DNA from: Devosia marina
Lineage (GTDB): Bacteria; Pseudomonadota; Alphaproteobacteria; Rhizobiales; Devosiaceae
DNA: 64,000 nucleotides
Reading direction: 5' to 3'
Assembly (NCBI RefSeq): GCF_009758415.1
Contig: NZ_WQRF01000003.1
Span: 1-64,000, forward strand
Position numbers and translations under genes: made by a program. Under the pieces are notes generated by a model. That model saw only the letters and a list, made by a program, of their open reading frames with translations, was not told the origin of the DNA and ran no database searches. This document shows, piece after piece, positions 1-64,000 of this stretch (position 1 is its first letter; each line of letters begins with the position of its first letter).

Positions 1-167
1 CCATGGGGAGTTCCTCTCGTTGAAAGAAACTCCATGGTCCAACTGCGACCTCAGCCGCTCAAAGACCTAAACGATCACGCTGAACTGACCGCGCGCACCC
101 TCCCGCGAAGCGGGTTCGTGCATGGGGTCGACATCTGCCATCCAACTCGTCTCGCATTACCCCCACC

Positions 168-255
168 CGGCCTCCCCCTGATAGGGGGAGGAGAAGAGGT
201 GTATCGCTAAAACCAATTCAAACGGGATCGGTCCCTCCCCCTATCAGGGGCTTCG
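168..255. repeat. REP-like GC-rich palindromic intergenic element
   Basis: CCTCCCCCT followed after three bases by AGGGGGAGG forms a short perfect hairpin near 172-192. A related stretch, CCTCCCCCTATCAGGGG, follows near 234-250. The look matches the palindromic intergenic repeats common in rhizobia, and similar material recurs at 17.07-17.21 kb. Family assignment is by appearance only. Confidence 0.4.
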
Positions 256-371
256 CGCAGTGCCGCAGGCCAAATTGCGCCGGTGACGCGATTTGTGGGA
301 AGAAGGCCATGAGCGCTGTGCGCGAATGGCAAGTTAGGTGGGGGTATCCCCCCATAAAAAAATCAACTCAA

Positions 372-655
372 AAGTAATCCCCGCAGCCAAATCCTCCCTT
401 ATCCTCCCCCCATCTCTCCCGCGATGGGCGGACTGCAGCGAACAGTTGCGGGAGGAGCCGGTGAGACTGGATTCGCTCCAGATCTCGCCTGCCGGTCGGG
501 CCACCTTGCGACGAGCGATCAATAGGGGCCGCGACGGCAGGAGAAACCCGGCGTCCCGAGGCGGCGACGTCTCTATTTATCTAAGTCTACTGAGACGCAC
601 GCGCCTCGGGATACGTCCATTGCAAAACCGGAGGCCCAGCGGCCGACCGGCTTCA
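372..655. repeat. structured dispersed repeat, copy 1 (candidate ncRNA or RNA-like element)
   Basis: About 280 bp match, at high identity and in inverted orientation, the stretch 59266-59555. The best preserved parts are 423-456 and 506-610. A hairpin is evident: CCCGAGGCG (555-563) pairs with CGCCTCGGG (602-610) and CGTCTC (568-573) pairs with GAGACG (592-597), enclosing an 18-nt loop. In the second copy the stem bases are kept while the loop is 17 nt and differs in sequence. Reading frames shift between the copies, so the conservation looks like RNA structure rather than protein. A second hairpin, CCCATC...GATGGG, sits near 408-427. Function and transcribed strand are unknown. Confidence 0.6.
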
Positions 656-792
656 AGCCATGCCTGCCGGGCAGATCGCACCAGCGGCACAATATAAGCG
701 AACAAGGTCCGGATAGCGGGAGCATTTCATCCTGAGCGCCACACTCCCACCACGCGCGCAAATCACCTATATGTGGCATCAAAGCCAGCGAG

Positions 793-2130
793 TTGCCCGT
801 GACCGAATTCTTCCGCATAGAGCGCCCCACCTTCGACCCGGCCAGTGGCGAGGCCGTTTTTGCCTACAGGCTGAACGATCTCGCCTTCACCGAAAAGCTG
901 GTTCTGCCCGCTGGCGCCAGCGAGAGCGCCGCCGCCTCGCCCGCGTTCGAAAAGCTGCTTGGCCTCACCGCAATCGTGCTCGGCGTCTCTTACTTCAAGC
1001 TGCGCGCGCCCTTCGCCATCCAGGCACCCGGTATTGCGCTGACTGCCGCCGAGCGCGCCTTCGTCATCGATGTCTATGAAAATGGCCTGGGCGAATTCTA
1101 CGCCCGCAATGAACTCGCCCGTTTCGGCAAGCTGGAGCTGACCGCGCCGCATGACCCAGCAGAGCGCAAGCCCGCCCCAGACCTGCCCAGCCGCACCTTG
1201 CTGCCCATTGGCGGGGGCAAGGATTCCCTGGTCAGCGTTGATCTGCTGACCCATACCAATGAGGCCTTCACACCCTTTGCGGTCAACCCCAAGGGGCCGA
1301 TCCTTACTTCGGTCGAGGCCATCGGCACACCGCCGCTTTATGTCTTCCGCACGCTCGACCCGGAAATGATCCGCCTCGGGCAGGAGACCGGCTACTACAA
1401 CGGCCACGTGCCCTCCACCGCCATCAATTCGATGATCGCGTCCCTCTGTGCCCTGCTCTTCGGCTACGATCAGATCGTGCTCTCCAACGAGCGCTCCGCC
1501 AGCGAGGGCAATGTCATGTTCGACGGGCGCGAGACCAATCATCAATATTCCAAGTCTCTCGGCTTCGAACTGCTGATTGCCGACACTCTTGCCAATGCCA
1601 CGGGCGGCGCGTTGAAATATTTCTCATTGCTACGCCCCTATTCAGAAGCACGCATCGCTTCGCTCTTCACCAAGGAGCACAAATTCGATGCCGTGTTTTC
1701 CAGCTGCAATCGCAATTTCCGCCTCAATGGCAATGACGGCCCGCTCTGGTGCGGCGAATGCCCCAAATGCCACTTCGTCTTCCTGATCTTCGCGCCCTTC
1801 ATGGCCAAGGACCGGATGCTGCGGATATTCGGCCGCAACCTGCTCAACGATCCGGCCAATGAGCAATCCTTCCGCGAGCTGGCGGGCCTGACTGGCCAGA
1901 AGCCCTGGGAATGCGTTGGCGAAATCCTCGAGGCCGCGGCCTGCTTCTACACCCTAACCCGTCATGCAGACTGGCATGAGGACGCCATTGTGCGCGCCAT
2001 CAAGGCGGATCTGTTTGCCCAATATGGCGAGGAAAAGCTGCAGCGCGCCATGGCCGAATGCCTCACCGACAGCCATGACCACCATATTCCCCCGGCGCTC
2101 GCCGCCAAGGTGGCCGCCTATGCGGTTTGA
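793..2130 (+). CDS. murL: UDP-N-acetyl-alpha-D-muramoyl-L-alanyl-L-glutamate epimerase (MurL)
   Basis: MurL converts the terminal L-Glu of UDP-MurNAc-L-Ala-L-Glu to D-Glu in the cytoplasm, using ATP. Together with MurD2 it replaces the usual glutamate racemase plus MurD route, as described for Xanthomonas. The 445-aa length fits the family. A PP-loop-like GGGKDS sits near residue 140. The C-terminal half carries a SSCNRNFR segment near residue 304 and a WCGECPKC cysteine cluster near 318-325. The start is TTG at 793 or GTG at 799; neither has a strong ribosome-binding site. The stop overlaps murD2 by 11 bp, so the two are co-translated, and the pairing is the best support for the call. Confidence 0.85.
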   Translation: MPVTEFFRIERPTFDPASGEAVFAYRLNDLAFTEKLVLPAGASESAAASPAFEKLLGLTAIVLGVSYFKLRAPFAIQAPGIALTAAERAFVIDVYENGLGEFYARNELARFGKLELTAPHDPAERKPAPDLPSRTLLPIGGGKDSLVSVDLLTHTNEAFTPFAVNPKGPILTSVEAIGTPPLYVFRTLDPEMIRLGQETGYYNGHVPSTAINSMIASLCALLFGYDQIVLSNERSASEGNVMFDGRETNHQYSKSLGFELLIADTLANATGGALKYFSLLRPYSEARIASLFTKEHKFDAVFSSCNRNFRLNGNDGPLWCGECPKCHFVFLIFAPFMAKDRMLRIFGRNLLNDPANEQSFRELAGLTGQKPWECVGEILEAAACFYTLTRHADWHEDAIVRAIKADLFAQYGEEKLQRAMAECLTDSHDHHIPPALAAKVAAYAV

Positions 2131-3445
2131 CGAACCTGTCCTGCTCTACGGCGCCGGGCGCGAAGCGCTGTCCTCTCGGGCTTTTCTCAAGGCGCGGCAG
2201 CCAGGCCTCAAGGTTTATGTCACTGTCGATAGCGGCACCGCCGACATCCCTGATACCGAGCTGATTGCCGCCACGGACCTGCCCGCCGCCATCGCCGCGC
2301 GCCGCTTTGGCCTCATCATCAAGAGCCCCGGCGTTTCGCGCTACAAGCCCATCTTCGAAACGGCACGGAACGCGGCCATTCCGGTCACCTCGAATCTCAA
2401 TCTCTGGGGCGCCAGTTTCCGGCATGACCGCACCGTCATTGCCATCACCGGCACCAAGGGCAAGTCGACCACCGCTACGCTCACCCATCTCATGCTCACC
2501 CGCTCGGGCATCGATGCGGGCCTAGCGGGCAATGTGGGCCTGGCTCCTCTCGAAATCGCCGACAAACATGCCGTCGTGGTCTTCGAACTCTCCAGCTACC
2601 AGACCGCGGACATGAATTTCTTGCCCGACGTCGCGGCACTGACCAACCTCTATCCCGAACATGTCGACTGGCATGGCTCGGTCGAGCGCTATTACGCCGA
2701 CAAGCTCCATCTGATCGATCGCGATGGCGGCTTTGCCGTGGCGCTGGGCACCGCCGCAAAGGGCAATGCCCTTGTAGCGCGCGCCGTGCGCGATCACCGC
2801 CGCCTGCTACCCGACCTCACTGCCGAGGTGAGCATCGCGGTCGAAAATGCCGTGGCCCGCTCGCGCCTCCGTGGCGCGCACAATCTCGACAATGCCCTGC
2901 TCGCCGCACAGATCACCCTGGGTGTTGGCGGCTCGCTTGATGGTATCATGCAGGGCATCGCCGCGTTCCGCCCCCTGCCCCATCGCCTTGAAGAGCACCG
3001 CATTGGCGATCATGTCGTCGTCAACGACTCCATCTCTACTACCCCCGAGGCGACCAAGGCGGCCCTCGCGGCCTATCCCGGCCACCGCATCGCTCTGATT
3101 GCCGGTGGGCACGAGCGGGAACAGGACTATACTGAGCTGGCCGGCCTATTGGCCTCCCGCGGCGTGACGACCCTTGTCACCCTGCCGGTCACCGGTTCGC
3201 GCCTGGCCCAGGCCACCCGCGCCGTCAGCTCCGACATTCTGGTCATCGAGTCGCCAGACCTCGATCACGCGATCAGCACGCTTTCCGCGCAGAGAACGCG
3301 ATTTGACACGCTGATCCTCTCGCCCGGCGCGCCCTCCTACAATCAGTTCAAGAATTTCGAGGAACGCGGCGCCCATTTCGTCCAATTGTGCCGCGCCCGG
3401 CTGGTCCATGCCGACTCACGTGGCGACTGGCGCCCGCGTCAATAG
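2120..3445 (+). CDS. murD2: UDP-N-acetylmuramoyl-L-alanine--L-glutamate ligase (MurD2)
   Basis: This Mur ligase (441 aa) adds L-Glu, not D-Glu, to UDP-MurNAc-L-Ala; MurL then epimerises the product. Visible motifs are the ATP-binding loop TGTKGKST near residues 110-117, then NVGLAP, ELSSYQ, the central-domain YPEHVDWHGS, NDSISTTPEAT and, near the C-terminus, LSPGAPSYNQF. The loop has Lys where classical MurD usually has Asn. I chose the ATG at 2120 because it overlaps the murL stop in the usual co-translation arrangement; a longer frame upstream runs through murL. Its 3' end overlaps the convergent regulator gene by 7 bp. Substrate assignment rests mainly on the murL neighbour. Confidence 0.85.
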   Translation: MRFDEPVLLYGAGREALSSRAFLKARQPGLKVYVTVDSGTADIPDTELIAATDLPAAIAARRFGLIIKSPGVSRYKPIFETARNAAIPVTSNLNLWGASFRHDRTVIAITGTKGKSTTATLTHLMLTRSGIDAGLAGNVGLAPLEIADKHAVVVFELSSYQTADMNFLPDVAALTNLYPEHVDWHGSVERYYADKLHLIDRDGGFAVALGTAAKGNALVARAVRDHRRLLPDLTAEVSIAVENAVARSRLRGAHNLDNALLAAQITLGVGGSLDGIMQGIAAFRPLPHRLEEHRIGDHVVVNDSISTTPEATKAALAAYPGHRIALIAGGHEREQDYTELAGLLASRGVTTLVTLPVTGSRLAQATRAVSSDILVIESPDLDHAISTLSAQRTRFDTLILSPGAPSYNQFKNFEERGAHFVQLCRARLVHADSRGDWRPRQ

Positions 3446-5208
3446 GGGGAGCCCAGCGAGCTTTCCGGAACCCCGGCCTGCCGGAGGCCCGTCGCGATCC
3501 GCTCGATCAGCGCAAGATCGGTGGCCCGCTCCCGCATCCGCGACAGGATCCCGGCCTGCCGGAACGACGGCACTTCGAGAACCCGCGGCAATTGCCGGTC
3601 GACCAGGCCCGCATCGCCTGTCCCCTGCGCCGCCAGCAGTGCGAGAATGCTCCCCAGCTCCACATCGCTGCTTGCACATCGTTCGGCATAGGATAACGCC
3701 CGGCGATATTCGGCCTCGTACAGCGCCGCCATTGAAGGCACGCAGTAGTACCAATCCGGAATTTGCGTCTGCGGCACCGACGATATGGCTCGCTGGGCCG
3801 CCCGAGTTGCCGCGTCCAGTCGCCCGATCAGCGCCAAATGTCGCGCATGGGCCGCCATTGCATCGATATTGGACGGGTTGATCTGCAGAGCCGTGCCATA
3901 GGACGATTCTGCAATATCGTGCAGGCCCAGCATCTCGTCGAGCCGCGCCCGCTGCTCCCAGACAAAGCTGCTGGTCGGATCAGCCAGCACCGCCCGGTCC
4001 ATCAGTTCATCGGCTTCGGCCAGCCGGTCATCCAGTGTCAGCAGGGCATTGTCACCTTCGCCCACGCCCTCGGCAATCAGGCTGGCCAACCCGGCGATCA
4101 CATTGCCATTGTCGCGCTCACTCTCCGGCAACCCCGAAACACAGGAACGAACCCGTTCAGCCAGCCCAACCGATCCCGTGGTGCGGTACATGCTGAACAG
4201 CACGCCGCACAGATAGAAATTCTCCCGCCCCTCGATACTGCCTTGGCTCAGCAATTCCCTGGCCCGGTCATGCAGCGGTCCACGCGTTCCACCCAGCAGC
4301 AGGATCAACTCCCGCGAGATCGCATCAACACCACCCCTGCGCGTCAATTGATCGCGCGGAACCGACATCGACCAGTTCCAGACTATCGAGTTTGTCGCCA
4401 CCTCGATCAGAATCGCCCCCACCTGGTAGTTCTGCGGCGAGAGGGGATCGCCACGCACAATTCCGGTCAGCGAGAAGTCCGCCGTACCCTCTCCACCAGA
4501 CCGGCTGCCCAGAGAACCATCCACGATCAGCAAGGACTCGAAATCTGTCACCAACTCGACGGCGAGAGCTGAAATGGCCGGAGTGATGCTGCTATCCCCG
4601 GTCAGGTTCTGAAACTCCATGACCCTCAGGCGCGGCGGCTGCAGGGCACCACTTGCCACGACTGTCTGCTCGCGCCGCGTGTCGACAGTGGAGAGGGAAT
4701 AGGCGAGCGCCGCTGCGCCAACGGCCAGCACCAGGAGGACAAACCATGACACTGTGACATGCCCGCGCGGTGCCGGCGCCTTGGCTGCTTGGGTGAGATC
4801 TTCTTCTCCCGCCACCGCTGTCGAGCTCGCATCGGGAGCCTCAGTCGCAGCCTCGAACGAAATCGCCCTCTCTGCCGTGACAAATTCGGGGACATAGCGC
4901 CCAATCGGCAATTGAATCTGAATCTCGTCATCGGCCCCAGGGCCGCGATAGTACTGGTCGAGCAAGGATCGCAGCCGTCTGGCCTGCACACGGACGATCG
5001 GGTCTGCCTGCGGGTCGAAGTCGGACGGGCGGCCAAAAACATCAACGGCGATGGCATAAGCCTTGATCGATTGCCCTTCGCCGGCCAGTTGCCGTTCAAC
5101 GATATATGACAGGAATCGGGCCAGTTGTGGCGAACGCGCAATCTCGGGCCAGTCAAGTAAGCGGGCCAGCGCCCGATTTACCCCCTGCCGGTCCGGATTC
5201 TCCGCCAC
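3439..5208 (-). CDS. membrane-anchored TPR regulator with N-terminal winged-helix-like domain
   Basis: The N-terminal region (about residues 20-115) contains the pattern ARSPQLARFLSYIV...YAIAVDVFGR...DPIVRVQARRLRSLL...IQLPIGRYVPEF. Alphaproteobacterial proteins with this pattern are often labelled adenylate cyclase although, as here, they have no cyclase domain. One transmembrane segment follows near residues 154-174. A long periplasmic part contains TPR-like helices, for example VWEQRARLDEMLG and IAESSYGTALQINPSN. I chose the GTG at 5208 because GGAGG lies 8 nt upstream; an open frame continues to 5346. A perfect 12-bp palindrome at 5249-5260 lies upstream and could be an operator. A CadC-like membrane transcription factor is my inference; targets are unknown. 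Confidence 0.55.
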   Translation of the reverse strand: MAENPDRQGVNRALARLLDWPEIARSPQLARFLSYIVERQLAGEGQSIKAYAIAVDVFGRPSDFDPQADPIVRVQARRLRSLLDQYYRGPGADDEIQIQLPIGRYVPEFVTAERAISFEAATEAPDASSTAVAGEEDLTQAAKAPAPRGHVTVSWFVLLVLAVGAAALAYSLSTVDTRREQTVVASGALQPPRLRVMEFQNLTGDSSITPAISALAVELVTDFESLLIVDGSLGSRSGGEGTADFSLTGIVRGDPLSPQNYQVGAILIEVATNSIVWNWSMSVPRDQLTRRGGVDAISRELILLLGGTRGPLHDRARELLSQGSIEGRENFYLCGVLFSMYRTTGSVGLAERVRSCVSGLPESERDNGNVIAGLASLIAEGVGEGDNALLTLDDRLAEADELMDRAVLADPTSSFVWEQRARLDEMLGLHDIAESSYGTALQINPSNIDAMAAHARHLALIGRLDAATRAAQRAISSVPQTQIPDWYYCVPSMAALYEAEYRRALSYAERCASSDVELGSILALLAAQGTGDAGLVDRQLPRVLEVPSFRQAGILSRMRERATDLALIERIATGLRQAGVPESSLGSPY

Positions 5209-5248
5209 ACACAAAACCTCCAGTGCTACCTTCGTTATTGTGACGCGC

Positions 5249-5260
5249 TTTACATGTAAA
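5249..5260. promoter_or_regulatory. 12-bp palindrome upstream of the TPR regulator
   Basis: TTTACATGTAAA is a perfect palindrome 41 bp upstream of the chosen GTG start of the TPR regulator. It may be an operator for autoregulation or for a regulator of the divergent receiver gene. No binding protein can be named from the sequence. Confidence 0.35.
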
Positions 5261-5494
5261 ACACAAGGGCGGCTTACCCCTGTTTTACCCGATTTTGCCT
5301 CCCGGACTTGGCCGACATCAAGCATACGCCCCTCCGTCGACGTCACTATCTCGACATGTTTACCAGGCGGTCAGGCCCCGCCAGACCAGTTCTACAAATC
5401 GAATACACCACCTGCCCGAGTTCCTCAGCGGCCCTCGGACAGCGTTGGCGCTTTGTTGCGTAACACCCACTTTGCGGCGGGGAAGAGGTGACCT

Positions 5495-5941
5495 TTGAAC
5501 GTTGTAACCGACGATATGCCCTTCATCGCGTTGGTTGATGATGACGGCCATTCCGCGCATTTGCTGACCCGTATGCTGACGGCAAACGGGTCTCCGCAGG
5601 TCATACATGTCGACTCGTCCGAGGCGGGAGAAGCGTTCCTCCTCGAGTGCCTTTCCGACATTGAACGCGAATGGCCGGGCTTGGTGATCGTGGATCTCAA
5701 GGCCCATAGCGGGGCAAATCTGGAGTTTGTCACCCGCCACCAGGCTCTGCTGCGGCAAAAGGGCATTCCCCTTGCCGTGATGATGCAGACCACCGACCGG
5801 GCCGACCGTCAGGCGATGCAGGATGCAGGCGCCGCGGTAGTGTTTTTCCGGCAAGCCGAACTCGAAGCCTATCGGCGCGAGGCGGCGGCCATTGTCAGTT
5901 TCTGGGCGCGCAATCAGCGCCTGGATGCGGTTGGCATGTAA
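5495..5941 (+). CDS. single-domain response-regulator-like receiver protein
   Basis: This 148-aa protein has the CheY-like fold only. The acidic pocket is LVDDD near residues 13-17, the phosphoacceptor Asp67 lies in VIVDLK, and MMQTTD supplies the Thr. The position normally holding the conserved Lys reads VFFRQAEL with no Lys, so phosphorylation-dependent switching may be altered. There is no output domain and no adjacent histidine kinase. The start is TTG at 5495, supported by GGAAGAGG about 6 nt upstream; an in-frame ATG at 5516 would start just before the beta-1 strand. Role unknown. Confidence 0.65.
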   Translation: MNVVTDDMPFIALVDDDGHSAHLLTRMLTANGSPQVIHVDSSEAGEAFLLECLSDIEREWPGLVIVDLKAHSGANLEFVTRHQALLRQKGIPLAVMMQTTDRADRQAMQDAGAAVVFFRQAELEAYRREAAAIVSFWARNQRLDAVGM

Positions 5942-6229
5942 CTCCTGCGTCCACAGGTTGCATGCCTTTAGGCGGAGAGTGATGCTGCGCGCAGGTCCCC
6001 GGACCGGCATGCATTCCCAAGTATCCTCTCCGCCGACCTCAAAGGTTGGCGGTCTGCACCACTGCCAACCCTCACGCGCGGTCCCTGCCTTTTGTGGACC
6101 CGACGCCTGGGCGCGGATGTGACACCTCCCGGTCACATCCGCACGGGGGGAGAAGCAAATTGCCGGAGACGCATGTCCCTCAGCGTCAGAAGGCACGCCT
6201 GTTGCTTCTCCCCGCGCCCCTCTTCAGGT

Positions 6230-6721
6230 TCAGTCCGACTTGGGTTCGTCGCCCCGCACGATGTGATGCGCGAAGGCGCGCAGTGCGGCCATGACGATGA
6301 CGGCCAAAAGGGCCACCCCAGCCGCGATCAGGTAGTATCCCAGCGAGGTTGCGACCCCTACCGCCCCGGCCAGCCACATGCCGGCCCCGGTCGTGAGCCC
6401 CTGCACTCCGGCGCCACTCCGAAAAATGGCGCCTGCCCCGAGGAAAGCGATGCCGGCCGTCACCGCTTCGACGGCGCGGATCGGATCGGGATTGGTCTGG
6501 CTGGCGCCTTGTATGGTGTGGAATATCTCGAAGGCCAGAATGGTGAAGAGGGCCGCCGCCACGGACACCAAGATGTGCGTTCGCAGTCCCGCCTCTGCAG
6601 TATTAACCTCCCGCTCAAAGCCGATGAGCGCTCCAAGAATGGCTGCAATGGCCAAGCGGATCGCCATGATATGGGCGGGAAGATGGCTGTCCACCCAACC
6701 AATTGAATTACCGACATCCAT
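6230..6721 (-). CDS. MgtC/SapB family inner-membrane protein
   Basis: The 163-aa protein has the MgtC N-terminal membrane domain: an early IRLAIAAILGALIGFERE segment, the GLRTHILVSVAAALF segment, and a GIAFLGAGAIFRSG stretch followed by TTGAGMWLAGAVG, with about five transmembrane helices. MgtC-type proteins are linked to Mg2+ limitation and membrane-potential homeostasis. The short length means it lacks the C-terminal cytosolic domain of Salmonella MgtC. It stands between the receiver gene and a 55-aa membrane protein; I see no Mg2+ leader element. The family call is firm, the physiological role is not. Confidence 0.75.
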   Translation of the reverse strand: MDVGNSIGWVDSHLPAHIMAIRLAIAAILGALIGFEREVNTAEAGLRTHILVSVAAALFTILAFEIFHTIQGASQTNPDPIRAVEAVTAGIAFLGAGAIFRSGAGVQGLTTGAGMWLAGAVGVATSLGYYLIAAGVALLAVIVMAALRAFAHHIVRGDEPKSD

Positions 6722-6811
6722 GAGACCCTGTCCGGACTTGTAACGCTTGTGTCACAACACCTTGGGCCTGCGGCGGTTCCCAGGCGAAAGCGTGGAAACT
6801 ATGACGCCGTT

Positions 6812-6979
6812 CTAGCTGGCCGGGGTCGGCGCCGGCTGCATCATGCCCAGTACCAGGTAGACAATGGCAAATAGCACCACGATTCCGATTAGCGAGACGA
6901 CCAGCACGCGCAGGTTCATCTTGCGGGGGTTGGCCTGGCGCACTTCGGTGGTGTTCTTGTCCGGATCATAGGTTTCCAT
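6812..6979 (-). CDS. small single-pass membrane protein, 55 aa
   Basis: The start codon is ATG at 6979 with GGAG about 8 nt upstream. The protein begins METYDPDKNTTEVRQ, then a basic stretch, then one hydrophobic helix from about residue 22 to 45 (VLVVSLIGIVVLFAIVYLVL), and ends with a short Pro/Ala tail. The layout, a charged N-terminus followed by one helix, fits a small inner-membrane protein with a cytoplasmic N-terminus. Function unknown. Codon use resembles its neighbours and the ribosome site is good, which is why I call it. Confidence 0.6.
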   Translation of the reverse strand: METYDPDKNTTEVRQANPRKMNLRVLVVSLIGIVVLFAIVYLVLGMMQPAPTPAS

Positions 6980-7090
6980 GTGACGCTCCTATTATTGTTC
7001 GATCAAGACCAACGAACGCCGGGCAATGCGGTTCCTTATTCTGTCTTCACAGGGACTTGACGGCGCCTGCCGTGAGGCCGACTTTTCGGC

Positions 7091-8824
7091 ATGAACAATA
7101 ACGAGAACAATTCCATGACCAGTGCCGCCCTGCTCACCCATATGATCTTGGCCGGACAGGGGAAGGCGCCGGCGGACCTGGTCATCCGCAATATCGGCCT
7201 GCTCGACGTCATCACCGGAGCGGTAGCTACCACCGATATTGCCATTGTCGCCGACCGCATCGTGGGCACCCATGCATCCTACGAGGGCGCGCAAGTCATC
7301 GACGGCACCGGCCGGTTTGCCGTACCAGGCTTTATCGATACCCATCTGCACATCGAATCCTCGCTTGTGACGCCGCTGGAATTCGACCGCTGCGTACTGC
7401 CCCATGGCGTGACCACTGTGTTGTGCGACCCGCATGAAATCGCCAATGTGCTGGGCGCCGAGGGCATTCGCTATTTTCTCGACAGCGCCGAGCGCACCGT
7501 CATGGATGTACGCGTCAATCTCTCGTCATGCGTGCCGGCGACCCCGTTCGAAACAGCGGGCGCACAGCTCGAAATCGACGACCTCCTGCCCTTCCGCAGC
7601 CACCCTAAGGTCGTCGGCCTGGCCGAGATGATGAATTTCCCCGGCGTGCTGAACGCCGATCCGGGCATCATCGCCAAGCTTGTCGCCTTTCAGGACGGTC
7701 ATATCGATGGTCACGCCCCGCTGGTGATGGGCGAAGCGCTTAATGGCTATCTGGCTGCCGGCATCCGCACCGACCACGAGGCCACCAGCGCCGCTGAAGC
7801 GCGCGAAAAACTCGCCAAAGGCATGGCCATCCTTATCCGCGAAGGCTCGGTGTCGAAGGACCTTAACGCCCTGGCCGAAATCCTTGACGAAAACAGCTCA
7901 AGCTTCGTGGCCCTGTGCACCGATGACCGCAATCCGCTCGATATTGCCGAAGAAGGCCATCTGGACAGCTCGATTCGTCGCCTCATCGCCATGGGCCGGC
8001 CACTGCACCATGTCTATCGCGCCGCCAGCCAATCCGCCGCCCGCATTTTCGGGCTGAAGGATCGCGGCCTTGTCGCACCCGGCTGGCGGGCCGATATTGC
8101 CATTCTTGATAGCCTTGAAGACTGCCGCGTCTCCGATGTCATCGCGGCCGGCCGCCTGGTGACGCCCGAATTGTTCGAGAGACGGGGTGATGTCGCTCCG
8201 GTCGGGATCCACTCCGTCAAGGCAAAGCAGGTCACGTCCGACGCCTTCATCACCGAACCCAGGCCGGGCCAGAACCGTGTGCCAGTCATTGGCGTTCGTC
8301 CGGGTCTGATCCTGACCTTCCGGGAAGAAGCCAGCCTCGCTTCGACCGATCAGGGACTACAGCCCGATGTCGATGCCGATGTGATCAAGGTTGCCGTCAT
8401 CGAGCGCCACGGCAAGAACGGCAATATTGGCCGCTCCTTCGTTACCGGCTTTGGCCTGAAGCGCGGCGCCATTGCCTCCTCTGTCGGGCACGACAGCCAC
8501 AACATCACGGTGGTCGGCGCCACCGATGCCGACATGGCCATTGCGGTCAACCGGCTGATCGAACTGGGGGGAGGCTTCGTCGTCTCGGACGGCGGCAAGG
8601 TGACGGCGGAACTGGCACTGCCCATTGCCGGCCTGATGAGCCTCAAGAGCTTCGAGGAAGTTGCTGAAGATTTGCACCACCTGCGCGACGCCGCCAAGGC
8701 GCTCGACTGCGTGCTGCCCGAACCTTTCCTGCAGGTGGCTTTTCTCGCCCTACCAGTGATCCCGCATCTTAAAATGACCGATAGAGGCCTTTTCGACGTC
8801 GACAAATTCGACTTCGTGAGTTGA
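7091..8824 (+). CDS. ade: adenine deaminase
   Basis: Hydrolyses adenine to hypoxanthine and ammonia, feeding xanthine dehydrogenase encoded downstream in the window. The 577-aa length is normal for the Ade type of amidohydrolase. Metal-binding GFIDTHLHIESS lies near residues 78-89, followed by HGVTTVLCDPHEIANVLG, HAPLVMGEALNGYLAAGI, CTDDRNPLD and, in the C-terminal domain, SVGHDSHNITVVG. The ATG at 7091 gives an Asn-rich N-terminus; the ATG at 7115 is an equally plausible start and neither has a clear ribosome site. The next gene begins 4 nt after the stop, so the two are probably co-transcribed. Confidence 0.9.
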   Translation: MNNNENNSMTSAALLTHMILAGQGKAPADLVIRNIGLLDVITGAVATTDIAIVADRIVGTHASYEGAQVIDGTGRFAVPGFIDTHLHIESSLVTPLEFDRCVLPHGVTTVLCDPHEIANVLGAEGIRYFLDSAERTVMDVRVNLSSCVPATPFETAGAQLEIDDLLPFRSHPKVVGLAEMMNFPGVLNADPGIIAKLVAFQDGHIDGHAPLVMGEALNGYLAAGIRTDHEATSAAEAREKLAKGMAILIREGSVSKDLNALAEILDENSSSFVALCTDDRNPLDIAEEGHLDSSIRRLIAMGRPLHHVYRAASQSAARIFGLKDRGLVAPGWRADIAILDSLEDCRVSDVIAAGRLVTPELFERRGDVAPVGIHSVKAKQVTSDAFITEPRPGQNRVPVIGVRPGLILTFREEASLASTDQGLQPDVDADVIKVAVIERHGKNGNIGRSFVTGFGLKRGAIASSVGHDSHNITVVGATDADMAIAVNRLIELGGGFVVSDGGKVTAELALPIAGLMSLKSFEEVAEDLHHLRDAAKALDCVLPEPFLQVAFLALPVIPHLKMTDRGLFDVDKFDFVS

Positions 8825-8828
8825 GGCA

Positions 8829-10457
8829 ATGAGCCTCTCATCTCTCTACCTGGCTTGGGTGGAAGACTTGCCGCCGCGCCTCAATGGGGTGCGCCGGCGT
8901 CGCGGTCTTTCCCTTGCCATGGATGACGGGGTGATCCTCAAGACCGACCACTACGCCCCGGACACGCCGGGGCCGCATCCGACCATCCTGATGCGACTGC
9001 CCTACGGCCGGCGCGGCTTTGGCGGCATTGCCGAAGCCTATGCCGAACGCGGCTTTCATGTCGTCATCCAGGCCTGCCGTGGCACCGAAAAATCGGGGGG
9101 TGATTTCGATCCATTTGCCAATGAGCGCGCCGACGGTCTGGCCACACTCAAATGGATCAGGCAACAGGACTGGTTTGACGGCTGTATCGGGCTCACCGGT
9201 CCAAGCTATCTGGGCTATGCGCAATGGGCGATCAGCGATGCCCTGCCCCCAACCGCCGCAATGGCCACCAAGGTAACAACGGCAAACTTTCGTCCCGTTG
9301 TCTTTCCATCCGGCGCCTTTCATCTCAATCTCTGGCTGAGTTGGCTTCAGGTCATTGAAGGTCTGCGCAACAAGCCGCTGACCACCGCCGCGCGCATGTT
9401 TTCGGGCGACATCGAGCGCCGTACCGAAAAGGCAGCCGCCGCTTTGCCTTTGATCGACGCTGACAAGATGGCCGTCCGCCACAAGGTCGCGTTCTGGCGT
9501 CACTGGTTTGACCATGCCATCGGCAACGACGCCTTCTGGGCCGAGTTGGATCACCGCCACCGTCTGACCGAAAAGACCCCACCGGTGCACTTCATTTCGG
9601 GCTGGTACGATTTCATGCTCGACCCGCTGCTGGCCGACTATCAGAAGTTGGTTTCCCTCGGCCACAAACCCTATCTGACCATTGGAACCTGGTTCCACGT
9701 AGCCGAGGAACTGCAACGCGACAATCTGCGCGAAACTCTGACCTGGATGCGAGCATGGTTGATGGGCGACAAATCCGGTCTGCGGCAACGGCCGGTCCGA
9801 ATACACATATCGGGGCTGGAAGAATGGCATGAATTCGATGCCTATCCGCCGGGTCCATCCCAACCCTCCAACTGGCATATCTCAGCCGAAGGAAAGCTCA
9901 GTCAGACCGGCCAACGCGCCAAGGGTATGGACCGCTATCACTACGACCCCGCAGACCCGACGCCCAATCTGGGCGGCGCGATCTTTGCCTTTACCGGCGC
10001 CGGAGCCGTCGACAACACTCCCCTTGAGGCCCGCCCCGACGTTCTGACCTATACCAGCCGCGTTCTGACTAGCGGTCTGTCTATCATCGGCCAGTGCACC
10101 GTCACGCTCGAAGCCCACGCACGCGTGCCGCATACCGACGTCTTCGTTCGGCTCAACGACGTTGACCCGAACGGCATCTCCAGAAACATCTGTGACGGTT
10201 TCGTCCGGGTAACGCCAGACACCCCAAGGCAATCAGATGGGAGCTGGCGCCTGACCATCCCCCTGCATGCCACTGCGCACAGTTTCCGCTCCGGTCACTG
10301 CCTGCGCCTGCTCATCGCCTCAGGAGCGCATCCGCGCTATGCCCGCAATCTGGGCACCGATGAGCCAATCAACACGGCAACCACCATGGTCGCCAATGAC
10401 ATTGATATTGTCCGATCCTCGCTCAATATCACTTTGCCAACCTATCATCTGGAGTGA
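8829..10457 (+). CDS. CocE/NonD family serine hydrolase
   Basis: Alpha/beta hydrolase of the X-Pro dipeptidyl-peptidase S15/cocaine esterase group, 542 aa. The nucleophile is Ser126 in GPSYLG. HFISGWYDFMLDPL supplies the acid region, and GTWFHV stands where the family normally has a GPWTH-like His motif. The C-terminal third (from about residue 395) is the jelly-roll domain, with VHARVPHTDVFVRL-like strands. There is no signal peptide, so it is cytoplasmic. It follows ade by 4 nt. The substrate, an ester or amide, cannot be told. A GAGGCTGA/TCAGCCTC hairpin follows at 10456-10479. Confidence 0.75.
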   Translation: MSLSSLYLAWVEDLPPRLNGVRRRRGLSLAMDDGVILKTDHYAPDTPGPHPTILMRLPYGRRGFGGIAEAYAERGFHVVIQACRGTEKSGGDFDPFANERADGLATLKWIRQQDWFDGCIGLTGPSYLGYAQWAISDALPPTAAMATKVTTANFRPVVFPSGAFHLNLWLSWLQVIEGLRNKPLTTAARMFSGDIERRTEKAAAALPLIDADKMAVRHKVAFWRHWFDHAIGNDAFWAELDHRHRLTEKTPPVHFISGWYDFMLDPLLADYQKLVSLGHKPYLTIGTWFHVAEELQRDNLRETLTWMRAWLMGDKSGLRQRPVRIHISGLEEWHEFDAYPPGPSQPSNWHISAEGKLSQTGQRAKGMDRYHYDPADPTPNLGGAIFAFTGAGAVDNTPLEARPDVLTYTSRVLTSGLSIIGQCTVTLEAHARVPHTDVFVRLNDVDPNGISRNICDGFVRVTPDTPRQSDGSWRLTIPLHATAHSFRSGHCLRLLIASGAHPRYARNLGTDEPINTATTMVANDIDIVRSSLNITLPTYHLE

Positions 10458-10479
10458 GGCTGAAGCCGCGATCAGCCTC
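10456..10479 (+). terminator. hairpin after the CocE-type hydrolase gene
   Basis: GAGGCTGA (10456-10463) pairs perfectly with TCAGCCTC (10472-10479) across an 8-nt loop, starting within the hydrolase stop region. No T tract follows, so it may be a weak terminator or a 3'-end stabiliser. Confidence 0.4.
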
Positions 10480-10618
10480 GCCCTTAAGCTCCTGAATAAT
10501 AAGAGAGAATCCCCCTTCAGAGCTCCATCCGGTTGACAAAGCCAAGATTGCCTATTGCAACTTTAGTTATCCTGCATAACAATTAGCACGCAGCTTGATG
10601 CTCAACGGAGGAGATGAG

Positions 10619-12280
10619 ATGCGACTGCAATGGAAGAACGCCGTAGCCCTGAGCGCGGTGATGATTGCGACTGGCTGGGCCAGTTCTGCTAGCGCCGGAC
10701 AACTGGACTGCGCCGAACTCACCACTCATGAATTCGGCATCGACGGGTTGGTGATCGGGTCAGCCAGCGCCGAGCCAGAGGGCGAAGGGTCACCGGTGCC
10801 GCACTGCCTCGTGCAGGGACACATTGGCGAGCGCACAGGCGCCGACGGCAACACCTACAGGATCAGCTTCGAATTGCGCCTGCCTGATGAATGGAACGAG
10901 CGTTTCGTGCACCAGTTCAACGGCGGCAACGATGGCCGGGTCGTCCCCGCGATGGGGTCGTTGCTCAACGCGGATGACAGCGACAATGCCCTGTCCCGCA
11001 ATTATGCAGTGGTCTCGAGCGATGCCGGGCACGACGGCTCCGCGCATCCCGACGCCGGCTTCGCCGGCGGCACCAAGTTCGGGTTCGACCCGGAAGCCCG
11101 AAGCGACTACGGCTACAGCGCCGTCATGAAGCTCAATCCGGTGGCCACCCAGATCGTGGAAGACTATTACGGAAAAGGGATCGCATACAGTTACGGCGTT
11201 GGGACCTCGAATGGTGGTCGCCATGGGCTTGTACAGGCGACGCGCTCTCCCGAGGCCTTCGATGGCATCCTTGCCGGCTACCCCGGCCTGAACCTGCCCA
11301 AGGCGGCGGTCCAGCACGCTTGGGACATCCAGAGCTTCAAGGCAGTGTCCGATGATGTGACTCAGGCTTTCAGCAATGACGAGCTCAAGCTGGTTGCAGA
11401 GGCCGTGCTGGAGGCCTGCGATGCACTGGACGGACTGGCCGATGGCATTGTCGCTGATAGCCAGGCCTGTCAGCAGACGTTTGACATTTCATCGCTCACT
11501 TGCGGCGAAACTTCGAACAACTGCCTCACTTCCACACAGGTAGACGCACTCCGCCGGATTCATGCAGGACCAGTCAATTCGGCAGGGGAAGAACTCTATT
11601 CGGACTGGGCATGGGACCGCGGCATTGAAGGTCGCGGCTGGACCGCCTGGAAGCTCAATAGCGGATCGGAGCGCATGAACAACCTGCCGCGGATCGCAAC
11701 TCTGGGGGCTTCGTCGCTGGCCATGGTCTTCTCCAACCCGCCCCAAGACGTCGGGGGCGATCCGGACTCGCTGGTGAGCTTCCTGCTCGATTATGACTTC
11801 GATACTGACGTCACCATCGACGCCAGCACCGCCGAGTTTCCCGAAGCGCCCATGGAGTTCATGACCCCGACGGATGTCGAGGATCCCGAGATGGCTGACT
11901 TCCGGGAAGCCGGGGGCAAGATGATCGTCTTCCATGGCATGAGCGATCCGGTGTTCTCGGCTCTCGACACGATCGAATGGTACGAAAAGCTCGACGCCAA
12001 CAATGGCGGCAATGCCAAGGACTTCGTCATGTTCTACACCGTGCCGGGGATGAACCATGGCTTTGGCGGGCCGGCCACCGACAAATTTGCAGCATTCGAC
12101 GCCCTGGTCGACTGGGTCGAGAATGGCGAACAGCCGGACTACTTGGTTGCCACCACGACGCCTGACAACCCCTATCTGCCCGAGCTTGCCGACGCCACAC
12201 GCAAGCTCTGCCCTTATCCTGCCATTGCCCGCTATCAGGGCGGCGACGAAATGGACCACGACAGCTTCGTGTGCCAGTAG
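10619..12280 (+). CDS. secreted tannase/feruloyl esterase family protein
   Basis: A 553-aa protein with a classic signal peptide (MRLQWKNAVALSAVMIATG... cut after SASA), so periplasmic or secreted. The family fold is seen in HQFNGGNDG, the nucleophile elbow GTSNGGRHG with Ser197, Asp443 in GMSDPVFS, and His480 in GMNHGFGG. Tannases and feruloyl esterases normally carry a CS-D-HC triad in which two Cys adjacent to Ser and His form a disulfide. Here these positions are Thr196 and Gly481, so the disulfide is absent on both sides. The ATG at 10619 has GGAGGAG five bases upstream. A bidirectional terminator separates it from malate synthase. Substrate unknown; an aromatic ester is typical. Confidence 0.7.
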   Translation: MRLQWKNAVALSAVMIATGWASSASAGQLDCAELTTHEFGIDGLVIGSASAEPEGEGSPVPHCLVQGHIGERTGADGNTYRISFELRLPDEWNERFVHQFNGGNDGRVVPAMGSLLNADDSDNALSRNYAVVSSDAGHDGSAHPDAGFAGGTKFGFDPEARSDYGYSAVMKLNPVATQIVEDYYGKGIAYSYGVGTSNGGRHGLVQATRSPEAFDGILAGYPGLNLPKAAVQHAWDIQSFKAVSDDVTQAFSNDELKLVAEAVLEACDALDGLADGIVADSQACQQTFDISSLTCGETSNNCLTSTQVDALRRIHAGPVNSAGEELYSDWAWDRGIEGRGWTAWKLNSGSERMNNLPRIATLGASSLAMVFSNPPQDVGGDPDSLVSFLLDYDFDTDVTIDASTAEFPEAPMEFMTPTDVEDPEMADFREAGGKMIVFHGMSDPVFSALDTIEWYEKLDANNGGNAKDFVMFYTVPGMNHGFGGPATDKFAAFDALVDWVENGEQPDYLVATTTPDNPYLPELADATRKLCPYPAIARYQGGDEMDHDSFVCQ

Positions 12281-12286
12281 AAGAAG

Positions 12287-12307
12287 GGCCCCGCCATCGG
12301 CGGGGCC
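12287..12307. terminator. bidirectional terminator between tannase-like gene and glcB
   Basis: GGCCCCGCC (12287-12295), loop ATC, GGCGGGGCC (12299-12307) is a perfect 9-bp stem in the 35-bp gap between two convergent genes. Confidence 0.75.
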
Positions 12308-12315
12308 TCACATCT

Positions 12316-14478
12316 CTATCGGGCGTCGCGCGCCTTCACCTTGCGGCGCGCGGCGTGCAGCAATGGCTCGGTATAGCCGCTGGGTTGATCGGCACCATGC
12401 AATGCCAGGTCCAGCGCCGCTTGGAAGGCGACCGACTGGAAGTTCTCGGCCATCGGACGGTAGAGCGGATCACCTGCATTCTGGGCATCCACGACACTGG
12501 CCATGCGCTCGAACACCGAGGTCACCTCATCGCGGCTGACCAGGCCATGACGCAGCCAATTGGCCACCGCCTGGCTCGAGATACGACAGGTCGCACGGTC
12601 TTCCATCAGCCCGACATCGTTGATGTCCGGAACCTTGGAACAGCCAACCCCCTGCTGCACCCAGCGAACCACATAGCCCAGAATGCCCTGCGCGTTGTTT
12701 TCCAGCTCGCGCGTAATTTCCTCGCGGCTCAATGAATAGGGGGCCTGCACCGGCATCGAGAACAGGTCGGACAGCCCCGGCAGCGCCTGATTGTGCCGGC
12801 GTTTCTGGGCCTCGAACACGTCCACCTGATGATAGTGCAGCGCATGCAGTGTCGCTGCCGTTGGTGAGGGCACCCAGGCCGTATTGGCGCCGGCATTCGG
12901 GTGACCTATCTTGGCGTCCATCATCGCAGCCATGTCGTCCGGTCGCGCCCACATGCCCTTGCCGATCTGTGCCTTGCCGGAGAGCCCGCAGCTAAGGCCG
13001 ATCAGCACATTACGGTCTTCGTAGGAGTTGATCCACTTTTCGGACTTGATCTCGTCCTTGCGCAGCACCGGGCCCGCTTCCATCGAAGTGTGGATTTCAT
13101 CACCCGTGCGGTCGAGGAACCCGGTATTGATGAAGAACACGCGTTGCCGCGCTTCATAGATCGCGGCCTTGAGATTGGCCGAGGTCCGCCGCTCCTCATC
13201 CATGATGCCGATCTTGATGGTATTGGGCTTCAGGCCCAGGAAGTGTTCTACCGACGCAAAGATCGCGCAGGCGAACGCCACTTCCTCTGGGCCGTGCATC
13301 TTGGGTTTGACAACATAGATCGAGCCATTGCGCGAATTGTTACCCTTGTCGTGCATGGCACAAAGAGCGGTGACCGCCGCATCCATCAGCCCCTCGCCCA
13401 CCGGCTTGCCATCGAGCAGCACGGCGTCCGTGGTCATCAGGTGACCCACATTGCGCACCAGCAGCAAAGACCGCCCCTTGAGCACGAGTTCACTGCCATT
13501 GGCACTCCGATAGACCCGGTCCGCCTTGAGCTTGCGGGTGACCGTCTTGCCGCCTTTTTCGAAAGTGTCCTCAAGATTACCCAGCATCAACCCGAGCCAG
13601 TTGCGGTAGACACCTACCTTGTCCTCGGCATCCACTGCCGCGACGGAGTCCTCGCAATCCTGAATGGTGGTCAGCGCCGATTCGACGACGACGTCGCTGA
13701 GCCCCGCAGCATGGGTGCTGCCAATTGGGCTCGACTTGTCGATCACCAGCACCGCATGTAGCCCATTGTGCCGCAGCACGATCTCGGCCTTCTCGCCCTC
13801 CCCGGCATATCCGACAAAAGCCGAGCCATCCTTGAGCGTCGCCGGACCGGCCTTGGTATCGATCACGAGGTTAGCCAGACCGCCCTGCTCGGCCACCACA
13901 TAGGACGTGACATCGGCATGGCTGCCGGTGGTCAGCGGGAAGGCCTCATCCAGGAATTGCGCGGCGCGCGCCACCACGGCTGCGCCCCGCGCCGGATTAT
14001 AGGCCTTGCCCGGCGCCAGATCACCGTCGCGGCTGACGACGTCTGTGCCATAGAGCGCATCATACAGGCTACCCCAGCGCGCATTGGCGGCGTTGAGCGC
14101 ATAGCGAGCATTGGACACCGGGACCACGAGTTGCGGCCCGCAAATGCTGGAAATTTCGGGATCCAGTCCCTCGGTTTCGATGGAAAAGTCGGCGGGCTCT
14201 TCGACCAGATAGCCGATCTCCCTGAGGAAGAATTCATAGCCCTGCGCATTATTGGACACCGGCCCATATTTGCGATGCCACTCATCGATCTTGGCCTGAA
14301 TATCGTCGCGCTTGGCCAGAAGCTTGATATTGGTCGGCGCGTGCTCGCGCACCAGACCTGCCAGCCCTTCCCAAAACTGATCCGCCGTTACCGACAGCCC
14401 CGCCAACGCTTCTTTCTCGACGAAGTCAACGAGAAGCGGATGAACGGACAGGCCGGATTTGGTCAGGTAGTCACTCAT
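12316..14478 (-). CDS. glcB: malate synthase G
   Basis: Condenses glyoxylate with acetyl-CoA to malate in the cytoplasm. The 720-aa length is typical of isoform G. Visible landmarks are [23 protein letters not shown], the [20 protein letters not shown] active-site stretch, and [15 protein letters not shown] followed by [21 protein letters not shown]. The ATG at 14478 (MSDYLTKSG) is preceded by GGAGAG; an extension upstream to 14523 is unlikely. It is the last gene of the minus-strand purine array, 57 nt after guaD. Since the purine pathway ends in glyoxylate, the placement suggests it captures that carbon. Confidence 0.92.
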
Positions 14479-14535
14479 GGCGGAAGGCTCTCCAATCGCA
14501 ATTGTGATGAAGGTGTAGGCCATAGCGGCCTTGGC

Positions 14536-15837
14536 TTACAACCCGACCAAAGTGGACTTCGCCCTTGCGCCAGCCACATAGACCTCGGCAATGGACCGAT
14601 CGTCGCCCATGGTTTGGAGCAGGAACAGCTCCTCGGCCAGCGTGGTGATCGTTGCGTGGCGCATCCGCATCGTGGGCGTTGCCCCGGCATCGAGCACAAT
14701 CAGGTCCGCTGCCCGGCCCGGCGCAATCGAGCCGATGGTATCAGCCAACCCCAGCGCCTCGGCATTGCCACGCGTCGCCATGTAGAACGAGGCAAGCGGA
14801 TTGAGCCGCTGACCGCGCAATTGCAGCACCTTGTAGCCTTCGTCCAGCGTGCGCAGCATGGACAGGCTCGTACCACCGCCGATATCGGTTGCAATGCCGA
14901 CCCGCACGCCATTGTTCGTCAGCCGTTCGCGGTCAAACAACCCGGAACCCAGAAACAGATTTGACGTAGGGCAGAACACCGCGACCGAGCCGGTCTCGGC
15001 CAGAACCCCGGTTTCGCGATGATTGAGATGGATACTATGGCCCAAGAGAGTCTTGGGCCCAAGCAGCCCGTAGTCCTCGTAAATGCCGGTATAGTCCGGC
15101 GAGCCAGGATAGAGCTCCATTGAAAGGCTGATTTCGGCGTCGTTTTCGCTGAGGTGTGTTTGCAGATAGCACTCGGGGTGCTCCTGCACCAAGGTACGTG
15201 CCATCTCCATCTGCTCAGGAGAGGAGGTAATTGCGAAACGCGGCGAGATCGCATAAAGGGCCCGCCCTCGTCCGTGCCAGCGCGCGATCAAGGCCTTGGT
15301 ATCGTCGTACCCGGACTGGGCCGTATCACACAGCCCCTCCGGGGCATTGCGATCCATCAAAACCTTGCCGCCAATCATCAGCATGTTGCGGCGCTGGGCT
15401 TCCGCGAAAAACGCATCCACAGAGCGTGGGTGGCTTGAACAATATGCCACCGCCGTTGTCGTCCCATGCCGGATCAGCGCGTCATAGAAATCCACCGCAA
15501 CAGCGTCGGCATGCCCCTGCTGGGCGAATTTCTGCTCCTCGATAAATGTATAGGTATTGAGCCATTCCAGCAGAGATCCGGCATAGGCAGCCATGATCTG
15601 GCTCTGCACATAGTGCAGATGCAGATCGATGAAACCGGGCATGATCAGGTTTGGACGATGGTCGATAATGACGGCCCCTGCGGTCTCGGCTGCGGCGAAA
15701 TCGCCGACAGCCTCGACCAGTCCGTCTTTCATGCTGACGGCACCATCCTCAAGATAAAGATAGCTTTCGACATCGCCCACGGCTCGCGGGGTACGCAGAA
15801 AGCTCAGTACGCGCCCGCGCAAAATGGTGCGCGTCAT
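14536..15837 (-). CDS. guaD: guanine deaminase
   Basis: Zinc amidohydrolase (433 aa) converting guanine to xanthine and ammonia. Motifs in order: PGFIDLHLHYVQ (metal His pair, near residues 66-77), WLNTYTFIEEQKF, GTTTAVAYCSSHP, SPRFAITSSPEQM, QTHLSEND, GHSIHLNHRE, CPTSNLFLGSG and the metal Asp in GIATDIGGGTSLSM. It overlaps the urate hydroxylase gene by 4 bp (ATGA), indicating translational coupling. Its product, xanthine, is the substrate of XdhAB from the same array. Confidence 0.92.
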   Translation of the reverse strand: MTRTILRGRVLSFLRTPRAVGDVESYLYLEDGAVSMKDGLVEAVGDFAAAETAGAVIIDHRPNLIMPGFIDLHLHYVQSQIMAAYAGSLLEWLNTYTFIEEQKFAQQGHADAVAVDFYDALIRHGTTTAVAYCSSHPRSVDAFFAEAQRRNMLMIGGKVLMDRNAPEGLCDTAQSGYDDTKALIARWHGRGRALYAISPRFAITSSPEQMEMARTLVQEHPECYLQTHLSENDAEISLSMELYPGSPDYTGIYEDYGLLGPKTLLGHSIHLNHRETGVLAETGSVAVFCPTSNLFLGSGLFDRERLTNNGVRVGIATDIGGGTSLSMLRTLDEGYKVLQLRGQRLNPLASFYMATRGNAEALGLADTIGSIAPGRAADLIVLDAGATPTMRMRHATITTLAEELFLLQTMGDDRSIAEVYVAGARAKSTLVGL

Positions 15838-17060
15838 GACCCCGATCCTTCACGATACCACTCAACCACCAAGGCCCGCTCTGCCTCGGTCATTTCGGTA
15901 ACGTTGCCCGGAGGCATCGCGTGGCTCCAACCAGCCTGAATGGCGATCTGGTGGGCGTTGTTGGCAATGGAGATATCATTATCGAGAATAACGTCCTTGG
16001 GCGCTCCATAGACGCCCTCCCAAACGGGCTCGGCGGTATGACACATGGCGCAACGCGTCTGGACTGCCAGGCTGGCCGACGCGAAATGCTCGGTCGCCAT
16101 GAACTTTTCACCGCTCGCGGTCACCAGCATCTCGCTATCGGCTCCCGGCAGCTTTGGCGACGTCGACAACCAGGCAATAATCAGCATCAGCACCACGGCG
16201 ATCGCCCAGGTCCAGTGCGGATTGCCTTTGCGCGCATGGCGGGTGTTGAAATAGTGCCGGATGACTACACCGACGAGGAAGATCAGGCTGGCAATGATCC
16301 AGTTCCACTGCGTGGCGAACGCCAACGGGTAGTGGCTCGAAAGCATGAAGAAGATGACGGGCAGCGTCAGGTAGTTGTTATGCAGGCTGCGCTGCTTGGC
16401 GATCTTGCCATATTTGGCGTCGGGCACTCGGCCTGCCTTGAGATCCCCCACAACGATTTTCTGGTTTGGAATGATGATCATGGCGACGTTGGCCGTCATG
16501 ATGGTCGCGGTGAATGCGCCCATATGCAGCAGGGCCGCCCGGCCGGTAAAAAGCTGCGTATAGCCCCAGCTCATCGCCACCAAAATGGCGAACAGCACCA
16601 GCATCAACCCGGTCGTGGACTGCCCGATCGGCGACTTGCAAAGCGCATCATAGAGCAGCCAGCCCAGCACGATCGAGCCGGCCGAAAGCAGGATCGCCAC
16701 CCAGCTCGGAACGTCCAGCACGTTGCGGTCGATCAGAAACAGGTCGGCCCCGACATAATAGAGCAGCGCCATCAGCATCGCGCCCGATAGCCAAGTCGCG
16801 TAGCTTTCCCATTTGAACCAGGTCAGATGCTCGGGCAGGAATTCGGGCGCCACAATATATTTCTGGATGTGATAGAAGCCCCCGCCATGCACCTGCCATT
16901 CCTCGCCATGGGCCAGTGGCGGCAGGCTCGGAGTCTTGCGCAGCCCCAGATCAAGCGCAATGAAATAGAAGGACGATCCGATCCAGGCGATGGCCGTCAC
17001 AACATGCAGCCAGCGCGCCGCAAACATTGTCCACTCGTAGAATATCGCCAGATCGCCCAT
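15834..17060 (-). CDS. puuD: membrane urate hydroxylase with cytochrome c domain (PuuD type)
   Basis: Oxidises urate to 5-hydroxyisourate in the inner membrane without oxygen-dependent uricase. The 408-aa protein begins with a hydrophobic TMFAARWLHVVTAIAWIGSSFYF helix, holds about eight helices to residue 310, and ends in a periplasmic cytochrome c domain with the haem motif CAMCH and a downstream Met in AMPPGNVTEM. This architecture is characteristic of the bacterial urate hydroxylase first described genomically as PuuD. I chose ATG 17060, with AAGGGGA 9 nt upstream, over a TTG at 17066. It lies between the BMP transporter gene and guaD. Note that the same symbol is used for an unrelated putrescine enzyme in E. 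coli. Confidence 0.88.
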   Translation of the reverse strand: MGDLAIFYEWTMFAARWLHVVTAIAWIGSSFYFIALDLGLRKTPSLPPLAHGEEWQVHGGGFYHIQKYIVAPEFLPEHLTWFKWESYATWLSGAMLMALLYYVGADLFLIDRNVLDVPSWVAILLSAGSIVLGWLLYDALCKSPIGQSTTGLMLVLFAILVAMSWGYTQLFTGRAALLHMGAFTATIMTANVAMIIIPNQKIVVGDLKAGRVPDAKYGKIAKQRSLHNNYLTLPVIFFMLSSHYPLAFATQWNWIIASLIFLVGVVIRHYFNTRHARKGNPHWTWAIAVVLMLIIAWLSTSPKLPGADSEMLVTASGEKFMATEHFASASLAVQTRCAMCHTAEPVWEGVYGAPKDVILDNDISIANNAHQIAIQAGWSHAMPPGNVTEMTEAERALVVEWYREGSGS

Positions 17061-17074
17061 GTCCAAATCCCCTT

Positions 17075-17210
17075 AGCACCTCTCCCCCTCGGGGAGAGGT
17101 GGCTCGGCCATAGGCCGAGTCGGCGAGGGGGATGTTTCCACGCGCGCTAGACCCATGGCAGCATCCCCCTCATCCGGCGCTACGCGCCACCTTCTCTCCT
17201 ATGGGGAGAA
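17075..17210. repeat. REP-like palindromic elements inside the purine array
   Basis: Two adjacent GC-rich palindromic units fill the gap between puuD and the BMP binding-protein gene. The first contains CTCTCCCCCTCGGGGAGAG and GGCTCGGCCATAGGCCGAGTC. The second contains GGCGCTACGCGCC and TTCTCTCCTATGGGGAGAA. They resemble the short intergenic palindromes of rhizobia. They may decouple the transporter genes from puuD-guaD-glcB. Confidence 0.55.
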
Positions 17211-17214
17211 GAAT

Positions 17215-17236
17215 GGGCCGGCGCTTCCGCCGGCCC
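17215..17236 (-). terminator. hairpin downstream of the BMP binding-protein gene
   Basis: GGGCCGGCG (17215-17223), loop CTTC, CGCCGGCCC (17228-17236): a perfect 9-bp stem 15 bp beyond the stop of the binding-protein gene. No T tract is evident, so it may attenuate or protect mRNA rather than end transcription. Confidence 0.5.
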
Positions 17237-17250
17237 GACAAGCGCTTCGA

Positions 17251-18336
17251 TCAAGCTGGCGGAATGACGCCTTCGACATACCAGTCCATGCTGAGCAGTT
17301 CGGCATCCGTCAGCGTGACGCCGGCGGCGACCTTTTCGGCCCCGGTATGGTCGTTGATCGGACCGGTGAAGATGTTGAACGATCCGTCGATCTGGCCGTT
17401 CTTGACGGCCTCAGCGGCGGCAATCACAGCTTCGGGTACCTTCGGACCATAAGGCCCGATCTGCACTTCGCCTTCGGCCAGCCCCGGCCAGCTATCCTTG
17501 CTTTCCCACGTGCCGTCGAGAACGGCCTGTGCGGTCTTGACGTAGTGCGGGCCCCAATTGTCGATGATCGAGGTGAGCTGCGCCTGCGGTGCAAAAGCGC
17601 TCATATCGGCACCCTGGCCGAAACCGCCGACAATGCCGCGCTCTTCAGCGACCTGCAGCGCGGCCGGTCCGTCGGTGTGCTGGGCGATAATGTCGATGCC
17701 TTGGTCGATCATGGCACGCGCCGCGTCGGCTTCCTTGGCCGGGTCGTTCCAGGTCGAGATATAGACCGGCGTGATGGTAAAATCGGGATTGATCTTGCGC
17801 GCGGCGAGCACGAATGAGTTGATACCCATTACCACTTCGGGGATCGGGAACGAACCGATATAGCCGGCCTTGCCGGTCTGCGACATATGCCCCGCAATGG
17901 TGCCGCAAACAGCGCGGCCTTCATGGAAACGGGCATTGTAAGTGCCCACATTATCCGCGCGCATATAGCCGGTGGCGTGTTCGAAGGTGATGTCGGGGAA
18001 CTGCTCGGCCACCTTGATCACCGAGTCACCAAATCCGAAGCTGGTGGCAAAGATGAGCTTGCAACCCTGCTGAGCCAATTCGCGCAGCACGCGTTCGCAG
18101 TCAGGGCCCTCCGGCACGTTCTCGACATAAACCGTCTCGACCGCATCGCCGAGTTGCTCTTCAAGATAGAGCCGGCCCTGGTTGTGCGCGTAGTTCCAGC
18201 CATTGTCGTTGATTGTGCCGACCAGCACGAAACCGACCTTGAGCGGCTCAGTCTGGGCAAAGGCCTTAGAGCCCAGCAGCGGCAGGGCCGCAGCGGCACC
18301 ACCGATCTTGAGCAGGTTACGACGGTTTAGGGTCAT
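17251..18336 (-). CDS. BMP-family ABC transporter substrate-binding protein (purine/nucleoside)
   Basis: Periplasmic lipobasic-membrane-protein family binding protein, 361 aa. The N-terminus MTLNRRNLLKIGGAAAALP is a Tat-like twin-arginine signal with cleavage after AFA. The mature part has KVGFVLVGTINDNGWNYAHNQG near the start and GIDIIAQHTDGPAA and GGFGQGADMSAFAP in the second lobe, as in purine and nucleoside binders of the PnrA/BMP group. The ATG at 18336 is preceded by AGGAGAG. It is followed upstream in the array by two permeases and an ATPase. Context argues for purine base or nucleoside uptake; the exact ligand is not determinable. Confidence 0.85.
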   Translation of the reverse strand: MTLNRRNLLKIGGAAAALPLLGSKAFAQTEPLKVGFVLVGTINDNGWNYAHNQGRLYLEEQLGDAVETVYVENVPEGPDCERVLRELAQQGCKLIFATSFGFGDSVIKVAEQFPDITFEHATGYMRADNVGTYNARFHEGRAVCGTIAGHMSQTGKAGYIGSFPIPEVVMGINSFVLAARKINPDFTITPVYISTWNDPAKEADAARAMIDQGIDIIAQHTDGPAALQVAEERGIVGGFGQGADMSAFAPQAQLTSIIDNWGPHYVKTAQAVLDGTWESKDSWPGLAEGEVQIGPYGPKVPEAVIAAAEAVKNGQIDGSFNIFTGPINDHTGAEKVAAGVTLTDAELLSMDWYVEGVIPPA

Positions 18337-18391
18337 CTGTTCTCTCCTGATTGACGTCATTTATTCATCGAAACGGTCATTGTTCGCCATT

Positions 18392-19321
18392 TCAATTGCT
18401 GGGCAAGAATGGCCTGCCGAGACAGGCCGGTGCATTGGAAGAAGCATCACGCCGGATCGATATCAGCACCAGCACGATGACGGTGGCAAGATAGGGCATG
18501 GCAGCCCAGAGCTCGGCCGGTATGGCGGACAGTGGCCCACCGCCAGCCTTGGCATAAAGCTCCATGGTCATCACCAGTCCGAACAGATAGGCGCCGGCCA
18601 GCAGCCGGAACGGCTTCCAGCTGGCAAACACAACCAGCGCCACGGCAATCCAGCCCCGCCCGGCAGTCATGCGCTCCGCCCATTGCGGGGTCAGAAGCAA
18701 GGGGAAACAAGCCCCGGCAATTCCAGCCATGGCGCCCCCAAAGGCTACTGCACCATAGCGCACCGCGACCACGGAATAGCCGATGGAATGGGCAGAATGG
18801 TCATTCTCCCCCACCGCACGCAGGATCAGGCCAGCGCGCGACTTCTTCAGAAACCACCAGACCGCAAAGACCATGGCGAGCGAAAAGTAGACAAGTGCGG
18901 AATAGCCAAAGAGCACCCGCCAGATCGGATGCGTCGCCAGTTCCGAAGGAAATAGTGGCCCTAGCAACGTCACCGGCCGAGCGGAATAGCCCTGTCCCGC
19001 CAAAGCGGAAAACCCTGTGCCGAAGATGGTCAGGGCGAGACCCGTTGCGGTCTGGTTAGCCGAGAGGCTGAGCGTGAGAAAGGCAAAGATCATGGACGTT
19101 GCCAGTCCAGCTCCGGCCGCAAGCAGGATAGCCAGGTAGTGGTTGCCGGTAGTGAAAACCACGACGAAGCCGGTAATGGCACCCACCAGCATCATGCCCT
19201 CGACGCCCAGGTTAAGCACGCCGGATTTTTCGACAACAAGTTCGCCCAGGGCCGCAATCAGGATCGGGGTTGATGCGCCGACCACGGTGATAATGATGGC
19301 AATGGTCAATTCCAGAGTCAT
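18392..19321 (-). CDS. ABC transporter permease, BMP/purine type (second permease)
   Basis: 309-aa inner-membrane permease of the branched-chain/nucleoside group, with around eight helices. The family stretch GELVVEKSGVLNLGVEGMML sits near residues 25-44, and RAVGENDHSAHSIGY is the cytoplasmic loop that contacts the ATPase. The start overlaps the upstream permease stop by 4 bp. The pair forms the channel for the purine binding protein encoded just downstream. Confidence 0.85.
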   Translation of the reverse strand: MTLELTIAIIITVVGASTPILIAALGELVVEKSGVLNLGVEGMMLVGAITGFVVVFTTGNHYLAILLAAGAGLATSMIFAFLTLSLSANQTATGLALTIFGTGFSALAGQGYSARPVTLLGPLFPSELATHPIWRVLFGYSALVYFSLAMVFAVWWFLKKSRAGLILRAVGENDHSAHSIGYSVVAVRYGAVAFGGAMAGIAGACFPLLLTPQWAERMTAGRGWIAVALVVFASWKPFRLLAGAYLFGLVMTMELYAKAGGGPLSAIPAELWAAMPYLATVIVLVLISIRRDASSNAPACLGRPFLPSN

Positions 19322-20400
19322 ACTCGCGCCTCCGTCTGCGGCACCACCCGCTTGAGGCGATAGCGCACCAGAATGTCCCCCGCGAGCAAGAAGAACAGCA
19401 TCATGGCCTGGAACACGCCTGTTGCCGAGTTCGACAGTCCGATTGTGGTTTGAGCCACTTCACCACCTACGAAGGTGATGGCCATGACGATACCGGCAAA
19501 GATTACGCCCAGCGGATTCAACCGGCCTAGGAACGCAACGATAATTGCGGTGAAGCCATAGTTGGTCGGGAACCCCGGCACCATGCGCTGAAAAGGTCCG
19601 GCCACCTCGAGCATGCCCGCTAGCCCTGCCAATCCACCACTGACGAGCAAGGCCAGCCAGATCGTCTTGTTCTCCGAGAACCCGCCATAGCGGGCCGCAT
19701 GCGGCGCCGCCCCGACAACGCGCATCTGGTAGCCAAATACCGAGCGCGACATGATGAACCAGGCGATCAGCGCAACGATGACGGCGATTGGAACACCCGC
19801 GTGGACGATTGTTCCGGGGAAGATGTTGGGCAACAGCGCCTCGCTGGCAAAACGCCGCGTCTGCGGAAAGCCCATGCCCATAGGGTCCTTCCAGGGCGCA
19901 CGGACCAGATAATAGATCAATTGCACCGATGCATAGGTCAGCATCAGCGAGGTCAGGATTTCATTAACATTGAGCCGGGTCTTGAGCAGCGCCGGAATAG
20001 CGCCATAGGCAGCGCCACCGGCCATCCCGGCCAGCATCATTGCAGGCAAGGTCCACCAGCCGCCAGATCCATGGCTGGCCAGCGCCACCCAGGTCGCAGC
20101 CAACCCGCCCATGATGTACTGGCCCTCGGCACCGATGTTCCACACATTGGCGCGGTAGGCGATGGAAAGCCCCACCCCGATGATGATCAGCGGCGCCGCT
20201 TTCACACCAAGGTCTTGCCACTTGTAGCTATTCGTCAGCGGCGTCAGGAATATTTCCCGTACCGCGCCGATCCCGTCAAAGCCAATCGCGGAAAAGATGA
20301 TGGCCCCTATGACCATCGTCAGAAAAACTGCCGCGACGGGCGTGGCATAGAGCATGAAGCGCGACGGCTCACGGCGTTTTTCCAGGCGGAATTGCATCAT
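19318..20400 (-). CDS. ABC transporter permease, BMP/purine type (first permease)
   Basis: 360-aa inner-membrane permease. LSIAYRANVWNIGAEGQYIMGG near residues 98-119 is the family signature, and RVVGAAPHAARYGGF is the coupling loop. The start codons ATGATG overlap the ATPase stop by 4 bp, showing tight coupling in the order ATPase, permease, permease, binding protein. Confidence 0.85.
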   Translation of the reverse strand: MMQFRLEKRREPSRFMLYATPVAAVFLTMVIGAIIFSAIGFDGIGAVREIFLTPLTNSYKWQDLGVKAAPLIIIGVGLSIAYRANVWNIGAEGQYIMGGLAATWVALASHGSGGWWTLPAMMLAGMAGGAAYGAIPALLKTRLNVNEILTSLMLTYASVQLIYYLVRAPWKDPMGMGFPQTRRFASEALLPNIFPGTIVHAGVPIAVIVALIAWFIMSRSVFGYQMRVVGAAPHAARYGGFSENKTIWLALLVSGGLAGLAGMLEVAGPFQRMVPGFPTNYGFTAIIVAFLGRLNPLGVIFAGIVMAITFVGGEVAQTTIGLSNSATGVFQAMMLFFLLAGDILVRYRLKRVVPQTEARV

Positions 20401-21923
20401 GCGGCCTCCTCGCCGTGAACACCGCCCATCAGCAAACCGATCTCCTCGACGCTGAAGTCGCCAAGCGGCCGGCTTGCGCTCAAGCGCCCCATATTGATGA
20501 CGGCCAGTGTGTCGCTGAGCGCCCGCAATTCGTCGAGGTCCTGGCTGATTACCACGATGGCCGAACCAGCTGTGGCCAGATTAACTAGCGCCTGGTGAAT
20601 GGCAGCCGCTGCACCCGCATCGACCCCCCAGGTCGGCTGGCTGACCACCAGCACAGTCGGCTTCTGCAGGATTTCCCGACCCATGATGTACTTCTGGAGA
20701 TTACCGCCCGAAAGCGACCCGGCGGTCGCCGCCGGACCCAGCGCCTTGACGGCAAAATCGGCGATGACCTTGCCGGTATAGGTATTGGCAGCGCCAGAGT
20801 TGATCAATCCCAGCATCACCATGCCGAGCCGATCGCGCGCGGTCAGCACTGAATTGTCCGATAGGGAGAAATCGCCCACCGCGGCATGACCGTTTCGTTC
20901 CTCTGGCACGGCACACAATCCGTGCCGGCGGCGCTCCGTGGTGTCCATCAGACCAATGGCGCGCCCGTCGATGGAAATGGCTTCACGCTCCTCACCCTTG
21001 AGTTCGCCCGAAAGCGCATCGAGCAGGGCGTTCTGCCCATTGCCTGCCACCCCGGCAATCCCAAGAATTTCCCCCGATCGCACGGTGAAGCTGACATCCG
21101 TCACCGGCACGTCGAAATCGCCGGTTTTTCTGGTGGTCAGCCCGTTCACCACCAGTTTCGGTTCGCCAAAGCGGCGCCCCTCAGGCTTGATGATATCCTT
21201 CAACCCCGTGCCGATCATCTTCTCGGCCATGGAGCGGCTAGTTTCGGCCTTCGGATCGCAGGTATCGACCAGCTTGCCGCCCCGCAAAATCGTGGCGGTA
21301 TCGCACAAGGCTTTGATTTCATGCAGCTTGTGGGAAATGTAGAGGATCGAACAGCCTTCGCTGGCGAGCTGGCGCAGCACGGTGAACAACTGATCCACCT
21401 CCTGCGGCGTGAGCACCGAGGTTGGCTCATCCATGATCAGCAATTTCGGGTTCAATAACAGCGCCCGCACGATCTCGATGCGCTGCCGCTCGCCGACTGA
21501 GAGAGTGGCTACCGTCCGATGCGGATCGAGTAGCAGGCCATAGGTCTGCATGACCTCGCGAATGCGGGCTTCAAGCTCACGAGACGGGATTTTCGCGTCC
21601 ATCCCCAGAGCGATATTTTCTAGTACGGTCAGGGCTTCGAATAGCGAAAAATGCTGGAAAACCATGCCGATGCCCAGTCGGCGGGCCGCCTTGGGGTTCG
21701 GCACCAGGACCGGCTCGCCATTCCAGCGGATCTCCCCGCTATCGGGCTGCATGATGCCGTAGATCATCTTGACCAGGGTGGATTTGCCCGCGCCATTCTC
21801 GCCCAGCAGAGCATGAATTTCACCAGGCTTGACCGCGAACGACACATGGTCATTGGCCAGAACGCCGGGAAACTGCTTGGTGATGCCGCGCAACTCGAGC
21901 CGGTTGGGCATATCAAAATCCAC
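20397..21923 (-). CDS. ABC transporter duplicated ATP-binding protein, purine/nucleoside type
   Basis: 508 aa with two ABC domains, as in sugar and BMP-type nucleoside importers. The first has Walker A GENGAGKST, signature LSVGERQRIEIVRALL and Walker B LLIMDEPTSVLTP. The second is degenerate: Walker A is replaced by GVAGNGQNALL and the signature reads LSGGNLQKYIMGREIL. I favour GTG at 21923, where GGGGGTGA gives a good ribosome site 6 nt upstream; ATG at 21911 is the alternative. The start overlaps the xdhC end by 11 bp. Confidence 0.85.
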   Translation of the reverse strand: MDFDMPNRLELRGITKQFPGVLANDHVSFAVKPGEIHALLGENGAGKSTLVKMIYGIMQPDSGEIRWNGEPVLVPNPKAARRLGIGMVFQHFSLFEALTVLENIALGMDAKIPSRELEARIREVMQTYGLLLDPHRTVATLSVGERQRIEIVRALLLNPKLLIMDEPTSVLTPQEVDQLFTVLRQLASEGCSILYISHKLHEIKALCDTATILRGGKLVDTCDPKAETSRSMAEKMIGTGLKDIIKPEGRRFGEPKLVVNGLTTRKTGDFDVPVTDVSFTVRSGEILGIAGVAGNGQNALLDALSGELKGEEREAISIDGRAIGLMDTTERRRHGLCAVPEERNGHAAVGDFSLSDNSVLTARDRLGMVMLGLINSGAANTYTGKVIADFAVKALGPAATAGSLSGGNLQKYIMGREILQKPTVLVVSQPTWGVDAGAAAAIHQALVNLATAGSAIVVISQDLDELRALSDTLAVINMGRLSASRPLGDFSVEEIGLLMGGVHGEEAA

Positions 21924-22773
21924 TCGTCACCCCCAAACCTTTGGGGGTGGACACCTGCCCGACAGAAACTTCCCTTGCCCCAATGTGGACCATAATTTCA
22001 GCCGCCGCCAGTGCCGCAATAACCGAAGGCCGTTTATCCCCAAGCCCTTGCGCGCCAATAGGTAAAATTAGACGTTCCAGATTCTGCCGACCGCCCCCCT
22101 GCTCGACATACCAACTCGCGAATTTTGCGCGCTTGGTCCGTGAGCCCACCATGCCAATATAAGGACAATCGGGGCGCGCCAGCGCTTCATTGGCAATCAG
22201 GAAATCCAGCGCATGATCATGGGTCAGGATGACATAGGCGCTGCCCGCTGGCGCGGACCTAACCACCGCCTCCGGCATGGCCACTCGCCTATGGGGGATG
22301 CCGGGCGGCAACGCATCCAACTCGTCCTGTCGCGTGTCGATCACCTCGACCTTGACCGGCAGTAGCGAAAGGATTTGCGCTAGCACCCGTCCGACATGGC
22401 CGGCACCGAACACATAGACTGAAGCAGCAGAGGCGTCTTCGTCCACTACCCTGGCTATTGCATTGCGCCGGACGGCATCGTCCACATAGCGAAGCGTGAC
22501 CGTCACCCGTCCGCCGCAACATTGGCCGATCTCGGGCCCCAACGGCACATCCATGGCCTCCCCGGCCCGCCCCTCAGCAATCAAGCGCCGTGCGTGCTCG
22601 ATGACCATATATTCGAGCGCACCACCCCCGATGGTACCGAAGATCGCCCCTGTCCCTACCAGCATGAAAGTGCCCTGCTCCCGGGGCGAGGACCCACGCA
22701 CCGAAGTCAGTTCGCACGCAATCGCATCAGGATTGGCAGCGAAAAAGACTTCAAGGGCGGCGGAAGCGGTCAT
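21913..22773 (-). CDS. xdhC: xanthine dehydrogenase accessory protein XdhC
   Basis: 286-aa cytoplasmic chaperone that loads and sulfurates the molybdenum cofactor of xanthine dehydrogenase. The N-terminal XdhC/CoxI domain shows ELTSVRGSSPREQGTFMLV and GTIGGGALEYMVIEHAR. The C-terminal Rossmann domain shows VFGAGHVGRVLAQIL, YVILTHDHALDFLIANEAL and PYIGMVGSRTKRAKF, with IGAQGLGDKRPSVIAALAAAEI near the end. The gene starts 1 nt after the xdhB stop, the standard xdhABC order. Confidence 0.92.
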   Translation of the reverse strand: MTASAALEVFFAANPDAIACELTSVRGSSPREQGTFMLVGTGAIFGTIGGGALEYMVIEHARRLIAEGRAGEAMDVPLGPEIGQCCGGRVTVTLRYVDDAVRRNAIARVVDEDASAASVYVFGAGHVGRVLAQILSLLPVKVEVIDTRQDELDALPPGIPHRRVAMPEAVVRSAPAGSAYVILTHDHALDFLIANEALARPDCPYIGMVGSRTKRAKFASWYVEQGGGRQNLERLILPIGAQGLGDKRPSVIAALAAAEIMVHIGAREVSVGQVSTPKGLGVTSGF

Positions 22774-22774
22774 G

Positions 22775-25102
22775 TCAGCTGATCCGGGCCTTTCTCATGC
22801 GCTCAACGCCCATCAGCACCCGCTCTGGCGTCACCGGCATATCGAGCCGGGGCGCTATGGCATAGTCGGCCACACTTGCAACCGCCATGCCCAATGCCTC
22901 GACAACGCTGATTGCCAGCATCAAAGGCGGCTCTCCAACCGCCTTGGAACGGCCGATGGTCGGCTCTCTATTCACCGACCATTCGGCCAGTTGCACATTA
23001 AAAATCGGAGGAACATCGGAGGCTAGTGGGATCTTGTAGGTCGATGGCGCATGGGTGCGCAATTGGCCCTCGTCATCCCACACCAGCTCTTCTGTGGTCA
23101 GCCACCCCATGCCCTGGATGAACCCGCCTTCTACCTGGCCGATATCAATGGCCGGGTTCAGCGATTTGCCCACATCGTGCAGAATATCGACGCGGTCCAC
23201 CGTATATTCTCCGGTCAGCGTATCGATGGTAACCTCGCTGACTGATGCACCATAGGCAAAATAATAGAACGGGTGGCCGCGCCCGGTTGCCCGATCCCAG
23301 TGGATTTTCGGCGTCTTGTAAAAGCCGGCTGCGGAAAGCTGCACCCGGTTCATATAGGCAGAGGCTGCCAGTTCGGCGAAGGGAACGTGTCTCTCGCCGA
23401 CATCCAGCCCACCGGTGACCCAGCGACAGTCGGCTTCCTCTGCGTCATACAGCTTTGCCGCATGGGTCAGCATGCGTGCCTTGATCTGCTCGCAGGCATC
23501 CCAGGCCGCCATGCCGTTGAGATCCGAGCCGGACGAGGCGGCCGTAGCAGACGTATTGGGCACCTTGCCGGTCGAGGTTGCCATGATCTTGACGGTATCG
23601 AGGTTGACCCCGAATGCCTCGGCCACCACCTGCGCCACCTTGATATAGAGCCCCTGCCCCATCTCGGTGCCGCCATGACTCAAATGGATCGAACCGTCCC
23701 TGTAGACATGCACCAGCGCGCCTGCCTGGTTGTACCAGGTGGCGGTAAAGGAGATGCCGAACTTCACCGGCGTCAGCGCAATACCTTTCTTGAGCACGGC
23801 ACTCGACTTGTTGAAGTCCAGCACGGCTTGGCGCCGGGCCTGATAGTCAGAAGACGCCTCCAGCTCTTCCACCACCCGATGGATGATGTTGTCCTCCACC
23901 CTCTGGTGGTAGGGCGTCACATTGTTGGTATCCGTGCCGTAGAAATTCGCCTTGCGGATTTCCAGCGGATCTTTACCCAGCGCATAGGCGATGTCTTCTA
24001 CCCAGCGCTCGGCCGCCACCATGCCCTGCGGGCCGCCAAATCCGCGAAAGGCGGTATTGGACACCGTATTGGTATAGAGCGGTTCGGACCGCGCCCGCAC
24101 TGCCGGATACCAATAGGCATTGTCGCAATGAAATAGCGCCCGATCGGTCACCGGACCGGTCAGATCGGCCGAGAACCCGCCTCGCGCGCCATAGACAGCG
24201 TCGACGGCAAGGATCTTGCCGTCCTCGTCATAGCCGACATCATAGTCGACCACGAAATCGTGCCGCTTGCCGGTCGCGCTCATATCGTCATCGCGGTCAG
24301 GACGGATCTTGCAGGCCCGGTTCCATTTCTTGGCCGCCAGCGCAGCCACCACGGCAAACAGGTTGCCCTGGGTTTCCTTGCCGCCAAAGCCGCCGCCCAT
24401 GCGGCGCACATTGATGGTCACGGCGTTCTGCCGGATACCCAGCGCATGGGCCACGATCAACTGCACTTCGCTCGGATGCTGGGTCGAGGAATGCACCGTA
24501 ACGTCTTCATCCTCGCCCGGTACTGCGAGCGCGATCTGGCCTTCCAGATAGAAGTGGTCCTGCCCGCCAATGGCGACGGCACCCTTGGCGCGGTGCGGCG
24601 CGGCAGCCAGGCCTGCCTCGACGTCGCCCCGTTCGAGCTTGAGCGGCTTGGTCACCTGCTGCCCACCGGCCGCCTGGGCCGAACGAACGTCCGTGAAAAA
24701 AGGCAAATCCTGGTAGTCAACTTTGGCCAGGTGCGCGGCGCGGCGCGCCTGGTCACGCGTTTCGGCGATCACCGCGAATATGGGCTGTCCCCAGAAGTGC
24801 ACTTCGCCATTGGCAAACAACGGCTCGTCATGCACATGCGCCGAGCTGATATCGAGTTCGCCTGGCACGTCGTCATTGGTCAGCACGCCGATCACACCGG
24901 GCGCTGCCAATACCTCGGAGAAGTCCATACCGAGGATCTCGGCATGCGGCCTGGTCGAAAGCCCCAGATAAGCATGCATCGTGCCCACCGGCTCGACCAT
25001 ATCGTCGATATATTCAGCCGTGCCGGTTACATGTTTCGGACCACTGTCGTGTCGCGTAGGCACATGGAGTGTGGCGAGAGAGATATCGCTCTGCTTGTTC
25101 AT
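22775..25102 (-). CDS. xdhB: xanthine dehydrogenase molybdopterin-binding subunit
   Basis: 775-aa large subunit that oxidises hypoxanthine and xanthine to urate. Key stretches are GTAEYIDDM near residue 28, GQDHFYLEGQIALA, the cofactor loop RRMGGGFGGKETQ, AFRGFGGPQGM, and the C-terminal GEPPLMLAISVVEAL, whose Glu is the expected catalytic base. ATG 25102 has GGAGG 7 nt upstream; a GTG three bases earlier is also possible. It overlaps the xdhA stop by 3 bp. Confidence 0.95.
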   Translation of the reverse strand: MNKQSDISLATLHVPTRHDSGPKHVTGTAEYIDDMVEPVGTMHAYLGLSTRPHAEILGMDFSEVLAAPGVIGVLTNDDVPGELDISSAHVHDEPLFANGEVHFWGQPIFAVIAETRDQARRAAHLAKVDYQDLPFFTDVRSAQAAGGQQVTKPLKLERGDVEAGLAAAPHRAKGAVAIGGQDHFYLEGQIALAVPGEDEDVTVHSSTQHPSEVQLIVAHALGIRQNAVTINVRRMGGGFGGKETQGNLFAVVAALAAKKWNRACKIRPDRDDDMSATGKRHDFVVDYDVGYDEDGKILAVDAVYGARGGFSADLTGPVTDRALFHCDNAYWYPAVRARSEPLYTNTVSNTAFRGFGGPQGMVAAERWVEDIAYALGKDPLEIRKANFYGTDTNNVTPYHQRVEDNIIHRVVEELEASSDYQARRQAVLDFNKSSAVLKKGIALTPVKFGISFTATWYNQAGALVHVYRDGSIHLSHGGTEMGQGLYIKVAQVVAEAFGVNLDTVKIMATSTGKVPNTSATAASSGSDLNGMAAWDACEQIKARMLTHAAKLYDAEEADCRWVTGGLDVGERHVPFAELAASAYMNRVQLSAAGFYKTPKIHWDRATGRGHPFYYFAYGASVSEVTIDTLTGEYTVDRVDILHDVGKSLNPAIDIGQVEGGFIQGMGWLTTEELVWDDEGQLRTHAPSTYKIPLASDVPPIFNVQLAEWSVNREPTIGRSKAVGEPPLMLAISVVEALGMAVASVADYAIAPRLDMPVTPERVLMGVERMRKARIS

Positions 25103-26568
25103 CACGCCACCTCCCTCGCCAGACGCTCACTCCGCTCCTGTGTCCACAGGAAGAAACGCTTGAGCAGGTTCTGTGCTGCAAGCATGCGATAATCGGCCGA
25201 TGCGCGCATGTCGCTGATCGGCTGATAATCTTCGGCGAAGGCAGCTATGGCCGCCTCGATGGTCTCCATCGACCAGGCCTGACCAATCAGTGCCGCTTCT
25301 ACCGCCCGGGCACGCTTGGGCGTCGCCGCCATACCGCCGAACGCAATGCGCGCCATACCCACCCGGCCGGCATCATTGACGAAGACCCGAAACGCACCGC
25401 ATAGCGCCGAAATATCCTCCTCGCGCCGCTTGGAGAGCTTGTAGGTGGCAAACTTCTCCCCGGCGGGCAACAAGGGCAAAGTTATGCTCTCGACGAATTC
25501 ACCCGGCTGGCGATCCTGTTTGCCATAGGCCAGAAAATAATCTTCGAGCTTGATTTCGCGCCGGTGCACACCCTTGCGCAAATGCAGCTTGGCACCCAGG
25601 GCAATGAAGGGCGGCGGCGTGTCACCGATGGGCGAACCATTGGCGATATTACCCCCAATTGTCCCCATATTGCGTATCTGTTCGCCTGCAATACGGTCCC
25701 ACAACTCCACCAGTTCGGGAAATCTTGACGCGATGACCGGTAGCGCCTCCGTATAGGATACCCCGGCATAGAATCGCACTTCGCTGTCATTCTCGGCGAT
25801 GCGCTTCAACTCCTGCAGATGCCCGATAAAGATCACCGGCCCGATGTCGCGCATGAACTTGGTGACCCACAAGCCCACATCGGTCGATCCCGCAACGATA
25901 CGAGCTTCCGGATTTGCCTCGTATACGGCCGCGAAATCATCGAGCGAAGCCGGTATGATGACGCGATTGCTGCCCTCGCCGATTTCGACGCGGCGACCAT
26001 CGTGCATTGCCTGGAGCGTTTCCTTGACCGCGATGCGTTCGGCCAAGAGCGGATCGCCCTCCGGTCCGCCGTAGGTGCCCATCTTCTCGCCAGCGCGGAT
26101 GATTGGCGCATAGCCGGTACAGCGGCAAAGATTGCCTTGCAACGCCCTCTCGATGGCCGCCCGCGACGGTTCGGGATTGCGCATCCAGAGGCCGTAAAGG
26201 CTCATCACGAAACCCGGCGTGCAGAAGCCGCATTGCGAACCATGATGATCCACCATGGCCTGCTGCACCGGATGAAGTGCACCGTTCTCGCCGCGCAGAT
26301 GCTCGATGGTCACCACATGAGTACCATGCAGGCTGCCGACAAAGCGGATGCAGGCAGTCACTGAGTCATAGATGACTTCGTCATCCATCAGCCGTCCAAC
26401 CAGCACCGTGCAGGCGCCACAATCTCCCTCGGCACAGCCTTCCTTGGAGCCACGCAGCCGCCGCTCCAGCCGAAGCCAGTCAAGCAGGGTCAGGTCAGGC
26501 GGCACATCGGTCAGTGTCACCTCTTCCCCATTGAGCAGGAATTTCAAGGCATTGGCGACTTCGACCAT
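25102..26568 (-). CDS. xdhA: xanthine dehydrogenase small subunit (2Fe-2S and FAD)
   Basis: 488-aa electron-transfer subunit. The first 2Fe-2S cluster lies in GCAEGDCGACTVLVG near residues 43-57 and the second in CGFCTPGFVMSLYG with CRCTGYAPI near 112-155. The FAD domain carries VAGSTDVGLWVTKF and IRNMGTIGGNIANGSPIGD, and the CO-dehydrogenase-like C-terminal domain follows. It lies 3 nt downstream of hiuH and overlaps xdhB, so all three share a transcript. Confidence 0.95.
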   Translation of the reverse strand: MVEVANALKFLLNGEEVTLTDVPPDLTLLDWLRLERRLRGSKEGCAEGDCGACTVLVGRLMDDEVIYDSVTACIRFVGSLHGTHVVTIEHLRGENGALHPVQQAMVDHHGSQCGFCTPGFVMSLYGLWMRNPEPSRAAIERALQGNLCRCTGYAPIIRAGEKMGTYGGPEGDPLLAERIAVKETLQAMHDGRRVEIGEGSNRVIIPASLDDFAAVYEANPEARIVAGSTDVGLWVTKFMRDIGPVIFIGHLQELKRIAENDSEVRFYAGVSYTEALPVIASRFPELVELWDRIAGEQIRNMGTIGGNIANGSPIGDTPPPFIALGAKLHLRKGVHRREIKLEDYFLAYGKQDRQPGEFVESITLPLLPAGEKFATYKLSKRREEDISALCGAFRVFVNDAGRVGMARIAFGGMAATPKRARAVEAALIGQAWSMETIEAAIAAFAEDYQPISDMRASADYRMLAAQNLLKRFFLWTQERSERLAREVA

Positions 26569-26571
26569 GGC

Positions 26572-26919
26572 TTAGCTCCCCCGATAGGTAGAATAGGCGA
26601 AGGGGCTGACCAGCAGCGGCACGTGATAGTGCTTGTCTTCGGAAATGGTAAAGCGGATCGGCACCACATCCAGGAATGGAGTTTCGATCTCTACGCCGAC
26701 ACGTTCAAAATATTGCCCCACATGGAAACGGATTTCGTACTCGCCGTGCTGAAACTCCTCACTCAGCAGCGGTTGATCCACCCGCCCATCCGCGTTGGTA
26801 TAGCTGTCCAGCAGGTGATGGGTGTGATCGCCATGCACATAATGCAGCTCCAAACGCATACCGCGCGCTGGGCGACCATGCATGGTATCAAGGACATGGG
26901 TGGTGAGGGCTCCGCCCAT
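26572..26919 (-). CDS. hiuH: 5-hydroxyisourate hydrolase (transthyretin-like)
   Basis: 115-aa enzyme hydrolysing 5-hydroxyisourate, the PuuD product, to OHCU. It starts [17 protein letters not shown] with the first catalytic His, has GRVDQPLL in the middle, and ends with the family signature YSTYRGS. I use ATG 26919, with GGAG upstream; a longer frame would run into the operator and beyond. It is the first gene of the minus-strand purine array, 64 bp from the 29-bp palindrome. Confidence 0.93.
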
Positions 26920-26982
26920 CTTGCTGCTCCGTATTGGTTCCCCGACAGCCACAATAGCACGGGCACTTGCTCTTGATACTCT

Positions 26983-27011
26983 CAAATTGGGAGCATTATG
27001 CTGCCAATTTG
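26983..27011. promoter_or_regulatory. 29-bp near-perfect palindrome, candidate LysR operator of the purine divergon
   Basis: Left arm CAAATTGG G AGCAT (26983-26996), centre T, right arm ATGCT G CCAATTTG (26998-27011). Every pair matches except one G/G position in each half. It lies between hiuH (start 26919, minus) and the lysR start (27031, plus). This is where a LysR protein controlling both directions would bind. Within it AATTTGG/CCAATTT half-sites are prominent. Confidence 0.75.
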
Positions 27012-27030
27012 GCAACAAGAGGACAATGAC

Positions 27031-28011
27031 ATGGACCCGCGCACACCACCGGAAAGACCGCGCGAGCATGCTTTGTCGGCAAGCCTGCTGGCGCGGGTTT
27101 TCCACCAGCCATCGCTGATCTATTTCAACGCCGTCGCCACCCATCTGTCCATCCGCGAGGCCGCGCGGCGGCTCAACATAGCCTCATCGGCCGTCACTCG
27201 GCAGGTCGCGCAACTCGAGGATGCGCTGGGCATCGAACTGTTCCTGCGCGAAAAGCGGCGCCTGCGCCTCTCACCCGCCGGCGAAATCCTGTTCCGCCAT
27301 TCGCGCCGCCTTGCCGCCCCAATGGAAGCGGCTGTATCGGAGATCGAATTGCTCCGCGGTGTCAGGGCCGGCTCGGTCCGCATCGCAACGGCCGAAAGCG
27401 TTGGTCTGTCCTTCCTGCCCCAACTCATAAGCGATTTCGGCAAGCGCTACCCGCGTCTCAATCTCGATGTCTCCATCATTTCCTCGGCCGAAGTGGTCGA
27501 GCGCCTGGTCGAGGAGCGTATCGATATCGGCTTTGGCTTCATCGCCAAGCCGCCCCGGCAGGTGGACGTGGCCTTTCGCCGCGATGTTTCCATCGGCGCC
27601 GTGATGGCGCCCGATCATCCCCTGGCGGGCGTCAGAAACCTGACAATGGCGCAGTGCCTCGAGCATCCCCTCGCCGTCGGAAAGCCAGAAATTTCGATCC
27701 GCGAAGTGATTGAACCCTTCCTCCATTCCTCGGCAAACATCACACCGCCTTTGGTGGAAGTAAACTCCATCCGCTTGCTGGTCGAACTCGCCCTGGGTGG
27801 CCATTACGCCTCAATCATGACCCCGATCGGCGCGCAGAACGAGATCGCGGCTGGCCGGCTCCTGTTCCGGCCACTGCACGATGATGGTCTGCCCACGAAC
27901 CGTTTTGGGATTCTGGTGCGCTCAGGCAGCGCCCTCCACCTCGCACCGGCGATTTTCTTTGAACACGCCAAGACCTTCTTCGAAGGCCTTTCGCTCCCAG
28001 GCGCCATTTGA
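27031..28011 (+). CDS. LysR-family regulator of the purine-degradation array
   Basis: 326 aa. The helix-turn-helix is [36 protein letters not shown] near residues 31-66, followed by the effector domain with [17 protein letters not shown] place the start at ATG 27031, with AGAGG 8 nt upstream, because an upstream in-frame ATG at 26998 lies inside the operator palindrome. Divergent from hiuH-xdhAB. By context it senses a purine intermediate; ligand and sign of control are inferred, not seen. Confidence 0.85.
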
Positions 28012-28023
28012 ATGCAGTCGGGA

Positions 28024-28080
28024 TTGACATCCATAGCCAATGAGCTATTGGTTTAATCCATAGCCGTTCATGAATGGATT
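28024..28080 (+). promoter_or_regulatory. promoter with overlapping inverted repeats upstream of arsR module 1
   Basis: TTGACA (28024-28029) is a consensus -35 box. TATTGG at 28046-28051 is the likely -10 at 16-bp spacing. CCAAT-GAGCT-ATTGG (28037-28051) is an inverted repeat lying on the -10, and AATCCAT...ATGGATT (28055-28080) is a second one. The arrangement suits repression by the ArsR protein encoded just downstream. Confidence 0.55.
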
Positions 28081-28083
28081 GAA

Positions 28084-28407
28084 ATGAACAACCATCAGGA
28101 TGCCTTGTTCCGATCGCTGGCCGACCCCACCAGGCGCGCCATTTTCGAACAGCTCTGCAAGCAAGGCGAGCAAACTGTTGGCACGTTGACCGGTTTTGCC
28201 GGCGTCGCTCAGCCGACCGTTTCGAAACATTTAGCCGTGCTCAAGCAGGCCGGTCTGGTGCGTGATCGCCACGAAGGCCGTCAGACCCATTATTCCGCGC
28301 AGGTCCAGGCGCTCGCGCCGCTGATGGACTGGACCAAGGAAATGACAAACTTCTGGGAGGCACGGCTCGATGCCCTCGAAAATTTGCTCACAAGGATGGA
28401 TCAATGA
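28084..28407 (+). CDS. ArsR-family transcriptional regulator (module 1)
   Basis: 107-aa winged-helix protein: LFRSLADPTRRAIFEQLC, then FAGVAQPTVSKHLAVLKQAGLVRDRHEGRQTHYSA. No cysteine-rich metal site is evident. ArsR proteins of this type commonly sit next to SRPBCC (AHSA1) genes, as here, and are not metal sensors. It overlaps the next gene by 4 bp and heads a five-gene run. It probably autoregulates through the repeats at 28037-28080. Confidence 0.85.
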   Translation: MNNHQDALFRSLADPTRRAIFEQLCKQGEQTVGTLTGFAGVAQPTVSKHLAVLKQAGLVRDRHEGRQTHYSAQVQALAPLMDWTKEMTNFWEARLDALENLLTRMDQ

Positions 28408-28622
28408 CCCGTTTCATCCGTGCGTTTCACCGTTGGACCTCGATGATCTTTACCCTGACGGTGATCGCCAATTTCGTCGCCATCGGCTTCCTGGGTCAGG
28501 CCGGCGTGCCCCCGCTTGTGACCTTCTCGCCGCTACTGCCGCTCTTCCTCCTGCTGTTCTCGGGCCTGTTCATGTTCGTCCAGCACTATGCGCACCGCCG
28601 CGCAGGCCTGAACCATGTCTGA
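28404..28622 (+). CDS. small two-helix membrane protein in the ArsR module
   Basis: 72 aa with an amphipathic N-terminus (TRFIRAFHRWTSM) and two hydrophobic helices, near residues 12-31 and 38-58, ending in a basic HRRAGLNHV tail. Overlaps the arsR stop by 4 bp and the following DUF1801 gene by 8 bp, so translation is coupled. Similar small proteins are found with ArsR-AHSA1 loci, but no function is known to me. Confidence 0.65.
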   Translation: MTRFIRAFHRWTSMIFTLTVIANFVAIGFLGQAGVPPLVTFSPLLPLFLLLFSGLFMFVQHYAHRRAGLNHV

Positions 28623-29064
28623 TGCCAAACCCAAGCGTCCGCCGCTCAAGCCTGGGCCTGACGGCATCGTCCGGCTCTCCGGCGGCAATCCCCAGATCGC
28701 CAAGGGCTATGGCAACGAAGTGGTTCAGAAATACATCGACGCCATGTCCGGCTGGCAGAGCGATGTCGGCCGTAAACTGGACGCCATCATCGAGCAGACA
28801 GTTCCCGGCATCCAGAAGGCGGTCAAATGGAACACGCCTTTCTACGGGTTGGAGCAGGACATCTACTTCGTCAGCTACCACTGCATGACCAAGTACGTGA
28901 AAGTGGCCTTCCACAATGGCGCGGAACTGCGCCCATTGCCGCCAGGTACTTCGAAACAGGCCAAGGTGCGCTATCTCGACATCTATGAGAACGACACTCT
29001 GGACGAAGATCAGTTCGCCGACTGGGTGAGACAGGCCAGCAAGCTGCCCGGCGAAAAGGTGTAA
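28615..29064 (+). CDS. DUF1801 (YdhG-like) domain protein, first copy
   Basis: 149 aa. The DUF1801 pattern is visible in VVQKYIDAMSGW, ETVPGIQKAVKWNTPFYGLE and YFVSYHCMTKYVKVAFHNG. The N-terminus has a Lys/Pro-rich leader (KPKRPPLKPG). The fold is the small alpha/beta domain seen in B. subtilis YdhG; biochemical role is not established. It shares an operon with ArsR, a second DUF1801 protein and an SRPBCC protein. Confidence 0.75.
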   Translation: MSDAKPKRPPLKPGPDGIVRLSGGNPQIAKGYGNEVVQKYIDAMSGWQSDVGRKLDAIIEQTVPGIQKAVKWNTPFYGLEQDIYFVSYHCMTKYVKVAFHNGAELRPLPPGTSKQAKVRYLDIYENDTLDEDQFADWVRQASKLPGEKV

Positions 29065-29075
29065 GGAGTTGGATT

Positions 29076-29498
29076 GTGACATTCTTCAAGAACAGCGCCG
29101 CAGATCTTGCCACCGGCGCAACGCCAAGCGAGCTGATCGACAAGCGCATTGCCGACCTGCCGGATTGGCGGGGCGGCAAATTGGCCCAGATTCGCAAGCT
29201 GATCCACGAGGCCCTGCCTGATGTGGAAGAAGAATGGAAATGGGGCAAGCCCGTCTGGTCTCACAATGGGATCCTGTGCACGGGCGAAGTCTACAAGGCG
29301 GCGGTGAAATCCACTTTCCCCAAGGGTGCCTCGCTTGAGGATCCAGATCACCTGTTCAATGCCAGCCTCGAAGGCAATGTTCGCCGTGCCATCGATTTCT
29401 TCGAGAGCGAGGCCATCGACGAACCCGCCTTCAAGGCACTGATTCAGGCCGCCGCTATGGCCAATGGCGAAGCTGCCTCCAAACGTGCCCGGAAATAG
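29076..29498 (+). CDS. DUF1801 domain protein, second copy
   Basis: 140 aa, starting at GTG 29076 with AAGGAG upstream. PSELIDKRIADLPDWRGGKLAQIRKLIHEALPDVEEEWKWGKPVWSHNGILCTG matches the DUF1801 fold but is clearly divergent from the gene upstream, so the pair is an old duplication or two independent recruits. The C-terminal tail is Lys/Arg-rich. Confidence 0.72.
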   Translation: MTFFKNSAADLATGATPSELIDKRIADLPDWRGGKLAQIRKLIHEALPDVEEEWKWGKPVWSHNGILCTGEVYKAAVKSTFPKGASLEDPDHLFNASLEGNVRRAIDFFESEAIDEPAFKALIQAAAMANGEAASKRARK

Positions 29499-29508
29499 GA
29501 TCTCTGGC

Positions 29509-29937
29509 ATGACCACCGCAACCCAAACCCGCTCCGTCATCGTCGAGCGCGAAATCCCCCAGCCACTATCCAAAGTCTGGAAGGCGTTGACCCGGTCACA
29601 CCTGATCTCGGAATGGCTGATGGCCAATGATTTTGATCTCAGGGTCGGCCACCAATTCAAGCTCCGCGGCGTATGGGGCGGCGTTCTCGATTGCGAGGTA
29701 CTTTCCTTCGAGCCGGAACGCTCTCTTTCATACGCCTGGGATCACGATAATGACGACCCACTTTACGCACTCAAAAGCGTGGTTACCTACACCCTGACCC
29801 CGACCGATACCGGCACCCTTCTGCGCGTGGAGCGGGCTGGATTCCGCACCGAGCAGAAGCAGGCCTATGGCGGTGCCCATGCCGGCTGGAAGCAATTCCT
29901 CGAGAAGCTGGAAGCGGTTGCAGCGATCGGCGGTTGA
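29509..29937 (+). CDS. SRPBCC/AHSA1-family protein (module 1)
   Basis: 142-aa START-like beta-grip protein with a hydrophobic ligand cavity: IVEREIPQPLSKVWKALTRSHLISEWLMANDFDLRVG at the start, RLSYAWDHDN-like central strands, and a final GGAHAGWKQFLEKLEAV helix. ATG 29509 follows the DUF1801 stop by 10 nt. This family is commonly paired with ArsR regulators, as in this operon. Ligand unknown. A hairpin follows at 29955-29989. Confidence 0.8.
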   Translation: MTTATQTRSVIVEREIPQPLSKVWKALTRSHLISEWLMANDFDLRVGHQFKLRGVWGGVLDCEVLSFEPERSLSYAWDHDNDDPLYALKSVVTYTLTPTDTGTLLRVERAGFRTEQKQAYGGAHAGWKQFLEKLEAVAAIGG

Positions 29938-29954
29938 CGTCCCTCTGTGGAGAC

Positions 29955-29989
29955 AAGCGCCGCTTCAGTCTAGCGCAGGGGCGGCGCTT
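29955..29989 (+). terminator. hairpin after the ArsR/DUF1801/AHSA1 operon
   Basis: AAGCGCCGC (29955-29963) and GCGGCGCTT (29981-29989) form a perfect 9-bp stem with a 17-nt loop, followed by CTGCTT. It lies between this operon and puuE-uraD. Confidence 0.55.
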
Positions 29990-30034
29990 CTGCTTACCAT
30001 TGAGCCTCCCGCCTGACGCAGAAGAGACTCATCC

Positions 30035-31453
30035 ATGAACCGATATCCCCGCGACATGCATGGCTACGGCCAAACCCCGCCCCATGCCAATTGGCCTGGT
30101 GGCGCCCATGTCGCGGTGCAGTTCGTCCTCAACTACGAGGAAGGTGGGGAGAACAACATCCTGCATGGCGACGATGCGTCGGAGGCTTTCCTGGTCGACG
30201 TGCTGGGCGCGGCACCCTGGCCGGACCAGCGCCATGCCAATGTGGAATCCATGTATGAATATGGGGCCCGCGCCGGTTTTTGGCGGCTGCATCGGCTGTT
30301 CACCGAAGCGAACCTGCCCCTGACAATCTATGGCGTTGCGACGGCCCTGATGCGCGCGCCGGCCCAGCTTGCAGCCATGCAGGAAGCGGGCTGGGAAATT
30401 GCCAGCCATGGCCTGAAATGGGTGCAGCACAAGGACATGCCGGCCGCCGAAGAAAGCGCCCAGATCGCCGAAGCGGTCCGGCTGCACACCATCGCCACCG
30501 GCTCGCGCCCGCTCGGCTGGTACACCGGCCGCTCCAGCCTCAACACGGTTGACCTCGTGGCCGACCACGGTGGCTTCGCCTATATTTCGGACACCTATGA
30601 CGATGACCTGCCCTATTGGAAGGTGATCGGCGGCAAGCCTCAGCTCATCATTCCCTATACGCTCAGCGCCAACGACATGCGCTTTGTCACGGCGCCCGGC
30701 TTCGACAATGGGGAGGAGTATTTCACCTTCCTCAAGGACAGTTTCGATTGCCTCTATGCCGAAGGCCAGGCAGGGTCACCCAAAATGATGTCGATTGGTC
30801 TGCACTGCCGACTGATCGGTCAACCCGGCCGCTATCAGGGCCTCAAGAAATTCATCGACTACATCACGGGCTTCGACAAGGTCTGGATCCCCACCCGCCT
30901 CGACATCGCCCGGCACTGGGCCAAGGAGCACCCCTATAAGGCGCCTGAAGTGATCCCCAGCCAACTTGACCGCGCTGAGTTCATTGCCCGCTATGGCTCG
31001 ATCTTCGAACACTCGCCCTGGATTGCCGAGCGGGCCTGGGAGGCCGAAATGGGGCCGGCAAATGACACGGCAATTGGCCTGCATTTTGCTTTGCGAACCC
31101 AGTTCCGCATGGCCACACCCGAAGAGCGCCTGGCTGTCCTCAAAGCCCACCCGGACCTTGCCGGCAAGCTTGCCGCCGCCAAGCACCTGACCGCCGAATC
31201 TACCGCCGAACAAGCTTCGGCAGGTCTCGACGCCCTGACCGATGACGAGCGCAACAAGTTCACCACGCTCAACAACGCCTATGTCGAAAAATTCGGCTTC
31301 CCGTTCATCATTGCCGTCCGGGACCACAGCAAGCAGTCAATTCTGGAGAACTTCGAGAAGCGCATCGCCAATACGGCCGCCGAAGAATTCGCCACGGCCT
31401 GCGCGCAAGTCGAGCGCATCGCGCTGCTGCGCCTGCAGGCCATCCTGCCCTAG
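30035..31453 (+). CDS. fused allantoinase (PuuE) and OHCU decarboxylase (UraD)
   Basis: 472 aa with two enzymes. Residues 1 to about 305 are a polysaccharide-deacetylase-like allantoinase: QFVLNYEEGGENN, RAGFWRLHRLF, EIASHGLKWVQH, GWYTGRSSLNT and SIGLHCRLIGQPGR. Residues about 312-472 are 2-oxo-4-hydroxy-4-carboxy-5-ureidoimidazoline decarboxylase: ARYGSIFEHSPWIAERAW with the catalytic His, LKAHPDLAGKL and YVEKFGFPFIIAVR. The protein thus makes S-allantoin from OHCU (C-terminal half) and opens it to allantoate (N-terminal half). The fusion occurs in other rhizobia. Its end overlaps the convergent glyoxalase gene by 4 bp. Confidence 0.92.
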   Translation: MNRYPRDMHGYGQTPPHANWPGGAHVAVQFVLNYEEGGENNILHGDDASEAFLVDVLGAAPWPDQRHANVESMYEYGARAGFWRLHRLFTEANLPLTIYGVATALMRAPAQLAAMQEAGWEIASHGLKWVQHKDMPAAEESAQIAEAVRLHTIATGSRPLGWYTGRSSLNTVDLVADHGGFAYISDTYDDDLPYWKVIGGKPQLIIPYTLSANDMRFVTAPGFDNGEEYFTFLKDSFDCLYAEGQAGSPKMMSIGLHCRLIGQPGRYQGLKKFIDYITGFDKVWIPTRLDIARHWAKEHPYKAPEVIPSQLDRAEFIARYGSIFEHSPWIAERAWEAEMGPANDTAIGLHFALRTQFRMATPEERLAVLKAHPDLAGKLAAAKHLTAESTAEQASAGLDALTDDERNKFTTLNNAYVEKFGFPFIIAVRDHSKQSILENFEKRIANTAAEEFATACAQVERIALLRLQAILP

Positions 31454-31806
31454 GGTGTTGTATCCAAACGCAGCAAGTGAACAATACCAGCTGGGTTGAA
31501 GAACCAGCCGGCCGTCATTGTCTCGGGCAGTGGCTCAATGCCATCATCGCGGACAATACCCGCCTGCTCCAACTTCTGCGCCGCCGCCCCGAAGTCTTTG
31601 CTCACCAGTTCGAGCCAGATTTCCGCACGACTGAGCTGGGGGACGCGATCGATCCAAAGCCGGTTCGGGCCGAACCTGAACGACACATCTGCTCCCCCCT
31701 CAATCTCCTCGCATTCCAGAGTCTCGCGGTAAAAAGCGACAACCCCGTCGTACTGATGCGCGGGCACTTTCATGGCGATATTCACGCCGCCAGCAATGCA
31801 CGTCAT
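31450..31806 (-). CDS. glyoxalase/bleomycin-resistance-like (VOC) protein
   Basis: 118 aa with the VOC pattern NIAMKVPAHQYDGVVAFYRETLECEEI, then LWIDRVPQLSRAEIWLELV, and AGWFFNPAGIVHLLRLD at the end. The metal-ligand set is not obvious, so catalytic activity is uncertain. ATG 31806 overlaps the SRPBCC stop by 4 bp, placing it in the operon that diverges from arsR module 2. Confidence 0.65.
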   Translation of the reverse strand: MTCIAGGVNIAMKVPAHQYDGVVAFYRETLECEEIEGGADVSFRFGPNRLWIDRVPQLSRAEIWLELVSKDFGAAAQKLEQAGIVRDDGIEPLPETMTAGWFFNPAGIVHLLRLDTTP

Positions 31807-32261
31807 TTGTAGAACCCCTCGCGCAGATTGATGCCGTGCTCCACCCACACGCGCATGGCACAGAGCATGCCGGTCCAGCCCTCACAATTGCCATATGACG
31901 CCTTCTGCCCGGCCTCGTTCTCGCGCCAACCTGCCTCATGGATCGGAACCAAGGTCCGCCCGTCTTCGAGTGACTCAAAACCCATTGTAACCGTTGTCTG
32001 GTAGTTGCCAGCCGGGTCGTCATCCGGCGGTGCGTCCCAGGTCAGCACGATCTTCTTGTTGGGCACGACTTCCACGACATTCACCGGAAACGCGCCGGGA
32101 AAATCGAGGAAATCCCAGGTTACCGTTGCGCCAGTTTCCAGCCGCCCCTTGGCACCACCGGTGGTGAAATAAAGCGAGAGCTGCGTCGGATCGGCGACAG
32201 CGTCGAACACCTCATGCACCGGGCGCGAAATGCGCCCTCGAACGGTAAATTCATAGGCCAT
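31803..32261 (-). CDS. SRPBCC/AHSA1-family protein (module 2)
   Basis: 152 aa: FTVRGRISRPVHEVFDAVADPTQLSLYFTTGGAKGRLETGATVTW is the family N-terminus and GWTGMLCAMRVWVEHGINLREGFY the C-terminal helix. ATG 32261 has GGAGGG 5 nt upstream. Divergent from arsR module 2, with the operator palindrome at 32295-32314 between them, and followed by the VOC protein. The ligand is unknown. Confidence 0.8.
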   Translation of the reverse strand: MAYEFTVRGRISRPVHEVFDAVADPTQLSLYFTTGGAKGRLETGATVTWDFLDFPGAFPVNVVEVVPNKKIVLTWDAPPDDDPAGNYQTTVTMGFESLEDGRTLVPIHEAGWRENEAGQKASYGNCEGWTGMLCAMRVWVEHGINLREGFYK

Positions 32262-32277
32262 CAGACCCTCCATCTGC

Positions 32278-32304
32278 TTGACGTCTGAGATCATATGTTA
32301 TAAT
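32278..32304 (+). promoter_or_regulatory. promoter of arsR module 2, apparently leaderless
   Basis: TTGACG (32278-32283) and TATAAT (32299-32304) at 15-bp spacing. Transcription would start near 32311-32313, that is at the ATG of arsR itself (32313), leaving no leader and no ribosome-binding site. Confidence 0.5.
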
Positions 32305-32314
32305 TATATAACAT
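32295..32314. promoter_or_regulatory. 20-bp perfect palindrome, candidate ArsR operator
   Basis: ATGTTATA, centre ATTA, TATAACAT is perfect on both strands. It covers the -10 box and the first bases of the arsR start codon, and lies 33 bp from the divergent SRPBCC start. This is the position expected for autorepression of both directions. Confidence 0.75.
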
Positions 32315-32651
32315 GTCAAACGACGATGCATATGACCTAATTTTCAAGGCCCTAGGGCACCGGGTGCGCAGGCGCATTCTCGACCTGCTCAAAGCGGAAT
32401 CCCGCACCACCGGTATGCTGTGCGACCTCATACCCGAGATCGACCGCTGCACGGTGATGCAACATCTGCGCGTGCTGGAAGAAGCCGGGCTGGTCGTCGC
32501 TGAAAAGCGAGGGCGCGAGCGCTGGAACCATCTCGACGCCCTGCCCGTCCACGCGATTCACGAACGCTGGATCGGGCCTTATGCGGCTTATGCCGCCGCC
32601 ATGCTGAGCAAACTCAAGCACAGGGTCGACGCCCGAGGCGCCACCCCATAG
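32313..32651 (+). CDS. ArsR-family transcriptional regulator (module 2)
   Basis: 112-aa winged-helix protein: IFKALGHRVRRRILDLLKAESRTTGMLCDLIPEIDRCTVMQHLRVLEEAGLVVAEKRGRERWNHLD. It has a few Cys but no recognisable metal-binding cluster. No ribosome site is present upstream of ATG 32313, consistent with a leaderless message. The operator at 32295-32314 and the divergent SRPBCC and VOC genes suggest a small self-contained switch. Confidence 0.82.
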   Translation: MSNDDAYDLIFKALGHRVRRRILDLLKAESRTTGMLCDLIPEIDRCTVMQHLRVLEEAGLVVAEKRGRERWNHLDALPVHAIHERWIGPYAAYAAAMLSKLKHRVDARGATP

Positions 32652-32708
32652 CCTCGGCCTTCGCAAACCTCTAAACTCGAGCCAGCACGACACAATTTGA
32701 AGCAAGTC

Positions 32709-33527
32709 ATGGTCTCTTCCTACGCCTCTCCCAGTGCCGGCCTGCCCGGTCAGATGGACCTGCACACGGGCCGCGCCACCTTCACCGAGGCCTACGCCCT
32801 TATTCCACGCGGGGTGATGCGCGACATTGTCACCTCCTGCCTGCCCCATTGGCGCGATACGCGGCTCTGGGTCATTGCCCGCCCCATGAGCGGCTTTGCC
32901 GAGACGTTCTCCCAGTACATTGTGGAAGTGTCGCCCGGCGGTGGGAGCGAGCGGCCAGAAGACAATCCCGGGGCCGAAGGCGTCCTGTTCGTGGTGTCAG
33001 GACAGATGACCGTCACCATCGAAGGCAAGACCCATTTGCTCGAAGCGGGCGGCTATGCGTTCCTGCCCCCGGGCTGCGCCTGGAGCCTTGTGAACAAATC
33101 CACCGAAACTGTGCGCTTCCATTGGGTGCGCAAGCGCTATGAAGCGGTCGAGGGTATCGCCACGCCCGCAGCCTTTGTCTCCAGCGACAACGACCAGCCG
33201 ATCCGCTGGATGCCCGACACCAATGAACGTTGGGGCACCACGCGTTTTGTCGAGCCGGATGACGTCCGGCACGACATGCATGTCAACATTGTTACGCTCG
33301 AACCCGGCGCGGTCATTCCTTTCGAAGAAACCCATGTTATGGAGCATGGTCTCTACGTGCTCGAAGGCAAGGCGGTCTATCGTCTCAACCGCGACTGGGT
33401 GGAAGTGGAAGCAGGCGATTTCATGTGGCTGCGCGCCTTCTGCCCCCAAGCCTGCTACGCCGGTCCCGAACGGTTCCGCTACCTGCTTTACAAGGACGTC
33501 AACCGCCACGCCAAACTGCCGTTTTGA
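32709..33527 (+). CDS. allE: (S)-ureidoglycine aminohydrolase
   Basis: 272-aa double-cupin enzyme that releases ammonia from (S)-ureidoglycine to give ureidoglycolate. The first cupin spans GAEGVLFVVSGQMTVTIEGKTHLLEAGGYAFLPPG. The second has MHVNIVTLEPGAVIPFEETHVMEHGLYVLEGKAVYRLN with the Mn2+ ligands in the THVMEH and later stretch. Related genes are often labelled bifunctional allantoicase, but only the cupin enzyme is visible here. I prefer ATG 32709 over a TTG at 32697. allA follows after 3 nt. Confidence 0.88.
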   Translation: MVSSYASPSAGLPGQMDLHTGRATFTEAYALIPRGVMRDIVTSCLPHWRDTRLWVIARPMSGFAETFSQYIVEVSPGGGSERPEDNPGAEGVLFVVSGQMTVTIEGKTHLLEAGGYAFLPPGCAWSLVNKSTETVRFHWVRKRYEAVEGIATPAAFVSSDNDQPIRWMPDTNERWGTTRFVEPDDVRHDMHVNIVTLEPGAVIPFEETHVMEHGLYVLEGKAVYRLNRDWVEVEAGDFMWLRAFCPQACYAGPERFRYLLYKDVNRHAKLPF

Positions 33528-33530
33528 GCC

Positions 33531-34040
33531 ATGCCAGCCCACAACACGATCTTCACCGAGCCCCTGACCGCAGAAGCCTTCGCACCCTTCGGCCAGGTTA
33601 TCCAGACCGAGAACGCCGATCACTATCCGATCAATCTGGGCATGACGGAGCGTTTTCACGACCTGGCCCGGATTGAACTGGAAGGCGACGGAGCCCGGCC
33701 CCTGATCTCGATATTCCGCGGACGCCCATACGCCCTGCCGCTCGACTTGCTAATGATGGAACGGCATCCCCTGGGGAGCCAGGCATTCTTCCCCCTCACG
33801 GGTCATCCCTGGCTGGTGATTGTTGCGCAGGACAATCGCGGCGAACCAACGCGACTTCGCGCTTTTCGTCCTGTGGCCGGGCAAGGAGTCAACATCGCCA
33901 TCAATGTCTGGCACGGCGTACTGACACCTCTGGAGAGAACCAGCGAATTTCTCGTGGTTGATCGCGGCGGCGACGGAGACAACCTCGAAGAGCACCACTT
34001 CAAGCATCCCTGGACCATCGTGGCAGACCGCCGCGAGTAA
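33531..34040 (+). CDS. allA: ureidoglycolate lyase
   Basis: 169-aa enzyme splitting ureidoglycolate into glyoxylate and urea. The pattern EAFAPFGQVIQTENADHYPINLGMTERFHDLA at the N-terminus, IFRGRPYALPLDLLMMERHPLGSQAFFPL in the middle and INVWHGVLTPLERTSEFLVVDR near the end is characteristic. Directly downstream of allE, it completes the pathway whose glyoxylate can be used by GlcB. Confidence 0.92.
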   Translation: MPAHNTIFTEPLTAEAFAPFGQVIQTENADHYPINLGMTERFHDLARIELEGDGARPLISIFRGRPYALPLDLLMMERHPLGSQAFFPLTGHPWLVIVAQDNRGEPTRLRAFRPVAGQGVNIAINVWHGVLTPLERTSEFLVVDRGGDGDNLEEHHFKHPWTIVADRRE

Positions 34041-34113
34041 CCTTGAAACGGTCCATGTCTCGCAACCGTCAGGCGCTTGCTGTAGTTTGTGCAGCAAAGG
34101 GATGGAGGCAGAA

Positions 34114-34878
34114 ATGCACCTTTCAAGGCTTATCCAGGCCATTGCACTGCTACTGATGATCCTGTCGGCGCCAGCCATGGCCGCGACCACGCTCAACGGT
34201 ACCGTGACCTATCGCGAGCGCATGACCCTGCCGGCTGACGCCTGGCTCCGCGTCACCCTGGTCGATTTGGCGACGATGGCCCCTGTCGTGGGGGCGTCAG
34301 CCGGCATTCCCGCCAAGGGCCAGGTGCCAATTGGCTTTGCGTTCAATGTGCATTCGCACATCGAAGCGTCAAATGGTGCCTATGGACTGCAAGCCGAGAT
34401 ATCAAGTGCCGGACAGGTACTGTTTCGCACGGCTGTTCCCGTGCCCGTAACCATCGGAGATAGCGCGCCGACCGCGATCATGGTCTATCGAACGCGAACC
34501 CAGCCTCCCAGCCCGGAGCCCCCCATTCCCGTCACACCACCAGAACTCTTCGACACGCTCTGGACGGTCACCAGCATCGGCGGCCGGCCGGTCGCTGCGC
34601 CGCGACCACCGACCCTCTCGATTGCGCCGGATCATCGCGCAGGTGGGTTCGGCGGGTGCAACAATTACTTCACCGAAGCCAGCATAGACACTGAGGCACT
34701 GACATTCGGTCCAGCTGCGGCAACCCGCATGGCCTGCGCACCGGACTTGATGAGTGAAGAGAACGCCTATTTCACGGCGCTGTCCGCCGTGGCATCGTAT
34801 GAACTCGATGATCAGGGACTGCGGCTGCTCGATGCGGCCGGTGTACCGCTCATCGGGCTTGTACGCACCACGGAGTAG
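34114..34878 (+). CDS. exported YbaY-like plus META (HslJ) domain protein
   Basis: 254 aa. The N-terminus is a signal peptide (RLIQAIALLLMILSAPAMAA). Residues about 27-125 are a YbaY-like beta domain (LNGTVTYRERMTLPADAWLRVTLVDL). A Pro-rich linker (QPPSPEPPIPVTPPEL) follows, then a META domain (WTVTSIGGRPV, AGGFGGCNNYF, FGPAAATRMACAPDLMSEENAYFTAL). META proteins are envelope stress proteins related to HslJ. No lipobox is evident. ATG 34114 has GGAGG 5 nt upstream. The next gene starts 6 nt downstream. Confidence 0.75.
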   Translation: MHLSRLIQAIALLLMILSAPAMAATTLNGTVTYRERMTLPADAWLRVTLVDLATMAPVVGASAGIPAKGQVPIGFAFNVHSHIEASNGAYGLQAEISSAGQVLFRTAVPVPVTIGDSAPTAIMVYRTRTQPPSPEPPIPVTPPELFDTLWTVTSIGGRPVAAPRPPTLSIAPDHRAGGFGGCNNYFTEASIDTEALTFGPAAATRMACAPDLMSEENAYFTALSAVASYELDDQGLRLLDAAGVPLIGLVRTTE

Positions 34879-34884
34879 ATTGGC

Positions 34885-35508
34885 TTGGAGACTGCTGAAC
34901 TGATTTCACGCCTGCTCGACGTCATCGAGAAGGACATTGCCCCCGTCACCGCCAAGGGTGTTGCACGCGGCAACAAGTTGTTCGGCGCAGCCATCCTGAA
35001 GAAGTCCGATCTTTCGGTGATCGTGGCCGAAACCAATAACGAGATCGAAAATCCGCTTTGGCATGGTGAAATGCATGCCATCAAGCGCTTTTTCGAACTG
35101 CCCGCCGACCAGCGGCCGACCACCAGCGACTGCCTGTTTCTGGCGACTCACGAGCCCTGCTCGCTTTGCCTTTCCGGCATAACCTGGTCAGGCTTTGATA
35201 ATTTCTATTACCTGTTCAGCCATCAGGACAGCCGCGACGGTTTCGCCATCCCCTACGATATCCAGATCCTCAAGTCCGTCTATGCGGTGCCAGAGCCCGA
35301 GACCGGCACCGTGTCCCCCGCGCGCGACCTATACAATCGCAGCAATGATTTCTGGACCAGCCATGGCCTGCAGGACATGATCGCCGGGCTCGCCCGCAGC
35401 AATCGTGAGGCGCTATTGGCGCGCATCGACGACCTCAACGCCCTCTATGCCGAATTGTCCGAACGCTACCAGAAGGACAAGGGCGGCAAGGGCATCCCGC
35501 TGCCCTAG
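34885..35508 (+). CDS. zinc-dependent nucleoside/base deaminase-like protein
   Basis: 207 aa of the cytidine-deaminase fold. The zinc site is HGEMHAIKRFF (His and catalytic Glu, near residues 55-65) and HEPCSLCLSG (two Cys, near 92-101). The start is a TTG at 34885, 6 nt after the META gene stop, with a GGAG-like site. The C-terminal 80 residues extend beyond the core deaminase domain and are helical. Its position just after allE-allA hints at purine or pyrimidine salvage, but the substrate cannot be named. Confidence 0.7.
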   Translation: METAELISRLLDVIEKDIAPVTAKGVARGNKLFGAAILKKSDLSVIVAETNNEIENPLWHGEMHAIKRFFELPADQRPTTSDCLFLATHEPCSLCLSGITWSGFDNFYYLFSHQDSRDGFAIPYDIQILKSVYAVPEPETGTVSPARDLYNRSNDFWTSHGLQDMIAGLARSNREALLARIDDLNALYAELSERYQKDKGGKGIPLP

Positions 35509-35627
35509 TCGAGGGACACGGTGACAGCTGGCATGTATTCGCTGCGCGGAGCCTCGGCGAAAGAGGCGGCAAAGGTCAGGAAGCTGATCGACAGAGCGAA
35601 CAACGCGGTAAGCAAGAGCTGTGACAT
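35505..35627 (-). CDS. 40-aa putative exported peptide
   Basis: ATG 35627 opens a 40-residue frame with a signal-peptide-like start, MSQLLLTALFALSISFLTFA, predicted cut near ASFA, leaving a mature peptide of about 17 residues ending VTVSLD. GAGGG lies 13 nt upstream, farther than ideal. The stop overlaps the convergent deaminase stop. No homologue known to me; it could be a small envelope peptide or a chance frame. Confidence 0.45.
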   Translation of the reverse strand: MSQLLLTALFALSISFLTFAASFAEAPRSEYMPAVTVSLD

Positions 35628-35840
35628 GACGTGAAGAACCCTCATTCTATTCGTGGCGGTCCGGGCTCACCCCGTTCCGCTCTCGGTTCCTTCTACGCAG
35701 GCCGCTTTGAACGCAGGACCTATGCACCATTAATGTGTCATTCATAAATCCCGCCGGGCGCATACCAGCCATGAGGCCCGAACTTTTTACGCCCCCGCGC
35801 GTTGCAAGCTATGACCATTAATGTAACCAAAGGGGTAGCC

Positions 35841-36653
35841 ATGTCCGAACTGATCGCACAGTCTGGCGGCGCGGCACCGTTGCTCGCCATTTTCACCGAT
35901 TTCGACGGCACGCTGGTTGAAATCGCCGAAACACCTGACGCCGTCGACGTCCCCGCCGATCTGGCGGACCAGTTGGACCGGACTGCCCGCGACTTCAATC
36001 ATGCATTTGCGGTGATCACCGGACGTGAGATTGCCGATATCGACCGCTTTCTGTCCCCACTGCACCTGCCAGTCGCCGGCGCGCATGGCGCCCAAAGGCG
36101 CAAAGCGGATGGCACGCTTCTGGCGCTTGATGCAGAGATCACCAGCGCAGCCAAGGCCATCGCCGGAGCAATGGCACCATTGCTTGAAGAACATCCCGAA
36201 TTGATCCTGGAACCCAAGGACGGCGCCGTTGCGCTGCATTTCCGTCAGGCGCCGGAGCTGGAAGAAGACTGCCTGCTCGCCATGCAGGCGGCCACTGCAG
36301 CCCATCCCGGGTTCGCACTCGTGCCGGGCAAAATGGTCATCGAGGCCAGGCCCTCTGGTTTCGACAAGGGCAGCGCCCTTAAGGCTTTCATGCAGGAAGA
36401 GCCTTTTGCCGGCCGCACGCCAATATTCATCGGCGACGACACAACCGATGAGGATGGCTTTCGCGCCGCGCAGGAGCTCGGAGGCATCGGCATCAAGCTC
36501 GGGCCAGGCAAGACGATTGCTCGCATGCGCATCGCCGACGTTGCATCTGTATATGCGCTGCTTGAGGGCCTGACCCAAATCGTTACTGGGCCGCAGGCAA
36601 CCAGCAACCTCGCAGACGAAACGCCGATCCTGGCAGAGACGACTGCACACTGA
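35841..36653 (+). CDS. otsB: trehalose-6-phosphate phosphatase
   Basis: 270-aa HAD-family phosphatase that removes phosphate from trehalose-6-phosphate. The catalytic motif FTDFDGTLVEIAETPDAV is near residue 18, VAGAHGAQRR follows, and the Mg2+ motif is FIGDDTTDEDGF. ATG 35841 has AGGGG 6 nt upstream. It precedes otsA by 64 nt on the same strand, forming the standard trehalose-synthesis pair. Confidence 0.93.
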   Translation: MSELIAQSGGAAPLLAIFTDFDGTLVEIAETPDAVDVPADLADQLDRTARDFNHAFAVITGREIADIDRFLSPLHLPVAGAHGAQRRKADGTLLALDAEITSAAKAIAGAMAPLLEEHPELILEPKDGAVALHFRQAPELEEDCLLAMQAATAAHPGFALVPGKMVIEARPSGFDKGSALKAFMQEEPFAGRTPIFIGDDTTDEDGFRAAQELGGIGIKLGPGKTIARMRIADVASVYALLEGLTQIVTGPQATSNLADETPILAETTAH

Positions 36654-36717
36654 CCTGACGACCGTCGGCCCTGCCGGCACACATTTATGTTCAACCAGAC
36701 ACGGGGGCACCAGCCAC

Positions 36718-38184
36718 ATGAGCCGCATCGTCATCGTATCGAACCGTACGCCCGGCAAGGGTCCCGCTGCCGGTGGGCTTGCCGTCGCGCTGCGCAAGGT
36801 ACTGAGCGAAAGGGAGGGCTTCTGGTTCGGCTGGTCTGGCAAGCTGACGGAGCAACCCGCCCGCGAAGCCCGCATTGAGGATATCGATGGCCTCGAGGTC
36901 GCACAGATCGATCTCAGCCGTGAAGATCACCACGCCTATTATGCGGGGTTCTCCAATTCCATTCTCTGGCCCAGTTTCCACCTGCGCCTCGACCTGGCAA
37001 CGATTGAAAGCCACTGGTATGAGGGGTACCGCCGGGTGAACCAGCAATTTGCGAGAGCCCTGCTGCCGCTACTCAAGCTCGATGACGTGGTCTGGGTGCA
37101 TGACTATCACCTGATCCCCTTAGCGTCAGAATTGCGCCAGCTCGGTGCGCGCAACCGCATCGGCTTCTATCTGCATATTCCATTTCCCACGACTGACGCG
37201 CTCTATGCCATTCCGCACCATGAAGAACTCATGCGCGACCTGTCGCGCTATGATCTGGTCGGCATGCAGGCCAAGCGCGACGTCGCAGCGTTCACCGAAT
37301 TTGCCGAACACCAAGCGCCCTCCACCTTTGGTGGCCACAAGGTGCAGGCGATCGACTTCAGCCGCACCGAGGTAGAGGCCTTCCCCATCGGTTCGGACCC
37401 GGATGCCTTTGCCAGGCTCTCCGTCAGCCCTGCCGCCACCAAGATGGTAAATCGTATGAAGCGGGTTCTGGGCGATCAGCGGCTGATCCTGGGTGTGGAC
37501 AGGCTCGACTATTCCAAGGGCCTGCCGCAACGCGTCGAAGCCTATGAAAAGCTGCTCGCCAACAATGCCCGGTTGCGCCGATCCGTGCATATGTTGCAGG
37601 TGGCGCCGCCATCGCGCGACAGCATCAAGGAATACCAGGAAACCAGCGATACGCTGGATGCAATGTGCGGCCGGGTCATGGGACGTTTCGCCGAACCCGA
37701 CTGGCAGCCCCTGACCTATGTCAAGCGCGCCTATGGTCAACCAAGCCTGGCCGGGCTTTACCGCATGGCTCGTGTGGCCTTGGTCACGCCGTTGCGCGAC
37801 GGCATGAACTTGGTGGCACATGAATTCGTAGGCTCCCAGAACCCGGAAGACCCAGGCGTGCTGGTCTTGTCGCGCTTTGCCGGTGCGGCCGAGATCTTCC
37901 CCGAAGGTCTTCTGGTCAATCCGTTTGATACGGACGAAACCTCCGAGGCCCTGCGCATGGCCCTCGACATGCCACTCGATGAGCGCAAGCAGCGTTGGGC
38001 GGCTCTGATGAAATCCGCGCAGAAGCACAATGTCGATGATTGGGCAGTGAGCTTCCTCAACCATCTGACTCAGGGTGGGCCGGACAAGCCCAGCGCCACG
38101 CGCGACGTGCTTTATCTCGGCTCCGCGAGCGAGTTGGCTACGCCCCCGAACGCCATGGGGTCCCCGACGCCGCCAGTAGTGTAA
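36718..38184 (+). CDS. otsA: trehalose-6-phosphate synthase
   Basis: 488-aa GT20 glycosyltransferase that makes trehalose-6-phosphate from a nucleotide-glucose and glucose-6-phosphate. It starts MSRIVIVSNRTPGKGPAAGGL and contains WVHDYHLIPLASELRQLG, FYLHIPFPTTDALYAIPHHEE, GVDRLDYSKGLPQRVEAYE, DGMNLVAHEFVGSQ and SRFAGAAEIFPEGLLVNPFD, all family landmarks. Together with otsB it provides trehalose for osmotic and desiccation tolerance. Its 3' end overlaps the convergent panE-like gene by 47 bp. Confidence 0.95.
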   Translation: MSRIVIVSNRTPGKGPAAGGLAVALRKVLSEREGFWFGWSGKLTEQPAREARIEDIDGLEVAQIDLSREDHHAYYAGFSNSILWPSFHLRLDLATIESHWYEGYRRVNQQFARALLPLLKLDDVVWVHDYHLIPLASELRQLGARNRIGFYLHIPFPTTDALYAIPHHEELMRDLSRYDLVGMQAKRDVAAFTEFAEHQAPSTFGGHKVQAIDFSRTEVEAFPIGSDPDAFARLSVSPAATKMVNRMKRVLGDQRLILGVDRLDYSKGLPQRVEAYEKLLANNARLRRSVHMLQVAPPSRDSIKEYQETSDTLDAMCGRVMGRFAEPDWQPLTYVKRAYGQPSLAGLYRMARVALVTPLRDGMNLVAHEFVGSQNPEDPGVLVLSRFAGAAEIFPEGLLVNPFDTDETSEALRMALDMPLDERKQRWAALMKSAQKHNVDDWAVSFLNHLTQGGPDKPSATRDVLYLGSASELATPPNAMGSPTPPVV

Positions 38185-39031
38185 CCAGCATGCGGTTGGC
38201 CGGGGTGGCGATGCCATGTTTTTCGCCCAGCCGCACGATGACCCCGTTGCGGGCTTCGATTTCCATGGGATTGCCCGCCAGCCGGTCAGCATGAATCGAG
38301 CCGCCTATCGCGCCCTCCTTCATGGTCCGCATGTTCTCGACGGTGTCCTCTACCACCGATTGAGGCACTTCTGTGCCCTCTGCCCGTCCAACAGCGGCGC
38401 ATTCTTCAGCCAGAGCGCGAACGATGGCCTCCATGTCATCGGACCAGACCGGCCCGGTGGCCCGCAAGGTCAGCGCCGGAACAATGGCCACACAATTGCT
38501 GGTCAACTTGACCCAGAGCTGGGACACAAAATCGGCATGTGCTGCCGCCTCGATTTCCGTCTGGGTAAATAAATCCGCGAACGTCTCGCCATTGTGCCCT
38601 GCAGGGACCGCGATGATGCCATTCCGGCTCTGGACGATACGACCGGGCGCGCTGCGCGAAGCCGGCAGGTTGATCATCACCGGCACCAGCCGGTCTACCG
38701 GCACAAGGTGAGCAAACAGGCTCACCTGCTCCACTCCGTTCTGGATGATCGCCACCCGCGTTTCCGGCCCGGTTAGAGCCTTGAGCCATGGCGCGGTCGC
38801 GTCGGCACTATAGGCTTTGGTCGTGATCAGCACCCAGTCGACCGGCCGGGCCTGTGAGGGGGCTGTCAGAATTTTCGGTGTGGACGTGATCACACCCTGC
38901 GGCGTTTCCACCTCCAGATCGGTGATCGGCGTGCGCACGCAGACCGAAACATCAAAGGCTGCGTTCTGGGCCAGCCAGGCAGCAAGGGTGCCCCCGATGG
39001 CGCCCGGCCCGACAATGGCGATGGAAATCAT
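38138..39031 (-). CDS. panE: 2-dehydropantoate 2-reductase family protein
   Basis: 297 aa with an N-terminal NADPH Rossmann fold, ISIAIVGPGAIGGTLAAWLA, and the ketopantoate-reductase C-terminal domain, where VSQLWVKLTSNCVAIVPALT carries the expected Lys. The family makes pantoate for coenzyme A, but many alphaproteobacteria hold several paralogues, so pantothenate synthesis is likely rather than proven. ATG 39031 follows AAGGG by 6 nt. The 3' end runs 47 bp into otsA on the opposite strand. Confidence 0.78.
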   Translation of the reverse strand: MISIAIVGPGAIGGTLAAWLAQNAAFDVSVCVRTPITDLEVETPQGVITSTPKILTAPSQARPVDWVLITTKAYSADATAPWLKALTGPETRVAIIQNGVEQVSLFAHLVPVDRLVPVMINLPASRSAPGRIVQSRNGIIAVPAGHNGETFADLFTQTEIEAAAHADFVSQLWVKLTSNCVAIVPALTLRATGPVWSDDMEAIVRALAEECAAVGRAEGTEVPQSVVEDTVENMRTMKEGAIGGSIHADRLAGNPMEIEARNGVIVRLGEKHGIATPANRMLVTLLAASGTPWRSGA

Positions 39032-39052
39032 GGCAATCCCTTCAGAAATGCA

Positions 39053-39076
39053 GTGGGCGGCCCGAAGGCCGCCCAC
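39053..39076 (-). terminator. terminator of the DEAD-box helicase gene
   Basis: On the minus strand GTGGGCGGCC, loop TTCG, GGCCGCCCAC gives a 10-bp stem capped by a C(UUCG)G tetraloop, 23 bp beyond the helicase stop and just upstream of the panE-like gene. Only a weak T-rich tail follows. Confidence 0.65.
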
Positions 39077-39098
39077 TTATCTAACCTAAAAATGTAAT

Positions 39099-40517
39099 TC
39101 AGGCGTTGGCTGAAGCGCGCCGGACACGGCCAGCATCGCGCTGACCCTTGTTCCAGCGCGGCTTGCCCGATTTGGCGCCGGCCGGCTTGCTGCCCGCTGG
39201 CCGGGCGGAATGTGGCATGCCTTCGCCAGTCTTGCTGCGCTCGCCTCCCGGACGCGGCGTGTTGAACTTGCGCGGGTTCTTGGACTTCGGGTTGCGGGCC
39301 GTGCGGGCGCCACCCGGAGCACCGGCATTGCTGCGCTGCTGACGCGGCGCTGCCGCTTCTTCAACCAGGTTGAGATCGCCCGACACCGGAAGTGTCCGGC
39401 GGATCAGCCGTTCGACATCGCGTAGCTTGGACTTTTCCGTACCATCACACAGCGTAATGGCAATGCCCGAGGCGCCGTTACGGCCCGTTCGGCCAATGCG
39501 GTGCACATAGTTTTCCGGATCATCCGGCAGGTCATAATTGACCACATGGGTGATGTCCTTGACGTCGATGCCGCGCGCCGCGATATCGGTCGCAACCAAG
39601 ATGCGCACGCCGCCGCTCGCAAAGCCTTTGAGCGCCGCCTGGCGGGCATTCTGGCTTTTATTACCGTGAATGGCAGCGGCATCATGCCCATCAATGGCAA
39701 GGTTCTTGGCCACCCGGTCGGCGCCATGCTTGGTGCGGGCAAAGACAATAACCCGCTCCATACCTTCAGCTTCATCGCCGAGCAGATCGTTGAGCACGCC
39801 GCGCTTGGCCTTGGATCCGGACATGATCACCCGCTGGTCGATCTTGACCACGGTAGAGCCCTGCGGCGCTGCCTCGACCTTGATTGGCTCCTTCAGCAGC
39901 GATTTTGCCAGGTCCTCGACCTCCGCCGCCATGGTGGCAGAAAACAGCATGGTCTGGCGACGCAGGCCAATTGCCTTGGCAATAGCCCGCACCGGCGCGA
40001 TAAAGCCCATATCGAGCATGCGGTCGGCCTCGTCCAGAACCAACCAGCGCGTTTCGTTGAGGCGGATCTTATTGTCGTCTAGCAAATCCTTCAGACGACC
40101 CGGTGTGGCCACGATCACATCGACACCCTTGGCGATCTTCTGCACTTGGTGGTAGCGCGACACACCACCCAGCACGAGAACCGTATCGAGCTTCATCTTC
40201 GAGCCAGCAAACTTGCGGATATTCTCGTCGATCTGCACGGCCAGTTCGCGCGTCGGTGCCAGGATCAGCGCACGGGTCGTCATCGGCCGGGGACGACCGG
40301 TCAGCTCGAGAAGGCCAGCCAGGATCGGCAGGCCAAAGGCTGCCGTCTTGCCAGAACCGGTCTGGGCAATGCCCATCATGTCCCGGCCCTCAAGCAGCTT
40401 GGGAATGGCCTGGGCCTGAATCTTGGTGGGCTCGGTAAAGCCGCCGGCAGTCAGGCTGTCGGTGATCAGTGTCGGCAGGCCGAGCGAGGTAAAATCGTTC
40501 AAACTCTTATCTTTCAT
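39099..40517 (-). CDS. DEAD-box RNA helicase, RhlE-like
   Basis: 472 aa. Motifs in order: Q motif FTEPTKIQAQAIP, AQTGSGKT, PTRELA, TPGRLKDLL, LDEADRML, SATMAAEVE, VIVFARTKHGADR, VATDIAARGIDVKDI and HRIGRTGRNG. The C-terminal tail (from about residue 375) is rich in Pro, Gly, Lys and Arg, an RNA-binding extension typical of RhlE proteins. ATG 40517 lacks a strong ribosome site. Roles in ribosome assembly or RNA decay in the cold are typical for the group. Which RhlE paralogue this is cannot be told. Confidence 0.88.
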   Translation of the reverse strand: MKDKSLNDFTSLGLPTLITDSLTAGGFTEPTKIQAQAIPKLLEGRDMMGIAQTGSGKTAAFGLPILAGLLELTGRPRPMTTRALILAPTRELAVQIDENIRKFAGSKMKLDTVLVLGGVSRYHQVQKIAKGVDVIVATPGRLKDLLDDNKIRLNETRWLVLDEADRMLDMGFIAPVRAIAKAIGLRRQTMLFSATMAAEVEDLAKSLLKEPIKVEAAPQGSTVVKIDQRVIMSGSKAKRGVLNDLLGDEAEGMERVIVFARTKHGADRVAKNLAIDGHDAAAIHGNKSQNARQAALKGFASGGVRILVATDIAARGIDVKDITHVVNYDLPDDPENYVHRIGRTGRNGASGIAITLCDGTEKSKLRDVERLIRRTLPVSGDLNLVEEAAAPRQQRSNAGAPGGARTARNPKSKNPRKFNTPRPGGERSKTGEGMPHSARPAGSKPAGAKSGKPRWNKGQRDAGRVRRASANA

Positions 40518-40689
40518 CTTGCGCAAAACCGCGCATGCGCCAAGCCGCAACGCGGGTGGCGCTTCTATCAACTTTGCAATCGGGCGATGGGATTATCGCG
40601 CGGGTGCTGGCTCAAACCCGGACCGCACATTCAGGGGGTATCCGGGTCGACTTCGCCGCTCACCGCTTGAGTAAGAAGGGAAGTCCATC

Positions 40690-40707
40690 CACGGCCATTT
40701 TGCCGTG
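40690..40707 (-). terminator. weak hairpin downstream of the molybdoenzyme gene
   Basis: CACGGC (40690-40695), six-base loop, GCCGTG (40702-40707). On the minus strand the loop is AAAATG. Stem is short and no T run follows; listed as a possible end of the cytochrome b/molybdoenzyme operon. Confidence 0.25.
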
Positions 40708-40789
40708 ACGTCGCGTTCATATGGGGGAATTGGCGGAAAAAGGCAAGCGTGCTGGACGCATGGGTGGTGTGCTGCGCCGCTGCCCTTTC

Positions 40790-41581
40790 TCAGATGCCGC
40801 CATACCAGTCATAGCCATTGTCCTCCCAATAGCCACCCTTGCCGCCGCCAAATGGGGATAAGTCGTCCACCAACTCGATGGTATGCAGATACTTCGGCTG
40901 CTTGTAGCCCAGCGCCCGCTCGATCCTCAGGCGAACCGGGGCACCATTGCTCACCGGCAAGACCGCGTCGTTAAGCCCATAAGACAGGATGGTCTGTGGA
41001 TGATAGGCATCCACTAGATCCGAGCTGGTATAGTACAGAATGTCCCCGGACAGACCGCGCTGAATGTTGTCGTAGCAGTGATAGACGCAATAGCGCGCAG
41101 CCGGCTTCACTCCGGCCTGGTCGAGGACCGGCCCCAAGGGTGTTCCGGTCCACTTGGCAATGCAGCTCCAGCCTTCGACACAATCGTGCCGGGTGATCTG
41201 CGTGCGCGCCGGCATATTGCGCAACTCGGCAAGTGAGAAGCTGATCTCACGATCCACCATGCCCTTGATGGTCAGCCGGTAAGGCTCGAAATTGGCCTGC
41301 TTGAGGAACAAGTATTCTGCGGTTGTGGGATCAGTCGAGCCATTGGGGCGCTGTCCCTGGCGGATTTCGCTTTCCGCATATTCGCGTGCCAGCACCTGAT
41401 CGCCGATCAACGCACGCTGCGCCCGATAGGTCAGCACATTGGCCTGCTCCAACGCCTGGCGCACCGGATTGCCGCGCTGCCCGAGAAAGTCGAACTGGCT
41501 GCAGCCCGACATGGCCAGGGATGACCCCAGCGCCACCGAACCCACCAAAAACTTGCGGCGATTGACGATCAGGCGGCTCAT
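40790..41581 (-). CDS. molybdopterin-dependent oxidoreductase, MsrP/YedY-like
   Basis: 263-aa periplasmic enzyme of the sulfite-oxidase fold. The N-terminus has a Tat signal, VNRRKFLVGSVALG, and a nearby SGC. The molybdenum-liganding Cys is in RHDCVEGWSCIAKWTG near residues 131-146. LSYGLNDAVLPVSNGAPVRLRIE is the family C-terminal stretch. MsrP-type enzymes repair oxidised methionine in envelope proteins, but this one pairs with a large cytochrome b rather than classical YedZ, so I leave the substrate open. Overlaps the cytochrome gene by 4 bp. Confidence 0.8.
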   Translation of the reverse strand: MSRLIVNRRKFLVGSVALGSSLAMSGCSQFDFLGQRGNPVRQALEQANVLTYRAQRALIGDQVLAREYAESEIRQGQRPNGSTDPTTAEYLFLKQANFEPYRLTIKGMVDREISFSLAELRNMPARTQITRHDCVEGWSCIAKWTGTPLGPVLDQAGVKPAARYCVYHCYDNIQRGLSGDILYYTSSDLVDAYHPQTILSYGLNDAVLPVSNGAPVRLRIERALGYKQPKYLHTIELVDDLSPFGGGKGGYWEDNGYDWYGGI

Positions 41582-42426
41582 GGCTTGTCTCCCTGTTCGC
41601 TGGGCGTGCCTGGGCTGGTGCGATACCAGCCGGTAATCATGGAGCGGAGCTCGTTAAGCGGTCCTGCCAGCAGCACCATGATGATGTGAACGACAAAGAA
41701 CAGCACCAGCAGCACCATCACAACGAAATGGATAGTGCGCGCGGTCTGCCGCCCCCCGAAAATATCCAGCAGCCAGGGCCAGGCAGCATCCATGCCAGGG
41801 CTCATCGTCAAACCCGTCAGAATGATCAGCGGAAACAGAACAAAGAAGACCGCGAAATAGCTCAGCTTTTGTAGCGGCGAATAGGTCCGGCCGTGGTGCA
41901 GACGCAGCCGCGCATGGTCCAGGGCATCCCGTGGCAATCCCGTAAAGTCACGGCCCTTGGGCAGGATATCCCGCCGCAAATGGCCATTGATGAAACTGGC
42001 CAGAAACCAGATGAACAAGGCCGCGACAAAAATCCAGCCGAAGAAGAAATGCACGACCCGCCCTGTCGCGAGGTCGCGGAAGGACGGGATCGTTACCGCG
42101 CCGGGAAAGCCGACAAAGCTTGGATTGGCGGCCGGTCCGCTCATGCCTAGAACGCCGGTCGTGTCGAAGGTCTGCCCGAACACTGTGGTTTGCCCGCGTG
42201 GCCCATCTGGCGTGTTGACAGCACCAATGCTGAGCACTGAATTGTCGAATTCGAAGCCGGATTGTTTGCCGATATAAAGGGTGGGGTGGGCATTGAAGAT
42301 CTGAAGACCGGAGAGAAGCAGGAAGAACAGGCATATCGCCCAGACCCAATGGGTCAGCCGCGTCCAGATGGACTGGCGATAGATCAGCGGACCTTTTGCG
42401 GGCGGCAGGCCCTCGTCTTCTGTCAT
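41578..42426 (-). CDS. cytochrome b561-type membrane subunit for the molybdoenzyme
   Basis: 282 aa of the thiosulfate-reductase/formate-dehydrogenase cytochrome b group. Four helices carry haem-liganding His candidates: SIWTRLTHWVWAICLFFLLLSG, GRVVHFFFGWIFVAALFIWF, LSYFAVFFVLFPLIILTGLTMS and RTIHFVVMVLLVLFFVVHIIMV. A long periplasmic loop of about 70 residues lies between helices 1 and 2. ATG 42426 has GAGGGGAA upstream. It supplies quinol electrons to the Tat-exported partner. The transcript probably starts near 42551 from the sigma-F-like promoter, giving a leader of about 125 nt. Confidence 0.82.
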   Translation of the reverse strand: MTEDEGLPPAKGPLIYRQSIWTRLTHWVWAICLFFLLLSGLQIFNAHPTLYIGKQSGFEFDNSVLSIGAVNTPDGPRGQTTVFGQTFDTTGVLGMSGPAANPSFVGFPGAVTIPSFRDLATGRVVHFFFGWIFVAALFIWFLASFINGHLRRDILPKGRDFTGLPRDALDHARLRLHHGRTYSPLQKLSYFAVFFVLFPLIILTGLTMSPGMDAAWPWLLDIFGGRQTARTIHFVVMVLLVLFFVVHIIMVLLAGPLNELRSMITGWYRTSPGTPSEQGDKP

Positions 42427-42557
42427 GTTTTCCCCTCGGCGGATAAAATTCATTCCTGCCTTCAGTAACGGTAGCGCATCGGGCAGAGGGTCGCCATCAC
42501 GTCGATGTTATTGTGGTCAGCACAGTATTCTAGGCCCGCACTGCCGACATCAACATA

Positions 42558-42583
42558 TTCGCGTCAGCCTCATACCGGGTTAC
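42558..42583 (-). promoter_or_regulatory. ECF sigma promoter GTAACC-N16-CGAA for the cytochrome b/molybdoenzyme operon
   Basis: On the minus strand GTAACC (42583-42578), a 16-nt spacer, and CGAA (42561-42558). The same two boxes at the same spacing occur in the opposite direction 47-72 bp away upstream of the sigma gene. As I recall, this is the published promoter pattern of Caulobacter sigma-F. Confidence 0.8.
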
Positions 42584-42629
42584 CTGTTCACGCAGCCGTG
42601 TTCGACGCTCGCTTTTTTGTTCCCGCTGT

Positions 42630-42655
42630 GTAACCTCCTGAACAGGCGGCGCGAA
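42630..42655 (+). promoter_or_regulatory. ECF sigma promoter GTAACC-N16-CGAA for the sigma/anti-sigma operon
   Basis: GTAACC (42630-42635), 16-nt spacer, CGAA (42652-42655). The sigma-factor ATG lies at 42666, only 10 nt past the -10 box. Transcription would begin a few bases before the start codon and the GGAG at 42657-42660 would mostly fall outside the message. Confidence 0.8.
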
Positions 42656-42665
42656 TGGAGAACCA

Positions 42666-43217
42666 ATGCAGGCGGATGCGACCGAGAAACGGATGCGCGA
42701 GTTGATGCTCGCCGCACTCGACGGCGACGCAGCCGCCTATCGCCGGCTGCTGGCCGAACTCACGCGCTATTTGCGACCCTGGTTCGCAAGACGCCTGAGC
42801 CCGTCCCATGCTTCGCACGCGGAGGATCTGGTGCAGGAAACTTTACTAGCCTTGCACACCAAACGCTCGACCTACGACCGCAGCCGGCCCTTCACCGCCT
42901 GGCTGCACGCTGTTGCACATCACAAGTTTGTCGACCATGTCCGTCGCCACGCGATCCGTCCCACCGTCCACCTTGATGACGACGCGCCTATATTTGCGTT
43001 CGACGACAGCGCCCACGCTGCCGACCGCCGAGATGTCGATGCGGTGCTGACCGAGGTGCCCGAACGAACCGCCGATCTCATCCGCCAGACCCGTATCGAG
43101 GGTGCCAGCATCGCCGAGGCGGCCGCTCGCCACGGCATGAGTGAAACTGCTGCAAAGGTCTCGATCCACCGAGGCCTCAAATCCCTGATGAACAGGTTTG
43201 CGGGAGGCAGCAAATGA
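42666..43217 (+). CDS. sigF: ECF RNA polymerase sigma factor, sigma-F/NrsF-associated type
   Basis: 183 aa. Region 2 is RRLSPSHASHAEDLVQETLLALHTKRSTYDRSRPFTAWLHAVAHHKFVDHVRRH (residues about 43-96), and region 4 is the ERTADLIRQTRIEGASIAEAAARHGMSETAAKVSIHRGLKSLM helix-turn-helix. It overlaps the anti-sigma gene by 4 bp. A GTAACC-N16-CGAA promoter just upstream points to autoregulation, and a twin promoter controls the divergent molybdoenzyme operon. In Caulobacter the related sigma-F answers chromate and cadmium and also controls a YedY-like gene, from memory; the inducer here is unknown. Confidence 0.85.
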   Translation: MQADATEKRMRELMLAALDGDAAAYRRLLAELTRYLRPWFARRLSPSHASHAEDLVQETLLALHTKRSTYDRSRPFTAWLHAVAHHKFVDHVRRHAIRPTVHLDDDAPIFAFDDSAHAADRRDVDAVLTEVPERTADLIRQTRIEGASIAEAAARHGMSETAAKVSIHRGLKSLMNRFAGGSK

Positions 43218-43852
43218 CCAATGAACTGATCGACCGCCTGACCTCCGACCTCAAGCCGATACCGTTGCGGGCGCTGGAGAAGCGAATTTGGCTGGCTCTG
43301 GCCATCGGGCTGTTCGCCACTATCCTCGTCGGCCCGTTGGTGCTCGACCTCTTGGTCGGCCGCCCCTTTGGCGGCGCCTGGGGCAACTCCATGTTCTGGA
43401 GCAAGCTGGGCTATACCATGGGCTTGGGCAGTCTTGGGCTGATCGCCGTGCCGGCTTTGTCCCGTCCCGACCAGTATCGCATCTGGCCGCTGCTGCTTGC
43501 CAGTGCGCTGGCTGTGCTGGCCCTGATTGTCGGCACCTTGGGCTGGATGCAGTCGGATTGGGCCATGCCCGTACTGATGGGCGGCACTGCCATGGTGTGC
43601 CCTTGGCTGATTATCGTCACGTCGGCGCCGTTGCTGGCGGTACTACTCAGCGTGATGCGCCGCTTTGCGCCCTCTTCGCCAACAATGGCGGGCTTGGCCG
43701 CAGGCCTGCTGTCGGGGGGCTTTGGTGCAGCGACCTATGCGTTCTATTGCGGCGAAACCAGCATGATGTTCATGGCAACCTGGTATTCTCTGGGCGTGGC
43801 CCTGACCGCGCTCCTGGGCGCGATCATCGGGCGATACCTGCTCCGCTGGTAG
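43214..43852 (+). CDS. nrsF: membrane anti-sigma factor, DUF1109/NrsF family
   Basis: 212 aa with a short cytoplasmic N-terminus (LIDRLTSDLKPIP, the family start) and six hydrophobic helices. Two cysteines stand out: Cys129 in AMVCPWL and Cys179 in FYCGET. They match the spacing of the pair reported to be needed for NrsF signalling in Caulobacter, as far as I recall (about 50 residues apart). It should hold the sigma factor at the membrane until stress changes the thiol state. Co-translated with the sigma gene. Confidence 0.85.
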   Translation: MTNELIDRLTSDLKPIPLRALEKRIWLALAIGLFATILVGPLVLDLLVGRPFGGAWGNSMFWSKLGYTMGLGSLGLIAVPALSRPDQYRIWPLLLASALAVLALIVGTLGWMQSDWAMPVLMGGTAMVCPWLIIVTSAPLLAVLLSVMRRFAPSSPTMAGLAAGLLSGGFGAATYAFYCGETSMMFMATWYSLGVALTALLGAIIGRYLLRW

Positions 43853-43861
43853 CGGGCGGGA

Positions 43862-44512
43862 CTACTCGTCCCGCGCTGCCCAGTTAATGCCACGGCGCAT
43901 GATGGTAGCGAAGTTGGGGTTCTCGAACTCCTTGGCCGAATGCCCCAAGGTCGAGTGGAAGACTCGTCCCTGACCGTATCGGTGTTTCCACACCACGGGT
44001 ACTACGGCACCCTCGATCCAGGGCGCATGCTCACCACTAAACGTTGTGGTTGCCAGCACATCGATCATCGGATCGACATGCATGTAATACTGCTCGGACG
44101 TATAGGGGAAGCTGGACTTGATCCCTGCCATGATCGGATCATCTGGCTTGGTTACATCGACGGTATAATCGAGAATGTCGCCAGGATGCGCCACCCACTG
44201 CCCACCGATCATGAACTGGTAGACGACTGACTCGCGAAAGGCGTCGGACATTCCACCGTGATGACCGGCGAGACCGACGCCACCGCGTACGGCATTGGCG
44301 AGGTTCTCGGCCTCCTCCTTCTCGATCTTGCTCATCGTGTAGATCGGAATGATCAGCGACAGATCAGCGATCGAAGGATCGGCGAAGGCGCTGGTCTCGG
44401 TCGCAGTCCGCACCGAGTAGCCGTCCTCATGCAGCCAGCGGCGATAGATGGTGGCGCATTCCTCCGGGTCGTGACCTTCCCAGCCACCATAGACAATCAA
44501 AGCACTGCGCAT
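43862..44512 (-). CDS. ThuA-like domain protein (stand-alone)
   Basis: 216-aa glutamine-amidotransferase-like fold: ALIVYGGWEGHDPEECATIYRRWL at the start, GVGLAGHHGGMSDAFRESVVYQFMIGGQWVAHPG, EQYYMHVDPMIDVLATTTF, VVPVVWKHRYGQGRVFHSTLGHS near the end. ATG 44512 has AGGGG 8 nt upstream; ATG 44518 is too close to it. It is a distant relative of the ThuA encoded at 49.8-50.6 kb and not in the trehalose operon. Substrate unknown. Convergent with nrsF. Confidence 0.78.
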   Translation of the reverse strand: MRSALIVYGGWEGHDPEECATIYRRWLHEDGYSVRTATETSAFADPSIADLSLIIPIYTMSKIEKEEAENLANAVRGGVGLAGHHGGMSDAFRESVVYQFMIGGQWVAHPGDILDYTVDVTKPDDPIMAGIKSSFPYTSEQYYMHVDPMIDVLATTTFSGEHAPWIEGAVVPVVWKHRYGQGRVFHSTLGHSAKEFENPNFATIMRRGINWAARDE

Positions 44513-44576
44513 GAGCATTTCCCCTGCAAATCAAACGGCGCGGAGAATACCCGACTGGGCTGGTATTGAAAGCCCA

Positions 44577-45212
44577 TCAGGCGCGATTGATGTGGGCAAG
44601 CCTGTTCACGAAGTGCAGACGCCGCCCGAACGCCCAACTCAACGGCGGGCCATAAAGTCCAAGTTTTGCCTGCCTGTACGTCTCTTTGAGCGCCGCCATA
44701 GCAAAGAGCTCGGTCCATTGATTGGCATCGAGATAATTGTAGTTGAGCCGTACATCGTGCCCACGATTCCCGACCCAATCCATCAATCGCAACGTAAGTC
44801 CAGCCAATATGCCCTCACGCAAATGGTCTTTGATCACCACGCTGCCGGAAGCCACCCGCGCCGCCTCTGCAAGCACGCGGCTGGGGGCTTCAGTGTGGTG
44901 CAGGACATCGACGATAGTGACACAATCGAACTGCCGGTCGGCAAATGGCAACCTGACCCCGTCATAAGCGGTGACTGGAATATGCGTCACCGGTCGCACC
45001 AGCACATCGACACCCTCGATCACGAGCTCAGGGCGCCGTCGCATAACTGCCTTGGCCACCTGCCCGTCGCCGCACCCGAGATCGAGCACCCGGATGGCAT
45101 CGCTCGGAATGGCAATAGCCAGACTATCCGCCAGCGCCTCGACGCGCCGCCTGAAGATCAAAGCACCGTGGACAGTGTTAAGCAGGCGCTTGCTCCAGGA
45201 CTGCATGCTCAT
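44577..45212 (-). CDS. class I SAM-dependent methyltransferase
   Basis: 211 aa. The SAM loop is VLDLGCGDGQVAKAV near residues 42-56, with PFADRQFDCVTIVDVLHHTEAPSRVLAEAARV as motifs II-III (methyltransferase type 11). The C-terminal third is basic. It overlaps the gtrA-like gene by 4 bp, so the two share a message, suggesting lipid-linked glycan or lipid modification at the membrane. The acceptor is not identifiable. Confidence 0.75.
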   Translation of the reverse strand: MSMQSWSKRLLNTVHGALIFRRRVEALADSLAIAIPSDAIRVLDLGCGDGQVAKAVMRRRPELVIEGVDVLVRPVTHIPVTAYDGVRLPFADRQFDCVTIVDVLHHTEAPSRVLAEAARVASGSVVIKDHLREGILAGLTLRLMDWVGNRGHDVRLNYNYLDANQWTELFAMAALKETYRQAKLGLYGPPLSWAFGRRLHFVNRLAHINRA

Positions 45213-45670
45213 GCCGCTTTAACGTCGAGCCGCCGGTCTCGGCCGAAGGCCCATTTGCGCAGCACAAGGTAATTGAGTCCGGAGGTCAGCGCGATCACCA
45301 GGATTGCCGCCATCAGGCTGGGCAGGGCGAACGTCCCATGGAGCAGGAAACTGAACACGCTGGCCAGCGCCAGTGCCATTATCTGCACCGCCGCATATCG
45401 CGGGAGCGCCAGCCCATGCGGCGCTTCGGAACAGAAGCTGAAGCGCCGGTGCAGCAGGTAGACCGGGACGATGCATGCTGCATAGCAGAACGTGCTGAGA
45501 AGCCAGCTTTCAACCATGGGCAGCACCCAGATCAAAGCCGTGCTTGCCACCACAAAGCTGGCAGCAGCGCAGGCGCCGATCACGAAGAACATCAGGACCC
45601 CACCACCGGCCGGGCGCGTTGCCCGCTGCTCAGGGTTCACATGCATCAGACTTTCCAGGGCAACACTCAT
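45209..45670 (-). CDS. GtrA-like membrane protein
   Basis: 153 aa with four hydrophobic helices: LMFFVIGACAAASFVVASTALIW, SWLLSTFCYAACIVPVYLLHRRFSF, AAVQIMALALASVFSFLLHG and PSLMAAILVIALTSGLNYLVLRKWAF. The basic HRRFSF and LRKWAF turns are typical of GtrA, thought to flip or assist undecaprenyl- or polyprenyl-linked sugars. Co-translated with the following methyltransferase. Confidence 0.75.
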   Translation of the reverse strand: MSVALESLMHVNPEQRATRPAGGGVLMFFVIGACAAASFVVASTALIWVLPMVESWLLSTFCYAACIVPVYLLHRRFSFCSEAPHGLALPRYAAVQIMALALASVFSFLLHGTFALPSLMAAILVIALTSGLNYLVLRKWAFGRDRRLDVKAA

Positions 45671-45912
45671 TAGCAGCGGTTCTTGCAGGCGGGTCGATTA
45701 CCCAGCTTTACATTTAAACCCTTGCAACCGCGTTACAGTCCCAGCCGCGAACCCCACCCGAAGAAACGCGGTCAGAAATTTGACCAAAAGGTCCACTTTC
45801 CACTGTCACAATTAGCTGATTAGTTGTTTTATGACACTGCTGGCGGCCCTTCAGGCGTCGGGCTGATTGGCAGATGCACTGACGACTGCAACAAGTACAA
45901 GGGACATCAGGG

Positions 45913-47520
45913 ATGAAGAAACTGCTTCTGGGCGCAACCGCGCTCACACTCTGCGCCGGCTTCTCAACAGCCGCTCATGCAGAGTTCAGCCTGAACATTC
46001 TGCACATCAACGACTTCCACTCCCGATTTGGTCCGATCACTGGCACGGACTCTAACTGCAGCGCAGAAGACGATGCCGCTGGCGAGTGCTTTGGCGGCAT
46101 TGCCCGTCTCAAGACCGCAATCGACGCCAAGCGCGCCGCCCTTGAGGGCGAAAACGTCGTACTGGTCGATGCAGGTGATCAGTTCCAGGGGTCACTTTTC
46201 TACACCCAGTATCGTAGCGAGATCATTGCCGAATTCGCCAATGATCTGGGCATTGAAGTGATGGCCGTGGGCAACCACGAGTTCGACGACGGCCCCGAAG
46301 AACTTGCCAAGCTGCTCGATGCGGTGAATTTCCCGATTATTTCGGGCAATACCAATGTCGAGAACGAACCCCTGCTGGCCGGTCGCGTGCCGGGCACGCT
46401 GGTTCTGGAGATTGGCGGCGAGAAGATTGGTTTTGTTTCAGCATTGGCGGAAGACACCGACGAAACTTCGTCTCCCGGTGACAATGTCGAGTTCGAAGAT
46501 ACCATCACCAGCCTCACCACTCAGGCCGAAGCCTTGACCTCGGCCGGTGTGAACAAGATCATCGCGCTGACACATATTGGCTACTCGCAGGACCTGCAGG
46601 TCGCTGCCAATGTTCCCAACATTGACGTGGTCGTGGGCGGCCACTCCCACTCGCTGCTTTCCAACACTGACGAAAACGCTGTGGGCCCATACCCCACAAT
46701 GGTCAATGGGCCCGCCGGCAATGAAGTGCCTGTCGTCACCGCCGGCGCCTATGCGAAATATCTCGGTGACCTCGTTGTCACCTGGGATGACGAGGGCAAT
46801 GTCATCTCGGCCGAAGGCGCTCCGATCATCATGGACGCATCGGTCACCCCCGACGAAGGCTATGTTGCCCGCCTGGCTGAGCTTCAGGAGCCGATCAACG
46901 CGCTGATGGAAGAAGTCATCGGCACCGCGACCGAAGCCATTGAAGGCTCGCGTGAAGTCTGCCGCGTGGTCGAGTGTTCCATGGGCAACCTGGTTGCGGA
47001 CGCCATTCTTGATGCCGCGTCTTCCTCCGGTGCGACAATCGCCATCCAAAATGGCGGCGGGCTCCGCTCATCCATCGATGCCGGTGAAATCACCATGGGT
47101 GAAGTGCTGACCGTGCTGCCCTTCTCCAACACCCTGGCCACCGTTGATATCTCCGGCGCCGATGTTATCGACGCGCTGGAAAATGGTGTGTCCGACATCG
47201 AGAACGGCGCAGGCCGTTTCCCGCAGGTTGCCGGTCTGAAGTACTCCTATACCCTCGCCAACCCGGTCGGTGATCGCATCAGCGATGTGCTGGTCAGGGG
47301 TGAAGGCGACGAGTGGGTGCCGATCGACGAAGAGGCCACCTACACCATCGTCACCAACAACTACATGCGTGGCGGTGGCGACGGTTACGGCACCTTCGCC
47401 GAAGGCGACAACGCTTACGATTTCGGCCCGCCGCTGGAACAGGTCGTTGCCGACTACATCGCCGCCCTTGGTGGCGAATACACCCCTTACACCGATGGCC
47501 GCATCACCGTTATCGAGTAG
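45913..47520 (+). CDS. exported 5'-nucleotidase / UDP-sugar hydrolase family protein
   Basis: 535-aa periplasmic metallophosphoesterase with a signal peptide cut after AHA. Metal-binding motifs: LNILHINDFHSRF near residue 27, VDAGDQFQGS, AVGNHEFDDG, ALTHIGYSQD and VVGGHSHSLL. The C-terminal nucleotidase domain (from about residue 330) has NGGGLRSSIDAGEITMGEVLTVLPF and NNYMRGGGDGYGTF for base stacking. It could release nucleosides that the BMP transporter imports, though it is not in that operon. ATG 45913 has a GGGA-type site. A strong terminator follows. Confidence 0.9.
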   Translation: MKKLLLGATALTLCAGFSTAAHAEFSLNILHINDFHSRFGPITGTDSNCSAEDDAAGECFGGIARLKTAIDAKRAALEGENVVLVDAGDQFQGSLFYTQYRSEIIAEFANDLGIEVMAVGNHEFDDGPEELAKLLDAVNFPIISGNTNVENEPLLAGRVPGTLVLEIGGEKIGFVSALAEDTDETSSPGDNVEFEDTITSLTTQAEALTSAGVNKIIALTHIGYSQDLQVAANVPNIDVVVGGHSHSLLSNTDENAVGPYPTMVNGPAGNEVPVVTAGAYAKYLGDLVVTWDDEGNVISAEGAPIIMDASVTPDEGYVARLAELQEPINALMEEVIGTATEAIEGSREVCRVVECSMGNLVADAILDAASSSGATIAIQNGGGLRSSIDAGEITMGEVLTVLPFSNTLATVDISGADVIDALENGVSDIENGAGRFPQVAGLKYSYTLANPVGDRISDVLVRGEGDEWVPIDEEATYTIVTNNYMRGGGDGYGTFAEGDNAYDFGPPLEQVVADYIAALGGEYTPYTDGRITVIE

Positions 47521-47541
47521 GTGTGAGAGCCAGACCACAGC

Positions 47542-47570
47542 AAAGGGCGCTCTCGGGCGCCCTTTTTCTT
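47542..47570 (+). terminator. Rho-independent terminator of the 5'-nucleotidase gene
   Basis: AAAGGGCGC (47542-47550), six-base loop, GCGCCCTTT (47557-47565) followed by a run of T to 47569. The reverse strand also begins with AAA, so it may serve the convergent GlsB gene too. Confidence 0.9.
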
Positions 47571-47582
47571 TGCCATATTCAA

Positions 47583-47834
47583 TCAGGTGCGACGAGCCAA
47601 CTGACCCCAGGCCAGCAAAATAATGACCGCACCAACGATAGCGCCGATGAAATTGGCATTGTCGTCGGGTCCGAACCAACCGATCTGCTGTCCGAGCCAG
47701 GTCGCCAGAACCGAACCGACGATGCCCAGGACTGTCGTCAGGATGAAACCCGAGGGCTTTCGGTCCCCCGGCGTAATCCATTTTGCGATCAGTCCAGCGA
47801 AGAAACCGACCACCACGGCCCAGACAATGCTCAT
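47583..47834 (-). CDS. GlsB/YeaQ/YmgE family small membrane protein
   Basis: 83 aa with three hydrophobic helices. The family pattern is complete: IVWAVVVGFFAGLIAKWITPGD, GFILTTVLGIVGSVLATWLG and NFIGAIVGAVIILLAWGQLAR. These transglycosylase-associated-type proteins are small stress-related membrane proteins of unknown mechanism. GGAG lies upstream. Divergent from the Ala/Asn-rich secreted protein. Confidence 0.88.
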   Translation of the reverse strand: MSIVWAVVVGFFAGLIAKWITPGDRKPSGFILTTVLGIVGSVLATWLGQQIGWFGPDDNANFIGAIVGAVIILLAWGQLARRT

Positions 47835-47999
47835 ATCACGCTCCTGCTTTCACAAAGAAATTGGCATCACCTCAGCCGGTTGCAACAGGGGCGAAAAATT
47901 TGATCGCCGTTTGTGATCTGGAACTGCGCAACCCAAAGCAAAAAGCTTCGTTGTGTGGCTGTCCAAGTGGGGGGCACATCCCACAAACGGAGTACTGAA

Positions 48000-48554
48000 A
48001 TGAAAAAGACCATTATCGCAACTGCAGTTACCGCACTTCTCGCTTCCACCGCAATTGCTCAGGACGCCACTGTCGGCGTTGACGCAGGCGCGGGTGCGTC
48101 TGTGGACGCCCCAAGCCTCGACGCTGGCGCAAGCACCGACACCAACGTTGATGCAGGTGCCGACACCAATACCGGCGCCAATGGCAAGGCGAGCGCCAAT
48201 GCCGGCGCAAACGCCAACGCCAATGCCGGCGACATGGCCGACAACACCTATGGCTCGGTAATGGCGTCCATCAAGAGTTCAGCTAATCTGGACCTCTCCA
48301 GCATTACTGATGAGTCCCAGATCAGCATCGTGCTGCTCTCGTCCCTTCAGGGCGATGCAGCCACTGAAAGTGCTTCGCTCGACGCTGAGCTGTCGGCCAA
48401 CGCCGACGCGCAGGCTGGCCTGCACTCCCGACTTGAAGGAAATGCGGCGATCTCGGCCAAGCTTGAAGCTGAAGGCCATGCGATCGAGGACGTCGTCAGC
48501 GTAAAGACAAAGGCTGACGGTTCGGTCATCATTTATGTCGACGATCGCGGTTGA
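48000..48554 (+). CDS. Ala/Asp/Asn-rich secreted low-complexity protein
   Basis: 184 aa. Signal peptide MKKTIIATAVTALLASTAIAQ with cleavage before QDAT. Residues about 22-78 are a low-complexity stretch of VDAGA-, LDAGAS-, TNTGAN- and NANAN-like units with almost no aromatic residues. Residues about 80-130 (YGSVMASIKSSANLDLSSI, ISIVLLSSLQGDA) and the end (EDVVSVKTKADGSVIIYVDD) look like a folded domain. Strongly acidic. GGAG lies 7 nt before ATG 48000. A terminator follows. No function known to me; surface or periplasmic location is inferred. Confidence 0.8.
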   Translation: MKKTIIATAVTALLASTAIAQDATVGVDAGAGASVDAPSLDAGASTDTNVDAGADTNTGANGKASANAGANANANAGDMADNTYGSVMASIKSSANLDLSSITDESQISIVLLSSLQGDAATESASLDAELSANADAQAGLHSRLEGNAAISAKLEAEGHAIEDVVSVKTKADGSVIIYVDDRG

Positions 48555-48579
48555 TTGTTTACTGAAGAGAACCCCTGGT

Positions 48580-48603
48580 GGGCCCCGGCTACAGCCGGGG
48601 CCC
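48580..48603. terminator. bidirectional terminator between the secreted protein and thuB
   Basis: GGGCCCCGGCT (48580-48590), AC, AGCCGGGGCCC (48593-48603): a perfect 11-bp inverted repeat, followed by TTCCTT. It lies 25 bp after one stop and 10 bp before the other in a convergent pair. Confidence 0.8.
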
Positions 48604-48613
48604 TTCCTTGCCG

Positions 48614-49657
48614 CTAGACGGCATGCTCAGCGCGTTCCCGCTCGGTCACGGTCGCCATATCGAGCACCTTCTGGATGTTGGTGGCATGCCGGAAGCTTGG
48701 CTCCAGGTTCTGGCCCTGACGGCACGCATCAACGAAGCGCTGGTAATTGGTGGGCACCGGATCGACTTCGACCTCGGTCCAGGTCCCGGTTTCGGCATCC
48801 TGACCCAGGCAGGTATAGAGCTTTGACCAATCGTGGCGATGTTGCACCTCGATCGAGCCGAGTTCGCCATAAACCCTTAAGCGAAGTTCGTTGAAGTGCC
48901 CCGTCGCCCAGCGCGAGGCATGCACCACCCCCAGCGCGCCGTTCTCAAGCTGCGCCGTCATGGCGAAGCTGTCATTGGCGTCCAGGTCGTATTCGCCAAT
49001 TTTGTTGCCCGGTGCCTTGTCGAAGGTTTCCAGCCGGCAGAACACTTTGGAAAAGTCACTGCCGGCGCCATAGGCGGCAAAGTCGAGAATGTGCACGCCG
49101 ATATCGCCGAGCACGCCGTTTGAGCCGTGCTTCTTGGACAGGCGCCACAGCCACTGGCTCTCCGTCCGCCAGTCGCCCCAGGCGCGAGACACCAGCCAGC
49201 TCTGCAAATAACTGGCCTCGAAATGCTTGACCGTGCCAACCTGACCCGACTGCACGATTTCACGGGCTTTCTGCAGCTGGGCAACATTGCGATAGGTCAG
49301 GTTGACCATGTTGACCAGACCCAGCCGTTCAGCCGTCTCGGTCATTTCCATGGCCCGCGCGTGATCGGTCGCCAAGGGCTTTTCACAGAATACGTGCTTG
49401 CCTGCAGCCAGAGCAGCCATGGTCGTGGGATAGTGCACACTGTCGGGCGTCACATTGGCCACGGCATCGAACTGCCCCCAGCCCAGGGCCGCATCGAGCG
49501 AACCAAAGCCCCGCTCGATATTGTGTGCCGCACAGAAGGCCTCGACCCGCGAAGGGTCGACATCAACCCCGCCGGCCAGAGTGACCCCTTCAATGCTCGC
49601 AAAACTCTTGGCATGCGTATTGGCCATGCCGCCGGTACCCAGGATGAGGATACGCAT
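48614..49657 (-). CDS. thuB: Gfo/Idh/MocA-family dehydrogenase, ThuB-like
   Basis: 347 aa. NAD-binding start RILILGTGGMANTHAKSFA, then CEKPLATDHARAM with the catalytic-region Lys, NVTPDSVHYPTTMAALAAGKHVF, and GDIGVHILDFAAYGAG with the expected Asp/His. In Sinorhizobium, ThuA and ThuB help convert imported trehalose to 3-keto derivatives. Here it is the last gene of a run in the same order, thuE-F-G-K-A-B, which is the main basis for the symbol. The gap to thuA (131 bp) holds short palindromes. Confidence 0.82.
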   Translation of the reverse strand: MRILILGTGGMANTHAKSFASIEGVTLAGGVDVDPSRVEAFCAAHNIERGFGSLDAALGWGQFDAVANVTPDSVHYPTTMAALAAGKHVFCEKPLATDHARAMEMTETAERLGLVNMVNLTYRNVAQLQKAREIVQSGQVGTVKHFEASYLQSWLVSRAWGDWRTESQWLWRLSKKHGSNGVLGDIGVHILDFAAYGAGSDFSKVFCRLETFDKAPGNKIGEYDLDANDSFAMTAQLENGALGVVHASRWATGHFNELRLRVYGELGSIEVQHRHDWSKLYTCLGQDAETGTWTEVEVDPVPTNYQRFVDACRQGQNLEPSFRHATNIQKVLDMATVTERERAEHAV

Positions 49658-49788
49658 ATGTCAAATCCTTGGCCGTCGCCGACGGCCGCTCGTCTGTTTT
49701 CTGTGCAGGTCACTCCCGTTCACGGCGGGAATGCCTTTGTGTCTGAAACGGCGCATCCTGCTTTGGCGGGACCAGCGCCGCAGGTCGG

Positions 49789-50577
49789 TTAGCTCTTCAC
49801 TTCACCCGCATGGTCGGCGGCGCTCAGCTTGGCACCGCGTTCCTCGATCTTCTCGATCGCCTCGGCAACCGGCGTGTTCGGCGCCTTCATCAGGTGCGCG
49901 TGACGATCGCCCTGATAGGCCCAGTTGACGGCATTGCGCAACACCTGACCGACATTGGCGTCGTGGTAGGTCGGGTAGGTTTCATGGCCGGGACGGAAAT
50001 AGAAGATATTGCCCGCGCCACGCCGATAAGTGAGGCCCGAGCGGAACACTTCGCCACCCTGGAACCAGGAGACGAATACTGTCTCAAGCGGCTCCGGCAC
50101 CGTGAAGGGCTCGCCATACATCTCTTCATATTCCAGCTCGAAATATGCTGGCAGTCCCTTGGCGATCGGATGCCCGGGGTTGACCACCCACAGGCGTTCG
50201 CGTTCGCCTGCTTCACGCCAGTGCAAGTTTGCGGGCGCCCCCATCAGGCCCTTGAACAGCTTGGAGTGGTGGCCCGAATGCAGCACGATCAACCCCATGC
50301 CCTGCCAGACATGCTCCATCACGCGCTTGACCACAGCGTCGTCGACCTTGTCATGGGCCGCATGGCCCCACCACAGCAACACATCGGTATTGGCCAACGC
50401 CTCTTCAGTGCAGCCATGCTCGGGCTCTTGCAAGGTAGTGGTCTTGACCTCGAGATTGGCATCCTGCCGCAGCAGCGCGGCAATCTGGTTATGCATGCCA
50501 TTTGGGTAGTTTTCGGCGACAACCTTGTTCTTCTGTTCGTGAACGTTTTCGCCCCACACCAGGGTACGGATCGGCAT
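49789..50577 (-). CDS. thuA: ThuA-family trehalose-utilisation protein
   Basis: 262 aa with a glutamine-amidotransferase-like fold: [27 protein letters not shown] at the start, [36 protein letters not shown] and [33 protein letters not shown]. These match the family that includes Sinorhizobium ThuA. Located in the trehalose uptake operon between thuK and thuB. ATG 50577 is preceded by a GGAG-type site. Confidence 0.87.
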
Positions 50578-50748
50578 GACAGTCTCCTAATATCAATATC
50601 CCGGCAGGGAGGCGCCGGGTGTTTCTGGGTTCTGCGTCATTCCCGCAAAATCGGGAACCCCTGTTTGCTCAACTGAGGTTCCCGCCAGGAGGGACACGGT
50701 GTTGGGAAAAGGTGACGGCAACGGGGCCGCCACGCATTGAAATTGCCC
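50578..50748. repeat. intercistronic palindromic stretch between thuK and thuA
   Basis: The 171-bp gap inside the operon contains CCCGGC/GCCGGG (50600-50619), TTCCCG...CGGGAA (50639-50656) and GGTTCCCG/GGGAACC-like elements. They may terminate or stabilise segments of the long thu message. No gene is visible. Confidence 0.4.
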
Positions 50749-51753
50749 CTATCGAATCGGCTTTCCTGCTTCATCGAAGCGGTGTACGCGATCTTCCATC
50801 GGGGAAACGCGCAGCTTCGAGCCGCTCGGATGCTGCATGGCGCCTTCGAGACGAACCACGATGGGCTCCTCCTGGCCCATTTCGAGATAGACATAGGTAT
50901 CCGCGCCAAGATTTTCGGTATGGATCACTTCGCCTTCCCAGATGCCATCAGGCTTGACCAGCATGTGCTCGCCACGCACGCCCAATGTCGCGCACTTGAA
51001 GGCTTCAGCTTTCTCACCGGTCAGAAAGTTCATTTTGGGTGAACCGATAAAGCCGGCAACAAAGATGCTGTCGGGTTTCTCGTAGAGCTCCATGGGCGTT
51101 CCCACTTGCTCGACAAGGCCATCGCGCAACACACAGATGCGGTCGGCCAGCGTCATCGCCTCCACCTGATCATGTGTCACATAGATCATGGTGACATCGT
51201 GCATGCCCTCATGCAGTTTGGCAATCTCGATGCGGGTCGCCACACGCAGGGCAGCATCCAGGTTTGACAGTGGCTCGTCGAACAGAAAGACTTTCGGGTC
51301 CCGGGTAATGGCCCGGCCAATGGCGACGCGTTGCCGCTGACCGCCCGAAAGCTGCTTGGGCAGCCGATCGAGATACTGCCGGATCTGCAGCATATCAGCC
51401 GCCTTCTCCACGCGCTCCCGGATAGCTTCCTTGCTGTTGCCCTTCTCCAGCTTCAGCCCGAACGCCATGTTTTCATAGACTGTCATATGCGGATAGAGCG
51501 CATAGGACTGAAACACCATGGCGATGCCACGCTTTGACGGGGTCAGGGCGTTGACCACCTTGCCGTCGAACAGCATTTCGCCCGACGTGATGTCCTCAAG
51601 TCCGGAGATCAGGCGCAGCAATGTGGACTTGCCGCAACCCGAAGGCCCGACAAAGACCATGAACTCGCCCTTGCGTACTTCCAGGTCGACGCCCTTGATG
51701 ACGTTCACAGCGCCGAAGGACTTACGGATATTGCGAAGTTCGATTGATGCCAT
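50749..51753 (-). CDS. thuK: trehalose ABC transporter ATP-binding protein (ThuK/UgpC type)
   Basis: 334 aa: Walker A GPSGCGKSTLLRLI near residue 37, Q-loop FQSYALYPHMTVYENMAFGL, signature LSGGQRQRVAIGRAI, Walker B VFLFDEPLSNLDA, switch His in YVTHDQVEAM, then the C-terminal TOBE-like domain with FIGSPKMNFL and GVRGEHMLV. This is the MalK/UgpC class that energises carbohydrate importers. Sits just after the permeases. Confidence 0.88.
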   Translation of the reverse strand: MASIELRNIRKSFGAVNVIKGVDLEVRKGEFMVFVGPSGCGKSTLLRLISGLEDITSGEMLFDGKVVNALTPSKRGIAMVFQSYALYPHMTVYENMAFGLKLEKGNSKEAIRERVEKAADMLQIRQYLDRLPKQLSGGQRQRVAIGRAITRDPKVFLFDEPLSNLDAALRVATRIEIAKLHEGMHDVTMIYVTHDQVEAMTLADRICVLRDGLVEQVGTPMELYEKPDSIFVAGFIGSPKMNFLTGEKAEAFKCATLGVRGEHMLVKPDGIWEGEVIHTENLGADTYVYLEMGQEEPIVVRLEGAMQHPSGSKLRVSPMEDRVHRFDEAGKPIR

Positions 51754-51765
51754 TTTGGCTTCTCC

Positions 51766-52610
51766 TTATCCTTTGACGCCGCCGGCGGTGAGGCCGGAAA
51801 CAATCTTACGCTGGAACACCAGCACCAGGGCAACCAGCGGAACGGTCACAACGACCGATGCCGCCATGATGATGCCCCAGGGAATTTCATATTGTGAGCC
51901 GCCCGAAAGCAGCGCGATGGCCACCGGCACGGTGCGGGTCTCGTTCGACACGGTGAACGTTAGCGCGAAGAGGAACTCATTCCACGCCGCGATGAAGGCC
52001 AGTAGGCCGGTTGTCACCAGTGCTGGCCACATCAGTGGCATGAACACCTGCGTGATGATGACCCAGGGCGTGGCCCCATCGACGATAGCGGCCTCTTCGA
52101 TTTCAACCGGCAGGTCACGCATGAAGGTGGTCAGTACCCATACAGTGAACGGCAGGGTAAAGATCGTATAGGCGAAGATAAGTGCCCAAGGGGTGTTGTA
52201 GATGCCCAGGAACCGGATCACCTCGAACAGGCCTGCGAGCACAGCAATCTGCGGGAACATGGAAACGGCCAGGATCGTCATCAGCAACAGGCCACGGCCA
52301 CGGAAGCGAACCCGGCTTAAGGCGAACGAGGCCGTCACCGCCAGGAACAGAGCAAGGATCACGGTGACCGAAGCCACGAAGACCGAATTGAGCAGATTGC
52401 GCGGGAAAGCGCCCTGGCTGAACACTTGCCGGAAGTTATCGAAGCTGATCGAGGTCGGCCAATAGGTAACCCGGAACAAGTCCGTACCTGATTTCAGGCT
52501 GGTCAGGATCGCGTAGTAGAACGGGAATACCGAGACCACCACGATGACCAGCACCAGCGCATAAAACAGCACCGTCTTGGTCAGTTTCCAATAGTCGAAG
52601 GTCGCGCCCA

Positions 52611-52611
<1 letters not shown>
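51766..52611 (-). CDS. thuG: trehalose ABC transporter permease (ThuG-like)
   Basis: 281-aa MalG-type inner-membrane permease with six helices and the coupling loop EEAAIVDGATPWVIITQVFMPLMWPAL near residue 185. FALTFTVSNETRTVPVAIALLSG precedes the last helix. It overlaps thuF by one base (TGATG), so translation is coupled. Confidence 0.88.
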
Positions 52612-53591
<980 letters not shown>

Positions 53592-53624
53592 ACTCGTTCT
53601 CCTCCCACAACAAATTCTAAAAGT

Positions 53625-53662
53625 GCAGGGCGGACGGCCGGGAACCCAGCCATCCGCCCTGC
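53625..53662 (-). repeat. intercistronic hairpin between thuE and thuF
   Basis: GCAGGGCGGA (53625-53634) pairs with TCCGCCCTGC (53653-53662) over an 18-nt loop. A stem directly after a binding-protein gene commonly protects its mRNA 3' end or attenuates the permease genes. Confidence 0.6.
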
Positions 53663-53679
53663 TCAGGCCGCCGGGAGGA

Positions 53680-54948
53680 CTACCAGGCGTCGCCCTTCAG
53701 GTCTTGCAGATCGGCCTCAAGAATTTCGAGGTTTTCTGCGGCAGAGCCGTTGCCGGAAAGCGTGTCATGGACGGCGCTCCAGAATAACGAGGAAACCTCG
53801 TTATAGTCGGTCTTGGTCGGAGCGGACGGACGTGGCACGGCCTGCTCGAAGATTGCCTTCCAGTTTTCCATGAACGGCGACGCTTCGAGCACATCGGCGT
53901 CTTCGTAAAGCGAGGGGATGGTCGGCAGGTTTGACTGTTGGATCGCGCGCTCCTTCTGGACCTCTTCTGACGCCAGGAACTTGGCCAGCTCGATCGCAGC
54001 TTCTGGATCGGGCGAATATTTCGACACCGCGACGTTCCATCCGCCCAGGGTAGCGGCAGAGCGGGCACCCTCGCCGTCGCCGGCAGGCAGCGGAGCAACG
54101 TCAAACTTGCCCTTCACTGCCGAGTCGTCGCCATTGCCCAGTGCGTAGGCATAGGGCCAGTTGCGCATGAACACGGCATTGCCGAGCTGCCAGACGCCAC
54201 GGCTTTCTTCTTCCATATAGGCCAGCACGCCTTCAGGCGCGATGGTTCCGACCCAGCCGGCGGCACGATCAATCGCAGCAGCGGCCTGGTCGTTGTTGAT
54301 CGAAATGGTCCCATCAGGCTCGACGATCTGGCCGCCGCCATTGGACATGACCCATTCCAGGGCATCGCATGTCAGGCCCTCATAGGCGTTGCCTTGGAAC
54401 ACGAAGCCCCAGATCTCCGAATTACCCTCTGCACGTTCGGCTTCCATGATCTCCATGGCAGTCGTTTCAAGCTCGGCCCACGTCTCCGGGACCGACTTGC
54501 CATGTTTCTCAAGCAGGTCCGTCCGGTAATAGAGCGCTGGAGCATCGGTAAAGGCGGGAAGAGCAACCAGCTTGCCATCTACCGTCTGCGACTCGATGAT
54601 CGAGGGGAAGTGGTTGCCGACAACATCAGCCGCAGCCTCGCTCAGATCAAGAAACTGATCGGCAAGTTGCGGCGCCCAGATCACGTCGGTCTGATATACG
54701 TCGATGTCTGAATTGCCCGCTGCGAGCCAGAGGCGATACTGGCCGAACTGGTCGGTAGTCGAAGAAGGCATGGGCACTACGGTAACAGTGTGACCGGTGT
54801 CTGCCTCGAAACGATCAAGCTGGCTGCGCAGGAAAGCCAGGCCGCTGCCTGTGTCGCCGGAGACAATGGACAGCTCGGCCGCTTGAGCAGCCCCACCGAC
54901 CAAGGTCACGCTCGTCAGCAGGCCGGCGAGCAATAACTTCATCTTCAT
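53680..54948 (-). CDS. thuE: trehalose ABC transporter substrate-binding protein (ThuE-like)
   Basis: 422-aa periplasmic family-1 solute-binding protein. Signal peptide MKMKLLLAGLLTSVTLVGGAAQAAE. The mature part shows FEADTGHTVTVVPMPSSTTDQFGQYRLWLAAGNSDIDVYQTDVIWAPQL, LEKHGKSVPETWAELETTAMEIME and FDVAPLPAGDGEGARSAATLGGWNVAVSKYSPDPEAAIELAKFLAS. ATG 54948 has GGAGG 7 nt upstream. The first operon gene, divergent from the LacI regulator. Trehalose specificity, possibly with maltose or sucrose, is inferred from the operon. Confidence 0.85.
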   Translation of the reverse strand: MKMKLLLAGLLTSVTLVGGAAQAAELSIVSGDTGSGLAFLRSQLDRFEADTGHTVTVVPMPSSTTDQFGQYRLWLAAGNSDIDVYQTDVIWAPQLADQFLDLSEAAADVVGNHFPSIIESQTVDGKLVALPAFTDAPALYYRTDLLEKHGKSVPETWAELETTAMEIMEAERAEGNSEIWGFVFQGNAYEGLTCDALEWVMSNGGGQIVEPDGTISINNDQAAAAIDRAAGWVGTIAPEGVLAYMEEESRGVWQLGNAVFMRNWPYAYALGNGDDSAVKGKFDVAPLPAGDGEGARSAATLGGWNVAVSKYSPDPEAAIELAKFLASEEVQKERAIQQSNLPTIPSLYEDADVLEASPFMENWKAIFEQAVPRPSAPTKTDYNEVSSLFWSAVHDTLSGNGSAAENLEILEADLQDLKGDAW

Positions 54949-55069
54949 TGGAAATCCTCCCGAAAAACATGTGGCGAAGGAGGCGCATTGAATCGACCCC
55001 GCGCCAAAGCGCCGGATCAAATCTCCTCCCCCTCAAAAGCACCTTACCGAACCGTTTTTGCCGTTCAGT

Positions 55070-55085
55070 TTGAAAGCGCTTTGGA
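55070..55085. promoter_or_regulatory. LacI-type operator candidate 1 (thuE side)
   Basis: TTGAAAGCGCTTTGGA, containing the perfect 10-bp palindrome AAAGCGCTTT. The centre and flanks fit the TGAAA-CG-TTTCA style of LacI-family operators. It lies about 122-137 bp upstream of the thuE start. Confidence 0.6.
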
Positions 55086-55254
55086 AGTTAAGGAAACAGA
55101 GGCTTGAAAAACTGTCAAGCGTCGCCCTCGTTGATTTTCAGAACTTTTCCGTCGGTAACAAAAAATACCTTTCTGATTCATAGGATTAACAGAGCCAACT
55201 CTTTCCAACGGCAAAAATCACCGCCTGAAACGTTGATGTACGAACCTCAACTTT

Positions 55255-55301
55255 CTGAAACGATTTCCAGGGCTTGCCTCAAAATTTGAAATCGCTTTGA
55301 A
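55255..55301. promoter_or_regulatory. LacI-type operator candidates 2 and 3
   Basis: CTGAAACGATTTCCAG (55255-55270) and TTTGAAATCGCTTTGAA (55285-55301) lie 14 bp apart. Both resemble site 1 (TTGAAAGCGCTTTGGA). The second is imperfect on its right half. Paired sites flanking the region suggest looping or joint autoregulation by the adjacent LacI protein. Confidence 0.5.
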
Positions 55302-55417
55302 TGGCTTTGGGAGGAGAATGGCAAAGTTCCCTGTTCAAAGGGACTAGCCTGCCCTAATGGCTGTAGCGACCGGCTTTTCCGCACCAATGCGGACAAGCGA
55401 CCGGAGCTCAAAACCCT

Positions 55418-56455
55418 ATGGGCCGTAACGCCGCAATGAGACTGAAAGACCTCGCCGAGCATCTCGGTCTGTCGCAAACCACGGTCAGCCGTGCGCTCAA
55501 CGGCTATCCTGAAGTCAACGAGGCCACCCGCCGCCGTGTTGCCGAGGCCGCCAATCTGCTCGGCTATCGCCCCAATGCCAGCGCCCTGCGCCTGGCCACC
55601 GGACGGGCCGGTGCCGTCGGCCTTGTGCTGCGCGGCGCCGACGAGCTGGGCCCGCACATGTCCGAATTTCTCTCTGGCGTCGGCAGCTATATGGCCAGCC
55701 AGGAAATCGATATGCTGGTCTCCACCGTTGCCAGCCATCAAGAGGAGCTGGCCGCCTATCGCCGTCTCGCCGCCAGCCAGAAGGTGGATGCGGTGATCCT
55801 GCATTCTCCCACCATCAGCGACGAGCGGGCCGAACTGCTGATGGACCTCAAGATCCCCTTCGTGCTGCATGGACGGACAAATATCGGGCACCCTGTGGCC
55901 TGGCTCGACATCGACAACACCAGCGCGCTCGAACGCGCCACCAGCCATCTGCTCGATCTGGGGCATCGGCGCATCGCCCTGCTCAATGGGGTCAAGGGCC
56001 GTACATTTGCCCAGCACCGTGAAATCGGCTACCGCACTGCATTGACCGCTCGCGGCCTGACAGTCGATCCAGCACTTGTGGGCAATTCGGTCTTTACCGA
56101 CGAAATCGCCTTTCGCATGGCCCAGGCCATGCTTGAACAGCGCCCCCGCCCGACCGCTTTTCTGGCCGGCTCTATGATGACGGCGCTGGGTGTCTTTCGC
56201 GCCATTCGCCAGGCGGGTTTGGAATTGGGATCCGACGTCTCCATGATCGCCCATGACGACGTGTTCCCCTATCTCAACGCCGACAACATGTACCCCACCA
56301 TGTCGACGACGCGCTCCTCGATCCGCCAGGCCGGAACCCGGATTGCCGAATTGATCATGCAGATCCTGGCGGGCAAACCGCTGGCCGACGTACATGAGCT
56401 CTGGCCGGTGGAACTGGTGTTGCGCGAAAGCTCAGGACCTGCACCAAAGGGATAA
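55418..56455 (+). CDS. thuR: LacI-family regulator of the thu operon (ThuR-like)
   Basis: 345 aa. The DNA-binding headpiece is LKDLAEHLGLSQTTVSRALNGYPEVNEATRRRVAEAANLLGYRPNASA near residues 9-57 with the hinge after it. The C-terminal sugar-binding domain carries VDAVILHSPTISD, AWLDIDNTSALERATSHLLDLGHRRIALL and MIAHDDVFPYLNADNMYPTMSTTRSSIRQAGTRIAE. ATG 55418 or 55436 both fit. Divergent from thuE and next to three operator-like sites, so trehalose or its breakdown product is the likely inducer. Confidence 0.82.
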   Translation: MGRNAAMRLKDLAEHLGLSQTTVSRALNGYPEVNEATRRRVAEAANLLGYRPNASALRLATGRAGAVGLVLRGADELGPHMSEFLSGVGSYMASQEIDMLVSTVASHQEELAAYRRLAASQKVDAVILHSPTISDERAELLMDLKIPFVLHGRTNIGHPVAWLDIDNTSALERATSHLLDLGHRRIALLNGVKGRTFAQHREIGYRTALTARGLTVDPALVGNSVFTDEIAFRMAQAMLEQRPRPTAFLAGSMMTALGVFRAIRQAGLELGSDVSMIAHDDVFPYLNADNMYPTMSTTRSSIRQAGTRIAELIMQILAGKPLADVHELWPVELVLRESSGPAPKG

Positions 56456-56459
56456 CGGC

Positions 56460-56479
56460 AGAGGGCAGAAGCGCCCTCT
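56460..56479 (+). terminator. terminator of the LacI regulator gene
   Basis: AGAGGGC (56460-56466), loop AGAAGC, GCCCTCT (56473-56479), followed by TGATTCT, 5 bp after the LacI stop. Confidence 0.65.
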
Positions 56480-56587
56480 TGATTCTGCCGCATTGACCCA
56501 CTGCAGTGCGCCACCAACCGATTGACGCTTGAAGCGCAGCAACGCTCAACGTTACCACTAGCAGCAACACGCCGCACGGAGTTCCCC

Positions 56588-57421
56588 ATGACGTCACCTT
56601 TCGTCACCACCGACTGGCTGGCCCAGCAACTGAAAGATCCTGACGTTGTTGTGGTCGATGCGAGTTGGCACCTGCCAAACGGTGCGCGCAATGCCCAGGC
56701 CGAATATCTGGCCGGCCACATTCCCGGCGCGGTGTTTTTCGACATCGACGGTATTGCCGATACCTCCAGCGACCTGCCCCACATGCTGCCCAGCCCGGCG
56801 GAATTCGCTCGGGCAGTTGGAGCCCTGGGAATTAGTCAGAACATGACGATCGTCGTCTATGACGAGGTCGGTCTGTTCAGCGCCCCGCGCGTTTGGTGGA
56901 CGTTCCGCTGCTTTGGCGCGGAGAATGTAGTGATGCTCGAAGGGGGCGGGCCGAAGTGGCGCGCGGAGAAGCGTGGCACCGAAACCGGCCTGCAGCACCG
57001 GGAGAAGCGGCGCTTCGAGGCCAATTTCGACCCCGATGCGGCGGTTGATTTCGAAGCCGTCTCGGCCAATCTGCGCAGCCACGCCGCGCAGGTGGTCGAT
57101 GCCCGTCCTGCCCCGCGCTTTCATGGCGAAGTGCCCGAACCGCGCAAGGGTCTTAAGGCCGGCCACATTCCCGGCAGCACCAATGTCCCGGTGAGCCTTG
57201 TTACGGAAAACGGACGTCTCAAATCTCCGGAAACGCTGCAGGCGATCTTTGCCGAACGCGGGGTGCGCCTGGACCAGCCCATCATCACCTCCTGCGGCTC
57301 CGGCATCACCGCCGTGACGCTCGCTTTGGCACTCGAGCGGGCCGGGGCAAAGCAGGTCGCCGTCTATGACGGCTCCTGGGCCGAATGGGGCGCCCGAGAC
57401 GATGCCGAGGTGGAGAGTTGA
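56588..57421 (+). CDS. sseA: 3-mercaptopyruvate sulfurtransferase (rhodanese-type)
   Basis: 277-aa two-domain rhodanese. The N-terminal inactive domain has VVVDASWHLPNGARNAQAEYLAGHIPGAVFFDIDGIAD, and the C-terminal catalytic domain ends in the active-site loop SCGSGITA with the persulfide Cys near residue 240, then VAVYDGSWAEWG. The CGSGITA loop is typical of mercaptopyruvate sulfurtransferases rather than thiosulfate rhodaneses (CRKG). ATG 56588 gives the family start; the open frame continues to 56522. Likely role: sulfur transfer from cysteine breakdown. Confidence 0.9.
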   Translation: MTSPFVTTDWLAQQLKDPDVVVVDASWHLPNGARNAQAEYLAGHIPGAVFFDIDGIADTSSDLPHMLPSPAEFARAVGALGISQNMTIVVYDEVGLFSAPRVWWTFRCFGAENVVMLEGGGPKWRAEKRGTETGLQHREKRRFEANFDPDAAVDFEAVSANLRSHAAQVVDARPAPRFHGEVPEPRKGLKAGHIPGSTNVPVSLVTENGRLKSPETLQAIFAERGVRLDQPIITSCGSGITAVTLALALERAGAKQVAVYDGSWAEWGARDDAEVES

Positions 57422-57428
57422 CCCGCCT

Positions 57429-58094
57429 TCAGGCATAGGCGACCCAGCCACGGAAATCGAACCCGGCATAAAAGAGGCTCACGCCGGAAAATCCGGCTTC
57501 CGCCATCATCCGCTCCTCATCCTGCGGCGAAAGCAGATGCAGCCGTTCCAGCATGGCCCGCCGGCCATTTTCGGCATGGGCCGGATCGACCCCATTGGAT
57601 ACTGCAAAGGCCGCATGCCGCCGCATCCAGATGTCGCGGCTCTGCAGATCCTGCGGAAAGCTCATATGCGCCAGGACCAGGGGCGCGCCCGGCAGCAGCC
57701 GGCGATGCAATTGCGCAAGGGTTTCGAGCCGCTCGCCCAAGGGAATGAAATGAAAGGTGAGGAGGCACGTGGCGCCATCGAATGGCCCGTCCGGCGCCAC
57801 ATCAATGGTCCCCTCGTGCAAATGTACCCGATCGGCATGGGCCGCTGTTGCCACCCGGGCGGTCTCAAGCATCTGCGCGGACGGGTCCACCCCGTCGAGC
57901 TGCCAGCCCGCATGGCGGTCTGCCAGATTGCCCAATTCCATGCCACCACCGGCGCCCAGAACCAGCACCCGGCCCGCCTCGGGCACGCGTTCAGCCAGCA
58001 GCAAATCGGTCATGCGATGTAGGCCATCGAGCCCTGGCACCTGCCTGGGCGGTCCGTCCGCATAGCGCGGTGCAACATTGGCGAAATCGGTCAT
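57429..58094 (-). CDS. class I SAM-dependent methyltransferase
   Basis: 221 aa: VLVLGAGGGMELGNLADRHAGWQLDGVDPSAQMLETAR is the SAM-binding core, followed by HEGTIDVAPDGPFDGATCLLTFHFIPLGERLETLAQLHRRLLPGAPLVLAH. I use ATG 58094, where GGAGG has 5-nt spacing, over ATG 58097 or 58106. Convergent with sseA (7 bp apart) and divergent from sorC, with the palindrome 58109-58136 over its promoter. Acceptor unknown. Confidence 0.75.
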   Translation of the reverse strand: MTDFANVAPRYADGPPRQVPGLDGLHRMTDLLLAERVPEAGRVLVLGAGGGMELGNLADRHAGWQLDGVDPSAQMLETARVATAAHADRVHLHEGTIDVAPDGPFDGATCLLTFHFIPLGERLETLAQLHRRLLPGAPLVLAHMSFPQDLQSRDIWMRRHAAFAVSNGVDPAHAENGRRAMLERLHLLSPQDEERMMAEAGFSGVSLFYAGFDFRGWVAYA

Positions 58095-58108
58095 CATCAC
58101 CTCCATTC

Positions 58109-58136
58109 TTATATGTAACTTTTATTGTTACTATAA
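58109..58136. promoter_or_regulatory. AT-rich inverted repeat upstream of the methyltransferase gene
   Basis: TTATA-T-GTAAC (58109-58119), 7-nt centre, GTTAC-TATAA (58127-58136): near-perfect arms differing by one inserted T. It sits 14 bp above the methyltransferase start and about 120 bp from sorC. It does not resemble the SorC-type GTGAnCA site upstream of smoE, so another regulator may use it. Confidence 0.5.
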
Positions 58137-58255
58137 ATCGAAAGGTCAATGTCCATTCGGCGGCCGCGGATAGGAGCGCCACCCTTTCCGCCATTGCCCC
58201 TTGCGGTGGGCCGCTGCATCGGAATAATCGCGGGAGCGACTAGGGATGAGGGCAT

Positions 58256-59209
58256 ATGGCTGCGCGTAACGAGACTTCTGCAACCCGGCTGGACGATGCA
58301 GCGCGCGCCGGCTGGCTGTATTATGTTGCCGGCAATACGCAGGAGGAAATCGCCGCCAAGATGGGGATTTCGCGCCAGTCGGCGCAGCGGCTGGTTTCGC
58401 TCTCGGTGAGCGAAGGGCTGATCAAGGTCCGGCTCGACCACCCCATCGGCCGGTGCCTGGACCTGGCCGAACGGCTGCGCACCCGCTACGCGCTCGACCA
58501 CTGCGAGGTCGTACCCTCCGACACGGCCAGTTCCTCGACCACGATTGGCATTGCCGAAGCGGGGGCCGCCGAGCTTGAACGGTGCCTGCGCAGCCCGGAC
58601 CCGGTGATCATCGCCATCGGTACCGGCCGCACCCTCAAGGCCGCGATCGAACAGCTCCAGCCCATGGATTGCCCGCACCACACGGTGGTGTCGCTGACCG
58701 GCAATATCGCCCCGGACGGCTCGGCCGCATTCTACAACGTCATCTTTAACGTGGCCGATACGGTCAAGGCCCGCAGCTTTCCCATGCCCTTGCCGGTTAT
58801 CGCCTCCTCGGCCAAGGAGCGCGCAATGCTCCATACCCAGCCCATGATCGCCTCGACGCTCGACCTGGCGGCCCGCGCCAATATCACCTTTGTCGGTATC
58901 GGCCATCTGGGCCCGGATGCGCCTCTTTTGCTCGACGGCTTCATTTCCGAAACCGAACACAAGGCGCTGCAAAAGGCCGGCGCGGTCGGCGAAATCTGTG
59001 GCTGGGTATTCGATTCCGAGGGCCGGCTGATCGAGGGCCAGACCAATGACCGGGTCGCCTCTGCCCCCATTCCCAGCCGCGAAAATGGCCGCGTCATTGC
59101 CCTGGCCATGGGCCCCGCCAAGGCCGCCGCCATCCGCGCCGCCCTGACCCGGCGCCTGGCCAATGGCATCATCACCGACGAACAGACGGCGGAACTGCTG
59201 CTGGCGTGA
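58256..59209 (+). CDS. SorC/DeoR-family sugar-binding transcriptional regulator
   Basis: 317 aa. Winged helix near residues 16-55 (AGWLYYVAGNTQEEIAAKMGISRQSAQRLVSLSVSEGLIKVRL), then the sugar-phosphate-binding domain with IIAIGTGRTLKAAIEQL, VSLTGNIAPDGSAAFYNVIFNVADTVKARSFPMPLPVIA and FVGIGHLGPDAPLL. SorC proteins of this type regulate sorbitol/mannitol (smo) ABC operons in rhizobia. smoE begins 3.1 kb downstream and has a matching operator at 62295. An FAD oxidoreductase/HxlR pair lies between, on a different arrangement. Confidence 0.85.
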   Translation: MAARNETSATRLDDAARAGWLYYVAGNTQEEIAAKMGISRQSAQRLVSLSVSEGLIKVRLDHPIGRCLDLAERLRTRYALDHCEVVPSDTASSSTTIGIAEAGAAELERCLRSPDPVIIAIGTGRTLKAAIEQLQPMDCPHHTVVSLTGNIAPDGSAAFYNVIFNVADTVKARSFPMPLPVIASSAKERAMLHTQPMIASTLDLAARANITFVGIGHLGPDAPLLLDGFISETEHKALQKAGAVGEICGWVFDSEGRLIEGQTNDRVASAPIPSRENGRVIALAMGPAKAAAIRAALTRRLANGIITDEQTAELLLA

Positions 59210-59599
59210 CAGCATGATCGCTCATGGCCTATTGAATTCCTTTACAAAAAGGGCGCGCTGAACCGCCGGCCGGCCCTTGTAGCCTCCGGTTGAACCTGGA
59301 CGTGTCCCGAGGCGCGTGCGTCTCAGTAAAACTAAGTAATAGAGACGTCGCCGCCTCGGAACGCCGGGTTTCTCCTGCTGTCGCGGCCCCTTTTGATCGC
59401 TCGTCGCAAGGTGACCCGACCAGCAGGCAGGCCCTGGAGCGACCCAGCACCCAACCGGCTCCTCCCGCAACTGTTCGCTGCAGTCCGCCCATCTCGGGAG
59501 AGATGGGCGGAGTATGGGGGAGGATTTGGGCGCGGGGATTAAATTTCGGGCCAGCTTCTCGAACTCACTCCGCTTGGCCGTGGCTTTATGCGCCGGACC
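59210..59599. other. intergenic region holding repeat copy 2
   Basis: 390 bp with no credible gene. It contains the structured repeat (59266-59555, inverted relative to copy 1) and short GC-rich flanks. The last 40 bp before 59600 run into the 3' end of the FAD oxidoreductase gene. Confidence 0.55.
59266..59555. repeat. structured dispersed repeat, copy 2 (inverted)
   Basis: Reverse complement of the element at 372-655. Stem CCCGAGGCG (59306-59314) against CGCCTCGG (59352-59359), and CGTCTC (59319-59324) against GAGACG (59342-59347), around a 17-nt loop. CCCATCTC/GAGATGGG near 59489-59509 is a perfect 8-bp hairpin that is weaker in copy 1. Loop sequence and length differ from copy 1 while stems are kept, which suggests selection on RNA or DNA structure. 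Confidence 0.6.
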
Positions 59600-61042
59600 T
59601 TAAGCGGACATCAGCTCCACATCCGCTTTCGGCACAATATTGTGGTTCAATCGGAAAAGGTTCTGCGGATCGTACTTCTCCTTGATGCCGCGCAACTTCT
59701 CAATATTCGATCCGTAGGCCTCCGATACTCTGCCCTCGTCGTCCGTGGGCAAAAAGTTTACATATACGGTACCGGCGGCGTGAGGGGCAGTCTGCTCAAA
59801 AAGCTCGCGGGCCCAAGCGATACATGACTGATCTTGTGCAGGGTCGGACCATCTCGTGTGAATATTCATCACGAAGTGGCGCTTGCGCTGAGGAAACGGT
59901 GTGGCGGAGGGATCAACACGTGTCATCGCACCGCCCAGATGTGCGATAAATATCTCTGTCTGCGGGTCAGGCAATTCGGCAACCGCCGACAAGGTCGCGT
60001 CGATGACCTCATCGTGCAGAGCAAGGAAGTCATTGCTTTTCCAGTAGTTGCGCGCACCTGGGGTGAGGAGTGGATCGAAAGCTTGCTGCCACCCTTCATA
60101 GGGGTGTGGGGCGATCACATCGGCAATCGGTTCGCCAAGTGCCCGCAACTCCTGCATTGACTGCATGCCTTGCTCCATGTCGCCGGCGTAGCATGCAGCG
60201 AAAATAAGAACTTCCTTGCCATGCCAGGCCGGCGGGATGAAGGGAAGCGGAGGTGCCTGCCGCATAACCGCCCAGACAGTCAGTTCATCAGGCGCGCGGG
60301 CACAGAGATCACGATATTTCTGCAAGAGACCGCGCGCATCAGACAACGGGTGCACTATCAGCCCAGACAAAACCTCAGGACCGATCGGATGCAGCTTGAA
60401 CTTGAACGAACAGACTACGCCGAAATTGCCCCCTCCCCCGCTGATCGCCCAGAAAAGATCAGGATTTTGCGAGGCACTTGCTGTTCGTATCTCGCCATCG
60501 GCGCAGACAACTTCAGCCGATAGCAGGTTATCAATCGTCAGCCCGTGTTTGCCAGTAATCCAGCCAAAGCCACCACCAAGGGTCAGACCCGAAATGCCGG
60601 TTGTCGAGTTGATGCCCAGAGGCACCGCCAATCCGTGAGCCTGGGTGGCCTTATCCACGTCGGACAAAAGGCAGCCGGGCTCGACAGTTGCTGTAGCCGC
60701 ATCAGCATCGACGTGAACGCCCTTCATCTGCGAAAGATCAAGCAGCAGCGCGCCATCAGCCACCGCATGGCCCGCAATCTGGTGGCCGCCGCCTTTAATA
60801 CTTAGCAAGATGCTGTTGCGCTGCGCGAAATTCACCACGAGCTGGATATCTCTCCGGTCCGTTGCGCGCACGATCAGACCAGGATGCCGATCTATCATGC
60901 CGTTCCAAAGTGATCGGGCCTCGTCGTAGCCGGCATCGTCTTTGCCGATCAGCTGGCCCTCCAGCGCGGTCCTCAATTCTGCCAGTCTCTCGTCGAGGAC
61001 CTCCAAGGTCCCACCATTCAGCTCTTTTAGCGCTACGGTCAT
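59600..61042 (-). CDS. FAD-binding (BBE/berberine-bridge-like) oxidoreductase
   Basis: 480-aa VAO-family flavoenzyme. FAD attachment is likely at the His of LSIKGGGHQIAGHAV. There follow GCLLSDVDKATQAHGLAVPLGINSTTGISGLTLGGGFGWITGKHGLTIDNL, a region typical of the family but without the second covalent Cys, and the C-terminal BBE motif NFLPTDDEGRVSEAYGSNIEKLRGIKEKYDPQNLFRLNHNI. No signal peptide. ATG 61042 has GGAG upstream. Divergent from an HxlR regulator, likely its own. Substrate unknown (sugar or phenolic oxidases are typical). Confidence 0.82.
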   Translation of the reverse strand: MTVALKELNGGTLEVLDERLAELRTALEGQLIGKDDAGYDEARSLWNGMIDRHPGLIVRATDRRDIQLVVNFAQRNSILLSIKGGGHQIAGHAVADGALLLDLSQMKGVHVDADAATATVEPGCLLSDVDKATQAHGLAVPLGINSTTGISGLTLGGGFGWITGKHGLTIDNLLSAEVVCADGEIRTASASQNPDLFWAISGGGGNFGVVCSFKFKLHPIGPEVLSGLIVHPLSDARGLLQKYRDLCARAPDELTVWAVMRQAPPLPFIPPAWHGKEVLIFAACYAGDMEQGMQSMQELRALGEPIADVIAPHPYEGWQQAFDPLLTPGARNYWKSNDFLALHDEVIDATLSAVAELPDPQTEIFIAHLGGAMTRVDPSATPFPQRKRHFVMNIHTRWSDPAQDQSCIAWARELFEQTAPHAAGTVYVNFLPTDDEGRVSEAYGSNIEKLRGIKEKYDPQNLFRLNHNIVPKADVELMSA

Positions 61043-61208
61043 GGCGATTGCTCCAATAGGTTTTCGGACTATTGGCAGACTGCGCCCCAATATGAGGGTG
61101 AACTAGTCCTGAAACTGAACCTGCCTTTTCCTGACGGGCGAAGGGTGAAATCGTGCTAGGTTGAAGCGTGGGCGGTAGCGGGCTTTTCTCCAGAGGAGGA
61201 GTTGCAAG

Positions 61209-61901
61209 ATGACTATCGGCAGTTACGGACAGTTCTGTCCGGTCGCGATGGCGGCCGAAATGCTCTGCACGCGCTGGACCATCGTTCTGGTGCGAGAAAT
61301 GGTGGCCGGCTCCACCCGGTTCAACGATTTGAGACGCGGCGTTCCTCGCATGTCCCCAAGCCTTTTATCCCAAAGGCTGAAGGAGCTCGAAGTGGCTGGA
61401 ATAGTCTCGCGTGGCCCCGCAGATGACGAGCCGAGCGTACAGGAATACCGCCTGACCAAGGCCGGGCACGACCTGCAGTCTATTGTTGAAGCCTTCGGTA
61501 TATGGGGGCAAAAATGGATCGAGACGCAAGCAACGCTCGATAACCTGGACCCATCGCTGCTGATGTGGGACATGCGCCGCAACCTCGACCCGTCTCCCTT
61601 GCCCGACCGCCGGACGGTGATCAGCTTTCTCTACCCTGAGCTTGCGGCTGGCCGGCGACACTGGTGGCTGGTCGTAGAGCCCTTCGGTGCCGTTGACCTC
61701 TGTTCGACCGATCCTGGATACGATGTCGATCTCTGGGTGACAACGAACCTGCGCACCATGACTGAAATCTGGATGGGTCTGGCAAGAGTAGAGCAAGTTC
61801 GAGACAAGATCCAATTTGAAGGTGATCCCGCAATGGCGAGCACAATGCAGACCTGGTTGGGTCTTAGTCCTTTTTCCTCGCAGTCGAAGCTGGTGCACTG
61901 A
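61209..61901 (+). CDS. HxlR-family transcriptional regulator
   Basis: 230 aa: the winged helix with GQFCPVAMAAEMLCTRWTIVLVREMVAGSTRFNDLRRGVPRMSPSLLSQRLKELEVAGIVSR carries the conserved HxlR Cys, which in some members senses aldehydes or thiol stress. The C-terminal half (from about residue 135) is a SCP2-like beta-helical extension. ATG 61209 has GGAGGAG upstream. Divergent from the FAD oxidoreductase with a 166-bp promoter gap. Confidence 0.82.
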   Translation: MTIGSYGQFCPVAMAAEMLCTRWTIVLVREMVAGSTRFNDLRRGVPRMSPSLLSQRLKELEVAGIVSRGPADDEPSVQEYRLTKAGHDLQSIVEAFGIWGQKWIETQATLDNLDPSLLMWDMRRNLDPSPLPDRRTVISFLYPELAAGRRHWWLVVEPFGAVDLCSTDPGYDVDLWVTTNLRTMTEIWMGLARVEQVRDKIQFEGDPAMASTMQTWLGLSPFSSQSKLVH

Positions 61902-62350
61902 GACGACATCCATCGCCACGATTACCGAATCGTGAGCGCAAGGCTTTCTGCACACGCATAATTGAGCGTTATCCGGCAGCCACCCGTACAGGCGCTGAGT
62001 AACAGTGCGCACTTGGGCCAAAGAAGCTACCAAAGCCGCTTTTCGCCAAACTGCCGTCAGCAAAATTCGCAGCCCACGCCGCAAGCTCGAAGGTCACGTC
62101 TGACGGGCTCGCGCCCACCCACGGTCCAAGTGGCTCCCCAGCATTAAGACATCCCGATACCGGGCATAAGCTCGTCGAACAGCGACTTTGCTCATACCCC
62201 CGGCCTCAGCTGCTAAGAACCGCGTTTCAGGGCCATCTGACGCACGTACGGCATGAATCTGCGTAAAAGCCTGCTTGACTCGCACGCCAATAAAGTGAAC
62301 ATTTGCTCACATAAGAGACAAATGCCCGTCTCGTATCTGGGAGGATATTC
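61902..62350. other. gap between hxlR and smoE with SorC-type operator; no convincing gene
   Basis: 449 bp. A weak minus-strand frame at 62094-62285 (63 codons, MSKVAVRRAYARYRDV in its middle) might be a decayed helix-turn-helix or transposase fragment, but I cannot assign it to a family. The 3' part contains the smoE promoter region with the operator at 62295-62310 and the ribosome site GGGAGGA before 62351. Confidence 0.45.
62295..62310. promoter_or_regulatory. SorC-type operator upstream of smoE
   Basis: GTGAACATTTGCTCAC is a near palindrome: GTGA and TCAC arms with CA/TG inside. It lies 41 bp before the smoE start. SorC-family sites have this general TGAnCA-nn-TGnTCA form; the regulator at 58256 is the candidate binder. 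Confidence 0.55.
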
Positions 62351-63661
62351 ATGAAACTGACACCGCTTTTCGCGGGCGTTTTGACGCTCGCCCTTGTCGG
62401 CACCGCTTCTGCACAGACGCTCACCATTGCCACCGTGAACAATGGCGACATGATCCGCATGCAGGGCCTGTCGAGCGCCTTCACCGAAGAAACCGGCATC
62501 GAGCTGAACTGGGTGGTTCTGGAAGAGAACACACTGCGCCAGAACGTGACGACGGACATCGCCACCAATGGCGGCCAGTACGACATCATGACCATCGGCA
62601 CCTACGAGGCCCCGATCTGGGCCAAGCAGGGTTGGCTCAAGCCACTCGATGGCCTGACGGCGGACGCCGAATACGATGTTGACGACCTGCTGCCGCCGAT
62701 CCGCGACGGACTGAGCGTTGACGGCAAGCTCTATGCCGCACCGTTCTATGGCGAGAGCTCCTTCATCATGTATCGCACCGATCTGATGGAAAAAGCGGGC
62801 CTCACGATGCCGGAAGCACCGACCTGGGAGTTCATCGGTGAAGCCGCACGCGCCATGACCGACCGGAATAACGACATCAACGGCGTCTGCCTGCGTGGCA
62901 AGGCAGGCTGGGGTGAAAACACTGCCTTCCTGACCACCATGTCGAATTCCTTCGGGGCGCGCTGGTTCAATGAAAACTGGCAGCCGCAGTTCGACAGCCC
63001 TGAGTGGAAAGAGACGATAGAGACCTATCTCAGCCTCATGGCGGATGCGGGACCGTCCGGCGCATCCTCAAATGGCTTCAACGAGAACCTGACCCTGTTC
63101 CAGCAGGGTAAGTGCGGCATGTGGATTGATGCTACCGTTGCAGCCTCGTTCGTCACCAACCCTGAAGAATCCACGGTGGCAGACAAGGTCGGCTTCGCGC
63201 TGGCCCCAGACACTGGCAAGGGCAAACGCGCCAATTGGCTCTGGTCTTGGGCGTTGGCCATTCCAGCATCTTCACAAAACGCAGATGCTGCCGAACAGTT
63301 TATCGGCTGGGCAACTGACAAGGACTATCTTGAAACGGTCGCGGCCGAAGAAGGCTGGGCAAATGTGCCTCCCGGCACGCGAACTTCCCTTTATGAGAAT
63401 CCGAACTATCAGGAAGCCGCGCCCTTCGCGCAGATGACCCTGGACTCGATCAACGCCGCTGATCCGACTAATCCGACGGTCGATCCGGTGCCTTATGTTG
63501 GCGTGCAGTTCGTGGCCATCCCCGAATTTGCTGGCATCGGCACCAATGTCGGTCAGCTCTTCTCGGCAGCGCTCGCCGGTCAGATGTCCGCCGATGACGC
63601 CCTGGCCCAGGCCCAGGACGCCGTAACCCGCGACATGACCCGCGCCGGTTATATCAAATAA
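62351..63661 (+). CDS. smoE: sorbitol/mannitol ABC transporter substrate-binding protein
   Basis: 436-aa periplasmic binding protein with a signal peptide cut after ASA. The family pattern is clear: EETGIELNWVVLEENTLRQNVTTDIATNGGQYDIMTIGTYEAPIWAKQGWLKPLDGL near residues 38-95, FYGESSFIMYRTDLMEKAGLTMP, then NNDINGVCLRGKAGWGENTAFLTTMSNSFGARWF. This set matches polyol binders SmoE/MtlE. ATG 62351 follows GGGAGGA. The permease smoF begins after 276 nt. Confidence 0.9.
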   Translation: MKLTPLFAGVLTLALVGTASAQTLTIATVNNGDMIRMQGLSSAFTEETGIELNWVVLEENTLRQNVTTDIATNGGQYDIMTIGTYEAPIWAKQGWLKPLDGLTADAEYDVDDLLPPIRDGLSVDGKLYAAPFYGESSFIMYRTDLMEKAGLTMPEAPTWEFIGEAARAMTDRNNDINGVCLRGKAGWGENTAFLTTMSNSFGARWFNENWQPQFDSPEWKETIETYLSLMADAGPSGASSNGFNENLTLFQQGKCGMWIDATVAASFVTNPEESTVADKVGFALAPDTGKGKRANWLWSWALAIPASSQNADAAEQFIGWATDKDYLETVAAEEGWANVPPGTRTSLYENPNYQEAAPFAQMTLDSINAADPTNPTVDPVPYVGVQFVAIPEFAGIGTNVGQLFSAALAGQMSADDALAQAQDAVTRDMTRAGYIK

Positions 63662-63937
63662 GGCTTCCTCCAAAGCCTCGACGGCCGGAACCTCTTTTCG
63701 GCCGTCCTCTTCCGGACCCTATGCACGGATTGTTCGTCCTCCCTTGCATCTGCGTCCCGAACGGGAGCCGCCCGGCAAACTCGTCCCCCTCAGGACGCCG
63801 GACGGCTCCATCCCCGGCACTGCGGCTGCGCCGCAGGCTGGCGGGCCTGATCCGATGGCCACCTCAAGGTGACCATCCGATGAGGACCGATGGACCCGAA
63901 CAAATCGGGCCAACCTGATCGGCCCTGGGAGGAATGG
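63662..63937 (+). other. smoE-smoF intercistronic region with hairpins
   Basis: 276 bp without a gene. GACGGCCG (63680-63687) pairs with CGGCCGTC (63699-63706), and GATGG-C-CACCT (63854-63864) with AGGTG-A-CCATC (63867-63877). CGGGCC/GGCCC lies near 63907-63926. The pattern resembles the stem-loop region that usually separates a binding-protein gene from its permeases and lowers permease expression. Confidence 0.5.
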
Positions 63938-64000
63938 ATGGCGACCCGGCAAACCCGCACCCTGGCGCGCACCATGATGGCACCAGCCGTCATTGTGCTT
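63938..64000 (+). CDS. smoF: polyol ABC transporter permease, 5' end only
   Basis: The first 21 codons before the window ends, MATRQTRTLARTMMAPAVIV and one more residue. ATG 63938 follows GGGAGGA with 4-nt spacing. The basic start and first hydrophobic turn match the MalF-type permease expected after smoE. The rest lies outside the window, so family is inferred from order. Confidence 0.65.
   Translation, partial: MATRQTRTLARTMMAPAVIVL

Follow-up and report, generated by a model that had tools for sequence, protein, structure and literature searches.

Twin SigF-type promoters in Devosia marina: a probable NrsF-gated ECF16 circuit for its own operon, a cytochrome/molybdoenzyme pair and dispersed msr genes

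Described SigF/NrsF systems and the Devosia locus

Several systems that combine a SigF-type sigma factor with a membrane anti-sigma factor have been described. In Brucella melitensis, BcrS/AbcS consists of an ECF16 sigma factor and an NrsF-family anti-sigma factor with cysteines C129 and C179; divergent GTAACC-N16-CGAA sequences at 18520-18545 (minus strand) and 18584-18609 (plus strand) are placed between the sigma operon and the QP redox operon, the system is described as induced by hypochlorous acid, and BcrQP is called homologous to MsrQ/MsrP (PMC8315932). EcfF of Bradyrhizobium japonicum, a Group 16 ECF sigma factor paired with OsrA, is reported to have three peptide methionine-sulfoxide reductase genes in its regulon, with C179 of OsrA required for the response to peroxide and C129 for interaction (PMC3420878). 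The motif reported for Caulobacter crescentus SigF/NrsF is GTAACC-N16-CGAA, and its regulon includes the YedY-type Oxidored_molyb gene CC2748 (PMC3511200), while in Azospira suillum PS SigF/NrsF is described as controlling the YedY1 methionine-sulfoxide reductase, the methionine-rich MrpX also being present (PMC5748585, PMC4623255).

We analysed a 64-kb stretch of the D. marina genome (hereafter the window), in which a comparable set of genes lies on either side of a 98-bp promoter stretch. The features of the locus are:

40790..41581, minus strand: YedY-like molybdoenzyme, 263 aa (PF00174, Oxidored_molyb, 104.7 bits)
41578..42426, minus strand: b561-type cytochrome, 282 aa (PF01292, Ni_hydr_CYTB, 76.5 bits, cut-off 30.1)
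42463..42500, minus strand: element GTGATGG(C/T)GA..CTACCGT, found by inspection just upstream of the cytochrome gene
42558..42583, minus strand: SigF-type promoter of the cytochrome b / molybdoenzyme operon
42630..42655, plus strand: SigF-type promoter of sigF-nrsF
42666..43217, plus strand: ECF sigma factor, SigF / ECF16-like, 183 aa (Pfam sigma regions 2 and 4)
43214..43852, plus strand: NrsF-family anti-sigma factor, 212 aa (PF06532, 167.2 bits, cut-off 26.8; its start overlaps the sigF stop)
43862..44518, minus strand: ThuA-family gene flanking the sigF-nrsF cassette (PF06283, 157.8 bits)

As the first-pass annotation had proposed, two opposed promoters with identical boxes and 16-nt spacers are present. 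The minus-strand site (42558-42583) is GTAACC-CGGTATGAGGCTGACG-CGAA and the plus-strand site (42630-42655) is GTAACC-TCCTGAACAGGCGGCG-CGAA, both exact, and they stand back to back with a gap of 46 bases, directed away from each other. The resemblance to the Caulobacter sigma-F motif, likewise proposed there, holds against the published sigma-F / ECF16 consensus (PMC3511200, PMC3420878). The sigF ATG begins only 10 bases past the CGAA end of the plus-strand site, a distance shared by 32 of the 48 loci that carry both sites (see below) and one that leaves little or no leader, so that the sigF message may be leaderless or may be translated from a later ATG.

The sigma factor matches sigma regions 2 (PF04542) and 4 (PF08281), and only these, above cut-off (52.2 and 33.4 bits), and the window's sigF is the only match in its own genome at E <= 1e-8. 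The proposal that an NrsF anti-sigma factor stands beside it held up with the PF06532 match, even though the protein misses the NCBIfam NrsF equivalog model (123.9 bits vs 300). Its only cysteines, 129 and 179, carry the same numbers as those of Bradyrhizobium OsrA and Brucella AbcS; among 64 aligned NrsF proteins C179 is present in all 64 and C129 in 55. The locus thus has the traits of the ECF16 (SigF)/NrsF module, namely sigma regions 2 and 4, an adjacent NrsF / DUF1109 protein, C129 with C179, and an exact promoter before sigF, from which autoregulation of sigF is predicted. By analogy with the described anti-sigma factors, we infer that the window's NrsF would sense thiol oxidation and release the sigma factor. 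The ThuA-family gene adjoins the cytochrome gene directly in sigF-less relatives and is regarded as lying outside the circuit.

The window is like Brucella bcrS/bcrXQP in its twin layout, its ECF16 sigma and NrsF-family proteins and its C129/C179 pair, but the Brucella operon is headed by the methionine-rich BcrX, whereas the window's operon has no such gene, and the D. marina genome, unlike the Brucella description, also has sites before two msrB genes. The Bradyrhizobium EcfF motif differs, being GTAAC(g,a)-N14-15-(c,t)CG(t,a), and the EcfF targets in Table 3 of that report include no molybdoenzyme, unlike the window (PMC3420878). In Caulobacter, CC2748 is placed elsewhere in the genome rather than beside sigF, the other SigF targets given are DUF2282/DUF692/DUF2063/DoxX genes, and msrA homologues are reported as unchanged (PMC3511200). 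Azospira and the window share SigF/NrsF and a YedY-type enzyme, but the window lacks MrpX. The twin layout (Brucella), Msr control (Bradyrhizobium) and YedY control (Caulobacter, Azospira) are already described, and Devosia is a further case of each. Here the operon comes in a form that lacks the peptide, and the regulon can be followed from site to site with unusual clarity; among the papers covered by a full-text search, none combined Devosia, ECF and methionine sulfoxide.

Conservation of the promoter pair and dispersed sites before msr genes

The bare motif is unremarkable and occurs at chance level genome-wide. A scan of the D. marina genome (3.86 Mb, 31 contigs) for GTAACC-N16-CGAA, which the first-pass annotation had suggested as a way of listing the regulon, did place exact sites before two msrB genes but gave no enrichment over the control (9 exact sites vs 7 for the pattern read backwards). 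With the sixth base left free (GTAAC-N17-CGAA) there are 13 sites vs 25 reversed, most of the 13 without an evident target, and in the 64-kb window 4 sites are found vs 1.97 expected when one mismatch is allowed, the only exact ones being the twin pair.

The pairing of the sites is far above chance, and the arrangement of the twin promoters is real and conserved. An NrsF match is present in 75 of 136 family genomes, and 70 loci were fetched from the matches listed, 30 from the search and 40 by place (matches outside these loci include G118, G120, G038, G061 and G081). Fifty-five of the fetched loci, together with the window, carry both sigF and the cytochrome gene and form a 56-locus set; the remaining 15, most of them bufferin-type or truncated, were left out. 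The relatives that have the same locus and a name are mostly Devosia. GTAAC-N17-CGA is found sigF-ward in 52 of the 56 loci and cytochrome-ward in 51, while other spacers from 10 to 25 occur in 0-4 loci and three scrambled box pairs in 0-3. The motif is accordingly not missing from orthologous intergenic regions: strict sites stand on both sides in 48/56, and the remaining 8 have, wherever a strict site is lacking, a near version in which CGAA reads CGTA, GTAAC reads ATAAC or the spacer is one base short. The block at 42463-42500 is also present in several relatives, with or without a methionine-rich gene, and in the sigF-less G029; a conserved block at this position before the cytochrome gene recalls the report that CC2748 of Caulobacter is only partly SigF-dependent (PMC3511200).

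In 41 of the 56 loci, an additional gene separates the left-hand promoter from the cytochrome gene; its product is exported, rich in methionine and ~90-130 residues long, and has two conserved cysteines. This gene is absent at the locus in the window and 14 others, and a 21-row model that was positive in 5/5 control genomes found no match at E <= 0.01 anywhere in the D. marina genome. Peptide presence switches at least 5 times on a quickly built tree of sigF, NrsF and the cytochrome. The peptide is like MrpX/BcrX in position and composition, the likeness being to their published description rather than to their sequence. Since the peptide is missing at 15 of 56 loci, both the twin promoters and the redox pair are retained even where no dedicated scavenger is encoded, and the peptide-less lineages raise the question of whether the enzyme pair requires the peptide for its function.

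In D. marina and four near relatives, the exact pattern recurs before the same genes: before a signal-peptide MsrB in all five genomes, before a second MsrB in D. marina, G024 and G079, and before MsrA in G024, G072, G077 and G079. The two strict msrB sites of D. marina lie on other contigs or places than the twin pair, and its msrA retains only a decayed site, GTAACC-N16-TGTA. The early description of the locus as a self-contained regulon is not supported, given these exact sites before two msrB genes outside the locus and a second, orphan nrsF elsewhere in the genome.

We compared 15 NrsF-positive with 15 NrsF-negative Devosia genomes, which were chosen rather than drawn at random, counting a strict site as GTAAC-N17-CGAA within 330 bases upstream. 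From 20 same-genus NrsF-negative genomes listed, five were left out (four <90% complete and one at 90%), and 41 further NrsF-negative genomes lie outside those listed. A strict site precedes the secreted msrB1 in 14/15 NrsF-positive vs 0/15 NrsF-negative genomes, msrB2 in 12/15 vs 0/15, and msrA in 8/14 vs 0/15 (G047 being without an msrA match), with Fisher values of 2e-7, 1e-5 and 7e-4 respectively that ignore kinship. A tree built from the msr proteins of these 30 genomes requires at least 7 switches between presence and absence of NrsF, so the association of site and NrsF is not a matter of one split. For the msrB1 site, agreement with NrsF is seen on average in 4.7 of 5 supported independent pairs and disagreement in 0, the corresponding values being 3.7 and 0 for msrB2 and 1.4 and 0 for msrA, although a sign test on only 5 supported pairs cannot reach 0.05. 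Strict msr sites in NrsF-positive but not NrsF-negative genomes point to a regulon that would be dispersed and centred on methionine-sulfoxide repair.

For the comparison of msrB2 upstream regions, the inter-box sequence served as the search anchor, a MAFFT alignment being uninformative. In the NrsF-negative genomes the inter-box TATAT is kept in 10/15 and both boxes are intact in 0/15, and in G044 GTAAC is kept where CGAA is now CAAA. This looks like erosion of the sites after loss of their reader, and the presence or absence of the cassette among close species offers a natural experiment on promoter-site erosion after sigma loss.

Sites of the same kind were also observed before other genes. 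An exact SigF-type site precedes the same exported, probably solute-binding protein in D. marina (L003) and G079 (L098), with a like site in G024 (L116), and in G072 and G077 (L100, L105) an exact site lies 16 bases before the gene for a 75-residue protein with a CHNC motif. Two further D. marina sites, L091 and L008, have GGTCACAATGATGCGAA in common; that at L091 falls within a reading frame that resembles another sigma factor in its later part, and the two sites perhaps represent a different promoter class.

The proposed circuit and its alternatives

The reading that we favour, at a probability of roughly three in four, is that the twin SigF promoters belong to an NrsF-gated ECF16 circuit serving its own operon, the cytochrome/molybdoenzyme pair and dispersed msr genes. 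The 98-bp stretch would be a divergent promoter pair recognised by the product of the adjacent gene, the ECF16-type sigma factor. NrsF, a membrane protein with six helices, would hold this factor while the cell is at rest, and periplasmic oxidation, probably at Cys179 to judge from Bradyrhizobium OsrA, would free it. Free sigma would then transcribe its own operon and, in the opposite direction, the genes for cytochrome b561 and the exported YedY-like molybdoenzyme. Electrons from quinol would reach the molybdoenzyme through the cytochrome, and the group that the enzyme reduces in periplasmic proteins would be methionine sulfoxide or a similar sulfoxide. Comparative sequence evidence suggests that the same sigma factor would also serve the secreted msrB and the second msrB here, and msrA in several relatives. 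The window's lineage would run this circuit with no methionine-rich peptide, whereas in most relatives such a peptide is encoded by the first gene of the operon. What began as a look-alike promoter pair thereby becomes a testable regulon, in which periplasmic and cytoplasmic methionine-sulfoxide repair would come under one membrane-sensed sigma factor.

The enzymes themselves were assigned as follows. The cytochrome and molybdoenzyme genes overlap by 4 bases, and the cytochrome, apart from PF01292 and a weak match to DUF4405, matches no further Pfam family; it is the presumed electron donor to the molybdoenzyme. The latter has a twin-arginine signal (R8 R9), a lipobox-like G26 C27 and C134 in HDCVEGW, all invariant in 22/22 aligned orthologues. 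C134, which we take to be the candidate Mo-ligand cysteine, aligns with the cysteine context of 1xdq, the nearest solved chain, in a CVE(A/G)WS-type context. The structure prediction for this protein (mean pLDDT 46.4, pTM 0.48) was judged unusable. The best model is MsrP and the best structure 1xdq, but the MsrP equivalog cut-off is missed by a wide margin (80.3 bits vs 207), so that methionine sulfoxide is a candidate substrate. MsrQ belongs to a family other than b561, and the partner here matches the b561 family PF01292 rather than an MsrQ type. The molybdoenzyme would therefore be best described as YedY-like and at best MsrP-like in action, not as a member of MsrP: in the original description of a cytochrome b gene with an MsrP/YedY-like enzyme, the cytochrome and YedY-like assignments stand while the MsrP assignment does not.

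For Caulobacter SigF, a response to both dichromate and cadmium is reported, and the YedY-type enzyme under its control has been interpreted as a sulfite oxidase (PMC3511200). On that model the window's promoters would be SigF-dependent, with the molybdoenzyme handling sulfite and the circuit answering heavy-metal or sulfite stress, as for CC2748, and weak matches of the enzyme to the SorA (57.5 bits) and SoxC (45.6 bits) models fit such a role. We consider it unlikely, since the enzyme matches the MsrP model and 1xdq best, rather than sulfite dehydrogenases, the co-regulated genes are msrB and msrA, and the partner is a b561-type membrane cytochrome with no cytochrome c partner encoded alongside. 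Of the methionine- or sulfite-related repair first envisaged for the locus, the methionine theme is the part that stands, with msrB and msrA sites in NrsF-positive genomes only, and sulfite is less likely.

The orphan nrsF of D. marina bears on a different possibility, in which the window's SigF would chiefly control metal-binding peptides of the bufferin type, with msr and molybdoenzyme genes as side targets. This sigma-less nrsF (L122:6576-7217, minus strand, contig C10) is divergent from a DUF2282 bufferin gene that has GTAAC-N17-CGA upstream, a layout like that described for the Caulobacter CC3254-CC3257 operon (PMC3511200). The bufferin site, however, is one of 2 matches with up to 1 mismatch vs 1.55 expected by chance, the adjacent MNIO gene is interrupted by an in-frame stop, and bufferin-type loci elsewhere have their own distinct sigma factor at 31-41% identity, so that a primary role in bufferin control appears a long shot. 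In the related bufferin-type loci, the sigma gene lies between nrsF and the bufferin gene. The MNIO gene that follows the bufferin gene (L122:7762-8631, plus strand) consists of two same-frame pieces split by the stop, either a decaying operon or an assembly error. Finally, that the twin boxes are a chance occurrence or belong to another sigma factor is hardly credible, the lack of enrichment of exact sites over the reversed control being outweighed by a spacer and position fixed in 56 loci and by the absence of sites before msr genes in genomes without NrsF.

An alternative state of the locus in genomes without NrsF

The molybdoenzyme is kept beside thuA in 15/15 NrsF-negative genomes, at 74-87% identity, and the existence of the enzyme operon is therefore independent of this sigma factor. 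In these 15 genomes no sigF is closer than 28-31% identity, and the cytochrome gene is never preceded by a SigF site. In 12 of the 15 (13/17 when G030 and G033 are added), a different element is found there, 46-110 bases from the cytochrome gene:

L253-L261, L264, L265, L267 and L269, upstream of the cytochrome gene: GAAAC-N17-CGTA in place of the SigF site

This element occurs in 0/56 sigF-bearing loci, and no other spacer from 12 to 22 was found. Its longer form, TGAAAC-N17-CGTAT, has 12 matches in 8 genomes and none in D. marina; 7 of the 12 are at the cytochrome operon, to which the element is nearly confined in the genomes searched.

These observations suggest, tentatively and at somewhat less than even odds, that the Devosia locus exists in two interchangeable states, with repeated gains and losses of the cassette while the enzymes stay. 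In the first state, the sigF-nrsF cassette between thuA and the cytochrome gene would rule a dispersed Msr regulon through GTAAC-N17-CGAA. In the second, both the cassette and the SigF sites of the msr genes would be gone and GAAAC-N17-CGTA, with identical geometry, would stand on the enzyme operon alone, as if the operon had been handed to another ECF-type sigma factor. Gain or loss would have occurred several times for the cassette and, independently of it, for the methionine-rich partner. GAAAC-N17-CGTA may instead be a weak housekeeping promoter.

Three other explanations were considered and set aside. The element does not appear to be the autoregulated promoter of a recognisable sigma factor, as 7/12 matches are the cytochrome operon (gene context being taken from those 7), and it does not replace SigF sites regulon-wide, being found in only 1/45 NrsF-negative and 0/44 NrsF-positive msr regions. 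Recombination of the whole locus is not favoured, as a tree of the cytochrome and molybdoenzyme groups sigF-less genomes with different sigF-bearing neighbours; this is a quick tree with many weak forks, on which 8 changes are counted. In G030, which has a bufferin-type sigma factor, a SigF site is present before the cytochrome gene.
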